This document shows, in pieces, positions 1 to 64,000 of a stretch of DNA of 64,000 bases. The notes beneath the pieces were generated by a model. It made no database searches, had not been told where the DNA came from, and saw nothing but the letters and a program-made list of their open reading frames with translations. The DNA lies in contig JAGPNK010000003.1 of assembly GCA_020746835.1 (NCBI GenBank), forward strand, positions 186,001 through 250,000, in the 5' to 3' direction. This stretch comes from Stachybotrys elegans. Taxonomy: Eukaryota > Ascomycota > Sordariomycetes > Hypocreales > Stachybotryaceae. A program made the translations under genes and the position numbers. Position 1 is the first letter of the stretch. Every line of letters starts with the position of its first letter.

Positions 1-1506
1 AATATCCTGGATGCTCTGAGCATGGATTGTTGGTGGGCATGCCTGTGCTCCCCGTGGCCACCGGAGCCAATTCCTAGCTCTAGGAACAGTCGGGCGCAGC
101 ATCAGTGTTCGCACCCTTGAGGGTTTTGACTCGCGCAAGCTTTCGACAGAGCCTTCTCGGCGCTGCGGGTCTGGGCAAAATAGGTGAAGCAAAATACAGA
201 ACCATGGTTCCATTATGTGCACGCCCAAGATCGGGGCAGTCTTAGTTGGCTCGGCAAAGCCACGAGGATAATGGAGTTCGGTGGTATTTTATAGGAAGCG
301 TAACATCGGTAATCCATCTAGTGCAATCGAGATCAGACCCTTCTTCTCACCAATGATAACTCAACTTTTCATGATGGACTAGCAAACAGAGAATGCTGCC
401 CTCGTTTACAGTACATGCGGTTCTTTCACGCCTCTTCATGTGAAGACGTTTCATAAACTGCTTTCTCTTAGCGAGTCCATGCATGGATGCAACAGGCACT
501 ACTAAACATGGGAAGCAATTCATGGCAGAGCGCCTTCGGCGCATTGATGTCTATTATGGCACTGCGTTGCCGCTCAATTTGAAACATGGTTGAATCATTC
601 GACTGCTTACCTCCCATATTCAGGTATGAATCACATGTTGCCGAGTTGAAGTTGTCTGATGCCGCCGACTTGGCATCAAGATCCCATGGTTCGAGGAGGC
701 ATTGGCAACGAAAGGAAATGAACGACTCTCCGTCGGTAAGATGAAGGGAAACCAAAAAACCGGGCGGCCAGGGTAAGAACCCCGCGTCTCGGTTATCCTG
801 CTGATTTCGTGTGGAATGCTACCCCTTGCCCACCCCTGCCCCCGTTGTCCATCATCTTCTTCCCTGGTACACCCCCCTAGATGGACATATCGCGTATCAT
901 GCAGTGCGAGAGTGTCTGTTTTCGGAATAGTATGGTTGAGATAGATAAATTTTAGGAACAGAAAGTAACGACACGCTTAGGTCCTTCAGCACGGCAAAAA
1001 TGAACGTCTATGGAGGGTATGCAGAGTCTGAGAGTACCAAGACTTTTGCAACCCCTCACTTTGAAGGTTAGACAGCCTTATTGTGGCTGTGATAGTGCCA
1101 AGCATGCAAGTATGCCAAGGCAATATAAGCTGTTTAACCGCTTTTGCCACTAGAATTTCCAAGAATCATGGATCCTCAGGCGATGAACCTCCTCCCCGTA
1201 CAGGGGACCTGAGGGTCTCTGCCAGCCCCGCGTCAAACTGAGGTAGCAGGATGCTCACCTGTATCACCACCCTATACACGGAATGCGTTGATTCACATTC
1301 AGGGGATTCAACTAGGTCGACATGACCAATCCGCAATGTCACAGTTTGGGGAGTTTTGTGTAGGAACGATGGAACATGCAAAGATCCGCTGGGCACGGCC
1401 GTGATTATATATTACTGAACGAGAGATATGTACATGAGGCCTACAATGTACCGTGCAGACATGTTAGACATGAACGCGCATCGAGTTCATCAACACCCTT
1501 CACACT
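1..1506. other. Intergenic, no recognised gene
   Basis: I see no supported gene here. The open frames are short (under 100 codons), lack ATG-anchored domain motifs and lack convincing splice structure. The last part lies just downstream of the tyrosinase stop codon and would hold its 3' UTR. Confidence 0.5.
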
Positions 1507-2921
1507 CTACAAATAGATGTAGCAGAAGGGTTCACCGCTCATGGTGTCCCAAGCATCCCTGATAGTAAGAATGTCTCCGTTTACACCAATATCGAGGGGG
1601 TCCTCGGGAACAGCGTCACGGCTCGGCGGGTTGTTGCCAATGGTGATGGTGCCAGCAACAGAACGGGCGGCACAAGGATGAAGTGCTTGCCAGACCCAGT
1701 AGACACGGTCGACCATGGCATGGTGGAGGTAGAAGCTAGGGTCACTGGGGGACGAGAAGACGTCGCTGGCATCGCCACCTGCGACGTAGTGCCCGGCTGA
1801 ATGCATGCCGGCAAAGCCCTGGGGGAAGCGACCCTGCAGCTCGTTCTGGAAGGCCTCAACGCTGTGCGAGGCGGCACCGGTGGTGATGTTGAGCAGGTTT
1901 GTGGCAGTCATGTACTCCATGGCGGCGTTGGTGAGGTCACGGCGCAGGCAGTGAGGGTTGTAACCCAGCGGACCAGCAGGGCTGACGGGAAGGCCTTGCA
2001 TGCCAGGACGAATAGGACCCATGTTGACGACCATGCTATCGAGGTGTGTTAGCAAGAGGTGGTGTGTCAATCTTAGGCTAAGTGGTGGTGATGCACATAC
2101 TCTTTGAAGGGGCCGCCCTTCAGACAACCGCCACCCTTTCCGGAGGGGAAGTGAACGAATCCCGTGGCGGCCAGGGAGCCGTTGTGCTGAAAGAACTCGC
2201 CATCTCCGCTCAAGCTGGTCTCACTTCCGTCATAGACGGGGGACTTGGTGATGTCGTCCTGGTGAGTGAACCAGTTCCAGTACTGGCCAAACTTGGTCAG
2301 TATCGGCGATTGACTGGTGCTGGGGAAGACTTACCGGCTGGTAGCCCTTGTAGCCGCACTCGTTTTGCAGGGCCTCCTCGTATGCCCAGACGAAGTAACG
2401 GTGCCACGTCAAAAAGTTACCCGTAGAGTGGATTGTCGTGGTCCTGTTGATGTGAATGGCAAGAAAGTCGTCGAATCGGCTCCTGGCACCAGGGGCCCAG
2501 TTCTTGTCCGACTTGGACGGCAAGCGCTGGAGGCACTTGACGGCAGCGATGTAGTCTTTGCGCTCCTTGGGTCCCAGAGCAGCCCTGTGAAGACGGCACG
2601 CGCGTCAAGTTAGCGGGTGTGGTTAGGGCGTGGGGGATGGACGTCTCGGAGAGTTTCTTGAGTGAGGCGGCAAGAAGCAAAAAAAAGGAGAAAAGCAAAA
2701 CGGTAGCGCGGGATGTCATACCAGTCCATGCGAACGCGGGCGTTGGAGATGGTGCACTTCTTCTGGGGCGCGCGTTTCTCGATGCCAGCCTCGAGAAGCT
2801 GGATGGCTTCGGCATTGAGATCTGCCATGAGGGCGGCAGGATCCTCAGGCTCGCGCGATGCGATGGCCTGGGTGGCTGCGGCACAGAGGCCGAGGGTGAC
2901 GAGAAGGCGTGTCAGCTGCAT
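1507..2921 (-). CDS. Tyrosinase (type-3 copper monophenol oxidase), secreted
   Basis: Binuclear copper enzyme that hydroxylates monophenols and oxidises catechols to quinones, feeding pigment or cross-linking chemistry. I model four exons: 2921-2722, 2584-2335, 2282-2101 and 2035-1507, with phases that join exactly (386 aa). The N-terminus MQLTRLLVTLGLCAAATQA is a signal peptide. The CuA site shows its three His in AIHINRT, IHSTGNF and LTWHRYFVW. The CuB site has HSAGHYVAGG followed by SDPSFYLHHAMVDRVYW. The protein ends shortly after CuB (GEPFCYIYL), so it is the short form without the long C-terminal activation domain of intracellular fungal tyrosinases. The ATG at 2921 is chosen because it starts the signal peptide; an upstream in-frame codon is not needed. 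Family assignment is firm; the natural substrate is unknown. Confidence 0.93.
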
Positions 2922-5385
2922 GATGTGGCTGGTGGACGACGACGATGTGTGTTGGGGGGGGGGGATCAACGTGACGGCACACACAGTAGCGCAGAGTTTA
3001 ACAGCAAGGGACAGGGTGACCACGCGGGAAAAAGGAAGGTTAGGTAACGAAAGGAGCGGATGGGCGGCCGACTAATAAAGGGGCCTGGGACGGTTGCCTC
3101 TGTGGTTGCACGTTGTTGGGCCGAAATGAAAGGGGAGGTGAAGCAGCGCAAAGAGTTGACGCTATATAACGAAAACAGACGCCTCCAACAAGATGGCGAT
3201 AGGGACCCTTGCCCAGAGCCTACGAACCAACAGCTCACTTGAAATTCGGCCAAGATAATGCTATTGGAAAGATGGAGTCAATATTGCCTCCCAAGACGGC
3301 GCCACGCCCTGGTACGCAGTGCTTGGGAGAATCGAGATAACGGCCTACCCTCTCGCGAGGAGGCAGAGGGCGGGCTCTGAGAGACGGAGAGGGCGGAAAT
3401 CACTTGGTCTCGGGAAGAATTTTCGCGAAGGTTGGTTGATCCATCCCCACCTCCTCTCACTCTTTCTTTCTCCATGCAGGGACGGGGGCCTGGGGCCTGG
3501 GACTTGGCTGCAGATACCGACAGGGTCTGGCGTATGTATGCTGCTCTTTCAGGCCGCTCGTGTAGGGGGAGCGAATCCTTCAGCAATGCCGGCATCGCAT
3601 TCATGCAGATTGCTCAGGCGAGTGGGCGGTGCAGCAACATGGACCCTTCCCTCGGGTCCTGAGGATTCTGTCAAGATATCATATGTACGAGCATGTATTT
3701 ATCCTGCGTCCTCTCTCGTCGCCGGTCGTGCCCAAATTTCCTCGGTAGCCCACATTTACCCCTGTAAGCAATGTCAACCAACAATGATGGAGATGTCGCC
3801 GTATGCGGAAACTAGCTCCAGATTGCGCCGGCCGGCCGTCCGTATTGAACCGACTAACAACTTCTGCAAACGAGGGGGGACGAAGAACGAGGGTGTGTGG
3901 GGTCTCGACACTTCGCTTGCACCATCCGGTAGAGTTTTCTCCTCCTCCCCCGGCAAAGAAATGGTCCAAGGACTACGGCCCGAACCCCTTCTGGTGGGCA
4001 GCCTCACAAGGCGATTGGCCATTTGCTCACGCTGTTGGTTCGGGTGGGGGAAGCGAGATCATCCTCTAGACTTGCCAGAAACACAAAAGCTGCCCTGGTT
4101 GTCCGTCCTTGCAGCAGCTCCACTGACTGTGCTCCCCCTCAGAACCACATGCTGTTTCTGGGCTGGCGTTGCTTCGTCGTTGCTTCGTCCCATTGCCTTG
4201 GTGCCAGGACGAACACGCAGTGGTGATTAGCTTTGGGCAGCATGGGTCGCTAGTGGCCGAAGTGGAAGTCTCCACGCTTTGGGGTTGCGTCAGCATCGTC
4301 CCCTCTCGAATGGCACTCGGAGGATCTCGGTAGGCCGCCGAACACCTTTCCTTGCCATTCTGCCAACAGACATCATTACGAAGAGGAAGGGGACAACCCA
4401 GTAATAAGTCAAGGGTGCTATTGGGACAAAAGTTGACTAGGAAGCCTTATCACTGGGGTGTAGTGCCATCGTGTAGCCGTAGGTATTAGCTCAATATCTG
4501 CCCAATCTGATCAGGACCGTTCGGGGACCGGGGCACTTGGCCCTCCTTCGTCACTAATCACACCTGCACATTCACCCAGGGGTGGTAAATGAAGGCCGAC
4601 ATACGCCCACCCTCCCCTCGTCTGCAGCAAACCAGCCCGTGCTGCAGCATGTTGGCCGTGCGGCACAGCCGGACAAGACGCAGGTACATACCGCAATCCT
4701 TGACTCCTGTCTTGGTGTCAGTTTCTAAATCCGAAAAAGAGCGAACCAATGCCTTCGCCCACGGTACGTACGTACGCAAAGGGCTGCCCAGCTCTGCCGC
4801 CCGCGGATCGCATCCCGGCCACTGCCAGGTCAAGCCACCCCTCTCGGGTCAGCACCCAGAACTTCTCAGTCAGGGCTCCTGCCGTGTTGGTGGTTTCGTC
4901 TTGATGCGTTATGATGGAACCACGCACAAGCACACTTCTTTCCTGTTTGGAACGGGATGCAGCTCATCCAAGGGGGGTCGCGCTGCATCGAATGCGTATC
5001 GCTCAATGTAACACCCCGGACTGGGCAACAAAAAGGCTAAATGAAAGAGACACAGAGTCTCCATGACTGCAGTGGCTTTCTCTCTGGGATATATCTTGTT
5101 CGAGCCCCTCCGCTCCACGCTGTGCCTTGTAGGATCGTCGCTGTCTGTCCTGTTTTCATCGACGGAAATCGAGCTTCCCCAGCCCTGGGCAAGAGGACCA
5201 CCTCGAGCCATCAACCATCCCTCGCTGTCGATCGTGCAGAGTGGAGCACAGCGTGCCATCTCGCGGTCTTCTTTCACTCAAAACACCTCCTGGTCCCTTC
5301 GCCAGAGTAGCAGGCCATTGACCGCATTGACGCCTGCCATCGGATCGACGACAACGGCAACGACGACGACGACAGCTCGCTCAAC
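2922..5385. other. 2.5-kb divergent intergenic region
   Basis: Shared upstream region of the tyrosinase (-) and the SAT4-type membrane protein (+). It is GC-rich with long chance frames, but none shows a domain, signal peptide or splice logic. A TATATA-like stretch near 3162-3169 lies about 240 bp upstream of the tyrosinase ATG. Confidence 0.45.
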
Positions 5386-6685
5386 ATGGCGACGAGTCGC
5401 GTGCCACTCCCCGAGCTGACGCCAGAGCAAGCTGCCGAGTCCAACACAGAGCGCATCCTAGCCGTCGCCGGGACCTTCCATGCCATCGCCCTCCTCTTTG
5501 TTGGCGTCCGCCTCTACACTAGGTTCATCCTCATCAAGGCGCCCAGGCTCGACGATGCCTTCATGATAGTGGCTACTGTGGGTGGCATTGGAGATATTGG
5601 CGTCGTGCTCTCATCCACTAACATGGTGCCTTTAGATTGGCGCATTCGGCGGCATGCTGTGCTTCATACTCGGTTCTCAACATGGACTGGGTCGACACCG
5701 GCAGACGATAGAACAAGACGACTTTCTCCAGTTTCGCCGATACAGCTGGGTCTACTCGGTTAGCTGCGCCGTGATTGCCTACAGTGTTCTCAAGATTTCC
5801 ATTGTTCTCTCTCTGCTTCCCTTGAGTCGGGCTCGATGGTACATGTGGACGCTCTGGGGTCTGCTGGGTGAGTCTCTATCCTAGAGCTTGATCCAGCACC
5901 GTGCTGATACCCTTTTAATGCCTAGGCTTTATTGTCGCCTACACGATTGTCGCGGTATGCTCATTCCTCTTTCACTGCCGCCCTATGGCGGGTAGCTGGA
6001 ACCCGACACTCGGGGCGTCTTGCTACGATATCAGCCTCTTCGTCGCTTTCAGTATTATGAACACTGGTTGGTCGACCGCCCCATCTCAAGGCACGGCATT
6101 CACTGACTGCAACCAGCCTTCAACATGTTCAGCGACGTTGTCTGTGCCACCTTGCCCATCCCCATCATTTGGACCTTGAACATGAAGCTGCGCACTCGCC
6201 TCTATCTCTGTGTCATCCTCAGCTTGGGATATGCCACGGTCGCAATGGGTGTAGCGAAATGCATCTTCCAATTCGCCTTGCCCAACTCAGCAGACCAGAT
6301 GTTTGAGTACAGCATTCAGTTCTACGGCTTCTTGCAAGTCAATCTCGGCATCATTGTCGCCTGCGCACCAACCCTCCGCCCCCTTCTCGGGCGAGCCCTG
6401 AAGCTGTCCACCCGCGACAACTACTACGAAAACTACTACGGCCCGAACCGTTCCAACAACACGGCCGCGCGATCTCGCAGGTCTCGAATGGGCGACAACG
6501 CGGCCTTCGAACTCGAGGATAATGCCCGATTCGACAACGAGGGAGGCATGCATACCACCATCCAGGCTGGGCGAGCCATCACCATTTACGACAAGGAGGA
6601 GCGTTCCGGTAGCGAGGAGTTGATTCTGCAGTCCAATAGCCACAAGGCTGGGATCATGCGAACGACGGAGATTGAGGTGCGCTGA
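5386..6685 (+). CDS. SAT4/rhodopsin-domain integral membrane protein (PTH11-like class)
   Basis: Seven-helix plasma-membrane protein of the large fungal SAT4/rhodopsin-domain family; some members (PTH11 type) act in surface sensing, but this one's ligand is unknown. Four exons fit: 5386-5577, 5636-5867, 5926-6066 and 6117-6685 (377 aa). Intron 1 has donor GTGGGT, branch CTAAC and acceptor TAG; the others are GTGAGT and GTTGGT types. Family landmarks are LDDAFMI after TM1-2, GLGRH in the first loop, the SVLKISIVLSLLPL helix, CRPMAGSWNP with its conserved Cys, and AFNMFSDVVCATLPIPIIW. The last 110 residues form a hydrophilic cytoplasmic tail with Tyr/Asn and Arg/Ser runs. No CFEM domain precedes the membrane core. 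The family is clear; the exact position of intron 1 is slightly uncertain. Confidence 0.88.
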
Positions 6686-9338
6686 TTGACGAAAGCTGGC
6701 TGCTTTGCGGAGTTGATCTACTTGACGATTCTCACATAATATTGGAGAGCATCACGCTATAATGATCTGGGTCAAAAAGTACGGCGCTATCAATGGTATC
6801 GGGGTCATGAAATGGGCACACTGTGTAGCATCATCGCTACTCTACAATAAATCCACATTTACAAACCGCAGTATGCACTCCCTACCACCATCCATCCAAG
6901 ATGGTCCAACCCTCAGTTCGCTCGTGGCATCGAAGCACTCGGCTCCGTCGGAATGGGTCAGTACGTAGTATGTACTATGCCTGCCCTCCCCCCCCCTCCC
7001 CCCAGCCAACGTAGATCCTTGGCAGAGAAATTTTCAGCGATGGCTGATCCGGGGGACGCCGCTTACCTGCATCAGCTGAACTCGCAGCACGAAATCGTGT
7101 CGATGAGCATAGAAGTGATCGTCATGGCGGGCCAGGTAAGAGAACACAGCTTTGCTTTTTAGTGGCCAGCTCATCTTGACAGGTCGGTCCGCAGAGATCC
7201 CTGGAAGATCTACGCCCCGAGAGATGCCATGAGAAGATCGCCTTGGGCGTCAAACAGGCCAATTCGGCAACCTCGAAGTCCTTGTTTTCCTCGGTACAGT
7301 CAAGGGCAGTCTTTCACTGAGCACCCCCATAACGACGAACCTAGGCAAAAGGACATTGCAACGGACGTCGCCAACAATTCTGGCTGGGATTAGGGAGCAG
7401 GCGGGAAGCAATCCCTTGACACAAGACACGAGCTGGACAAGGATTCGTTTAGTGTCTTGGCTCCTCATCCTAGCGGGTTCGGCTCGGCTTCTTCTACGGT
7501 CTTGCCCAGGGTGTGCAACAAGGAACCTTTGCGTGGCCGTGTCAGCGCGAACCTAGGCGATCTCAGGCCCTAAACCCCGGGCTCAACCCTCGAACAGTCT
7601 GCACAGACAAAGTTTGCACAGACAGCAAAGAGCCACAAAGTCGGGCCGCAGGAGAAAAGTCTCCGACGAGTGGTTGGCGTCAACTAGCGTTGACTTGTGA
7701 CATCGTTGGATGTTTGGCAGGGTGCCACAAGTTGTTTCAGCTGTCGTCAAGGAACAAAACCCAAAGCCGCCAGCCAGCGTTGGATGTTTTTAATGCCTCT
7801 GCCCGCCCACCGTATCTAGCGTAGCCACACCCCACTCACCGCTGATCAACCTATGATCGTCGTCTAGGCACCTTTTCCTTCTAGAGTTTTTGGCCGGCAA
7901 TTACGTTGCTGTCGATAGCTTGGATTCCTCCCTTCGGGGCCGATGCTAAACGCGTCTTGGGTGCCCGTATTCTCGTTTAAGAATATTCGACGGGTCCAAG
8001 AACCAAGTAAAGGGTTGGGAGCTGAGAGTTTGGGTAATTACAAATGACCACCACTTGCTTAGAAATGAAGACGCATTGGGATATAGTTATTCCAAAGTTG
8101 CTGAAATATGTAAGAGAAGCAACTAAAACTGCCGTCTTGGCCTGCTTGAACAGCTCGTAGCTACCCGGAACATTCTGGAAGAACTTCCGGGCCATACTGA
8201 GAGACTGTGGAGATGCAGAAAGTTTTCCTCGCTGAAGCTGCTCCAAGGTCATGGATCGGATCAGGATGGCTGATATAATACCATGGGGTACTCTGTTTGG
8301 TGGGCTGGTTGCCCAATCTTCCCGTCGGGTGCCTCCAATTCCGCGTCCACAAGGCACTGATGGCCAGGGAAACATCATGAGGCGTCTCAGGCTGCTGGTT
8401 CCGCGCTGGATTGAGGTCTATGGTGTGTTGGGTATAAGAGGACACGGTGACTCGGTATCGTGAGTGTAGTACAGCTGGTTGACCAGCCCCTGCAGGCCTT
8501 TGCAGTCTACCCGGCGGTTGGCAGCGGACAAGTTCAAAAAGGAGTTTCTTGTTGAGCGCTTACGGCGTCAGTCTTGCAAGTAGGTGTAGATGCAGCGAAG
8601 CCAAGCACCGCCAAGGCGGAATAGAAGCTTTGCTGGTGTGCCGCCCCTGGAAGTAGACAGCTGAGACGTTCATATTAACAGTTGAATCAGAGATGGAGAG
8701 ACCCAGGATTCTAGCAAGCGAAAATAGGGTTAGCAAAAGTGCCAAACGAGTGGTTGAGAGGCGCAATGCAAGGTTGAATAGAACAAAGATGACACGAACT
8801 TCATAAAAAGGCTTCATTGTCTTCAGGGTGTGGGATTACTCAATGCGGATACGGTTCATGATTCCTCTTGTACAGGATCTGCCCTGCATTTACATACTGT
8901 TCCGTCCCCGGGCTCGACTACGCAAATTCTGGAAGCTGCAGCTGCAGCCAAGTTGGATGTCGGGATACGGGCTCCATTCCCCGGTTTCAGCAACCCCCAA
9001 GGTTGAGAAAGTGGAGGAGCATCCAGCATGTATCGGCAGGGACAACACGCTGGAGCCACCGATTAACCCTCGATCCTTTATACAGGGACTTTTCGCCCCG
9101 TTTGCGTTCATTACTAGGTAAGGAATGAAAGATGCGATATGAGCTGGAAAGGGGTGGTGAAATTGCCCGTAGATAGACGAGGTAGAAGCGAAGGCATGAA
9201 TACGCCTGGAAAGCAAGGCGATTCGATTATGCAGCGGAACAGAACGGGCTGTTCAGGTTCTAGGAATAAAAGAATCGTACGATCCTCTCGGATTTTTCTC
9301 AGCGCCAAATACCGAGTCGAACCGTGGGGTTGGAAATA
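6686..9338. other. 2.6-kb intergenic region, convergent
   Basis: Lies between the 3' ends of the SAT4-type gene and the GH43 gene. I found no recognisable coding sequence. The frames here (for example around 7513-7824 and 8161-8445) have no ATG-anchored domain and no matching family. Confidence 0.45.
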
Positions 9339-11201
9339 TTATCTATAATCTCCCAGACCTTCCTCAAAGAATTCTTCTCTCACATTGCAAAAGCCGACTT
9401 GCGGAGCATTCAGCGGCCAGGGCAGGCTGTTTCCACTGGCGAAAAGTGCAAACATGGCCCCGTCAAATCCCACTGGGAGATCCCTCAAACGAAACTGGTG
9501 AACCCATGCAATGGATTCCCCATTGACAGACCAACCAAGGCGATATCGAGTTGGTTCTGCGCGCACGTGCAACTGCACACCCGCTGGGACATGATCATAC
9601 GGGAATGGGAATTCCTTGCTCTGCACCATCCGAGGTCAGTAACTAAACAGCGAGGGGCAAGTTGACTGCGCAGACTCACCGTGGGCCACACGCTCGGTGT
9701 TCCTGCAGGACCAGGCAGTTGAATTGATGAGTCCACCCTTACACACTGGATGGCCGATGTGGTATTGACACATCCCCGAATCGAAATGTCCTGATGCGTG
9801 TACTCCGAAGAGTACATGGAAATACCAATCGACTGACTTCTGCCTAGGCTACCATTGATAGGGAGCAGAGTCGCCGAGAAGGTCATGTTGAACGATGTCT
9901 GCTTATGAAGGACGGCCGCCGGCGTGTCTCTTTCACCCAGAGTAAAAACATTTGGGTTGAAGACGATACCGCCTCCACCGCTGCCACAGGGAGACTGGCC
10001 ATCTCCCCAAGGGTTGACCTCAAAGTTTTGCGTGTATGGCGTTCGCAGTTGATACCAGCTCAGGCCCAGCTGACTCCCTACAAAGTTATCCTCCCACGGT
10101 GCTGGAGGATATGCCGGTGTTGGACCATAGTCGTACTCTTGACTCAAAAGAATGGGCTCCCCATAGTTCATCACAGGCCAGCCATCTTCCCTCCATTCCA
10201 CCGGAGAGAAGAAGCATTCGCGTCCAATAGGATTGTCATTACCTATCCATCGGCGAGCGAGGAATGTCGCAAACCATCTGCCGTCTGGTGTATCGGAGAA
10301 CATGGCGTGACCAGTGTTGCCTACTGTGAGGTCCGGATCGGCTCCGTTGTATAATAGAGGGTTTGTTGGCGACGACCTCCACGGTCCCATCGGCGTGTCT
10401 GACCGCGCAATCGTCACCCTATGGCCAGTTCCCGTCCCACCCTCTGCAGCAATGAGGTAATAGTAGGGCTCTCGATAGAATAGCTTGGGACCCTCGGGGC
10501 GAGCAGATGGGTTGACTGGAAGCGTCCCATTCCACGTCCTTTGGTAAGGGCCAACACACTTGCCGGTATCCAAATCAACTTCACACTGACTGATGCCCCA
10601 AAGACGCTCCCGGTTATCATCCAAGCCCATGACCGACAAGTAATTCTTGCCGGTGTTTGGATCCTGCCACAAGTCGGGATCGATGCCATAGGGCTCTGCC
10701 CAGATAACCTCGGACCACGTCTGGAGATCCGAGGATGAAACCCAAAAGAATCTGGGGAACGTTCGATAAACAGTATCAGATCCCCACATTGCCATGGTCG
10801 TCATGTAAAAGCGGCCATTGATGTAGCTTAGAGAAGGTGCCCATATGCCTTGGTCCGAGTTAGTCGCTGCGATATGTGCTGGGCTTTGGGACCATTACCG
10901 TGATCCTGGCGGACTCCAACAATAGGCACTTTCTCAGGTGCATTGAGTGCGTGAGATACCAGTTCCCAATTCCCAAGGTCTTGAGATTGGTAGATGGGTA
11001 CTCCGGGGAAGGAGAGAAACGAGGAGACGGCCACATAGTACGTATCGTTGACTCGCAAAACATGAGGATCAGGGTTCCATCTGCACAAATTAGGGGTCGA
11101 GGTTCTTCAGGTGGTTGTCATGCTCACCCAGGAATGAGAGGATTCTTAATCGCGAGTGCACAAGAGGCCAGAGAGACCGCTAGTATAAAGCGAGATGCCA
11201 T
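9339..11201 (-). CDS. Glycoside hydrolase family 43 (beta-xylosidase/arabinofuranosidase type), secreted
   Basis: Five-bladed beta-propeller glycosidase that trims xylan or arabinan side chains by inversion, probably outside the cell. Exons 11201-11128, 11080-10899, 10848-9680 and 9620-9339 join in frame to 568 aa. Residues 1-18 (MASRFILAVSLASCALA) are a signal peptide. The three catalytic acids are visible: general base Asp in GWNPDPHV, the pKa-modulating Asp in YGIDPDLW, and the general acid Glu in RPEGPKLF. The C-terminal 230 residues after PPAPWEDNF look like the beta-sandwich module often found behind GH43 propellers (QLGLSWYQLRTP start). It is divergent from the A-T-R reductase, with 685 bp between the two start codons. 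Which linkage it cuts cannot be read from sequence. Confidence 0.93.
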
Positions 11202-11274
11202 TTTCTAAATCCAACGTAGAATAGCTCACATGAAGGCTAACAATGATGGCTCCCTAATCGAAAACCTCAGAGCT

Positions 11275-11282
11275 AATTTATA
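11275..11282 (-). promoter_or_regulatory. Probable TATA box of the GH43 gene
   Basis: On the minus strand this reads TATAAATT, about 75 bp upstream of the GH43 start codon, a normal distance for a fungal core promoter. Based only on motif and position. Confidence 0.4.
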
Positions 11283-11886
11283 CGGCCAGTCTGCAAGTAC
11301 ATTCGCCACTTTACATCATCACTGTTTCCCTGCTTGCCGTGCTGCTCTATCCTACTGGCGGAGAAATCATGCAAAGCTGAGCGGGGTTCTCCATTGATGG
11401 GATGCTCGTGACTGGTTCTGGTAAATGAATGCTCTTGCTGGCTCTCGATTCATGCGGGAAGGGGGCCTTTTATGTGCGGCACTACCTGCAGCTTGTCTGC
11501 AGCTGAGGCATCTCGATACATATGCATGATGAAATCCATGCGCAACTATAGTATGCAATATTCCCGCTTATGGTAGTTATTCGGGATGACGAGGGCCATT
11601 GTCAGGCATATCCGTCTTGGGCAGGCCGCATGCAGTGCCGTGGCCGGGGTGTCACGCTTTATGCAGGACAGAAAGGACTTTCTTCAATGGGAATAGTTGA
11701 CCAAGAATGGATCCTGTAATGCATTAATCGGTTCCAACTCTCAGCTGAAAATGCCAAGAATCGTGATGTTGGTCGTTGACCTCCTCCCCCGTTTCGGCCA
11801 ATTCCCCCACCTGACCCACGTGTCACTCGTTCGATAAATATCTCTTATTTGGTTTGGGCGGCCTTTTGGGGAGGAGATTCGTCATT
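11283..11886. other. Divergent promoter region of GH43 and A-T-R reductase
   Basis: About 0.6 kb between two divergent genes. No gene is seen. It could serve both genes, but no recognisable shared operator was identified. Confidence 0.4.
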
Positions 11887-14800
11887 ATGAGTAATTCTGA
11901 ATCATCCCGCCCAATTCCCAAGATGGCTTCCGCCGCTGAACTCCAGGTCATCCCTACACCGAAACCACCAGATGAGCGACCATTCATCCTCGATGAAGTC
12001 ATTCGTCGTCGAGCGCTCGAAGTTGACCAGAGTCCTGTTCTCTGTCTGCCCAAACAGGGAGCTACAGACTTTGAAGAGCACACTGCGCTTGCCATTGATG
12101 GATATGTCGATGCTGCCGTGATGAGGCTGCGCCAGCTTGGCCTCGAGCCAGTTGTAAGTACACTTCTTCACATGATACTCGCCAGTGGAAAACTGACGCT
12201 GGCACTAGGACGCAACTCTCGAAACCCCTCCAGCCGTCGGCATCCTCGCCCATTCCGGCCTCTCTGTCCTGGTGGCCGTGTTTGGGCTCGGCCGGCTGGG
12301 ATATTCTTCCTTCATGATATCGACACGGTTGACCGGCGCCATCATCGGACAGCTTGTCGATATGGTGGATTGCAGCGCCGTGATTGTCGGTCCAGAGTTT
12401 CAGGCCACCGCCTTGGAGGCCAGAAATGGCCGCAATCTCAACATTCTGCCCTTACTGACACGCTCTGACTTTTACGGCGTAAACGCGCCCAAGTTCCAGC
12501 GCGTATACGACCCTAAACGGGAGAGCCAGAAGGCCGTGTTTGTGCTTCACTCATCGGGATCAACAGGGCTTCCCAAACCCATCTTCATGTCTCACGCGGC
12601 CTGCATCGAAGCACTTCCTTTCAGATTAAACATGCGGGGTCTAATCTGCACCCCCCTGTTCCACGCCAATGGACTGTTCCAGACATTTAGATCCATGTAC
12701 AACCGGGAGCCTCTTTACTATTGCAATTACTCGCTGCCGTTGACAGGGCAGAGTCTGATTGAAATGATCCAACACATCAAGCCAGACCTACTGCATGCTG
12801 TTCCTTACATCATAAAGCTTTTGGCAGACATTCCTGGTGGTGTCGATGCGCTTGCTACTCTCAAACTCATCCTGTTCACAGGAAGTAGTTGCCCCGACGA
12901 GCTGGGAGACAGACTGACCGAGAAGGGTGTTCATCTGGTGGCAAACTACGGCTCGTAAGTGAAGATGAGCCTGATCAGCCCTGAAACTAATCACTGGGAA
13001 CACAGAACCGAGACTGGCCCCATGATGAACTCCATTCGGCCTCGTGAGGACAAAGATTGGAACTACCTTCGGTTGCTTCCATCTGCAAAGCCATTTACAT
13101 GGATGGACGAGATAGCACCGAGATTGTTCGAGTGTGTGGCTCTCTCAGGGCTCAAGTCCAAACACAGATCCAACTCCGACAACCCCCCTGATTCGTTCAG
13201 AACTCGTGATCTCTTCACGGCACATCCGACGAGGGAAGGGCTTTGGAAATTCGTTTCTCGCCTTGACGACCGATTTAATCTCATTAATAGTGAAAAGGTG
13301 CTGCCTATTCCCATAGAAGGTGGCATACGACAATCACCATTGGTGAAAGAGGCTGTTGTTGTTGGCGAGGGCAAGACATATCCCGGCCTAATTGTTTTCA
13401 AGGCGGAAACCGCATCACACATGACAGACCCGGCGTTCTTGGAGGCCATCTGGCCTACAGTTGAAGCGGTCAACTCTAACGCAGAAACATTCTCCCGCAT
13501 CCCAAGGGAGCTCATTGCAGTCTTTCCACACGACACGCCGTACCCGCAGACTGATAAGGGGACCTTTATCAGGCGTGCCCTCTACCATCAATTCGAAAAG
13601 AAGATTGAAAGAATGTTTGACGAATACGAAGGAGGCCGCGGTGGATCGCTGAGGCACGAAGGAAACGAACTTGTTCAGTTCATCCTGGACCAATTCAAGG
13701 AGCAGTTTGGCATCGAGCTCCCATCCGGACAAACCGATTGCTTCGAGGCTGGCATAGACAGTCTACAGTGCATTCAGATTTGGAGTCTTCTCAAGCATAA
13801 GCTGGATTTGAATGGTCACCAATCTCAACTCAGCCGCAACGTCCTATACGAGACGGGAAACGCGGAGAGGCTCGCTAAGCACTTGGAACAGCTCAGAGCC
13901 GGGACGCTGGAGTCTCGCATGGACGAAAATGACCTGATGGAGAGCTTGATTGCAAAATACTCCATGATTGAGCCTTTTACCAGCGGGCCCCTTGAGACTC
14001 CAGACATGAGTTCTGTTGTAAGTAACCTCTTGGGTTTCCATCGAGTCTGCCACGATTATTGACATGGTTAGCTGCTCACTGGCGCAACGGGAGGCCTCGG
14101 TGCCCATATTCTTCATCAGCTAGCAACCTCTGCTGGAGTATCCACGATATGGGCACTTGTGCGAGCCAGCACGGGCGAAGGCGCCTCGGCTAGACTCAAG
14201 GAGGCTCTCGAAAGCCGAGGTCTGCGCTTGTCACCGGAGCAAAATGCCAAGATTGTGGTACTGCCTTGCGACCTTGGATTGGACACATTCGGAATCAGCT
14301 CGCAGGCCATGGTAGATGTACTGACGAGGCTTACTCACGTCATCCACTGCGCTTGGGCAGTGAACTTCAACATCCCAATCCGCAGTTTTGAGGCTCACCA
14401 TATCAAAGCTGTTCATAATCTGATACGCCTATGTCGATCAGTCAAGACACAGGACCCGGCTCAGTTCTATTTTTGCTCATCCGTTTCAGCTGCTTCGCAG
14501 TCTCCACGCCCAGGCAGTGTGGAGGAATGTCCAGTCCAGTCACCATCTTTCAGCCAAAATACAGGATACGCCCGGTCAAAGTACGTGGCAGAGCACATCA
14601 CCCGCAATGCAATGGCGCTCGGCATCCCGGCCAGGGTGTTGCGTTTGGGGCAGCTGACAGGTGACACCAAAACGGGTAAATGGAATATCAAGGAGGGAAT
14701 ACCGATGATGATACAGACTGCTCTCGACTTGGGCGTTCTGCCCGCTCTGGATGAGGTAACAGCCTTCTGTGAAAGTGTATTGCCATACCTAACTCTTCAT

Positions 14801-15276
14801 AGGAAATGTCATGGCTTCCCATGGATTCTGCCGCGGCAACAGTCCTCGAACTGACAAGGCTCGATTCCGCCGGCAATCTCCCGATGCTGGGACTCAACAA
14901 TCCCGAACTCGTCTACAACATTGTTAACCCTACTGAGTTTCACTGGACGCGGGATATGTTGCCTCTCCTGTCACAGTCGGGCCTTGTATTTGAGCCCGTT
15001 TCACTGGATGTGTGGCTCCAGAAGTTACACCATGCGGAAGCAACATCCGCCAGACTGCCAATGATCAAACTTGTCAAGTGGCTTGAGAGCGAATATGGCA
15101 AGCCGCATGAGAATAGGAGTGATAGACTATTTTACACAACGGAGTTAACTCGAAAGTGTAGCAAAACGTTGGATAAGGGTTTGAGGACTATGGATGTCCA
15201 GTTTGTCAAGCAGATGGTTGACAGTCTGAAGATGGATTGGGCAGCAGCAGAAGCGGCAGCGGCATCGGCTGCTTAA
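11887..15276 (+). CDS. NRPS-like adenylate-forming reductase (A-T-R)
   Basis: Activates a carboxylic acid with ATP, loads it on a phosphopantetheine arm and releases it as aldehyde or alcohol using NAD(P)H; such enzymes act in secondary metabolism. Five exons fit exactly: 11887-12153, 12209-12954, 13006-14017, 14072-14755 and 14803-15276 (1060 aa, the usual size). Adenylation domain: A3 loop VLHSSGSTGLPKP, A4 TPLFHANGLF, A5 NYGSTETGP (spanning intron 2). Carrier: CFEAGIDSLQ with the phosphopantetheine Ser. Reductase: Rossmann LLTGATGGLGAHI and catalytic YARSKYVAEH. There is no condensation domain, so it is not a peptide synthetase. In-frame codons upstream of 11887 contain no ATG. Its only close partner is the divergent GH43 gene; no PKS, P450 or other tailoring gene is adjacent. 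The substrate cannot be assigned. Confidence 0.93.
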
Positions 15277-15346
15277 ATAGGAACAACCACAGGCACCTCA
15301 GAGGGAATGATGAACGATGAAATGAAGAGAACTTATGGCATCATAA

Positions 15347-15352
15347 AATAAA
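15347..15352 (+). terminator. Probable poly(A) signal of the A-T-R gene
   Basis: AATAAA lies about 70 bp downstream of the reductase stop codon, in an A-rich stretch. Motif and position only. Confidence 0.35.
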
Positions 15353-15824
15353 TTTAACAGATCCTAAGACTGGTATTTCTTGGGTATTCCTTTGATGCAA
15401 ATCTAGATCATTTATTCTACCATCATACGTACAGCCTCATCGCATTGGTGCGTGACCAGGCCAAGACAGCTCCGTGCACTCTCACTGTAGGTTAGTAAAG
15501 TCTTCGGGTGGTTGGGCTTCGCCACATTACTTGCCTGCCGTCGGGATGGCTGTTGCTGGCAGAAGCGCCTAGTGCAGGGTGCTACTCCACGAGCTTGTGT
15601 GTGGGAGCAAAACTTCTATGTTTCTACAGATGGCTCCTGCCTTGCTGCCATTGTTTTCTCATTAACATTTTTAGGCTGTCGTCAGTGGATTCAGATTCGT
15701 AGATAAGAATGCACGACAGCCGAGAAGAAAGATGAATTGGAAGCAAGGGAGAATAGAATACCGAAACAGAGAAATAATGAATATGTAAAACCGGTAAATT
15801 AGTCCATTACACTACCAATAATAA
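15353..15824. other. Intergenic
   Basis: No gene recognised. Short overlapping frames around 15508-15706 lack support. Confidence 0.4.
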
Positions 15825-15952
15825 AGACCAAGAGTATAACGCCTCTCGAGTACGGAGTACGTAAAGCAGAGTTGGCTGGTATAAGGATAGCTTCTCGTTG
15901 TATCTGGCTGCCGTCAGGAACTCATACTCTAGAGGCATTATACTCTTGGTCT
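15825..15952. repeat. MITE-like element with ~30-bp terminal inverted repeats
   Basis: The left end begins AGACCAAGAGTATAACGCCT and the right end, read on the minus strand, begins AGACCAAGAGTATAATGCCT. The match continues through about 30 bp with only a few differences, mostly C/T. The whole unit is 128 bp and has no coding capacity, as expected for a miniature inverted-repeat element. The C/T differences between arms would fit RIP-type or deamination decay. I could not define a clear target-site duplication. Confidence 0.6.
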
Positions 15953-16076
15953 AAGAAATTCATAGAAACCCAATACAACGAGTTACTATCTTTGTACAAG
16001 CCAACGGGATTGATCATCCGACAAATCGCCAGTTGTGTGATCACCTCGAATACTCGGGAGGTCAAAGTCAGTCAAC

Positions 16077-16165
16077 CTTAGGCCTGGGACCCCGTTAGCT
16101 CTGGCATGCAGAATGCGCCTGTGCACTAGTCTGCATGAGAGAGCTGACAGGGCCACAGGCCTAAG
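16077..16165. repeat. 36-bp imperfect inverted repeat (hairpin)
   Basis: The left arm 16077-16112 starts CTTAGGCCTG. The right arm 16130-16165, read in reverse complement, starts the same way. The arms agree at 30 of 36 positions around a 17-nt loop. It lies 125 bp from the MITE-like element and may be a second, unrelated short element or the end of a larger one. Confidence 0.6.
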
Positions 16166-16337
16166 CCCCCCTCAAGCACCTGTATTATGTATCCTTTCGA
16201 AACGTTATGTTGATAGCGGGCGCGGGGCATGCATTCTCAACCAGGCTGATCCTGGAGTATTACTCCGATTGACACAAGTTTCGGCTAAGAAGATGCAGGG
16301 TGCTAAGGGCAACGCATGTCGTTTCCTGCCTTATTCT

Positions 16338-17480
16338 TCACTTCTTTCGTGGTCGCCCGGGTGTCTTTTTACCGCATGATTGCAAATGGTTTTGAATGTC
16401 GCCCGTGACCTTTCCACACTCACATTGGTAGGCGAGGTCTCCGACACAGTTGCCGTCGACATGTGATCGAAATTTGTCTTTGCGAGAGAAACGTCTACCG
16501 CACCGGCATCCGTAAACGCCCATGCCATGTTCAGGGACTGTCTTGATATGACGAATGAATTCTTTGGAGCGTTTGAAGCGAGCAGTCGGCTTACAATAGC
16601 ACTGATAGGGTCGCGAGGAATCTAACCGCTCTGGCCGATGCCGGTCGAGGATGTGCTTCCTGTGGTTGAACAATTAGCAGTCATACGGCAGAGAACGAGA
16701 ATATTTGACTTGCATGAAACACTCGGCTTCGTCAAATTGTAAGCCTAAGCACAGCTTACAAGAGTAAACAGGCTGTAGATATGCCGTCGACTGACTGGGA
16801 CTTGCGGAATTCGATGGTTTTGGTTGCGATTGAGAAGATCCCGTGGGTGATAAGCGGCAAGGAGATGGAGAAACGGCGGCTTTCTCAGACGGTATGTGAA
16901 AATAATGAGCTGCTATCTCATTGTCGATGCCGTCTGATGGCGGCGACAGGAGAGAAGTGGAGGAAGATCCAGGGCTCTCCCTTGAGCTTGGCGTGGGGGC
17001 ATATTCAATGACTTCTGGTGGCGAGTAGCTGAAAAAGTCGTTACGAGTGGCAGTTCTGTCAAGCATCGCAGAGAGAGCACCATTTCGTAAGGGCACATCG
17101 ACAAGGTACCAAGCGATGTCTAGGTGATCGCACCCAAGTAGGATATCTTGATCGTCTTCATGAATTGCGAAACAACCGGCATTAAGCAGCCGGCACTAAG
17201 CAGCGCTGCCGCAAGAGGTGAGGCGAGGGAGAGTCACTTGTGCGCCTCCGTACTGGGAGGGAATGCTTGTCTCAATGTCAAGGGCAGATGGCTGGATCGG
17301 CGGCGCGGTTAGTTCAGGTTCAGAATACGTGGAATGAGCCAGATCAATAGAGAAGGCCACACATACATTCGCCAAGGTTCGGCATTGAGGCCGCGAGTCT
17401 TGAGGCCGATGGCTAATGGGCGATGGAGGTGATGAAGGTGCAGCCTTCTCATCCCAAATAGGCTCCGCCAGCGTGAACAT
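16338..17480 (-). CDS. Putative C2H2-type zinc-finger protein with AT-hook
   Basis: Probable nuclear DNA-binding protein of unknown target. My model has four exons, 17480-17367, 17291-17238, 17195-16723 and 16659-16338 (320 aa), all in frame. Splice sites are GTATGT with a CTAAC branch, a short 42-nt intron (GTGACT), and a weaker GTGTTT donor for the last intron. The middle part is Ser/Pro-rich. The C-terminal half holds Cys/His pairs: CKLC followed by HILDRH across the last junction, then CYCKP, CRCGRRFSRKDKFRSH (a good finger) and CECGKV. The protein ends KTPGRPRKK, an AT-hook-like motif. An acidic patch (IHEDDQDILLGCDHL) lies in exon 3. The last donor is the weakest part of the model; a different junction would alter about ten residues. 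Confidence 0.55.
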
Positions 17481-18727
17481 TTGACACTCAAGTCCTGCAG
17501 GTACATGTAAGCAAGGGCACTTTTTCTAATTGGCCCTATTTATTTTAAAATGGAGATGCGACAAAGGCTCAGCCCTGTATGCCGGCCATGTTTTTTGACC
17601 ATGAATCCTGCCAGGTCGTCCGACCTGGGGGCCAATGAGGAAAATGGCCCTCAGGCTCCAAATTGCACGGTATGAGGCACCCGCGTCATCTTGACCGAAT
17701 CACGCTGAAATATTGAAATGTACTCGACTGAACACGTGGTGTGTCCGGACTGCGTGGGCTTGTCCAATCAGTAAAATGGCCCTTGACGATATCCTGGCGA
17801 ACGACATGATGAAAGCCTCGTCTTAGATAAGAAAAGACAGGAAGCCGCTGTGATGAATGCTGAAGATCGAAATTGTGACACGCATCATCGAGATGCCTGC
17901 CTTTCTTTCTCAGCATGGTGAGAGTTCACGTACAAATAGACGTGTTGTTACCATTAGTCTTTCAATGATTCTGGCATTCCTCTCTTCTTTGCACCAGCAC
18001 GCAAATTGATACAGTCTATCGCTCTTGTTTCGTATTCTCGACGACTGCCTTCAGAATGAGTGACTCCCAAGGCAAGAATTCTTGCGCAGGTATAACCATC
18101 ATTGCTCTATACGAGCTTATAACTAACACGGTGGAGAGGAAGCTCCTACAAATTACCAAATGTCCAGATGGTTGCTGGAGACGGGAAAAGAAGGTCCGTG
18201 GAATCAAATCGCATGTAAAGATGGCGGGTTGCGCCCCAATGCCATTCGGGGGTTTGGCAATCATGGATCTCAAGACACATCGAGGGCTGTGGCAGGTTCT
18301 GCCGTGACGGGAAGCTCCAAGTCGTCACGATAGGCTTTGGACACATAGGGTCAGGTACATGACCAGTTTGGCTGAAGGATAGTAAAGCAATTATCAACGT
18401 CCTTGTTTGTGTTCTGGGAGTTTGGAGATTGCAGTGAGGGGCAATTTTGGTGATAGGATGATTCTTCCCTTCGACGGGCAATAAACGTTTGGTTCCTGAG
18501 CTAACATGGCCTCGCGGGCCATCTGCCATCTCACCCACACGGCCCCATTAGTTGGCGGTGAGCAGATCCCACTCGTGGCTCAAATGCATCTACGTGCGAC
18601 GTGCGCCAGCTGTTCCTGCAGCTGAGGATAGCGGTAGAAGGCGTTCGAGAGATCCAAGGTCATCTTGATTATTAACTGTGTTGGCATCTATACGTGACTC
18701 GGCCCAGTATGCTCAACAGCCAGTAAT
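17481..18727. other. 1.2-kb intergenic region
   Basis: No recognised gene. A minus-strand TATA-like ATAAATAG near 17530 may belong to the zinc-finger gene. Frames at 18016-18538 (-) have no domain or start support. Confidence 0.4.
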
Positions 18728-20433
18728 TCATGCATCGAGCTTCGCCATGGGAACCTCGGTCGCTTGGTCTTTCTCTGCCGTCGGCTCCTCGGTCAAACCG
18801 TGCTTGTCAACAGCAGGAGTGTTTTCTGGTACGTAGTCGACTTTATCCTCAACCTTCCAGATCGATATCGCAGCCGGGATCAGACTGACAGTCCACAGAA
18901 CAACATTGATGACGGTGGTATAGAAGGGAGAGAAGCGGCTGCATCGTCATCAGTACATGTCGCGAATACCATATCGACTCCCAACGTACCTGCTGCCAAT
19001 GCCGAAAGATGCGCACTGGCCCCAGCTCTCCACACCGCGGAGGAGACCCGTCGTCCTGCTCAGCTCCATGGTTCCGTCGCCCATGGTGCCGACGAGGAAG
19101 TAGAGATAGTTCTGGACTAGGTTGCCGGTTGTCTGAAGCATGATGTACGCTCCGAAGGCACGTCCGAAGCCTGGCGAGTTCCAGTCCAAGTAGTCTGGGC
19201 GCCGTTGCTCAAACCCGTGCTGGACAATCATGATCCAGATCCAAAGCAGCGTGAACAGGCCGCAGGAGAAAACAAAGCCGGCTCGGATGCGCGTTTTTAC
19301 ACTAAGACGGCTGGAATCGAGGAAGATGCCGAAAAGGACGCAGGCGAGTGTTCCAGTGATGGCGGAGAGAAAAGAGGCCAATGCACGAGATCTGACAGTA
19401 AAGTACAGGGTCATGTATGTGGAGGCATATCCCTAGTCGTTCGTTAACAGAATTTTCTTGCTGAATGGGTTGATGGCCATAGGTTACCCAGTAGAACCAG
19501 CAGGTGAAGAAGATGGGCAGAAGGTAGCGGATGCGAGGTGAAATCGCACACTTCCACAGCTTGCGCAGCTGCACCTTGACCGACGTCTTGGGCTCCACGG
19601 CGATGGGCGTGCCATCGGAGCGCTGTGCCTTGTGCGGCTCTGACAAGAGAAAGGCGAACGGGAAGGCACAAGCTTGCATAACAATGAAGACGAGCAGGGT
19701 CACGTAGGAAACCCGGCCACCCGTGGAGCGGTTGGCGTTGAGCCCGAGGTTGATGGCACCTCCAATAAGCTGCATTGCCTGTCAACCATCATGTACGCCC
19801 GTGGGAAAGAAACGACGACGTACCTGGCCACTGTTCTTGAAGCCCAGCCAGAGAGCGAGGTAGCGGCCGCGCTTGGCATGCTGGGGGTAGGAGAGGACAA
19901 TGGCGCCCTCGGCAGCCCAGTAGAGACCGGCGCTGATGCCGCAAAAAGCAGCTCCAACGAGGACAAACCATCTTTGCGCGGGTCAGCCGTGCCCGTTGCG
20001 CATCCATCTTGTCGTGTACTTACTCGGTGCCGTAGCGGTTGTTCTGGTAGAGGGCAGCACTGTAGATGCAGAATCCCACTGTTCCAGCGATGAGTGTCTT
20101 CTTGACGCCGATCCAGTTGATGAATACGGGAGACATGACACAGAAAGTGCCCATGAGGGCAAAGACGAGCGAGTTTCCGGCATTCACCTGCAGCCAGGTC
20201 GGTCAGTCAACAGCAACAAGCTCCACACGCTACATGGCGAGACTCACCAGATACGGCTCAAGGGCACCTCCAGCGCCCAGGGAGTTGTTTGCATTCTGTT
20301 GCACCAGTCAGCCACCGGCTTCAAAACGAGAGGGCGGTGGCACGCATACCCATAGACCAGGTGCGAGGAGCGCAATCACTCCCGCAATGATCATCTGCGC
20401 CAGGACGCTTCGAAAGAAGGACTGTTTCGCCAT
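18728..20433 (-). CDS. UNC93-like (DUF895) multi-pass membrane protein, MFS superfamily
   Basis: Polytopic membrane protein of the fungal UNC-93-like/DUF895 family, a branch of the major facilitator superfamily; transported substrate unknown. Seven exons join in phase: 20433-20350, 20295-20248, 20187-20024, 19971-19824, 19778-19488, 19432-18990 and 18938-18728 (462 aa). Family landmarks are NAGNSLVFALMG, GISAGLYWAAEGAIVLSYP, KRGRYLALWLGFKNSGQ and GGAINLGLNANRSTGG in the first half, and LRGVESWGQCASFGIGSS near the end. The C-terminal tail (KVEDKVDYVPENTPAVDKHG) is hydrophilic and cytoplasmic. About eleven hydrophobic segments are visible. Neighbours give no hint of the substrate. Confidence 0.9.
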
Positions 20434-21418
20434 GGTGAAAACGTGTCTGCAAAAATCCTGAAAGGTTTCTTTGCGCCACGCCACGTTGGATAGGGACCAA
20501 GGTTGAATTTTATCAACGTCTAGGAAAATTGCCAAAATATTTTGCAACAGCGTGTGGTGCCAAGATGTCGAAGCCTCCACCGGTGAGGATCCGGCACTAA
20601 CAGCTGGGCACGGCAGCAGCGCGGCGGCCAGTTTCGGTGCTATCGCTCCGGGCAAGATTGCACACTGTCGGATGCAAATTGCGCAATGCCCGCCTCCTCC
20701 CGGATCCAGACTCGCCGACCCACTTCCTCGTTTAACTTTTCGTTCAACTTTCTGCTGGGCACAGGGGAAGGTTGCCTACCTCCATGGCGACGGACTGAAG
20801 TTCACCTAGGACTCAGGAGGGGTAATGTGAGCCGGCAGCGGGCTCTGCAGAGTCGATGCAGCGGCGTCTGGGTGGGCATGGACAAAGATATATGACTGAC
20901 TCCACGGCGAAGTTCTCACCGCTCACACACCTGTCCTCGTTCCGGATTCTTCCCATGGAGCCACTGCACATCTATCCCTAGCAACAACCAATCGGCAAGG
21001 TGTAGGCACACCCTTTACTTTCTGCATGATCCAGGTGTCGCAGCTGAGTCTGATGTCCCCCGCAGCAAAGAATCTTGGCAAACGAACTCGGCCAGAATTT
21101 TACAGGGACAAAAATGAGGCACAGCCCAGCCAAGCCAGGTACATCTTATTGTCGCTGGATTGGATTGATTGACAGGTGTTTGTATTCTTGCCAACGTCAC
21201 AAGCACGGCTCACAGATGTGCGTAGGCCCAAACAAATAACCCCTCAGGAAATCCTACGATAAGATCACGAACAGCTAGGGCTCACTAAGATGTGACACAG
21301 GCAATTGGGTAATTATTGAGAGTGATAAAACCTGTATCCAGCCAACCCATTGTTGCTCAGGGAGACTTGACACTGGGCAGCGTTGCCCAGCCCCGAAGAA
21401 AACGAGCAAGCAAACGCC
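20434..21418. other. 1-kb intergenic region
   Basis: Promoter side of the UNC93-like gene and 3' side of the next gene. No coding sequence supported. Confidence 0.4.
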
Positions 21419-23613
21419 TTAAACCGTATTGCCTGGCTGATTTGTCGGAACCGGGCCTTCAATGGGACCACCCAGCGTCATTTGCTGAACCATATCAGGC
21501 AGAGATGGCGAGAGCTCTTTATCCACGTCGTCTCCTGTCGCCTCCTCCTTCTCATGCAAGACATTCCCGTCCGCAAGGTCATCGCTGCCGGCATCGACTT
21601 CTCTTGCCATCTCCTCGTTGGGGTGGCTGCTGGGAGAGTTGTCCGTTTGCACCCCATCCTCCGAGCTTGCACTGTTGCTGGCATAACTTGTCGCACTGCC
21701 GTTATCCAATGTGTGTTGTTCGTTCGCCGGTTCGCCGTTATTGGCATTGACGTCATCGTGGTTGCTGGGCGATATCCAATCCAATTCCAGGTCCTCATAC
21801 TCATAGACCGGAACCGTTTTGTATTCACGCTCTTCCCAGTATTGTGGTAGTATATGCTCAGCAAGAAGATCTAGGAATCTTGGAAACGGTGAAACCGGTT
21901 CAATATGCTCAGCCTTGGATAATGTGAATTCAGCAAATTGTAGACCATCCATGTAGGAATATTTTCGGAATTCCGTATCAACATCCCAAAGCATTGGGCC
22001 GATATTGAAAGTGGTCTCAATTGATCTACAGTGTCCATTCACGAGGTCCTGGACTGCTTCTGGGAAGCCATCAAGCACAACTAGAAAACAGCAGATTAGT
22101 ATATATATCGTGATAGACATGTCAAGCAAGATCACGGCCAAGAACTTACAGCAGCCATTATCCTGTTTCTCAGTATACCAATGTCTCCTGAATCGCGGAT
22201 CTGTCCCCTCGTTTATTCTTGTGGCAACCTGTTGCCAGATAGCTGTACGTTGAATGATATTTTGAAAGATGTCCGTGCATTGTTCATGTGCCGGACCCGC
22301 ATCGAGGATGAGTTTGAAAGACTGCTCGGGCATGCCAGCCATGCGAAGTTCCAGAACTTCCATAATCCACATGGCTAGAGAGTGAGTCAGCTTCCAGGAA
22401 GGTCTTCCACGCTCTCGCTCGGGAAGCCGGGACTGCTCCTCCCAATTCAACTCGTGTTGGGCGCCCCCATTTCTCTGTTTGTGCAAGGAGTCTGGAAGAC
22501 AGTTCTCCACATGTCCGCGCGGCGCTCAATACGAAGATGTCGATTCTCCTGACAATATTCAATGAGCCCATGCCCATGAGTTTCGGGCATAGATACAGAT
22601 ATTGAGTGTTCATTGAGATGAATCCTGCGTAGGTGCCTTCGGAAGTGAATTGGGAATTGAGATAGGAATTTTATAGCCGCTGCGGCTGCAGAGAAACGAT
22701 ATTTCCCTTCTGTGTACTGAGTATGACCGTCTAAATCTCTATAGCGCGGCCTTTCCCAGTGCTCCTCGGTCTGCTTTATTGAATAAATAAATGGCCGTAA
22801 TTCTTCATTCTTCGGGCCAGGGGGGATATAACACCATGTAGGGTATTTCTTTAGGTAGGGTAGCAGCCGAGCAGGAGCCCAGTGCTCATGGTCCTTGTGA
22901 TAGAAGTGAACATTAGGATCGGCTGGGTACCAGTGTTGAGGAAAGGTGTTGTATTTCAGCGCGAGCTCATAAACTCTGAGAATGGTCCGGTGTATATATG
23001 AGCGTGGAGGGCCCCAGTCGTTCCGCTCCCTTTTGGGAACTACAGTGCGGTCGTTGGAAAGGACTGCTCTGAGAAAGCTTTCTGCCCGGGGGAACTCCTG
23101 AATGGCTTCCTCTAAGATAGCTTCGGTGAAACCGCATAGGACAGTGTCGGATTCATCCTCTTCAACGTAAGGGATCGGCGGCTCGTCTAGTTGGCCCTGT
23201 TGATCTTGTTGGCCTTGCTGAGCCTGTTGGTGTTGGTCGTCGTCGTCGTCCTCCTCATTATCGTCGTCTTCGTCTTCGTCGTCCCTTCCTCGAAGGACTT
23301 CAGCCGGAGTCCAAACGCGGGAATATAGAGAAAAGTGCGTACAAGCAGCTTTGACACGCATTTCGTCAGAGTAGTCGGCCGCAAAATGGATAATGTTGAC
23401 ATTTAGCGCAAGTCCATGCGTCTCATGTGCCACTTGTTTGCATGTGAGCCGTAAGGCGTGATCAATAGGTTGCTTGGCACCATTGCGATCGCGAGCCTCC
23501 AATTTGCGTGTCTTGAAGTTGTAGACATAGCCGCCATCTTCAATGAAGTAGGCATCGTATATGGCGCGGCGAACCTCACCCGGAAGATCTAGGAAGATCC
23601 TCTGGGGAGCCAT
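21419..23613 (-). CDS. Uncharacterised fungal protein with 2EXR/F-box-like N-terminus and acidic/Gln-rich linker
   Basis: I do not recognise a firm family. Three exons join in frame, 23613-22452, 22374-22150 and 22080-21419, giving 682 aa. The N-terminus MAPQRIFLDLPGEVRRAIYD resembles the start of fungal F-box or 2EXR-type proteins (hydrophobic-Pro-x-Glu-[IV]R), often adaptor-like. Residues about 105-140 are a low-complexity run of Asp/Glu then Gln (encoded by GAC/GAG and CAG/CAA repeats). The middle is a conserved-looking block with many Trp, Tyr and His (GPPRSYIHRTILRVYELALK; RFSAAAAAIKFLSQFPIHFR; RHLRRIHLNEHSISV). The last 150 residues are hydrophilic and acidic. Intron 2 (GTAAGT...TTTCTAG) is strong; intron 1 (GTTGAA donor) is inferred from frame and a CTGAC branch. 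Confidence 0.7.
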
Positions 23614-24411
23614 AATGAAGGCGGCGGGCGGTGGATGACAGAGGCGATCAGGTGTGGCGATGATGATTAAAACCGCCGGTCGGTTGTGGTGGGGAGAGAA
23701 GCAAAATTCGGGAAGCGAAAGTGGAAACGGACCTGGAGCGGTTAGGTCTTTAAGTAGAAGAGGAGGGCTAGGCTACGTACCAGTGGGCTCTGAATAAGGT
23801 TCCTCGTCGGGCCGAGCAGAGGGGAATCAAGAGCGAAGAGCGAGGCAAAGTGACACGACACTGTGACTCATTGCCAGCCACATGCAATTAAGCTCGGGTC
23901 GATGCGCGCGCTAGTCCTTCATTTCCGTCCTTCTTGGTCCCAAGGAATGCTTCTCTCTTCCAATGTCTGCTTTTTGCTGAATGCAACCAGCAGAGGTGGC
24001 AGAAGTGGGCGGGAGACGCCGGGTCGTATGTCGCAGGTGTCATATGTGTCTCATTCGCATAGCCGTATAGCCGCATAGTCGCATGTGTCGCAGATATCGC
24101 CGTATATAGGTATCCGTAGGTATGATAGCAATTGTGAAGTAGAAATGGTTTTTTCACCAATGCCTTTTCAAAAGCTGGTGAGGGAGGCACCTAATCATCG
24201 GCTGACTCGAAGCCAGCCTCATAGGCGACCATTCGCCCCAGAGTTGGGACCAATAAGCCAGGGCATGGCTCGTTTTTATGATGTAGTAGGTGCGTCCAGT
24301 GTGGAAAAAAGAACAATAGTATATGCGAACAATAGTGGCCTTGCTACCCGCAGGACCAAAGAACAGTGTCAAACAATGAAGGGATCGTCAGACTGTAGCA
24401 TACAATATATA
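23614..24411. other. 0.8-kb intergenic region
   Basis: Upstream of the 2EXR/F-box-like gene and downstream of the intron-dense locus. Around 24040-24110 short GCATAG/GTATAG-like units recur imperfectly. No gene seen. Confidence 0.4.
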
Positions 24412-27400
24412 TCAGCTGTAAGCTTTCCTTGTATAGATGCAAAGGGAATTACCTACTGACATCTCCCGTTGGCCGGAGCCAGAGAACAATGAGGGGGCTG
24501 CAACAGCGGCAGCGGCAGCAACTGGGATTATAGTCAGCCACAATGCACGAGGAGATGATACGAGAGCTCGGCAATATGGCTAACCCACGTACAAGCGTAT
24601 GCAGTCGGGGGGACCTACGGTTAGCAGACTGGCCTCTTCTTGGTTAGCTACCATACAACACTCCTGAATGGCCGGAAAACTAATACCTCGATGTGTGTAC
24701 ATACCGTTCGTCGGCCTGTTTACTGTTATGTTAGGTATCATTCTGCAAACAATAAGAACAGCAGTATAAATACTCTAGCTCTTACGTGTGTTCTGACGAG
24801 GCTGGCCTCTATAATGTTAGCTATTCTTCACTGCATGAGGAGAGCCAGTTGCGGTAAGAGGAAGTACGTACCGAAGGTGCTGTCGTCTGGAATCAATTAT
24901 TGGCCACGCGCAATGAGGATAGTTTGACGAAATGCCTGCCGCCAGCATGTTAGTCATGGTTGCCAGCGCGAGCATGTGTCGACACTTACAAACTCACACG
25001 TACCGCGATTCCGGCGGAAGTCCTCAGGCTGCGTGGGCTCACTTGTACATCAGATGAAGCCCATCCGTGGGGCAGTCAAACCGTCCTTGACATACCGACG
25101 AAGAAGCTGTATATTGATCTCATGTCAGCAATTGCCGAGCTCGAAAAAGGCTTTTGGGTAATTACCTGACTTACCATGTGACGGCTGTGGCTGCGGATGG
25201 TGCCGTGGCCGCGTTGGGCCAGGAATGCGTGATCTGGCTTGGCTCAATTAGATATGAAACAATCATGATATAGCACCATTGCGATTGCTAGCATACCGCG
25301 CGAGGCCCAGCCCTAGAATAGAGTTCTGGATCTTGTAGGTTAGTATACGGCATGCTAGAGCAGGGTTGGCAATCTACTAACCGAGAGATGCGCACAAGAA
25401 GGCCTTCGCCCCTCCGTTGCCTGCAGGATGTTAGAATTTCGTATAGCGGTTGGTCTATGGTCAAACAGACATGCCTCTCTCTTTCTCTTCCTTCCATCTG
25501 CACTATATGTGTTAGTGTTATCAGCAGCCTTTTTTCCATAAGTGGATATAAAAAGCACTTACCACCAAAATCTTCGTCATCGACGCTGTTGTTATAATAT
25601 TAGTTAAAACAAAGGCCTTTTAGAAGGGGCTGAAATATAGAGGTTAACTGCACCTACACACTATACAGTATATAATGTCAGCTCAATACCATAGACCAAA
25701 GCCAAGTAGTAATTCTAGCATTACATACCAGCAGCTCCATATCCTTAGCTTAAGTTATTATCTTAAGTAGTGTTGAAGTACTTCTGTATGCTTACCTTAA
25801 TGGAGAATACAAACCAAAACGCCGGGGGCGGCACTGAACCTTGCTTGTTAGAGTTGATCTGGGGTCATTTCGAAGAAGAGCATAAGTTACATACCGACCC
25901 CCCAGAGCAGGGGCACCAGCAGCCTGCTATGCCTTAGGTATTAGAATAAAGTTTGCGAGAACAGATCTAAGGACCACATACCCCAGGCCGGAGACGGCCA
26001 AACTGCTGGCATTTAACCATTAGGATCATATTACACTCGACACCTATAAAGAGCATGTCATGCTTACCAGAGGTGAGTCTATCCATCCCGAGAGGCCTTC
26101 TTCGGCTCATCAACCCGTTGTCAGCGACGGTTCCGCGGAATTAATAGATCATAGCTTACCGAGGAACAGTGTCGCTGACGGTCTGTATCCTAAATTTGTT
26201 AAAAGAATTCATCATCTTCCGTTTTATAGACTTACGCACGATAGACCGGGGCTTTCGAGCCCTTCGAACGACGGCCCGATAGTCCGGACCCGGGCCCCCC
26301 CGGAACCAGAGGGGCAAGAAGAAGGTGAATAGGACTAGCAAGCCTACCAGGGCCTTCTTCGAACAATAGGCCTAAATAATAGAAATATAGGATAAGTACG
26401 TGACAATAGAGAAACAACAGAAAGCAGAATTGGAATTACAGACCCACCTACATCTTGGAGCCTGTCTGCCCTCTATGGCTTAAGAAAGCAAGTTAGTGAT
26501 TTGGATACGAGCCATAGAGACTCAAAGACCTACTCAACTGATATGCTCTGGCTGGAGAAGGATGGGAGGTCCTAGAAGTCTCAAATTCGGTTAGCCCACG
26601 ACAGACATAGGATTGGGATACCCAAGTAATTATATCCCAGAGCACATACACCGAACTGTTGGGATAGCGGGAATGGCTTGTTCCAACGCAAAAGTAAGCT
26701 AGTTGGACACAAGACATAGAGGCAAGGATTCTCACCTACCCAGCATACCGCTTTGGTGGAGGGAGGTGGAGGGCTTCCTTCTAAACAAATATACCATGTT
26801 AGCCCTATTAAATGCACGATTTATAATCCGTTGAGTTGTACGTAATACAATACCGAGTGTTTCGGGCTGCGTCTCTTTGACGTTAGTACTCTTAAGAAGT
26901 CGTAAAGCAGAGAAAAGATATGGTTCTTACTTAGAAGGCCTAGATAATGTTTAATGTATCCTGCAGCTGAATCTTAGTATATGCAAGTAATAGAGAGGAC
27001 CTGCTATAACCTCGACCTGTGGACGGAAAACCCTGCTTAATCTCGGTCAGCGTAATGCGAACTCAGCTGCTTTGGCTCACCTATTACTTTTGCCTTTATA
27101 GAGGTAAGATAAGGCACATTGAGAGCCAAGAAGGGAGAAAATACCTTGTCAATCGTGCTGCTGTCGGCCTATTCGTGACTGTATTCGTGACTGTGGTCCC
27201 CGTAGCTGCAAGAGGGACATCTCCCTCTACAATGTCAGCATGCTGCAGTGCTTAGGAAGCAAGACGTGGTGACTGTGATCCAAGAACAACGCGTACCGTG
27301 TGGTCGAAGCCTTGATGCGGTCCCTGACTGGGGTCAGATGAGCAAAGATTGCGAAGATTCGTGCAACAGCCTGCTGCCGAGGTCAACTCACATCATCCAG

Positions 27401-27590
27401 AAAGTCGGTTGAATGACGGCGTACCAAGGGACATACGATGCAGATGATCGAGCGTATCTGTCTTGAAGGGTCAGTCGATATATGGCCCTGGGCAATGACT
27501 AGAGCGGCTTGCAAATCGTACAGAAGGGTTGGACCTACCACATGACGGGCAATTGGGCATTTGTATGACCTATTCGACCTTAGCATAACT
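24412..27590 (-). CDS. Intron-dense locus of unknown function (at least 19 tiny exons)
   Basis: I do not recognise the product. On the minus strand, AT-rich introns with good fungal signals (GTAAGT, GTATGT, GTACGT donors; CTAAC/CTGAC branches; TAG/CAG acceptors) alternate with GC-rich exons. From 26371 to the stop at 24412, exons end at 26236, 26160, 26068, 25982, 25895, 25796, 25729, 25563, 25471, 25382, 25297, 25175, 25096, 25004, 24872, 24786, 24705, 24585 and 24412. They carry one open frame of about 262 codons. The predicted peptide is rich in Arg, Pro, Gly, Ser and Cys, has a hydrophobic stretch near its start (SPIHLLLAPLVPGG) and an Ala-rich end (VVAAAAAVAAPSLF). Further exons (26472-26452, 26571-26534, 26698-26652, 26780-26749, 26866-26854) continue upstream, but the frame before 26866 and the start codon are unresolved. 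At about five junctions I chose the site that kept the frame open. It could be a protein gene, a decaying gene or a spliced non-coding RNA. Confidence 0.45.
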
Positions 27591-30500
27591 AGAGGGGGGA
27601 CCTTACTAACACCCCTTCCCCCTTGAGCAGTTTTACCCCATGCTCAGGGGGGGGATAAGACATGGGAACACAGAGAAATCAAGTTCAACGATGATTATAT
27701 TAATGATATATATATATGTCAACAATATCACGCTTCCCGTTCCTGCCTGTCCTTCCTATTCGTATATATGCGCGGTTTGAGGAGCTTCCTCCTCTTGGGG
27801 GGTTGTTTAGCCGCCTCGCTGTCTGGAGCTGGACGTTTTTTCAACCATTCCTTAGGCGGCTTACCCGAAAATTGGTCCAGATCAAAGTTTTTGATAGCAA
27901 ATTCCGCCACCATCTTGGCATTCTCGGGCGACTCGAAGATGGTTTTCAAGTAGTCATCCCGAAGCAGCAGCGAGTGGCACTCTGTTTCCCGGAGAAGCCT
28001 CTCTCTTGCGGCGACCAGCGCATGGTGCTCGCAGTCGATGAAGAGATGCTTCAATGTCTCGGTCTTCAGTTTGCACTTGCGGCATTGGATGGAAATGCCT
28101 TGGGAACCTGGGAGCTTCTGGACATATGGCCTGAGGGCAATATATCCGGTCCTGCACTGCAGCATGATGGTGGACTGCTTGCGAGTGAGACCGCTGTAAT
28201 AGTCCTTGAACTTGTGGTCACTCCACGAAGTCGCCAGTGTGATGGTGTATCTGTGTAGGCTATCGGTGCTCTTCTGTTTCTGGAAGGCTGACCAGGCTTC
28301 CGTCATCTTGTCGCGTATGAGGAGTTCGCCCGTCTTCTTGATGTGCTGGTGACGCCAGTCCTTGTGCTTGGGGTCGTCCCATTTCGACTTGAAGATCTCA
28401 TCGTCAATCTGTTTGCGCAGGCGACCTTTCGTTTCATCGAGCAAGTGGATCGCAGAAAGTCGGACTTTCCTGTGCGGATGCTTGGCAACATTGATTGGAC
28501 TGAGAGCCTTCATGAACTCACGACGTGTAACATCCCGCTCGGTATCGAGAATCTTGGCCTGATGTACTGCAGCCCTCATCTCGAGAGTCAAGGAGAGGGG
28601 CGGAATGTTGAGCTCCTTGCGAAGCATTATGCGACTCGTGTTGGGCAAGGCGGCTGAGATTGCGATGAGGCATTCGTACTGGAACTTGTCTAGTTTGTCG
28701 ATAAGGGGCTTCTTGATGCGGCAGTATTGCGATGTACCCTTTGCGTAGGGGTACCAGGCGGGACAGGCGTAGGTTAGGATGGACTGCACCTTGGCCAGAT
28801 AGAGTGTTCGCATGGTAACAAGAGAGGGGCCCCACGTCTTTCCGGATGTGTACGTGATGAGACGCATAGCCTTGTTGGCCTTTTCAATGATTGAGTCGAT
28901 GTGGGCACTCCATGTGAGGCGAGAGTCAACAAGCACACCAAGGACCTTGACCCAATCCTCCTTGAAGAGGATCTCGGGCGGAGGCAGCCCTTCTATGTTG
29001 GGCACAACCCGGATCTCGCCATCCTCCTTGTCGTGAGGGCCTCGGAAATGCAGCAAACCATACTTGTGAGGTGCGAAAGTGACGCCATGCTCGTCGGCCC
29101 AGGCTCGCATCTTGGCGTGTATCTTCTCCAGCATGCGGCAGTTGGTCTCCCAGGAGTCGGATCGTACCAGAATATGGCTATCGTCGACAAACGTCACACT
29201 GATGGCGTCGCCAAACTCGGCCAGCTCCTCGCTGAGCGCCGCGGCAAAGATGAGAAACAAGAGGGGAGACGTAACACTACCCTGGGGCAGCCCCCCGTTC
29301 TCGAAGAAGGTCTGGGGCTTGTGCCCAGACATGCACAGCGACGTCTCACGCTCGCAGAGGAAGGACCGCACGTACATGATGAGGTACGCTGGGAATTTCC
29401 ACTCCTCGAGCCTCTTGATGACGGCTTCGCGCAGCGTTTTGGGGAAGGCGCCCGAGATGTCGAGGGCAAGCAGAGTGACCTTCATCTTGCCAAGCCATCC
29501 GGTGTAGACGAAGCACGTCAGCGTCTGGAGAGGCGTGGTGGTGGAGGTCCCTGGCAGTCCGCCAAACTGCATCTTTGGAATGGGGCGCCGGCCGGTGGCT
29601 TTCTCTATGTCGTCGAGGGCGGCCAAGAAGCGCTTGACCATCAACCGCTCGTACACCTTGCCGACGGTAGAGAGGAGGGCAATGGGGCGGTAGGAGCCAG
29701 GGCAACGAGGGTCCTTATCCTCCTTGAGGATCAAGATGGTCTTGGACTTCTTGAAGGCCTTTGGGAAGTAGCCGTGGCGCATACAGGCCCTGTACATGCC
29801 GCAGAGGTGGGGGAGGATGACGCCTGTACTCTTCTTCAGAGCCTCGTACGCAATGCCATCCGGTCCCGGAGCCTTGCGGTCCGCGAGGGACTTGATGACG
29901 TCCAAAATCTCTTTCTCAGTTATCTCGTTGTCGTCGATTTCTGCAATTTCACTCCAGGTGAATGATGTCGTGTGCCTGACATGGCCGGGATCGCTGCTGG
30001 GTGCGGGCTTCTTTTGCGTCGTCTTGCCTGTGCCAAATGTATGGTCCATAAACCAGACACACTTGGTACCCCCTGTCTTGGCGACCTGCTTGTCCTTTTC
30101 GAAATCGGGCGTCTGGGCTAACTTGGCCGGCTTCGAGTGCCGGAGGGCTCGCTTGCTTTTAATCCAAAATAAACCCAGGCTTGTCTGCTTCAACCGGGGG
30201 GGCGCGTCCTTGGGGGTACTGCCGCCAACTGGAGATGGGCCGTTGGTGACGTTGCTTCCCTGGGATGCATCCTTGGAAGCAGGTGGCTTGGAACGAAGCC
30301 GGCGGCCTTTGAGTTCATAGGGATCTCTTACAGGCACATGATCCTTGATGGCGCCCGCAAGAGCCCTGATGAAGACATCAACATCAACATGCCGATTGAT
30401 GTCGCGACCGGTGCAACATCTGGACCACTTGACGCGGTCCAATCGGCCAAAACGCTCCTTGACTGCTCGTTGAAATGCCCTGCTGTCCACGTCACCCCAC

Positions 30501-31010
30501 AGATGCTGCTGACCCTTCTGTCGAGTGACGTGGAGATTAAAGATGGTTTCACATAGGCGATGGTCACCCGCGAGGCCATGAACGTTGGGCATTTTCCATT
30601 TGGGACGCATCTCGTCTCGCATGAAATTGCATAGGCTCTCACCAGCAAAGATAAGGTCAAGCGTTGACCTCCATCGACGCTCGTTGGGATTGGCGGCGCG
30701 AGTGTAGGTGATGGCGCCGGGGGTCGTGACAAGCCTCATCTTGTAATCGCTGAGTGCCTGAGAAAAGGCCTCTGCTCCTGTCGAAGCCGTCTTGCCTTGT
30801 GGCGACCAAGACGCATGATGCAAATTGAAATCTCCGATGAGGATAGCTGTCGGGTCCGAGCGGCATAGCCTGGCCACCTTTTGCAGATCAAGGCAGTGTT
30901 CATCCTCGCCTTCTATCTTGTCATTTCGATAGACATTGTGTATGGTGATGCGACCGATGGGAAAATCACCAAGGTCAGCACCATGCATGCCTTTGACATT
31001 GAACTGATTT
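27545..31010 (-). mobile_element. Non-LTR retrotransposon (LINE, Tad/jockey-like), apparently 5'-truncated
   Basis: A LINE in minus orientation. It contains one long frame for endonuclease and reverse transcriptase (27728-30988) and a 3' region of about 180 bp. That 3' region ends in a short repeated tail (minus strand ATGCCCAATTGCCCG near 27545-27560), as seen at LINE 3' ends. There is no LTR. An ORF1 (gag-like) frame is not visible upstream; open codons run only to about 31005 and then an in-frame stop appears, so the copy seems truncated inside the endonuclease domain. The exact ends and target-site duplication could not be fixed by eye. Confidence 0.8.
27728..30988 (-). CDS. LINE ORF2: AP-endonuclease plus reverse transcriptase
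   Basis: Polyprotein of a non-LTR retrotransposon that nicks target DNA and primes reverse transcription. The frame is open for 1086 codons. The endonuclease/exonuclease/phosphatase part shows ILIGDFNLHH near residue 45, STLDLIF near residue 110 and AGDHRLC near 140, but its first conserved block is missing. The reverse transcriptase shows RPIALLSTVGKVYERL, catalytic ALDISGAF, GLPQGSVTSPLLF and the catalytic TFVDDSHIL (FVDD box). A C-terminal CRKCKLKTETLKHLFIDCEH motif is the usual Cys/His knuckle. The absence of stops or frameshifts suggests a recent copy, or weak repeat-induced mutation. The true start codon of the full-length element is lost. Confidence 0.9.
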   Translation of the reverse strand: MHGADLGDFPIGRITIHNVYRNDKIEGEDEHCLDLQKVARLCRSDPTAILIGDFNLHHASWSPQGKTASTGAEAFSQALSDYKMRLVTTPGAITYTRAANPNERRWRSTLDLIFAGESLCNFMRDEMRPKWKMPNVHGLAGDHRLCETIFNLHVTRQKGQQHLWGDVDSRAFQRAVKERFGRLDRVKWSRCCTGRDINRHVDVDVFIRALAGAIKDHVPVRDPYELKGRRLRSKPPASKDASQGSNVTNGPSPVGGSTPKDAPPRLKQTSLGLFWIKSKRALRHSKPAKLAQTPDFEKDKQVAKTGGTKCVWFMDHTFGTGKTTQKKPAPSSDPGHVRHTTSFTWSEIAEIDDNEITEKEILDVIKSLADRKAPGPDGIAYEALKKSTGVILPHLCGMYRACMRHGYFPKAFKKSKTILILKEDKDPRCPGSYRPIALLSTVGKVYERLMVKRFLAALDDIEKATGRRPIPKMQFGGLPGTSTTTPLQTLTCFVYTGWLGKMKVTLLALDISGAFPKTLREAVIKRLEEWKFPAYLIMYVRSFLCERETSLCMSGHKPQTFFENGGLPQGSVTSPLLFLIFAAALSEELAEFGDAISVTFVDDSHILVRSDSWETNCRMLEKIHAKMRAWADEHGVTFAPHKYGLLHFRGPHDKEDGEIRVVPNIEGLPPPEILFKEDWVKVLGVLVDSRLTWSAHIDSIIEKANKAMRLITYTSGKTWGPSLVTMRTLYLAKVQSILTYACPAWYPYAKGTSQYCRIKKPLIDKLDKFQYECLIAISAALPNTSRIMLRKELNIPPLSLTLEMRAAVHQAKILDTERDVTRREFMKALSPINVAKHPHRKVRLSAIHLLDETKGRLRKQIDDEIFKSKWDDPKHKDWRHQHIKKTGELLIRDKMTEAWSAFQKQKSTDSLHRYTITLATSWSDHKFKDYYSGLTRKQSTIMLQCRTGYIALRPYVQKLPGSQGISIQCRKCKLKTETLKHLFIDCEHHALVAARERLLRETECHSLLLRDDYLKTIFESPENAKMVAEFAIKNFDLDQFSGKPPKEWLKKRPAPDSEAAKQPPKRRKLLKPRIYTNRKDRQEREA

Positions 31011-31890
31011 TACGGGGTGCAGTTAGCATACCCGTTGGTGTTTGCGGGATGGGCCGCCACACGCCAACGGGGGAGGGACGTCTACATTCCTTGGCCCGTG
31101 TGGCAGCCCGCCCCGTCCCTCGGGCACAGGCTCAGCTCAAGTCCAACGTTAGCTCAGGTACAGTCCAGGTGGGGCCGCTTTGTATATCCGTCCCTCGTTC
31201 CCGGGCAAACGGTCCCACGTTCCAGTTCCAGTTCCAGCTGGCAACGGTGCATTTATTATTACCCTATCCTGCCTTGTGACAGCGGTGTCATGCTCATTTC
31301 CACCGTGAAAACTTTCCACCTGCCTTGTCCATCTGGGCACAGCACCTGTGTGGTCGCAGCGCAGCCTCATCAGTCACGTGGCCGCCCCACCACACTGGCG
31401 GACTCAGCCATAGCCGACGCATTCGAAGCAAGCGGCCCAGGACCGACAGAAGGGCTGACAAAGTCGGCCAAGCATATATAGATGGGAGGATTCTACATAG
31501 GGAGCTTAGCTCGAACAATCTGAATGCGTCGCTGCTATTTGCCAAGCCACGTGTCGCAAGGCCGGACCCCTGATTTATTGATGCGAACCGCACAGACGAG
31601 TCAAGACTTGGATACGGGGCCCTCCGCCAACACGCTCGGGTGCCTCATCTCATTGATCAGGACCTCGCCTAGGCGACGTACCTCTCTGAAGCTTGGAGAA
31701 AGATCAAAGGGTAAAAGAGCTGCTGAGCATACTGAGCCAGTCCCGTAGAGATGCCAACCCATTGAATAATCATCGTAGGATCCGTCACGCAGTAAATTTC
31801 GGTACATGAGAACATATGGTAATTAAGAAAGGCTCTATCATGTTCTATAGTCTATAAAGTTTGAATTATCTACAATGCGGTATTATTGGC
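31011..31890. other. 0.9-kb intergenic region
   Basis: Between the LINE 5' end and the stop codon of the MFS gene. No gene supported. Confidence 0.4.
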
Positions 31891-33504
31891 TTAATTGGAT
31901 TCCTGGCTCGATTCCTGACTTGATTCCTGGCTCGACTCCTTGGTCTGGTGCATGCTCTTCATGAATGCATCAGACTGTGCTGCGTACTCGCACCGACTCC
32001 TAATGGCCGCGCCGTACTTGTAAAACAGGAAAGGGAAAGGCACACACGCAAGCGCCAGGAAAGCCGGCACAGTGGATGCCCAGTGGATGCCCAGATTCTC
32101 GTACATGTGTGTGGTGAAAAGAGGGAACGCCGCGCCAAACAGCGACCGCAGCACCGAGTTGGCCGCCAGCACCGAGGCCGCAAAGATGGTGTACGCATCA
32201 ATCAGGTAGTTGGTGATGCTCAAGAAAACTAGCACCATTCCAAAGCCAAAGGGGACGCCGGCCGTGATGCTGACCATCCAGTGGATCGAAGGGTCATTGG
32301 TCCAAGCAAACCAGAAAAGACCAATGGGGAGCGCGATGGACCCGAAAATGGCCGGCGGGAGACGCGCCTCGGGAGGAGCAAAGCCTCCGTGCTTCTTCTC
32401 CATCTTGATGTAATGCGAGTTGATAGGAAATGTAACGGCCACGGCGAGCAGCATGCCCACCATGATTCCAATGAAGCTCAAGCTCCCAACGCCCTGGTTC
32501 CACCCGCGATGCAGCTGATAGACGATGGGGTAGGCAGCGAAGAACATGTACAGAGTTCCATAGATGATGGCCATGTAGATGGAAAAGAGAAGAACAATGG
32601 GCTCCTTGAACAGCAGGATCCATGGTCGCGAAAGGGCCGTCTTGAGGACCTCACCAAATGTAGCCTTGCCTCGCTGGTGATCGAGGAGGCTGACGTAGTG
32701 CTTTCCCGTCATCTCGGAAAGCTTGGCGGCGCGTCGTCGAAGCAAGACGGGCGCGTACGTCTCGGGAACGGCCACGGACCCAAAGATCCACAGCACGCCG
32801 GCAACAATGGCCAGGAAGCCCATGACCCATCGCCATCCCGCATTCATACCGAGGAAGCCTCCAATAATGGGCCCCAGGACAGGGCCAAGGAAAGGGCAGG
32901 CGGCAAAGATGGCCAGGGCAACGCCTCGCTGGGCGGCGGGGAACAAGTCGGCAATAACACCTCCGGCGTTGGTGAGAGGAGACGATCCGAACGCACCGGC
33001 CAGGAAGCGGAGGATGATGAGAGACCAGGCGTTGGTAACACCGGCACATCCGGCATTGAAAGCTGCCAGGCCTGCGTAGGTGATGATGAAGAGGATCTGG
33101 CGACCCCAAATCTCGCTGAGAGGTGCCCACAGGATAGGCCCGACGGCAAATCCAAGAACGAAGAGCGAGACTCCGAGCGTGGCCACCTCCTGGCTGATGT
33201 TAAACTCGACCATGATCTCGCGCATGCCACCCGTATAAGCCGAGGAGACGAGAGCGACGGCGAGGGTGGCAAAGGCAACGGCGAAGGTGATGCCCCATTT
33301 CATGAGGTCGCTGAACTGCATGGGGTTTCGGGGGTCGTTGGGAATCCATTGCACCAGATAGGGGTCCTCCTCGGTTCCGGAGCCGTCGTAGGGGTAGTTT
33401 GCGACTTCGGGCGTAACGCCAGCCTGGTCGACGACCAGCCGCCAGTAGGGGATCTTGGTGGGCGTCACGGGCTCCTCGAGCTTGCTGGCATCAGATGACT
33501 CCAT
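31891..33504 (-). CDS. MFS multidrug/polyamine-type transporter (DHA1 family)
   Basis: Proton-coupled exporter of the 12-helix DHA1 family, plasma membrane; members export drugs, polyamines or toxic metabolites. A single exon of 537 aa starts at the ATG at 33504 (MESSDASKLEE); the open frame extends further upstream but without an ATG. The long hydrophilic N-terminus ends at NDPRNPMQFSDLMKW, a typical DHA1 entry to TM1. Motif A appears in GPILWAPLSEIWGRQ, followed by LRFLAGAFGSSPLTNAGG and the motif-C-like GPVLGPIIGGFLGMNAGWRW. The last 16 residues are a tandem SSQE repeat (KESSQESSQESSQESN). No cluster partner identifies its cargo. Confidence 0.93.
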   Translation of the reverse strand: MESSDASKLEEPVTPTKIPYWRLVVDQAGVTPEVANYPYDGSGTEEDPYLVQWIPNDPRNPMQFSDLMKWGITFAVAFATLAVALVSSAYTGGMREIMVEFNISQEVATLGVSLFVLGFAVGPILWAPLSEIWGRQILFIITYAGLAAFNAGCAGVTNAWSLIILRFLAGAFGSSPLTNAGGVIADLFPAAQRGVALAIFAACPFLGPVLGPIIGGFLGMNAGWRWVMGFLAIVAGVLWIFGSVAVPETYAPVLLRRRAAKLSEMTGKHYVSLLDHQRGKATFGEVLKTALSRPWILLFKEPIVLLFSIYMAIIYGTLYMFFAAYPIVYQLHRGWNQGVGSLSFIGIMVGMLLAVAVTFPINSHYIKMEKKHGGFAPPEARLPPAIFGSIALPIGLFWFAWTNDPSIHWMVSITAGVPFGFGMVLVFLSITNYLIDAYTIFAASVLAANSVLRSLFGAAFPLFTTHMYENLGIHWASTVPAFLALACVPFPFLFYKYGAAIRSRCEYAAQSDAFMKSMHQTKESSQESSQESSQESN

Positions 33505-35260
33505 GTTTGGGCGACCGAAAGAAGAGAAGAGAGACAAAGAAGAGGGCACTGATGAGCAATTATCACGAGATGTGAGGCAGACTAGCCCAGGCAGCGTCTA
33601 GGCTGCTGTGTGGAAGAAGGGAGGAAGCAAGCTTGAGAAGAACCAAGACAAGGGGGGAGGAGGAAGGGGCTTATCATATTTGAAGAGACGGGGGGTGCAA
33701 CGGCACGACCGTATAAAAGTTTTCGGCCGAAATGGCTATCAGAGCCCACAGGTCTGACCCACGGAGCGGAATTCGTAGACGCTTCATGCTGCGGGTTCCC
33801 ACCATGTTGGCTCGGAGTCGAGATTAGCCCCGGTCCTCTATACAGAAGAGGAACCGTAGGAGCCGCCGCCCCATAACGTCCAAGGCCGAGCCGAGGTACC
33901 TGTGCGGCGGACAAGATTATCACCGCGGCTGTTTTCATGCGGCAAGCCTCACCGAAAGCAACGAGTGAAGGGTCAAATGGAGAGAAAATAAATAATAAAT
34001 AAATAAATACCTAAATAAAACATCAGATAGTACACCTCTTCTTCTCTGCCTTCACGACGGCCTCCCGAGGTGTCCGGAGCCATTCAGTCAAACAGGAGAG
34101 AGGGAGAGAAAATTGCGGATAAAAATAAGATAAAAACCGGTAATCGGCACGTCCAGGCCCACAGACCCGGCGCTATTGATCGGAATTGGAGGCTCAAGCG
34201 GGAATCCCGTCCCTTGTCCGCCCCTTATCACGATGCCAACGGCGGCGGGATTCGGACTTTGTGCACCGACCAGGGCACGATGGTAATTGCAATAATGATT
34301 CACCTGTTCTGGAACCATCCTCAGCTGTTTGGGTACCCGTAGGTACGAGGGTAGATGATGACGGGATGGCCCGCTTCTGCGCACGCACACGGCCAAATCT
34401 GCGCCCCGACGTTGTTTTTTTTTTGTCTTCTAAGCATAAGTAATAAGAGGGAGAAAATTATGGAGCCAGAGCCTGCTAGTTTTCAGCTATGCTCTCATCC
34501 CGTTCCTCGTCCCCTAAAATGACATCCAAGGTACGTGCCACAGCCCGCGTCGCAGCCCTTTGCACCCAGGTTAGCGACGTTTCGCATGCTCCTTGTGGGC
34601 AAGTGGAACCATTTTCTTCCATTCCATCGGCTGCTTCGGATCTGCCAGAGATGGTGGAGGCTTCCTCCAATCTCACGGCATAAAGATGGAATACCGCCCG
34701 AAAACGCCCCTCATCTGGAAAACCATCATTCGTCTTTTTGCTCTTTTTTCTCTTTCCCCCTCTCTCAGATCTTGTTGCACTGCATGGAGCTCTCCTGATG
34801 GCGCTGTCAACGCCCCCCTAGCCCAGAGTCAGCCAGACGGTTTCTTGCATTGCTTACCATCTCTTCAGAGTCTCGCACTCAAAGAACACGGGACATGCTC
34901 TCTTCCCCGGCGCAACCATGGACCATGAACCAGGACGCATCAACAGCAGCCAGATGGTAAGGGCCATGATACTATGGCTGTCATCATTCATGAGTGATTG
35001 ATGCACGGGAATCCCCACCAGCAACCCAGCTATTGGATGCCGCATCAGATAAGGGAGCGCCATTTTCATTCGGATGGATGGAAGGATATGGAGATTGGGT
35101 TTGGAAGCGACAAAAGCCTTTGGATCAGCCACCGTTAGTCATACGGCAAAGGTGCGTGACTCAACAATGTCTTTGTAAATTCTCAGTCCGGCATACCCGT
35201 GGTCAGGAGCCGGCACCAACCTCGATGCAACGGTGTCATATCGGGTCAAGTCGCCAAGGG

Positions 35261-35294
<34 letters not shown>

Positions 35295-36462
35295 CGCTTG
35301 ACGTGCCACACCGTCGGGGCGCAAAGGGCAGGGATCTCAAGGCACGCCCTGATTGTTGACTCGGAAGCGGCTGACCTTCTTACGCCCAATTGGTCCCAGC
35401 AGGAACAAGGGTTAGGGGTTGTGTCGGCTTCACCGTTACAGAGCGAGAGGTATTCTGGGAACAAGGGTTGATGTATTGCGTGGCTGATGGGAGGCAGCCC
35501 TCGACGTCATGCACCGCGCAAGGTAACGGCCACAGACGGATAGCGCGTCTTTCGCCATGGGCGCCTCGTGTAACGCCTTGTGAATACATACAGACCTGCC
35601 ACTTGGACTGCCACGTTGACTGCAGCGGGTTCTCGACACCCGAACCGAGGCACGCACCCCTCGTAGATCTGGCGCTGGAGGGCCTGGGTTATTAGCGACT
35701 CTCAGACGTACGTCCAGCCCGTTGGGTTACGGAATGGTCTGACTGTGTGGCATCACCGTCACTTGCCGGAACTAGTAGATGCACCCTGCGGCTTGGCAAA
35801 AGGCCATCTGTTCAGCTGGTGCCCAAATAGAGTTTGTCCGTGCATGCATGGCTCAGCCCGTGGGCAGTCGGTGGCCGTGCTAACAGGCAGTCGGTCTAGC
35901 TTGTCAGCCACGAGCTCCTCTCCGCAAATCCCCCAAGATCTCACTGCCAGGCTAGGCAAAGGAAAACGGTTGAGTTTGAGCAAGTAAGCGCACGCACGTA
36001 CGTGTGGCGGTCTCAGACTAGCCATCCCTCCCCTTGTTTCGCTCCCCAGACTACGTCGTTCAGCCTGGGGTAAATTATATTACCGAGCCATGCCAAACTC
36101 GGCGTCATCATCTCCGTTATGCTTGCCGATCTGGTCCCTGAATCGTATTACCAAACGAGGAGAGAGCGTTTCTGGGCTTGGTTTAGTCTTCCCACTACCC
36201 GTACATATACATACATACATAAATATGCCACTCCCTACTCCCTTTTACCTTTGAATGCTCTCGTTTTAGGTACACTCGTTTCTTAACCTAGCAGAGCCAG
36301 CCCTGCGGCTCCAAATCGCCCACCCCCAACTCATCATCGCATCCGCAGCCGAACCAAGCCTTGATGTAGGCCGACGAACCCTGGGGATCCGCCATTCTTG
36401 CGGATAGACGAGCCGTTCCCCCTCTGCCAATCACACCATTCCACGATCGACTAGCCGGCTGG
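33505..36462. other. 3-kb intergenic region with poly(A) tract
   Basis: No gene recognised. It contains a 31-nt A tract at 35261-35291. Short frames through that tract encode only poly-Lys and are artefacts. A + strand TATAAAAG lies at about 33711, but no gene follows it. Confidence 0.45.
35261..35291 (+). repeat. 31-nt uninterrupted poly(A) tract
   Basis: A homopolymer of 31 A residues on the + strand between GGG and GCTCG. It may be a simple repeat or the tail of a retroposed transcript inserted in + orientation. I could not find a gene copy upstream or a clear target-site duplication. Confidence 0.9.
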
Positions 36463-37473
36463 ATGGCGGACGACCCGGGCGGGTATGGAAGAGACCCTTC
36501 CATCTCCTTCGCTGTGGGCATATGCGTCGCTACTTTCATCGCCATCTCCCTGTACAATGTCGTCGAGCTCGTCGTCATCATCTTTTGTGTCTTCAAGAAC
36601 CGCCATGGCCTGTACTTCTGGAGCTTCATCTCCGCCACCTTGGGCATCGTCCTATGGTCGCTGGGCTACCTCATCAAGACATTCAGGCTCGCGCGAGGCA
36701 CACTGCTATATTCCTGCTTCATAGCCATCGGCTGGTGTCTCATGGTCACTGGGCAATCTTGTGTCCTCTACTCGAGGCTGCATCTCGTTCTCCATGACCA
36801 AACCTATCTGAGAATCATCCTCGGCGTCATCATATTCAACGCAATCGTGCTGCACATTCCCACCATGACGATGGGCTTCGGGGCCAACTCACCGCATCCC
36901 GAGGTGTGGCTCAAGCTATACCCGATATACGAAAAGATCGAGGTCACCATCTTCTTCCTCCAGGAACTGGCCCTGTCCCTCATCTACATCATATGCACCA
37001 TCAAGTTCTTCAGAGACGACAGTGCCTATCTGGGCAGAACACTAGGAAACACGCTACGGCGCCTCATCACCATCAACGTGGTCGTGATTGCTCTCGACAT
37101 CACCATCCTGGTCCTCGAGTACGCTGGCTACTACGATGTCCAGACGGCATACAAGGGAATGGTATACAGCGTCAAGCTGAAGCTGGAGTTTAGCATTCTC
37201 AACGAGCTGGTGAAAACAACCACACGCGGTCGGATCATCTCCAGCTGTGGATGCAACGGAAGCCAGCCACCTCACTCGCCGGGAGATATGCCTCTTTCCC
37301 CATGTAATAACAATAACAATATCAACAATAACAACATAAACGTCAACACCAACAACACAAGCGGCAGCGGGGGTACGGGAGAATCACAGAGAAAACTTTA
37401 TGACAGCGATAGGTTTGGTGTTTGCACTATTTCACGGGTCCGGCACGGGTTAAATTTGAATCACAGCGTCTGA
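36463..37473 (+). CDS. Seven-TM fungal integral membrane protein with Asn-rich tail
   Basis: Single-exon protein of 336 aa with seven hydrophobic segments, resembling a fungal-only family of uncharacterised integral membrane proteins (DUF7703-like, from memory). TM1 is FAVGICVATFIAISLYNVVE. The conserved-looking blocks are KNRHGLYFWSFISATLG, GWCLMVTGQSCVLYSRLHLV, ILHIPTMTM-type (VLHIPTMTMGFGAN) and NVVVIALDITILVLEYAG. After TM7 the tail carries GSQPPHSPGDMP and then a low-complexity Asn/Ile/Val run encoded by AAC/AAT repeats, followed by GSGGTGESQRKL. The topology suggests a receptor-like or sensor role, but no ligand or G-protein contact is known. The start is the first ATG, 12 residues before TM1. 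Confidence 0.85.
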   Translation: MADDPGGYGRDPSISFAVGICVATFIAISLYNVVELVVIIFCVFKNRHGLYFWSFISATLGIVLWSLGYLIKTFRLARGTLLYSCFIAIGWCLMVTGQSCVLYSRLHLVLHDQTYLRIILGVIIFNAIVLHIPTMTMGFGANSPHPEVWLKLYPIYEKIEVTIFFLQELALSLIYIICTIKFFRDDSAYLGRTLGNTLRRLITINVVVIALDITILVLEYAGYYDVQTAYKGMVYSVKLKLEFSILNELVKTTTRGRIISSCGCNGSQPPHSPGDMPLSPCNNNNNINNNNINVNTNNTSGSGGTGESQRKLYDSDRFGVCTISRVRHGLNLNHSV

Positions 37474-37757
37474 GACTGCGCTCTCCTTATTTGCCTGCTC
37501 ACCTCTCCTGCATAAGCGGCTCACAAGTTGAATTTCCTTCCCATCATGGCTTTCCACATTCACCGCCTGTAAAATATTTATGGCTTAACGTCGCAGCCAA
37601 CATGACCTCACATTACCACGGCTTCTTGCATATTTTGGTAATTATCCAATGCATAGACCTTGACCCATCAGGATTGACTATTTAACAGATTATAATCATT
37701 GCACAAAGAAAACCATGCCGTCGTCACGTCTTTGGTCATGGGGTCTCATGCCTTATT

Positions 37758-40616
37758 TCAGTTCGCCTTGTTGGGGAGGGGGAGGACCTCGACCGTGGGC
37801 GTGTCGAAAACATCCCAGTTGTTGGAGGCCTTGGGGTCTCCGAAAGGTCTCAAGGCTGCAAAGCGCATCTGGTACTTTCCAGGGGCAATCTGCGTGCCGT
37901 TTACCAGTGTTCCGAGCCACCACAGGTCTACACCACGTCGTCCGGCAATGCTCCTGGGGACGTTCGTAATCGGGGTGGCGATGAGATCAGTCGCATCGTC
38001 CACGGCAGGATCGAATCTGCTGGAATAGGCGCTCCCTTCCCAGCCCGTCGCAGCTCCGACGTAGCCCTTCTCGCCTACGACGGGCGGATACGACCACTCG
38101 CGCTCTTTCCAGCCCTCTTCAAAAATGTCCCAGCGAAGCTCGCGACTAGCAAGCTGCATGCGGGCATGGACACGGACAAAGTCCTGAGCCTCGAGCGAAA
38201 GGTCAAAGGAGAAGTTGGTCTTTTGGTGGATGAGAACGTCGTGGCCAGAGGTCATGTCGGGCGAGCCAATGGGATACTGGAACATGAGCTCGTTGTCCTT
38301 CTTGAGATCCGCCGCCATGCCGAGATACGGCACGCCCAGCTCATCCCCGTTGTCGCCGCGGATGAGAACCTTGCCGCTGTAGATGGGCAGGTTGGTGGCA
38401 TTGCCGTTGGATGGGTACATGAAGTTGAACTGCGCCGTCCTTGTCTGGCCTGGCTTCACCGTGAAACCTGGGCGCGGGAACGAGATGCTGGGCACTAGCT
38501 CCACGGGATTGACCATGAGCTCTTCCACCCAGGCAGGGCGCGGGGTGCCCCAGAATGCGGGATCATTGTTCATCACCTCTATTCCTCCAAAGGCTTGCTG
38601 GGAGAAGGTGTACGTCACAGGCTTGTCGCCGTTGTTGGTGATGTCAACCTTTTGGTAGCGGCTGAAGAAGTGCGTGTCGTTCAAGGAGAACTTGGAGTAG
38701 GACAGGCTTGTCTTTGTCTCCATGATCTTGGTGGCGTTGATGCGTCCGCTGCCCACCTGGGCAACCGGAGCGTAAAAGTCGTATGTGTTGCCGGCCAGCA
38801 ATCCGTCGTCCCATGCCATGGCGTCAGCAGAAGCAATGATGCGCATGGCCAGGGCCTTTGCCCATCCGGGGCCGTGGACAGATCGGCCTCCAAATTCTCC
38901 GACGTAGAGAGCGGCAACGCCTGCGACGTAGGGGCAGGACATGGATGTTCCGCTAAGCTCGGCGAAGCCTCCATTGAGGAAGGTGGACAGAATGCTTCCG
39001 CCTGGAGCCGTGACGTCTGACTTGATGTAGAGGTCATTGGTAGGACCAATGGATGTGAAGGGGCTGGGGGCGCCAGGCATATCCATCTGCTTGATGGGGA
39101 TCCTGTCACGGTCCGTGGGGAAGTTGAAGTTGGCCGTAACATTCTTGCCTGCAGCGAAGGCCTCGACAATGGACGCTCCAGCCTCCGCCATGATCATGGC
39201 CAACGGCTGACTGGGGTCAAAGGTTGATGGGGCAGTGAAGGGCATGTCATTGGAGTAGAAGAGAATGTGCGAAGCGCCAAAGACCGCCAGGTTCTGCTGC
39301 TTGACAACAAAGTTGCAGCCACCGCGGCGAACCAGAACCAGCTTGCCGGTCAAGTCTGGAGTGTCTTGGGGAAGAGGCTCGCAGGCTTCATCCTCCAAAG
39401 GCTCAAGGCTGAGAGGAACAACGGGCCAGTCCTGGACGACCGAAGGATACCAATCTAGGACGGACCGGTACGGAAGCCAGGTCTCGACGGAAGAGTCGTC
39501 CTCTCCGGTGACGGTGAGCATGAAGCCCGGAGCGGTGATGACATCTGCCTGCAGGGATGCGACGGCAATGACTCCGTCGGCGGAGGAGCCGCTGCTGGCA
39601 GCAAATGCTCCGGCTTGGCCATCGTTACCGGCGGATATGGTGACGAGGGCGCCCTGCTCGACGATGCGGCCGGCGACGAGAGCCCAGGGGCCATCAGTCC
39701 AGCCACTAACTCCTCCGATGGACATGGTGATGATGTCGGCGCCGTCCTCAAAGGCCCTAATCATGGCCTCGATGAGGGTATCCTCGTCGGTACCGTCGAT
39801 GGAGCTGAAGACCTTGTACGCGAATAGCTCGGCGTCGGGGGCAACACCAGTCATGACATCGCTGCGGCCAGCAACGATTCCCGCCACGTGGGTGCCGTGG
39901 CCCTGTACGTCAACGGGATCCTCGTCGGGCTCCTTGACCTCTCCCGGGGTGGGCCAAAGGCCGTCGCCAACAAAGTCGTACCCGCCAGACACCTTGAAGC
40001 CCTCTCCAAGGCCACCTCCAAGCTAGATTCAAGGTCAGCCTCCGCGCCACACGCATTTGGGATACCCGAGCTCTTTACCGCGGGGTGGTTGTAGTCGATG
40101 CCGGTATCAATGATGGCGACCTTGGCGCCCTTGCCCGTGAACCCGGCTTCGTGCAGCTTGTCCACGCCCGTCATGTGGTGGATGGAGTAGTTCTGCAGCA
40201 CGGCATCACCGGCGAGTAAGGCATCGGGCTCCGCTGGTCCGAGGAAGAATTTCCGCACAGCCCATGCCTGGGTGACGGGTGCCAGAGCTTGCAGCGAGTC
40301 GGTATTGTCCTCGGCAACTTCGATGGAGCAGCCGCGGAAGACGTCGCTGTGGAAGACCCTCATGAGCTTACCGCCATTGGTCTTGATGACCTCTTCGGCA
40401 GCTGTAGCGGCATCAACATCCTGTCAAGATAGGTCAGATCAATGCATCAGTTTCTCGAGCGGGGCAACCAACAGGTGCAAACTCAACAATGAAGTGCTTG
40501 GACACTAGGGGAGCAGTCTCGTTCTTGGGAGCCTCATCCTGGTCGCGACGCCGGGGACTCTGCAGGCCCAGAGCACCAGCGACCAGCAAGAGGTCAAAGA
40601 GCAGCGATGTCTTCAT
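37758..40616 (-). CDS. Subtilisin-like serine protease (S8, Pr1C/vpr-like), secreted
   Basis: Secreted endopeptidase that degrades extracellular protein; Pr1C-like subtilisins of entomopathogenic and nematophagous fungi belong to this type. Exons 40616-40473, 40420-40079 and 40022-37758 join in phase 0 to 916 aa. Order: signal peptide (MKTSLLFDLLLVAGALGLQ), inhibitor-I9-type propeptide (KHFIVEFAP...), catalytic domain with Asp in VAIIDTGIDYNHP, His in GHGTHVAGIVAG and Ser in SGTSMSCPYVAGVAALY, and a PA-domain insert (LVLVRRGGCNFVVKQ) between His and Ser. A C-terminal Fn3-like beta region (YTFSQQAFGG onward) follows. The length matches the vpr-like class, larger than proteinase-K-type enzymes. 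All three catalytic residues are present. Confidence 0.95.
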
Positions 40617-40680
40617 GTTGGGTTGTGCGTTGGCGACGACAGCGTGACGACTTCCCGCAAGATGCACGCAGCCATCTGGT

Positions 40681-40690
40681 CTTTATATAC
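40681..40690 (-). promoter_or_regulatory. TATA box of the subtilisin gene
   Basis: Minus strand reads GTATATAAAG, about 65-75 bp upstream of the subtilisin start codon. Good TATA consensus at a plausible distance. Confidence 0.5.
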
Positions 40691-42116
40691 ACAATGGCCT
40701 TGGAAGAAACAGCGACAGATGGGCAGATGGACAAACGCCCAGACAAACAGCGTGCGGCTGCTCCGAGCAGAACGACAAAATACCCAGGGGTCTCGCTCCC
40801 CATTGAGTTAGGCCTGGGGAACCCACCAATAGTTGCGGTTGCGCATGAGGACATCCCCACAAAGTGATGAAATGAACTCGTATCGCTCTCAACCAAGCCC
40901 GGAACGACCCGCCAATTATTAGTTCACCCCCATTCTTGAGTGAGCGCAATGAACATTTGGACATTGACCTTCCTTTCTAAGACTGCCATGCCCAGGCTTG
41001 CGCAGGAACCGGCCATGGGAGATAAGGCTAACGGGAGCCGTTGCCACTCCAGCAGTTTATAAAGGAGGACAGGTGAGGGGTAAATCCCATCGGAGTAAGT
41101 CATGGCATCGATTCAGGCGCGTCTGTGTGGGTTGGAGGTTCTAGAAAATGTCATTGAACCTATAAGAGCGCCATTATACGCTGTACGGCTCGCCAGATGT
41201 GGTTCGTCAACTTAGCACTCCATAAATTGAACTGTCACGTCGGAAATAAGCGCAAATGATGTTTCAGTCCACAACTCGCTCCCCACTGTACCATGAAGAG
41301 CCATGAAGAGCCGTTGCTCTAAGGATCGATGTGCGGCACTTGGCGTCCTGGGGACAGCGTACTTCGCGCAGCTAAACGGACCAAACCTTAAAAGAGTCAA
41401 GATTGTATCAACCGCTCTGCGCTAGTCAGGAACGGTCCAATAGTTTGGAGCTGTAGGTAGCGCCAAACATGATGCAGCTTTGTGCGACTCGGTACGTATT
41501 CGACCGCGACCAGCCTTACTAGCTGACCTGAGACTTGTAGTACATAAAAGATCTGGCTGATGACGGAACTACCCGCGGTGTGTTGGAGCACAAAGGGGTA
41601 GTAGCTTGGCTCCCCAACCCCTTGACTGGTATAGGGTAGGGCGATGTATCTGGGTAAAAGTGATGTCCTCACGATGCACCTTTCATGTCGTGGGGTAATT
41701 CCTGGTCCTATGCCGGAGTGGGATGGAAGTCAGTGTCATAGGGACAATATTGAATCAATAGATGGCAATTGGCAGAGAATCAAACCTTCAGTTGTCTGTG
41801 CCATTGGGGATAAAAGGCTCTACGTATGATCGGAACTCTTGTCAGGTTATTCGACAGAACGACATATCAACAACACATCAAATAGCCTCCACCTGATGCT
41901 GCTTATGTCTACAGCTCGCTTATTCATCAGACGACATTCATCATCATAAACACCCCACAACTCCTGACCCTTCTTCACAAAGGTTAAACCCAGGGGGGGA
42001 AAAAATCGTCCCAGATGTTGCCTGCCATCCCACCCATTGTTCGTGCCCGTGTTCGGTGCAAGACCTTTTCCCAAGAGGATCCTCGCGTGCTTTACCGTTC
42101 GGTAGCACTGATGCTC
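40691..42116. other. 1.4-kb intergenic region
   Basis: Subtilisin promoter side plus the 3' side of the methyltransferase gene. No coding sequence supported. Confidence 0.4.
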
Positions 42117-43585
42117 TTAATTAGAAGGCGCCTCTGGCTTGCGACCATATACAACGCGGACACGACAGTACGGGTGCGCCTTGCCGGACCTCATTTCGCG
42201 GCGCAGCTGCGAGCAGTACACTCTGACCTCCTCCATTGACCAGCCCAGGATCATGTTGGCCATGTACAAAACGAAGCCTTCGTAGTCCTGCTCCATGGCA
42301 GCCTGCGAGTAAAGCCCCATCTCCTTCAGCTTCGGGTCCTTGGGCCATCCGCCAATCGGTGCCTGGAACGTGTGAGCAAATATTCGGGCTTGCCTTTGGG
42401 CCTCATGACGTACCTTGAAGTCCCAGGTGGTGACATCCACAAAGCCAGCTGCCTCCATGCCCTTTTGTTGCAGATCCTCGTCAATGATGGTAAACGGCCG
42501 ACCAATCTTCCTCCCGCCTTCAATGAAGAACTTCCCCCACTCGTTGATTGCGCTCGTCTCTGCCACGGATCCGTCATCGCTCTCCATCCGAGGGGAGGCC
42601 TCGAAACTTTCCACCCATCCTCCCGGCTTGCACGCGCGGAAAGCCTCCCGGAACAAGGCATTCCAGTCGCTGATGCTCCCATATAGATAGCGCATATGGA
42701 CGTAGTCGAACGAGTCCTCGGCAAACGTCCATCGATCGGTGCAATCCTCAATTTCACTGTTGAGGAGTTTTTCGAATTAGTATCTGTGACTCCGTTGCCC
42801 ACTGCCTGACCTACAACTTGGCATTCGGTGGAACCCAGGAGGGTTGGGTTGGCGATATGTCGGTTCCAATCACCTCGGCCCCGGGAAACTCGTCCGCAAT
42901 ATCCCTGGATCCAGCATCAGCAGCTTGTCGCATATACCAGCGCGCCATGCGTGTACACACATAACCCAGACTCCAGTGCCCGTTCCCACATCGAGAATGG
43001 ACTTGCTTGGTTAGCTTGGTCCGGAATACACCATGTCTCGTCTCGAATCTCACATTAATGTCTTTCTTGAGCGGAGCCAGATACAACCTCTCGCCGAGAA
43101 CAAGGGTCAAGAAATGGTGTCTGTCGTTGCGTTAGCCGTAGTCGGCGACGAACCAGATAGCTATATTCTTGCATTATATCCATGGCTTCCAGTTGTTGCT
43201 GGTCGTTGGTAGCCCTGGCAAGCGTTGCTCATCAGGACTAGTCTATTGTGCTATGTTCGAATTCCTCACCAGTATTCTGCATTGCCCCTTTCCGAATGGT
43301 AAGTCCTCCCATGGATAGTCCGATAGTGTAGGATACTCGAGCTCATGGAAGCTGTCGAAGACTCTACGTCGGCGCCGTAGGTTGAGTCGGCGTCTTCTTC
43401 TTCGGGAGCCTTCCGTACCATTGCCGTCAGTGTCTTCCTTCCGCGGAGAAGCGAGCCGCATTTACCTCGGCGAGTCGAACCCAGTGTTCGGCATCGTGAA
43501 GGCCCACCGTACCACCAGGAGAACCGGGCGCCGACGTTCGCTTCGAGGACTGGGATTTTGGCGAGGCGCCTGTTTCGCTAGACAT
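42117..43585 (-). CDS. LaeA-like SAM-dependent methyltransferase
   Basis: Class-I methyltransferase of the LaeA-like family, which includes regulators of secondary metabolism and uncharacterised enzymes. Seven exons join exactly: 43585-43466, 43409-43270, 43214-43173, 43120-43054, 43001-42961, 42904-42815 and 42756-42117 (379 aa). The family N-terminal block is present as [20 protein letters not shown], then [17 protein letters not shown]. The SAM site is [20 protein letters not shown], followed by [11 protein letters not shown] and [14 protein letters not shown]. Intron 3 uses a GC donor (GCAAGA, 43172-43121, acceptor CAG, branch GCTAAC). No frame reaches the conserved HHF block with a GT donor there. 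All motif residues needed for SAM binding are intact. Target unknown; calling it the LaeA orthologue would be too strong. Confidence 0.88.
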
Positions 43586-45730
43586 GGCAGGCTCGAGATG
43601 GGGGCGGCCACTGAATCTGAGTCAAGTGTGTTGTGGCGTTGCTGTTCGACGTCTGGGCATGGAGAAGGACGAGGGCGGTCGCGAGGTGTCCGTGAGACGA
43701 GGAGTCAAAGGCTTGAAAAGGCGGAAAGACAAAGTCGAGCGGGATTTTGGCTTCTTAGGTCAGGCCACCCCGGAGTGCCAATTGTCTTGCCTGCAGTGCT
43801 CCGTAACGCAAGCAAGGCATGTACCATGACCTGGCGCATGCGAGGCCTGGGTCCACGACTCCACGTCTTGCACAACGAAAGTAAATCCTGGACGGAAATG
43901 GGACACACAGGGGCTAGGGTCGGACCGCATGGGCCTGCCAGCTCTCCATGTCTTGGTTTGATTGGGGCTTGCGTCTTGAAAACTCCATAGTTGATGCGCT
44001 TCTCTCCACCCAACATGTCTGCCAAGCCCGGTAGCTCAAGCCGCTTCCCCGCGATTCTGTCGGACGGACACAAGCAGGATGTGTGCGCGGCTTCCCCTCG
44101 GAGCCCGAAACCCCTCTTCGAGTTGTTGAGTTGTTGGTCTTTCAACTCAAGCGCTGCTTCTGGAGTCCACGCTTTGACCAGACCAGAACCCCTGGCAGGA
44201 TGTGTAACAGTTGACAAGGGCTCCACGTCGAATTATTCCCCTCAACCAGGAGATTTTCTGGAAAAACATGAAATGGTGACGGACATATAGACAGTTCGGG
44301 CTTAAGTCTCGGCCGAGCTCGACAAGGGTGAGGCCAATCGTTCCACTGAATGTGTCATTCCGAAGTTTGAGACACTCCATCCGAACGACCCATTCTTTAT
44401 CCCGAACTCGTCAAATGCCAGACTTGTCCATGCTTCTTACTGTCTTTACGGTTTCTAGAAACTTGCCTACTAGCGCCATGTCTACGGACATCATTAGGCT
44501 CAGTTGAGCACACACCTTCGTCTCTGAGAGGAGGAATGCCGTATCTGCAAAAGACAAGTCACTGAAAAGGATTCCTGTATCCCGAAATGCAAAGTAAGGC
44601 AGGTTTGGGTGATACAACATATAATGTAGTCCCAAGCAATACCAATGTCGGCGCACGTGTTGTTATGGGAGAAATGTTTTCTTGCTCTTGGACATACTTG
44701 ATATGCTTTAGGGAGACAAAATGACCCACGGCGGATCGCAGCGTACGCTCATCTGCTCGTAACTCTAGCCGACAATTACCTCTGAACGGCTACCACGTTG
44801 AGCCAAGGGGTATGTTTGAGGCTTTAATGTATTGACATGGTCGCTGAGAATGGCGAAAAGAATACCGCACAAGGGAGACTCTGTCTGTACCAAGCAATAT
44901 TGCAAGTTTGGTAGAGAGATCAATGCAGATAATAGGAATAGGAAAACCGCAGCGCTGCAGCAAACCAACTGGAGAAGGATGAATAGGCATTCGTAAATTA
45001 GGACCCCATTAAAGGGAAAATTATCTGTCGGGTAAAGACTGTGCGTTCCAAGCTAACTGAAGCTATTTTCTGAGCCACGCTGTTGCTAGGTTTTCAAGTT
45101 GCATGAAAGTCTACAAGAGCATTGGTCTCGAAGGGTTAGTCACTTTATCCAAGGCCTTAAAGACCTTTATCGGCTGTACGGTGTACCCAACCGTTGATGG
45201 ATGATCTCAGCTCCACAGTGTGATTCATTGTCGTTAAGCGTTCCAGATGGCAAAATCAGGAGCGACCAAGACAATAGGAACGGATTATTATTGACTGAAA
45301 GTGATATTAAATAAAATAATAAGAAGAAAGAAAAAAAGAAAAAGGCCTTGTCTTATCCACAATACTCCAGGTCACCTGACGCAATCGCAATGGATTGTTA
45401 AGGACGGAGAATATGGTAATGTCCGCTTCCGTGAGATGACCTCAGAATGGACACCTTGCCACACTTTGCGCTGCAAACGTATGTTAATCTGACTGCAGAT
45501 TAATTTGCGGCTGAACGAGATACATACAAAGTGCAAGGTCGCCTTTTGCCGTCGGTGCCGACTCGGCATCCATCACGGTTGGTGACTTCAAGACATATAT
45601 GAAGATAGACACGCGTCTGACATTCTCTAGATTCACCTCTGGCCTACCCAGCCATCAACAAATGAAGACATTGCGCGACTTTTTACACAACGTTCCTTGG
45701 ACCACAAACCTACGTCTCAGACATCCATTA
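43586..45730. other. 2.1-kb intergenic region, divergent
   Basis: Between the divergent methyltransferase and AtuA-like genes. No other gene recognised; chance frames at 43705-44226 and 44411-44990 have no support. The AtuA frame is open upstream to an alternative ATG at 45599. Confidence 0.4.
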
Positions 45731-47870
45731 ATGGAGGGCCAAACCGCCTCCCGAACAATTTGCCACATTGTCTCTCCAGTTGGCAATCTTGGATATGGCT
45801 TCGATGAAGCCCTCACAGAGTACCACCTGGCTCGCTTGGTGGCATCCGGAGTCCCGACAGCCATTATCCTTGACTCTGGCTCGACTGATAGCGGTCCAAG
45901 CAAGCTGGCTCTAGGATCAATGACGTGCCCGCGCTACGCTTATTACAATGATCTCTCCAAACTGCTCAAGCTGGTGCACACATTTCGAGTGCCCCTAATA
46001 TTCTCCTCTGCAGGTGGGGATGGATCCGACGAGCATGTACGGCTGATGGAGCAAATTGTCGATGAGATTGCTGCCGAAGAACAGAACAAGTATGCTGAAT
46101 TGATAGAGAACGCAAGACTATGAGATTAACCAACTCTTCTAGAGACTATCGGTTGAAGACTATTACTACGTTTTCTGAAATCGAAAAGACGCTTGTTGCA
46201 AACAGACGGCTTGCTGACCAGATGTCGGGATGTGGCCCCTGTGTTCCCCAGCTGACCGAGGAGGACATCCAATCGTCCCCCAGAATAGTAGCGCAAGCTG
46301 GGTACGAGGCCTTTCTCGACGCAATGGAGATGCATCCAGACTTCGACATCATCATCGGCGGAAGGGCATATGACCCAGCGCCATATGTAGCTTACTGCAT
46401 ATTTCGCCTAAAGCAAGAAAATCCCACCGTCGACGATGTTGAAGTCGAGAAAAGACTGGGCGGCTTTCTGCATATGGGGAAGATTATGGAGTGCGGAGGG
46501 CAATGCTCAACTCCAAAGTCTCATGGAGGCATTGCGACGATATCCTCGGATGGCATTTTCCAAATAGAGCCAATGGCTCCCGAATCCAAATGCACGCCTT
46601 TATCTGTCGCAGCACACACCATGTATGAGAATACCAGGCCGGACATTCTTCGTGGTCCTGGAGGTCTTCTGGACCTGAACGGATGCCACTATGATCAGTT
46701 GGCAGATGGACGGACCGTCCAAGTTTCTGGCAGTGTTTATCGCTCATCAAAGGAACAGGGTATGCCTTACCAACTGAAGCTCGAGGCCGCACGTGTAAGA
46801 GGATACCGATCCATATTTATGGGTAGTGTCAAGGATCGTGAGTCGAATACCTGCTGGTCACGCCAACTATTTCGCTAATACGACACCAGGCATATTGATC
46901 AGCCAAATTGATCACCTGCTGCCATTAATCAAAGCATACGTCAAACATCAACATCCCGATATCGATGGAGAGTGGGAAATGGGTTTCCACGTGTATGGAA
47001 AGGGACAAGAAGGGCCCCATGGGCCTGGCGAGCTTTTCATTATTGTTGAGACACTTGCAACAACACAGCAGCTGGCAACGAGCCTGGCTGCCAAAGCCAG
47101 GGTCGGGTTGATTGTAAGCTTCTCGTTCAACCTCTTGAGAAAATGACCTTCCTAACATCGACCAGCACGGTCCCTATCCCGGCCAAAAGGCGACTGCAGG
47201 CAATTTTGCCTTTGGTATTGGCGGCATGATGGAAATTGAGACGGGAGAATGCGCCGAGTTCTCGATATATCACTTGATGAACCTGGAGCCTGGCGAGGAG
47301 AGACTGCGACCCATGTTAGGCGACGCTGGGAAGAGAACCAATGGGCTGTTCCGAGGGATTTGCCGAATCATCGGGAGCGGCAATGAAGTCAGGGCCGACG
47401 CCAACTTCTTGGCGGAGGTAGTCAAGATACACAAACGGCTCACCTTGCCCACCACGACGAGATCATTCTCGGTTCGTCAGACCGACGAACCAAGCAATCC
47501 TACCTCTGACCCCAGGATTCTATCCGATGTGGCATCTGTTCTTCGGTCCAAGAACGCAGGCCCCTACGAGATTACTATTGATGTTATCTTCAAGGAAGCC
47601 ACAGACTACGCGCTTATCAAGGACTCCGACATGCTTAACGCCCAGAAGCTCGCCGACGTCCTCGGTATACCAGAGCAGGAAATTGTATGGATGGGTTTCT
47701 TTGAACCAGCGCTGGCCTTTAAAATCACGATTCCGAGGTACAGAAACGGGAAGAAGGCGTCTTCGGGGAGCTTCATGGAAAACGACGTTCATGGCTCCCA
47801 GCAGCATACTGCAGTAGCAGCAATGGAGATTCCACGAACCGCTCTCGAGAGCAAGGAGCGCTCGTCCTAG
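45731..47870 (+). CDS. AtuA-family protein (DUF1446) fused to DUF4387
   Basis: Member of the acyclic-terpene-utilisation AtuA/DUF1446 family, whose bacterial relatives act in catabolism of branched or terpenoid acids; fungal role unknown, probably cytosolic or mitochondrial. Exons 45731-46089, 46143-46837, 46890-47113 and 47166-47870 join in phase (660 aa). The N-terminal block reads ICHIVSPVGNLGYGFDEAL, then AIILDSGSTDSGPSKLALG and PLIFSSAGGDGSDEHV. Next come IIGGRAYDPAPYVAY, HMGKIMECGGQCSTPKSHGG and GFHVYGKGQ. The last 100 residues begin LRSKNAGPYEITIDVIF, the DUF4387 signature, usually a separate small partner in bacteria. An ATG at 45599 would add 44 residues; I prefer 45731 because family members start close to the VGNLGYG block. 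Confidence 0.85.
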
Positions 47871-49690
47871 GAGCAGCTTAGAAAAGAAAAATACTGGCGA
47901 CCTTGAAGATTGGATAGCTGGAATGGGTGTGTAGTACTGCAGTTTCATGTATCTCACCACACCTTATTTCCGAGCATACTCGCAGCAATGTCCGATCTTG
48001 TGCCTGATGGTTAGAAACGAGGCGTCAACGAGACCCTCCCACCCTAGTTATTCATGTCTTGTACCCAAACCTGCTGAGAGTACTGTACCCAAGCTACCCT
48101 TACCCAAGAGACTTTTTCGATTTCCTCCTTCCTCATCTGGAAGAAACAAAGCAAAACATCCAGCCAGCGCTGTGGTGGGGATATGGATCGAAGCAATGAG
48201 CGATTGTAGACTAAGTCACTGGTATCTAACTTCCACAATTGGAAGGACTACTGTATTGAAGCCATCTTGCAGAGCAGGCAGGGCATCGCATAATCTTGGT
48301 GATTAAATGAAGATTACAGCAAATCCCAACGCCGGACCTTTAGAATGCGTATAAAACGCGGTGCAGTCTCGGAAGGGAAGGTGAGTGGGAGACCCTGCTT
48401 AGCTTCAAGTGAGGAATATGAAAGGTTGGAGTCACTTTGATTGAGTAGGGCATCGTGTGCTCGGGTTGCCAAGCATGCCAAGCCATAAGCATGCCTCGTC
48501 TCCCGTCCGCTGAGCATCGGAGCCGCCCGACGCTGGATTGAGGGGAAGAGAAGGAGTAAAGAAAACGTGGAAGCATTGTTCGCCGCATGAGCCTCAAATC
48601 TTGGCCAGAGAGTACGGGCCGAGTTGCTTCGACGAATGCTTCTATGGATGGCCAGCGGCAATGATTAATTCATGGCCTTGCATTACCCAGCGGCATTTGT
48701 TGAATGTCTACGTTAGCGTCCTGTTTCAGATTGAGGCTCCCCTCTCCTTTTCCCAGCCGCTCGCTGGGGAGCATGAAAGCCATATGGCAAGCTAAAATAG
48801 TGCTCACGATATTCGTGCTTCGTGATTCGAGGTTGAGCAGCGCCTGTGGAGTTCGACCCGCCGCCTTGTCCGTTCTGGACCATTGTGCCGCTCCGTTCAT
48901 CACCCAGGGTCACGAACCCCCGGCAGCAGACGTGATAGTTGCTGGGCTCTATGGACGGCGATCAGACTGCGTGCCTCGGTCAAGGCCACGCAGCGGTCAG
49001 ACAGCGCACTTAGGACCTTCCGTTTCTAACGTTGGGCGCAAACGAGAACGATGCCGGCCATCTTGCCCTCGACATCTTATGAGCTATTTCTCCGTGCCGG
49101 CGCTTCTTGGCACAGAGTGGCGCCTCCCCTTGCTAGAAAAGGCGTGTGAGCGGCAGCATGGTGGCCATTCTGGGCGATATAGGAGGCGCCGCGGAGATTG
49201 TGCAGGTTGATGGTTTTGGAAGGAGAGTAGACGGAGCTACAAAGCATACAGCTGAGGCCAACCCCATCAAGTTGCGCCTGAAGAAGCACCTGCTTTCTTG
49301 TATCGCCCATGACTCAAGATTTCGAACTGCACGAGCCCGTTGTTTTAGCCGCCACACCTAGAATTTAAGCATATCGGGGGGAAGTAAGCCATGACGCGCA
49401 AAATGATCAGCCGGTGAGAAGCTGTCATCGAAGGTCATTGATGCAGCACAAGGGTGTTTATCGCTCCGATCCGCTCCAAGAGTCCTTTGAAATCTGGGGA
49501 GTGGGTATTTAGCGCTGTCGTAACAAGAAGCCATTACACAGTACGCTCTGCAGCCCCTGCCAAGATAGGGATGCGGCATCCGTGGGGATGGCTAGGAGAT
49601 CGACAGTCGAATCGCGGCAAGGGCTGACGAGATAGGAAGTTGTGAAAGCCCATATCACCAGAGTCATGGGAGTCATCTGAGGCTCTCGAA
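47871..49690. other. 1.8-kb intergenic region
   Basis: No gene recognised between the AtuA-like gene and the deuterolysin promoter. Frames at 48314-49361 have no domains or start logic. Confidence 0.4.
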
Positions 49691-49698
49691 TATAAAAG
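49691..49698 (+). promoter_or_regulatory. TATA box of the deuterolysin gene
   Basis: TATAAAAG, 100 bp upstream of the start codon, followed by a CT-rich leader. Strong core-promoter match, in keeping with a highly expressed secreted enzyme. Confidence 0.55.
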
Positions 49699-49790
49699 GA
49701 CTGGTTCCAACCCCCTTTCAAGCCCATCCTCAGCAGCCCTCAGCTCAGCATCCCGCCTCAGTCTCATCCTTCCGTCCTCCGTTGCCCAGC

Positions 49791-50893
49791 ATGAAGTTCT
49801 TCGTCGGTCTTACCGCCCTCGTGTCCCTGGCCCTCGCCGCCCCCTCCAAGGCGCCCACGCCTCTCGACGTCAAGCTCGAGAAGATTGGCAACTCGCAGGT
49901 CAAGGCCACCGTCACCAACAATGGCAAGAACGCTCTGAAGCTCTTCAAGAGCGGCACTCTTCTCGACAGCGTTGCCAACGAGAAGGCCATCGTTACTTCT
50001 GGATGTAAGTCGAGCCCCGGAAGCTCTATTAGCATGAAGTGGAGCTGACCATTGCTGCCGTAGCCGAGACTCTGGAGTTTGACGGTCTCCGTCTTCGTCT
50101 GAACACGGAGAACCTGGCTGAGGATGCCTTCCAGCGCATCGCTGCCGGCGAATCCATCGAGGTCACCTTCGATGTCGCCGAGGTCTACGACCTCTCCAAG
50201 GGTGGCAAGTTTGACATCGAGTCCTTCGGCGCCTTCTCCTTTGCCGAGGCCGACAGCACCACCCTGGTCGGCTCTGTCCCCTTCCACTCCAACAAGCTCG
50301 AGGCTGAGGTTGATGGTGCCGAGGCCGCAGCCACTCGCGTTGCCTTCCACCAGAAGCGCACCATTGTGCAGAGCGACTGCACCGGCACCCGCCTGACGGC
50401 CATCCGCACGGCCATCTCCAACTGCGCGAGCTTGGCCCGAAGCGCCCAGCAGGTCGCCGCCTCTGGCAGCGCTGACAAGGTGACCGAGTACTTCAAGTCC
50501 TCGACCAGCTCGGTCCGCAACACGGTTTCCACCGTCTTCTCTCGCGTCGCCTCCGAGTGCGGCTCCACCACCAGCGGTGTCTCGCGTCTCTACTGCTCCG
50601 ACGTCTACGGTGCCTGCTCGGGAGGCGTTATCGCCTACACCTTGCCTAGCGCCAGCTACGAGGCTTACTGTCCCTACTTCTTCAACAACATGGCTGCTCT
50701 GAGCCGAACCTGCCACGCTCAGGACCAGGCCACCACGGTCATCCACGAGCACACTCACCTTACCCAGATCCGTGGCACCAGCGACTATGGTGGTTACGGA
50801 TACAACTTTGTCCGCAGTCTTTCTGCTTCTCAGAACCTTAACCACGCTGACACCTACACCCTCTTCGCCCAGTCGATCTATGCTGGCTGCTAA
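49791..50893 (+). CDS. Deuterolysin-type metalloprotease (M35), secreted
   Basis: Secreted zinc endopeptidase of the aspzincin family. Two exons, 49791-50004 and 50064-50893 (donor GTAAGT, acceptor TAG), give 347 aa. Residues 1-17 (MKFFVGLTALVSLALAA) are the signal peptide. A propeptide of about 170 residues ends near FHQKRTIVQSDC, with a dibasic Kex2-like KR site. The mature enzyme shows the zinc site VIHEHTHLTQ (HExxH) and the third ligand Asp in GTSDYGGYGY. Six Cys are spread through the mature part, consistent with disulfides. Start and intron are unambiguous. Codon use is strongly biased to GAC/GCC/AAG, suggesting high expression. Confidence 0.95.
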
Positions 50894-51212
50894 GTCAGGT
50901 GGTGGGCGAAATATAAACGTGGTTTGCTAGCCAGGTATTTGAATATGAACATCAAGTGGATATAAAGTCAAAACAACGTTCCCTAATGTACGTAGTCGTC
51001 CTCCACTTGACTGACCTAAATAACATGTAGGCAAGAAATTGCAATGTCATTGAATACGTGCCAAGCTTAGACAAGTCCCCTAGGACCCCAGTTCTTGGGC
51101 ATCGTTGAGTTCCCCGTAATTCTTACATCTGCCCATCCCTGTCATGGTTGCTCGAGCAAAGTCATATCCAATGTCCAACGTAACGCCATGGGGATTTTTT
51201 ATCTTTACCTCC
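50894..51212. other. Short convergent intergenic region
   Basis: 3' ends of the deuterolysin and BPL_N-like genes face each other here. Nothing else seen. Confidence 0.4.
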
Positions 51213-51951
51213 TTATCTTGTAGGTGTTAGTTGCCTTCTCAGCATTGTGTACCAGGAAATTTCCAACTTAAACCAGTCCTTGGTTGCCTCTGGGTGAGGA
51301 CCTGTAAGTCCAACAAACCCGCGCCCGAATGAGGTGGCTGAAGCAGCGACGTCGCCGTTGGATGAATATCTTGCAAGGATTCTGGGGTCTTCACCCTTGA
51401 ATCCTGTCAGCATGGCCCCTTCCTGGAAGTAGAGCCAACGGCCACGTTGGACATTGCTGTAAGGAGAGCCGGAATTGAATTCCCAGTCGACTTGAATTAC
51501 AGCATCTCGCCCGTCGGAAACCTGTGCCCCTTCCTGCTCGCACTCGGAATCAGTATCGATACCTTTGGGTAGAAGACCTAACCCTGGCGATCGACCTGCG
51601 AGGTAGGCCCCCAGACAAAACCCCATGTAGCGGCCACCGTCACGGACAAAGTTCCTTATGATCTCTGCATGTTCTTTTATCTCCTTCCAAGCGGAATTGA
51701 GGTCTAACCATGAATTAGAAGGGAACTCTCGTTCTACTGATGCACTGACGAGACTCACCTGGTCCACCAGGATACGCATATACAGCAGCACTGCTCAAAA
51801 CCTCCGCTGATAAATCCACAGACTCATCTGGCCCACAATATGTGACATTGAAATGGTAGGGCGATGTCTCCAACACATGGGCAACTACTTCAGAACAGCC
51901 ATCGCAGGCAGCGTTGCCGCGATAGACCAGTGCCTGGGGCCTCGTGGCCAT
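51213..51951 (-). CDS. BPL_N/glutamine-amidotransferase-like fungal protein
   Basis: Small protein of the biotin-protein-ligase N-terminal-like family (class-I glutamine amidotransferase fold), often secreted in fungi; reaction unknown. Exons 51951-51759 and 51703-51213 (GTGAGT...TTAG) give 227 aa. Near the N-terminus is ATRPQALVYRGNAACDGCSE. AVYAYPGGPG is the oxyanion-type Gly loop, and GGRYMGFCLGAYLAG carries the nucleophile-elbow Cys. Later come VDWEFNSG, GRWLYFQEGAML and the conserved GLTGPHPEATKDWF ending. The open frame continues upstream of the chosen ATG through a hydrophobic stretch without ATG, so a 5' exon with a signal peptide may be missing. Confidence 0.8.
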
Positions 51952-52504
51952 TCGTATGCCTGCAACTAAAGGCAATGCAGAAGCGAGATGAGCTGGAACA
52001 AGTACGGAGCGCCTTTGTACCTTGCTACTGATGGGCGGCTTTAGGATAAATGTTGTTGTTGCCTAGGCTGTAAGTGATAAGTAGACATGATTGAGTCCTA
52101 CGAAGTTACATCAGCAAATATATATAACAACGGACTCTGAGCCATTGGCTACGGCGTTTAGGCATGACGCTGACAAGTTGTTTTGGAAAAACGGTCAGAC
52201 TAAACGCTGTTAGAAACAGGATTAGCTGGACCAGAGTTTGGACCACCCAAACCTAGTTCGCTGGTTAGACTGCAGCTCTTCCTTGCCATACTTGAGACAG
52301 ATTCTACACAGCCCCATTCAGCCTGAGCAAGCGGGGGTTTCGAGAGCTTAGCTCGACGGGGACGCTAGGCCTCGTGGTTGACGCTGGCTGTGGGCTGAGA
52401 AATGAGGAGACGGCAATTTCCACTTCCACCTTTCATCAACATTTGCCATCAAAACCCACCAGCATTTCCCTCTGCATACACCCCATAACCCCATATCACA
52501 AGCC
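51952..52504. other. 0.55-kb divergent intergenic region
   Basis: Shared upstream region of the BPL_N-like gene (-) and the Zn2Cys6 regulator (+). No other feature recognised. Confidence 0.4.
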
Positions 52505-54066
52505 ATGGAGAATAATGAAAAGACGTCATCAAAGAGAACTAGAGCGTTTGCTCCCAAAGTCCGCACCGGATGCCTTACGTGGTAGGCGCCCCCCAGCTCC
52601 CCCAATTGAACTTGCTTTGGTCGAGGACAGAGGTGTTGAACGTCAATGCTAGCAAGAAGAGAAGAAAGAAGTGCGACGAAGAGAAACCTACTTGTCGTAG
52701 GTGTAGCGACGGTGGGTATGTTTGCGACGGCTATACGCCAGCCCCAATCACAGCACCCCCAGACAGGCCGGAATCTGCGATCGTACAGGCATCAGCACCG
52801 GTGCCGTATCGTGCCTTGCTGCCAGGCGATTGGCTAGGGGTGCACTTCTACAACCACTTCTTCGGCCAGACGGTCCATGACATGGCCATCTCTCGGAGTC
52901 TGAACTCCGATTTCTGGCGCAGCTCCTTTATGGGGCCGAGCCAAGACGCCCGATGCATATGGCATGCTACCGTCGCCCTCGGCGCAGTGCATTGGATGTT
53001 TATTACGCCATCTGCAGAGCATGACCCATCTCTCACCCGCTTTGCCACGATACAGTACAACGGGGCCATCTCGGAGCTGATGCAGATTACGCAGAGGGCT
53101 GAAGAGTCTCCGACCAACTCGTCCACCATCTTGACATGCTGTTTTCTATTCGTCCTCTTGGAAAGCCTCAGAGGAAACTTCTCGGAAGCCATGAGACATC
53201 TGAACTCCGGTGCAAGAATCATCACATCAACCCCAATCAGCATGTCATCAAGTACAGCCGTGAGGCAATTGGCTGCATCGTTTCACGCAATAACTTCCCA
53301 ACTGTCTCTGTTTCTGGAAACCCGCATCTTCCCCGACCTAACGGGCTTCATGGTTCCGATGAAGAAGTATAAGGACTCGGGCACTAAGCTTCGTGACCTA
53401 GATGAGGCCGAAGATGCGTTGAACTCGCTCGACGACGTGCTGGCCTCCATGGTATACGATGACTGCACGTGTGAACCAATCAGCAAGTCCGAGTGCGCTG
53501 CACAATGGGCAGTACTTAGGGAGAAGGTCCGTACGTGGAGCACCGGGTTTGATTGCTTGCTGAAGCAGGTTCCTCGTCGGGATCAGGATTCGCACACGAA
53601 GAAGATACTCAACCTGAAGGTCCAACAGAGAATGTGGGAAATAGTGGTGGGCGACGACGACGACGACGACGACTTCTGTGACGCCGACTGTAGTGACGTC
53701 GACTGCGGCGAAGGACCGCCCACTCCGAAGATCACGACTGCAGAGTGCAACGAGATTTTGGACAAGGTCGAGATCTTGTGGAAAGACGCAGTCCGGCCGA
53801 GATTTGGGCTGAAAGCGGACCTGATCACGGCCGCCTACCAACTCTACGTGTTCTGCCCGGACGTCTCGGTCCGTCACAGAATCATAGCCCTCCTGCGGTC
53901 AAGGAGGAGGAGAGAGATTATGTGGGATAGTTTTGACATGGCAATGTTCCTCGAGGAGGATATGGCGCAACGCGAGATGGGGTTCCAGAAGCCAGCGTGG
54001 CCCGATATTGGACCGTCGCCGAGCCAAGACGCGTTGCTTGTATTTAGGCCTGCTCCATCTCTGTAA
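52505..54066 (+). CDS. Zn2Cys6 fungal transcription factor
   Basis: Binuclear zinc-cluster regulator, nuclear. Exons 52505-52581 and 52653-54066 (GTAGGC...CTAG) give 496 aa. The zinc cluster is split by the intron: RTGCLTC in exon 1 and KKRRKKCDEEKPTCRRC plus GYVC in exon 2, giving all six Cys with usual spacing. The rest resembles the fungal-specific regulator domain that follows short zinc clusters (HFYNHFFGQTVHDM; CIWHATVALGAVHWMF; NFSEAMRHLNSGARII). Near residue 365 there is an acidic run of Asp followed by Cys-rich text (FCDADCSDVDC), perhaps an activation region. It sits between the BPL_N-like, lipocalin-like and MFS genes and could control some of them; that is inference from proximity only. 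Confidence 0.9.
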
Positions 54067-54201
54067 TGCCAAGCAAGTGGCTGCCGCCGTCGCCAACGCC
54101 AACGGCTGGCAGACATTATGGCAGCGCTAACATGTCCTTTGTGGCAAGAATTGATATACGTGATCATTGTCTATGCACATCTAATGGTTCCATGATGGCA
54201 C

Positions 54202-54823
54202 TTAGGCTACATAGTCATACACGAAGCGGAATTGCTCGCGCTTCTTGTCCTTCTGGACGATGATGCGACGGCAATGGCGCCGCTCACCATTCACCATCTG
54301 GAAACCCCATATCTGCGTGGCGGTCCAGCCTTTGCTCGCGTTCTCGACGTAGGTGAAGATGATGTTCTTGCCCTGGCCGTCGCCCTCGGGCAGCCAATCC
54401 TGGCGCAGCCACTCGTCCTCAATCTCGTCGAGACTGACCCACTGGCTGCGGCCCTTGCAATCGCCAAACAGCCAGTCGCTGTGCTCGCGGTAGAAGTTGT
54501 CGAAGCATCGCAGCTCCTTGGTGCTGGACAGGCCGGCGGCGGACTGGTCGCTGTCGATGTGCGTGACGATGTCGGAGGCGGTACTGGGGGGCTTGGGGGG
54601 AGCTTCGTATTGATTGACGGTGACGGTGATGCTGGCGAGGCCAATGGTCTTGCGGAGGAGGAAGCCGATGCCTTGGAGGGCGAGGCCGGCTTCGGGAGAG
54701 TCGGAGAGGGTCTTGTTCTGTGCGCGCGCGTTAGCCAATGCAGCATCGACGGGCTGGGACGGTGCTCACCAGGACCCAGGTACCGCTGAGGTTCCTGTTG
54801 TTCTTGTCGGCGGGAGCAGCCAT
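54202..54823 (-). CDS. Small lipocalin-like fungal protein
   Basis: Two exons, 54823-54770 and 54717-54202 (GTGAGC...CACAG), give 189 aa. The start SGTWVLNKTLSD recalls the G-x-W strand of lipocalin-type beta barrels, and the body alternates beta-like segments (ASITVTVNQYEAPPK; GKNIIFTYVENASKGWTATQ; IWGFQMVNGERRHCRRIIVQ). No signal peptide is present, so it is likely intracellular. I recall similar short proteins in other ascomycetes without known function. The barrel-type ligand-binding idea is inference. Confidence 0.75.
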
Positions 54824-55649
54824 GGTTGATGGTGGACGATAGGAGGGTAAGCAGATGGAGGGGATGCGGAGACTTTCTTGAGGCTCTCCCTTTCCAACAG
54901 ACGAAAGGGGACGGAGGGGAGTGGTATAAGAGTGCAGACTGGAGCAGGCAGGTTGAGGTCTCAGATTGCGTAGCGAACGCCTCGTCCCTTGATCGATTGA
55001 GAAACAGCCGAGGTTGAGGAGCAACAAGACGACGACTCCGCACTTGATGAGACGAGGAAGATGGCCAGAGAAGGGCCCAGGGTGGGGGTGGGGAAATTGT
55101 CAATACTTACTCAGTTCTTCGATTCGGGACACGTCATGACGTAAACCCGACTGGGCCTCTAGACATTGTGCCCACGTCGGCGAGTAAATGGCTGCATGTG
55201 AATCACGGAGGATTTCCGGCGCGCGAGCCTGTGAGACTGCCAGCGCATCACCACCACCTCTGGCCTTGTTGGGAAGAAAAGCGCCAGGGTAAACCAGCCA
55301 CGGCGACCGTCCCCTAGGCTGTTGAGCTAGCAGGCGTTTCACTCAGCTCCGCCGCCGGTCCGTTTTATTCACCGTCTTTAGTCTCTCGCCAGGGTGGACT
55401 AAGTGGCCCGTATTCTGATGGACTCGTTGGATACATGCATGTTCATATCGGTGAGACGATGCGAGTGCGTACACTGATTCAACAAAGGGTCAATTTGAAC
55501 TCTATGAACGGTTATAGCATTGTGAATGCGTCCAAGAAGGCCTGTGTAGCGCCAAGACAAGAAAGGAAGCAAGCATTTGAAGCGTTGCCTCTGAGACAAA
55601 GTAAATATTTTCTATCCCCTTCGTCCAATCACCTCACCATCAAGATCAA
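54824..55649. other. 0.8-kb intergenic region
   Basis: Promoter of the lipocalin-like gene and 3' side of the MFS gene. No gene seen. Confidence 0.4.
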
Positions 55650-57319
55650 TTATTGCGGACGCAGGGCACCTCGCTCAGAACGGCCCCAGTAGCCGTGGAT
55701 GAACTGACGAACCTCCCTCCCCCAGAAAACGGCTGGGACCACGAGGAATCCCAAGACGGCGTTGGTAACGCATAAAATGATGGTCGCTGTCAGGATGTAC
55801 CGCCCGTTGAGACATGCCAGGATGCCATTGGCAATCCCAAAGCTAACAATGTTGCCCATCATCAGCTGGACTGCCAATGCGGGTGCCGCCCATTTGGGAA
55901 AAGCCTCGGTTATCCAAATTGTGAACGCCACATTGGCTGACAAGTAGCTGAAGATGATCAGAGTGGTGGAGAAATATATAAAGAATGGAGGCCAGGAGTA
56001 ATGGATGGTCAATCCGTTGATCAGGACGCTAAGAAATCCTGTAAAGATGGGGATGGAGAAAGAAAAGAGATAGACTTCTGCGTGGCGTACGCCACCACTT
56101 CGCAGTGCCTGCGTCCGGGTGAACCAGGTCATGACGGGTCCGGTCAAGGGAAACACCAGGATAGCACCAATTATGCCAGACGCGCCAAGCAAGTTGCTGA
56201 CTATGGCAGGGTTCTGGCCCTTTTGCTCTATTAGAGTGTCGAGTTGAGTCGAGACGAGAAAGACGACGCCACTCAGATTAGTGGCTGTGAGCAGCCCGAC
56301 CCAGAGAACCATTGGATTCAGCAGGCAGAGCAGCATCTGCATGTACGTCGCCAGAAGGGACTTCCAGTTGATTGTGAGGGATTGCGTTTCGGCCTCATTC
56401 CTGGGGCCAGCAAATTCCTCCTCGCGATAGACGAGGACCTTCTCCGAGGCCGTCTGGATGAGGACGCGGCCATCCAGAGCAACTGGCGGCCGAAGAAAGA
56501 AGGTTTCTGGAAGTAGTACCACGAGAAGTAGAAGCGATATGGTAGAGACAACGAGCCACACAACATAGATATGCCGCCAACTCGTTTCCGAACTCATGAG
56601 GCAGGGGAGGCCAATCATGCCGACTCTGCTAAGCACGCCCAAAATACTCCAGTGCAGGGCTATCACGAGTGGGCGCTCGTGTATAAAGGTGCAGTCGATG
56701 AGAACGAGCGTGCTCTGTTGATAATATTAGAGAACGTCAACGGTGGAGGAGCGGTAGAGCAGAGTACTGACCACTGAGATGGAAGCTCCTGCGGCAATGG
56801 ACTGGAAGCCCACAGCAGCCAGCATTTGTTCAAAGCTCCCGCATATCGCAGCCCAGAGGGTGGAAAGACAGGTGATAGTCGCAGAAGCGACGAGTACTGG
56901 CTTCCGCCCCATGGCTGTCGCCAGTGGCACGGCGAGCAGGTATCCCAATGCCGGCCCCAGAGTCATGGCTGCTGATATAGCCTCGGAGTCAACGTGCTTT
57001 GACTGTCGCGTCGTCAGCCAAGTCTTTTCAACACAATTTGGGGATCGCCACCCACGTCTTTACTAAATTCCCGGTCCACAGGCTCGGTGATTACCCCAGA
57101 AATGTTGATCTCGAAATGCGCAGTGCTAGCATACAGCACCAACGCGGAGAGTGCCAGGAATCTCTTGGAATAGCTCCACGTCAGTGGGTCTTGAGGCGAG
57201 TCGCTGGGTATGGGCAGCTTGAGCATGACGCCTGCCTCTGAGACGAGGTAGACGCTGCCAGGAGTGTGCTTGAATGTCTCGCATTGTGAGAGACGGTTCG
57301 AGGCGGGTGAGGAAGCCAT
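55650..57319 (-). CDS. MFS transporter
   Basis: Major-facilitator permease with about 12 helices. Exons 57319-57056, 57002-56772 and 56714-55650 join in phase 0 (519 aa). After a 45-residue hydrophilic N-terminus come PQDPLTWSYSKRFLALSALV (DHA1-like entry to TM1), LGPALGYLLAVPLATAMGRK (motif A) and FQSIAAGASISVV. A central cytoplasmic loop (RVLIQTASEKVLVYREEE) divides the two halves. The usual charged motif B in TM4 and the Gly/Pro-rich motif C are weak, so the substrate class is uncertain. Splice donors are GTGGGT and GTCAGT. Unlike the MFS at 31.9 kb it has introns and a distinct sequence, so the two are not a recent duplicate pair. Confidence 0.88.
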
Positions 57320-57933
57320 CGTCAAAGGGTAGTAGCGCCGGACCTCTGGTTGAAGATACTCGAGCAGTTGAATTGTGGATGCAAAACATTGCCGCCGAGG
57401 CAGCGCATCTTATATCCTGTACACTATGGGGGCTCATGCTGGCGGCCGCGACGGAAATTGGGCCTATACCGAAACGATGTTGTTTCCACGGCAAGATCCG
57501 GACTGTCACATGGCGCCGTCTCTCAGGGCCCCCCTAGCAAACCTTGCCATGCCCCTTCGAGCCCAACGTGCGGCAGCCACTACAAGCAGGGCTGAGGTTC
57601 CCTCTCGCTTCCTGTGACAGCTGCTTCCCCGGAGGCCGCTAGCGGTGTCAGATCCCCCAGTTTCAAGGGCAAGCTTAATGGCGCCTCGTTTCGGCAGTGT
57701 GTGATCGTGCAATCGTTGGCGCGCGCGAATAAATTGCCGTTGGAGGGAGAGGGGGTTACGACGACTAGCGTGGCGCAGGAGGTGACTTGAAAAGTTTCAC
57801 CAAGCAAGTATTTGATAGTCGTTCGATCTTGGCATCCATCTTCGGTACAGGCCTGGTTCGGTATCTTCCTTCAAGCCCCTGCAAGCAATGATTGTCATAT
57901 GCAGGGACTGATATACGGTGTCCGTACACATAC
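57320..57933. other. Intergenic upstream of MFS gene
   Basis: No gene recognised. Confidence 0.4.
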
Positions 57934-58200
57934 ACGAACTTCTCATCCCTGGCACGTCGGCGACTAGCCCACTCGCGGAATGCGACAACTATCGGTAGAG
58001 GCAAGCGTCCGTGCCACGATCTAGACTGCACCTTGCCGTCCCATGGGCGCTTTTCCAAGGCAACTTGATGCAGGAATTCCAGACTTTGTGCCTAATGGGA
58101 TGAATAGGCGTCAGTCTGAGCTAACAGCTAGTCATGGTAAGAGATGAGCCCTGTTCCACTGCCGGAGAACCCGGGCGGCTTCCGGGCTTCCGCGGACCAG
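57934..58200 (+). repeat. Copy A of a diverged direct repeat
   Basis: Shares ordered blocks with 60425-60660 on the same strand, for example CCTGGCACGTC, CCACTCGC, CCGTGCCAC, GATGAGC and TTCCGGGCTTCCG, separated by small indels. The two copies are about 2.5 kb apart and flank the decayed HET gene. Confidence 0.6.
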
Positions 58201-58886
58201 AGCTTAAATGTGAAATCCCCTTTATTTAGGCAATAATGAGAATGCTAGGGCTGCACAGCCTAAGCTAAAGCAGAGAGGTCGCTGGCGTTGAGTTCGTACT
58301 CGGAACCCGTCAATGTCGATACCAAGCACAAGGAGATTGTCAGCGTTGGGGTCTGGTAAAAGGTTGAATAACCACGAAATGAGGTATCAAGGGCTTCGTA
58401 GCTAGGTGTGGGGTATTAACTTATGACAAGAATGCTCGACTCAAGGATACAGAGAGCAACTCTCGTGGTAATGAAACATAGGTGGAGATGGTTTATTGGT
58501 CTTTCAATATCTACCCACCACCCTAAAACAATAAGCCCCGCCAGTGTAGCTTTGTTGAAGACTGATGTCCCCCATTATTTCAAACCTCATACAATTAGAG
58601 TTACTCATGATTCTGGAAGATATCGGTAAGCTCGCAGTCCTCATGCTCTCAAGGCGTGAGACGCCCAATGCACGCTCCGAAGTTGACTCAATATTGGCGA
58701 ATGAGACAAGCAATGAGGATGCACCCTTAGCCTAAGGTAGGCACGCCCTGGCATTCCAATCTATATGACTACCCAACAAGCTACTATCAAGGCAGTTGGA
58801 GTTAGACTATCGTGATATTCCCCTCTTTTCGCACCCTTGATACAGCGTCGCCTGTGTATCTTTGAGTGGAGGTGGTTCTAAGACGT
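58201..58886. other. Intergenic between repeat copy A and the HET remnant
   Basis: No gene recognised; it may hold the decayed 3' end of the HET gene. Confidence 0.4.
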
Positions 58887-60130
58887 CTAGTCTCTAACCA
58901 AACCTACACGCTTGCACACACGGGTGCTTCCACCTAGTATAGTTGTTCCAGAAGTAGAAATTTTGTGTGATGGGTTAAGTCTAGAGCCAATAGCTTCTTG
59001 CCACTCATTAATAGCTTCTTCGTCTTCATCCGTGTCAAGAACGCAGTTGTGCCATATCTCATGATTCATAAATATTTCCGTGTCATCTGCTTCCAGGTTC
59101 TTTGAGCAAGACGGTGACGTTGAAAATCCCTCCCTTCACCTTTAGATATGATCCTTGCATCCGAGAGCCAAATACATTTACGCTGACCGATACGCCGTCA
59201 ACCTCTACGGGTTCCAAGTCTAATTCATCACTCGGTTCCTCGGCTAGGATTGTAGAACCCCTGAATGGAATCTGGCTCAAGAAAGACAGTCGAAGGGGCA
59301 TCTCTACGCTTCCAGTGCAGACGCTGGCGCAGTGTATGTTTGCAAAGCTCTGCAACATAACGAATATGGGCCCCCTCTGCATCGAAATTCTTCTTCCTAT
59401 GCTTCACAAGGCCAGACAATGCCTCTAAACTACCAGTTTGGTACGCCAGGTTGCGCGTCATAAACCCCATCACGAGTTTGGGCCATGCCAGGACGGAAAC
59501 TGTCCATTCCAGAGACGGTCAGTAAACCCAGGCGAACATTCGCGCTGGACTGCTGATTGGCACCTCCAAGTTATCTCGTTGAACGCGAAATGGAAGGTTC
59601 GCGGAGAGAGAATTGTTTTCTCAAGTACCCAGCCTCGAGCGCATAGAGGACTTGGATCGTCATCTGGGTTTAGCACGGCATGACGTGGATATGCAAAGCT
59701 GACATGGGTGGTATCGTATGAATCAACAGCTGGCCTATGGACATAAAAGCTTGTATTCCTGTGCCTGCTTCGCCGCGTATTCCATCCCAATAGTGCAAAG
59801 GAATTCCGCCTCGCTATCCTTGGCAGCGTCTGCAGCAATGCAGTCTGTGTAGACCTCCGTATTTTTCGAACCTTGTTCTTGCGTGCGGATAGGCGGGTCG
59901 ACACTTTCGCATGGTTTGAAGCATCTTGTTGGGGAATGTTTGCGAGAATTCCTGATCCCGACCTCGTGGGATAGAGAATAGTGACTTGGAAGCTGGTTCC
60001 CTGCATGAGACACATATGCCTGTAAATATGGCCAATACGGAGTTTGAGTCTAAAGCGGCCGTGGGCGTCGGGCGTCGCTGACAGGGAATGTTAAACCGTA
60101 TAGCCGTTTTAGACCAGCAAAGGCACACTC
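58887..60130 (-). pseudogene. Decayed heterokaryon-incompatibility (HET) domain gene
   Basis: HET proteins trigger cell death on fusion of unlike strains. Fragments of the HET domain are spread over different minus-strand frames. YTDCIAADAAKDSEAEF (near 59850-59800) matches the block that usually reads like NIAATAAKDS. CARGWVLEKTILSPRTFHF (about 59640-59580) matches the R-x-W-x-x-QE-x-LL-SPR-x-xHF block, and FNEITWRCQS follows. Further on, GSLEALSGLV (near 59420) matches the LPALSGLA block of the C-terminal part. Weak traces continue to 58887 (RVCKRVGLVRD). Frame changes and stops separate these pieces and no splice scheme joins them, so the gene is broken. Confidence 0.7.
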
Positions 60131-60424
60131 TGCTACCCCGGAGACCGTCTGAGAATCCAAACGCTCAAATGACTAGTCTAAACCCAAAATGGAGAATCCC
60201 TACGCAAAATCCTAAAACGAAGGGGCAGGTAGGGAGGGATAGACAGTTCGATCAAGCACAGCGTTTATGCTCAGCTCAGAGATCAGCCGTCTTGACACCC
60301 GACAAGACTGCTCGCGGAAGGAAAAGGACTTATGCACTCAATGGCTTTTTAGGGTTCCAAGAAAGAAATAACTGGGAACCTGGATTATTTCACTGATGTA
60401 CCTGGACATACATGGATTGTCCGA
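60131..60424. other. Intergenic
   Basis: Probable 5' side of the HET remnant. No intact feature seen. Confidence 0.35.
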
Positions 60425-60660
60425 ACGAACTTTTACCCCTGGCACGTCCGGCTTAGCCGGCCATCCCACTCGCAGGATGTATGTCAGCAGAGGGGAATGC
60501 CGTGCCACAATCGACTAGCAGCTAGGAGCTTTTATTAGGCACCTTGTCCTTCAGTTCCAGATACCTGCGAGTTTGAGCCAAGGCGCCCATATTCAGGGAA
60601 GGGATGAGCACTGTTATGCTGCCGATCGGGCCTGATGTCTTCCGGGCTTCCGAGACCGGA
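60425..60660 (+). repeat. Copy B of a diverged direct repeat
   Basis: Partner of 57934-58200 in the same orientation (see there). Ends just before the 3' side of the urea permease gene. Confidence 0.6.
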
Positions 60661-60721
60661 TTTTCAGGTATTGTGATAGCCATGAACCTAATCTCGTATC
60701 ATTTTATCATGTGAGCTGATT

Positions 60722-62836
60722 CTAGACCTTGGTGCTAGAGCTGTCGATTTTCTCATCCCCGTTCTTCCGCTCCTCCTCCGTTGGCGTGGCCCTACCACTC
60801 AGTGCCGGCTCGCCTGCCACCACCGTCGGGAAATTGGGCTTTCTGAGCCCGAGCATCGTGCTAATGACCTTGGCCAGGGTGACCCGGCTTTCCCAAAGTG
60901 GATAAATGACGATGGCGATGAAGCTGCAGAAGATCCATATGATGCCCACAACCACCCAGCCCGTGAAGAACTCTCTACTGAAAATGTAACCCGAGCCGTA
61001 GAGTGGCATCGGCCAGAGAACGAGGAGCGAAACTGCGAGGAGCACAGTGGTTACCGAGGCAATCTTGAATGCCCGATCAAGCTTCTTCCGTTCTGCCGCC
61101 CAGTCCGCTTCCTGCACCCTTTCCAATTCAAGAATAGCCTCGGGGCTGAGGCCAGCATCCTTGGCGATTTCATGATCGTCTGCTTGGCGAATCTCGAGCA
61201 TGGACTGCCAATCGTATTTATCCAACCCGAAGATGAGGGTAAAGATGGGAACAAAGATGATGGGGGATAGAAGCGCTGTCAGGTTGCCGGCCAACATAGG
61301 GTTGTTAGATCCCGTGCAGGTGACATCGAGGACGCCGCACGTCCTGCTTGCGGTAACGAGCCAGGCGACGATGGCACAGATGGCACCAAGAATGGGAGAC
61401 AAGGTGGCAGCCCACTTGTTCTGACCCTTCCACATGAGTGTCAATGTGGCCGGGATGACAGCCGCTGAGATGAGGACACCCATGAGGAGGTACATGTATC
61501 CCATTGAAATGCCGTTGTACCAAAGACCGACGGAGACCAGGCAGATGATCACTGCATAAACGATCATGGCCATGTGAGACATCCAGACAAGCTTCTTGCC
61601 TGAAGCATTAGGGTCGATGTATGCCCGATACACGTCATATGTAACAATCGACGAAACAGCAATGAGTTCCGAGTTGAAGGATGAGGTGACGGCCAAAAAG
61701 ACCACGACAAGCGTAGCTCCGGCGCCACCTTGGCCCAGCAAGGCTACGGCGGCATATGGGAGGGCGAGACCAGCCGACACCTCGGCATCAGTCATGCGAT
61801 TGGGATACGTTGGGAACCGAGGGCTGGATTCGAGAGCTAGAGCCGACAGACCGAGCGTCGTAGCGGTCAACCACGGAATGGCGAACCAGGCAAGACCGCC
61901 CATGATGTAGCCAGGTAAAGCATGAACAGGGTGGGCGGCAATGGCTTTCTGGGAATAGCCTGCATCGAGGAACACAGTGCCAAAGTTGCCGACGATGTTG
62001 ATGACAAAGAAGGTGACACCACCCGTCGAACGCATGGTTAGGTAGCTTCCATCTCTGTTACCCGAGACCGGATGGTTCGTCGCGGCCTCGACGAGCAGGT
62101 CGTACACGGCTCCAGGACTGCCGAGGTATTCCGACGTCGCGTACGTCGTAAGCGCAAAAGTGATGATGATGATGAGCACAGCAGCGCCATGGATGTAATC
62201 CGTAATGAAGGTGGCCTTGATGCCGCCGATGAAGGTATAAGCCACGACGGGAATAGGCATCAGGAAGATGGCTGCTACTCCGTGCATACCAGTCAGGGCA
62301 TTGATAGCGGCAGCACCGCCGGCGATGAGCATCAGCGAGACGAGTATGTTAGTAACAAGGCCGAAGAATATAAAGGTGAAATGGGCGGGCGCGCCATAGC
62401 GAGCGCGGATAGCTTCCAGGAACGTATGGGCGTTGGGGGCACGTTTCTTGAGCGTGATGGCGAGGGTAGCAAAGAGGATGATCTGAACTGTGGCGCCAGA
62501 GGCATACCTATCAAGCTGTGAGAGCCGGTTTAAACAACTGCAACTAGGAGACTCCTACCAAAAGGGACCGGAAACACCATATCGGTAGCAGACGCCCGTA
62601 CTCTGCAGAAGGGTGGCGGCCCACGTCCATGACGAAGCCACAGCCGCGGCCACGAGGCCCGACTTGACGGACCGGCCCGCCGTCGTAAACATTTCCGACG
62701 TCTGGACCTCATTGTTGAAGCGCTTGAGGATGTGCGTAAGGCTGATCATGAAGATGGCAAAGGCGGCGCCGACGCCAAGCACGACGCCATAACCCACGCC
62801 TTGCGACAAGGCTGGGCCAACCGAGTTGGAGGACAT
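60722..62836 (-). CDS. DUR3: Urea/Na+(H+) symporter, DUR3 type (SSS family)
   Basis: High-affinity urea importer of the sodium:solute symporter family, plasma membrane, normally induced by nitrogen limitation. Exons 62836-62559 and 62507-60722 (GTAGGA...GATAG) give 687 aa, the usual DUR3 length. About 15 hydrophobic segments are present. Diagnostic blocks are AVASSWTWAATLLQSTGVCYRYGVSGPFW, here split as SSWTWAATLLQSTGVCY and RYGVSGPFWY across the intron, then FIGGIKATFITDYIH, GNFGTVFLDAGYSQKAIA and LAVTSSFNSELIAVSSI. The C-terminal tail is hydrophilic (GRATPTEEERKNGDEKIDSS). The symbol is by family resemblance; fungi often have several paralogues, so the exact orthologue is open. Confidence 0.93.
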
Positions 62837-64000
62837 TGCTGCTGCAGCTGCTTGTTTGCCAGAGGTGGATCTGGTTTGCGTCTTGATAGGCAGGAGATGC
62901 GCGTGCTGCAGGACTGGCGAGCGGGCGGATCTAGATATACATGGGCGGCGAGGCGTCTACCAGTGCGACGGACCTGGGCTGAGAATTACTTGAGCTGGTG
63001 CCGAGACGTTGCATTAGGGACTGGTGTCATTGCCAAGAATGCCGATAAATCCACACTGCTCCACCGTCATGACGGGATGTAAGAGGGTCCAGCGTTAACC
63101 GTTGTTTGGCTTGGCCTTGTCTGTTATCCAGAGTCTTCCCAGGCTGTTGGTAATATGCCTGGTACTTCGAGAAGAGCTGGTGATCGCCTTTCCAGAGGCA
63201 CACCATTGTCTCTGATATGACACTGTAAAGAAGCCTTCATGTTTCCAGGCCGCCGGGCACTTACAACTGGGAAACGTGGTGGTGAGATTGAGTCGATAAG
63301 ATGCGGCTTCCCTGTCTCGAGTATGATTGGATCGCGAGGCCGTGGATCGCTGATCGCTGATAAGAAGGCTGGGCATGATGTCTAGCAAATTACATACAGC
63401 GAATCAGAGGCCTTGGCTCGGCTCTTATCATAGGGCAAGGCTTGGCTGATAAGCTGGGGCTTGTATTTCCGCGGTCAGAGATGCGAGTCCTTGCTCTTTG
63501 CTCCTTTTGATCAAGTGTATGCACATAGTATGTAGAAATGCTTATCGAACGGAGTAATGGAAACGGTAAACGTTATTCAGGGCATCTGCAGAGGAGGAGA
63601 CGAGCCGCCAACCCCCACACGGCCCCGTAAATAAATAAATACCACGGCTCCGACTCCGGATTCATGACTGAGGTCCCAGCTGCTACTGCACCAGCCTTGC
63701 TGGAAGGTGTGGCGGAGGGGGTTGGTCCAGCTCACATCTGTGCCATCCCAGGAGCTCCCCAGAGGGAGCTTCTTCCCGAATCAACTGCTTGCAAATAACC
63801 TGAGGCAGAATATCGTTGAAATAAGATTGGCGCATCAACCCAACCTACTCGCAATGGTTGAGAAAATAGGAAGACGTTGTTTAAGTATTATAAGACAATC
63901 ATTTTTGGCGGTCAACTGCAGCATCAACAAGAGATTAGAAACCACATTCACAGCTGATGACCTACCGCGATCTGTCCATCCAATGAGCAGAAACATGGGC
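62837..64000. other. 1.2-kb region upstream of the urea permease
   Basis: No gene recognised up to the window edge. GATA motifs (CTTATC/GATAAG) recur, for example near 63422-63428, 63447-63453 and 63541-63545. These are candidate sites for nitrogen GATA factors, which would fit a urea permease, but such 5-6-mers are common by chance. Confidence 0.4.

Follow-up and report, generated by a model that had tools for sequence, protein, structure and literature searches.

What does a stretch of fungal DNA produce when its splice signals stand so close together that its exons are mostly a few tens of nucleotides long? The question was raised by the minus strand of a window of 64,000 nucleotides from Stachybotrys elegans (contig JAGPNK010000003.1, positions 186,001 to 250,000), to which all positions below refer unless a contig is named. 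It touches on why a non-coding gene would carry introns at such a density, on what lets the source of a repeat family persist when the genome mutates its repeats, and on the whereabouts of the source genes behind orphan fungal retro-RNAs like WEIRD.

Extent and splicing of the source gene

A mechanical scan of positions 24412-26866 returned 17 non-overlapping donor-branch-acceptor chains on the minus strand. The opposite strand of this stretch held 3, and 500 dinucleotide shuffles gave 2.5 ± 1.4, with a maximum of 7; over the whole window, the richest plus-strand bin held 6 such chains. Copies found elsewhere in the same assembly are joined at GT-AG junctions. The extremely intron-dense minus-strand gene announced in the preliminary description is therefore confirmed: the locus is a real spliced gene and not a chance cluster of motifs. 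Since these copies carry the exons joined head to tail, splicing of the source RNA is established by genomic proof, and the existence of retrocopies suggests that the gene is transcribed at present.

The interval first outlined, 24412..26866, lies inside the transcription unit but misses both of its ends. According to the copies, the unit spans 24276..27652 on the minus strand, its 5' end being given by the full-length copies and its 3' end by their common CATCATAA end. A spliced alignment of the source with the nearly complete intronless copy L009 (contig C42) resolved 31 exons and 30 introns, of which 28 are GT-AG, one is GC-AG and one is non-canonical, the last two sitting where the L009 isoform departs from the source. 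The representative set pooled over all copies contains 31 introns, all of them GT-AG (31/31), with a median length of 63 nt and, by the rule used, a branch-like motif near the acceptor in 29 cases. With up to 32 exons and 31 introns, the unit exceeds the minimum of 24 exons and 23 introns initially counted; the initial exon range of 11-136 nt was nearly right, the representative exons measuring 6-132 nt each. They add up to a spliced RNA of 1,204 nt (~1.2 kb), i.e. about 26 introns per kb of exon. As a whole, 93 supported junctions, some of which are alignment noise, were pooled from the first 58 aligned loci.

The representative exons, given here in the order of transcription on the minus strand, were placed by copy junctions except where another source is mentioned. 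Exon 1 (27539..27652) has a C-rich inverted repeat at its start and is followed by exon 2 (27437..27457; start 27461 in some copies, reaching 27392 in others), exon 3 (27297..27323; alternative start 27327), exon 4 (27145..27205; alternative start 27224) and exon 5 (27088..27093), a 6-nt microexon of a minority of copies whose acceptor is seen in L010, L014, L060 and L069. Then come exon 6 (27011..27032; alternative start 27035), exon 7 (26931..26960), exon 8 (26854..26872), exon 9 (26749..26780; end 26740 with an alternative donor), exon 10 (26657..26676; also placed by the L009 spliced alignment), exon 11 (26448..26465; alternative end 26452) and exon 12 (26240..26371), which is the longest with 132 nt. 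The central part comprises exon 13 (26160..26189), exon 14 (26068..26099; alternative start 26096), exon 15 (25982..26002; alternative start 26005), exon 16 (25895..25926) and exon 17 (25796..25833; alternative start 25839), followed by two further microexons that are, like exon 5, legible in the copies: exon 18 (25729..25734; 6 nt, CTGCTG, alternative start 25743) and exon 19 (25654..25660; 7 nt, of which L009 has 3 nt only). Downstream are exon 20 (25563..25585), exon 21 (25471..25502; alternative start 25497), exon 22 (25382..25420), exon 23 (25297..25325), exon 24 (25175..25233; alternative start 25237), exon 25 (25096..25106; 11 nt, skipped in some copies), exon 26 (24998..25041; alternative start 25037), exon 27 (24872..24886; alternative start 24879) and exon 28 (24774..24801; alternative start 24808, alternative end 24786). 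The unit closes with exon 29 (24687..24715; alternative start 24722), exon 30 (24589..24633; alternative ends 24593 and 24585, alternative starts 24635 and 24628), exon 31 (24457..24521) and exon 32 (24276..24392; alternative start near 24415), which bears the 3' end common to the retrocopies.

Folding of the 5' inverted repeat gave -27.2 kcal/mol (z -1.5) and the 3' end was unremarkable (z 1.4 and 1.0); no claim is drawn from either value. A T6 run inside the source RNA (24310-24305) speaks against transcription by Pol III.

Concerning the number of such loci, a query of the assembly with exon 1 gave 21 candidates, all of which were scored: the window locus was the only full-length match, and the remaining candidates match the source exon by exon. 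Queries with the central region, the last exon, the 5' region, exon 12 and exon X (see below) returned no second intron-bearing locus among the candidates scored, which were the best 40 of 191 for the central region and the best 40 of 274 for the last exon, a depth at which a diverged locus could escape.

Number and structure of the retrocopies

The assembly searched was that of the window itself (43.4 Mb, 61 contigs). Once the search coordinates were merged and the source excluded, at least 136 further places on 37 contigs were found to hold parts of the source, a lower bound, since scoring was limited to the best candidates of each search. With the 24412-26866 stretch as query, dozens of loci (best 40 of 191) matched as exon-sized blocks set head to tail, and blastn against 39 stretches showed that the family covers 27652 to 24276, with variable 5' ends and a common 3' end. 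Most copies are 5'-truncated, and several of the full-length ones share the same C-rich start. The 27-nt 3' end occurs at 83 sites with at most 3 mismatches, vs. 0 for the reversed control. No poly-A tail was found in the copies, whose 3' flanks directly follow CATCATA(A). Exact target duplications of 10-17 bp border 16 of the 39 copies reaching the 3' end (2/400 in mispaired controls), whereas 14 of the 39 lack any duplication of at least 7 bp; many of the target duplications open with ATA or ATAA, overlapping the last bases of the element. Missing introns, splice-site joins, target-site duplications, 5' truncation and a common 3' end are all features of processed retrocopies, the poly-A of L1-type families being the one that is lacking, and together they form the pattern that LINE-type retroposition of a spliced RNA, by target-primed reverse transcription with 5' truncation, would leave. 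Four copies (L016, L017, L070 and L081) are poorly aligned or rearranged, and some of the short entries represent matched lengths rather than proven whole copies.

Five independent insertions (L098-L102), considered as LINEs and rejected as such, are truncated copies of the source RNA. They begin at nearly one base, some 10 nt downstream of the last exon's start, with target duplications that differ among them by eye, and this start is a hot spot of 5' truncation. Another locus, L104, consists of a short copy, sequence lying 3' of the source end and then a second 3' end, and would derive from either a read-through RNA or a template switch.

The full intron series of the source is absent from all 78 loci that were aligned with splicing. 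One or two introns, counted as retained when at least 80% of the intron is present at more than 70% identity, persist in 10 of these loci, seven different introns being concerned altogether, and the intron-retaining copies include old ones (L040, L043 and L047, ~20-27% diverged). Because single introns are retained in this way, in part by old copies, the introns are older than the copies.

As for the exons, one of 31 nt, named exon X, is present in 31 places, including L009, L011, L013, L015, L020 and L024. It is absent from the window and thus from today's source. It was probably lost where intron 26, 111 nt long, now lies; alternatively, it belonged to a source that is older or has been lost. 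L057, L012 and L010, which are young and RIP-like, are devoid of it and fit today's source. The retrocopies also provide a fossil record of the alternative splicing of one gene through time.

Possible LINE machinery

A long intact LINE-like ORF with endonuclease and reverse transcriptase domains (RVT_1, E 1.9e-24) occupies 27731-31009 on the minus strand and ends ~75 bp upstream of the start of the source gene. Its closest protein relative, 48% identical, is located on contig C14, and a search of the genome for a second DNA copy gave none, the single DNA relative being 65% identical. The ORF was rejected as a part of the unit, no aligned copy extending past 27652 into it. A LINE whose 3' end matches the last exon was sought in seven LINE copies from two families and in the C14 downstream stretch, with no match above 12 nt. 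One LINE family (L090-L094; contigs C22, C38 and C6) has five copies that are 89-99% alike over their 3' 1.6 kb, four of them ending in telomere-like CCTAACCTAACC repeats; these copies are not RIP-like (TpA/ApT 0.65-0.77).

RIP-like mutation of the copies

Copies were called RIP-like when they showed at least 15 C>T/G>A changes and at least 4 times as many of these as reverse changes, a rule that L061 and L024 narrowly miss. By this rule, 12 of the 13 copies of at least 1 kb are RIP-like, vs. 2 of the 44 shorter ones (L028 and L032; Fisher p 1.6e-9). The test covers 57 of 58 loci (L009-L047 and L051-L069), with L070-L089 and L098-L105 outside it; the locus dropped, L067, is a heavily RIP-like partial 5' piece of a copy (97/0/1), and counting it as short changes the latter proportion to 3/45. 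Among the young copies, i.e. those with few transversions, all five long ones are RIP-like and none of the 14 short ones. Compared with the source, the numbers of C>T+G>A, reverse changes and transversions are 348/1/13 in L069, 266/0/7 in L057, 290/1/12 in L041, 174/0/7 in L012 and 70/1/5 in L010. A CpA preference was found in four of the five young long copies (0.86 vs. 0.39, 0.67 vs. 0.28, 0.81 vs. 0.31 and 0.43 vs. 0.22), L010 showing none (0.12 vs. 0.11). The source itself displays no RIP-type mutation and, since reverse changes are nearly absent, it has remained unmutated since the young long copies arose.

Retained introns are low in RIP-like change, with 5 of 38 C/G sites affected in the pooled data vs. 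315 of 842 in exons (p 0.0017). This pooled contrast rests on L028, where the mutations flank and spare the retained intron (1/18 C/G sites vs. 53/150), the difference for L057 alone being not significant (4/20 vs. 262/692). L009 (C42:16062-17303, on a 54-kb contig) is the sole copy of at least 1 kb without RIP-like mutation. Below that size, none of the five intronless copies of 592-950 bp is RIP-like. For closely placed repeats in Neurospora, PMC4858203 reports that perfect homology over 155 bp suffices to trigger RIP and that 220 bp promotes it substantially. The effective length limit in S. elegans may be near 1 kb, and RIP may act irregularly in this genome, given that near-identical LINE copies were spared.

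Coding potential and nature of the source gene

A frame of about 262 codons had at first been read from the locus, with a novel protein as one possibility. The stop of that frame, near 24412, falls within the intron of the commonest junction at that place (24456-24393, 15 copies), although some isoforms start the last exon near 24415 instead, and the protein found no support. In the predicted spliced RNA, the longest stop-free sense frame is 150 aa, a length reached by 106 of 500 dinucleotide shuffles. Moreover, any reading frame would shift, because alternative junctions a few nucleotides apart are in use side by side: donors 24592, 24588 and 24584, spaced by 4 nt, serve in 13, 8 and 8 copies, and acceptors 24634, 24636 and 24629 in 14, 5 and 9 copies, respectively. 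A protein-coding gene with processed pseudogenes might still be argued from the longer frames of some isoforms (e.g. 226 aa in L015) and from the antisense frames of the spliced RNA, which exceed chance (200 aa, reached by 1 of 300 shuffles). However, the 226-aa sense frame of L015 had no match in a protein search at E 0.01, and the sole match of a 287-aa antisense frame of L009 was the hypothetical protein B0I35DRAFT_197077 of Stachybotrys elegans, an annotation that is itself the antisense frame on this retrocopy (C42). A coding gene is thus very improbable and the source RNA is apparently non-coding, which agrees with the second guess of the preliminary description, that of a spliced non-coding RNA with fortuitous frames. 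No more credible is an introner-type gain, in which some 30 introns would have invaded an intronless retrocopy: it would suit the presence of introns at one locus only and the majority of intronless forms, but the introns kept in ten copies, diverged ones included, are not all the same and show about the divergence of the exons, and a search of 21000-32000 revealed no repeat common to the introns beyond short chance families.

We therefore consider it probable that this is a non-coding master gene, present in a single copy and processed by the spliceosome, with a spliced RNA that is retroposed and introns that hide the gene from RIP. Both the spliced source and the retrocopies are directly visible in the assembly. 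They show that a minus-strand RNA is made from 27652 to 24276 and loses up to 31 introns, and that the resulting RNA of ~1.2 kb, in many isoforms, has been reverse transcribed and inserted at the 136 or more places, in most cases truncated at the 5' end, with a fixed 3' end and target-site duplications. The enzyme would be a non-LTR (LINE) reverse transcriptase acting in trans, which would start from the CATCATAA end at ATAA-like targets. Homology between source and copies would be broken up by non-homologous introns of ~60 nt (50 bp or more), no piece exceeding 132 bp, and the intronless copies, sharing more than 1 kb, would be paired by RIP with one another, leaving the source unpaired and able to keep emitting copies. 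Such a shield is proposed because the longest exon, 132 bp, is shorter than the 155 bp trigger given for Neurospora in PMC4858203; evasion of RIP by means of introns would account for what is, in the present data, a correlation. Against it stand L009, which is long yet not RIP-like, L010 with its missing CpA preference, and the spared near-identical LINEs and mid-length intronless copies.

The main rival to the shield is that selection could have kept the source free of mutations. The locus would then be a functional host lncRNA gene, with accidental retroposition of its abundant spliced RNA and selection that removes its RIP-damaged alleles. This agrees with a single stable source at whose 5' and 3' flanks no target duplications were seen by eye, with an exon structure still recognisable across old copies, and with the proposal of a housekeeping ncRNA made for the Magnaporthe WEIRD RNA by its authors (PMC2104539). 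Nevertheless, exons are at most slightly better kept than introns, since non-RIP-type divergence amounts to 51/602 in introns and 202/3115 in exons (p 0.078; 10 intron-retaining copies). The promiscuous splice-site use, with its 93 junctions, the absence from the source of an exon found in 31 places and the lack of any relative in an Rfam search also count against a host gene, which we regard as rather unlikely. Returning to the intron-shielded master gene, a further step can be put forward tentatively, as a serious possibility more than as an expectation: the locus may be an intron-armoured retroelement, a non-coding element shattered so as to be invisible to RIP and spreading as spliced, intronless copies, in which intron gain would be favoured when it brings the longest exon under the homology length needed for RIP and so shields the source. 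If true, the shielding of DNA from homology-triggered mutation would be a new selective reason for intron gain, introns would act as a countermeasure to genome defence, and other lost source genes, that of WEIRD among them, may be intron-shattered.

Comparison with known systems

In PMC2104539, WEIRD is described as a 1.1-kb non-coding Magnaporthe RNA copied by LINE template switching. The likeness of the present family to WEIRD/MINE, by description and not by sequence, lies in a non-coding RNA of ~1.1 kb placed at many sites by LINE machinery, with short direct repeats and a full-length 5' end. WEIRD was reported to be fused to the MGL LINE and never alone, whereas the S. elegans copies stand alone; its authors found neither a solo copy nor a source gene, which they blamed on an incomplete genome, while in S. 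elegans the source was found, with up to 31 introns. Our guess is that the missing WEIRD source gene is also intron-shattered, which would explain its absence.

The masters of SINE families, BC1 and ID elements being examples, are Pol III genes that are not known to carry spliceosomal introns. The S. elegans family resembles theirs by its one source, its many dead or 5'-truncated retrocopies, its non-coding RNA and its machinery in trans, but the source requires splicing and its RNA contains the T6 run (24310-24305) that would stop Pol III. Mammalian-type processed pseudogenes are intronless cDNA copies of spliced RNA with target duplications, as are the copies described here. The latter differ by the absence of poly-A and by a fixed, sequence-specific 3' end, as well as by a non-coding parent with microexons that is represented at more than 130 places in a 43-Mb fungal genome. 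In literature titles and abstract openings, among which subscription journals are thinly covered, neither a many-intron source of a retrocopy family nor introns acting as a RIP shield were described. Finally, the one-way C>T/G>A changes of the long duplicated copies, mostly CpA-biased, are those of RIP; the difference is that the source of the repeats escapes.
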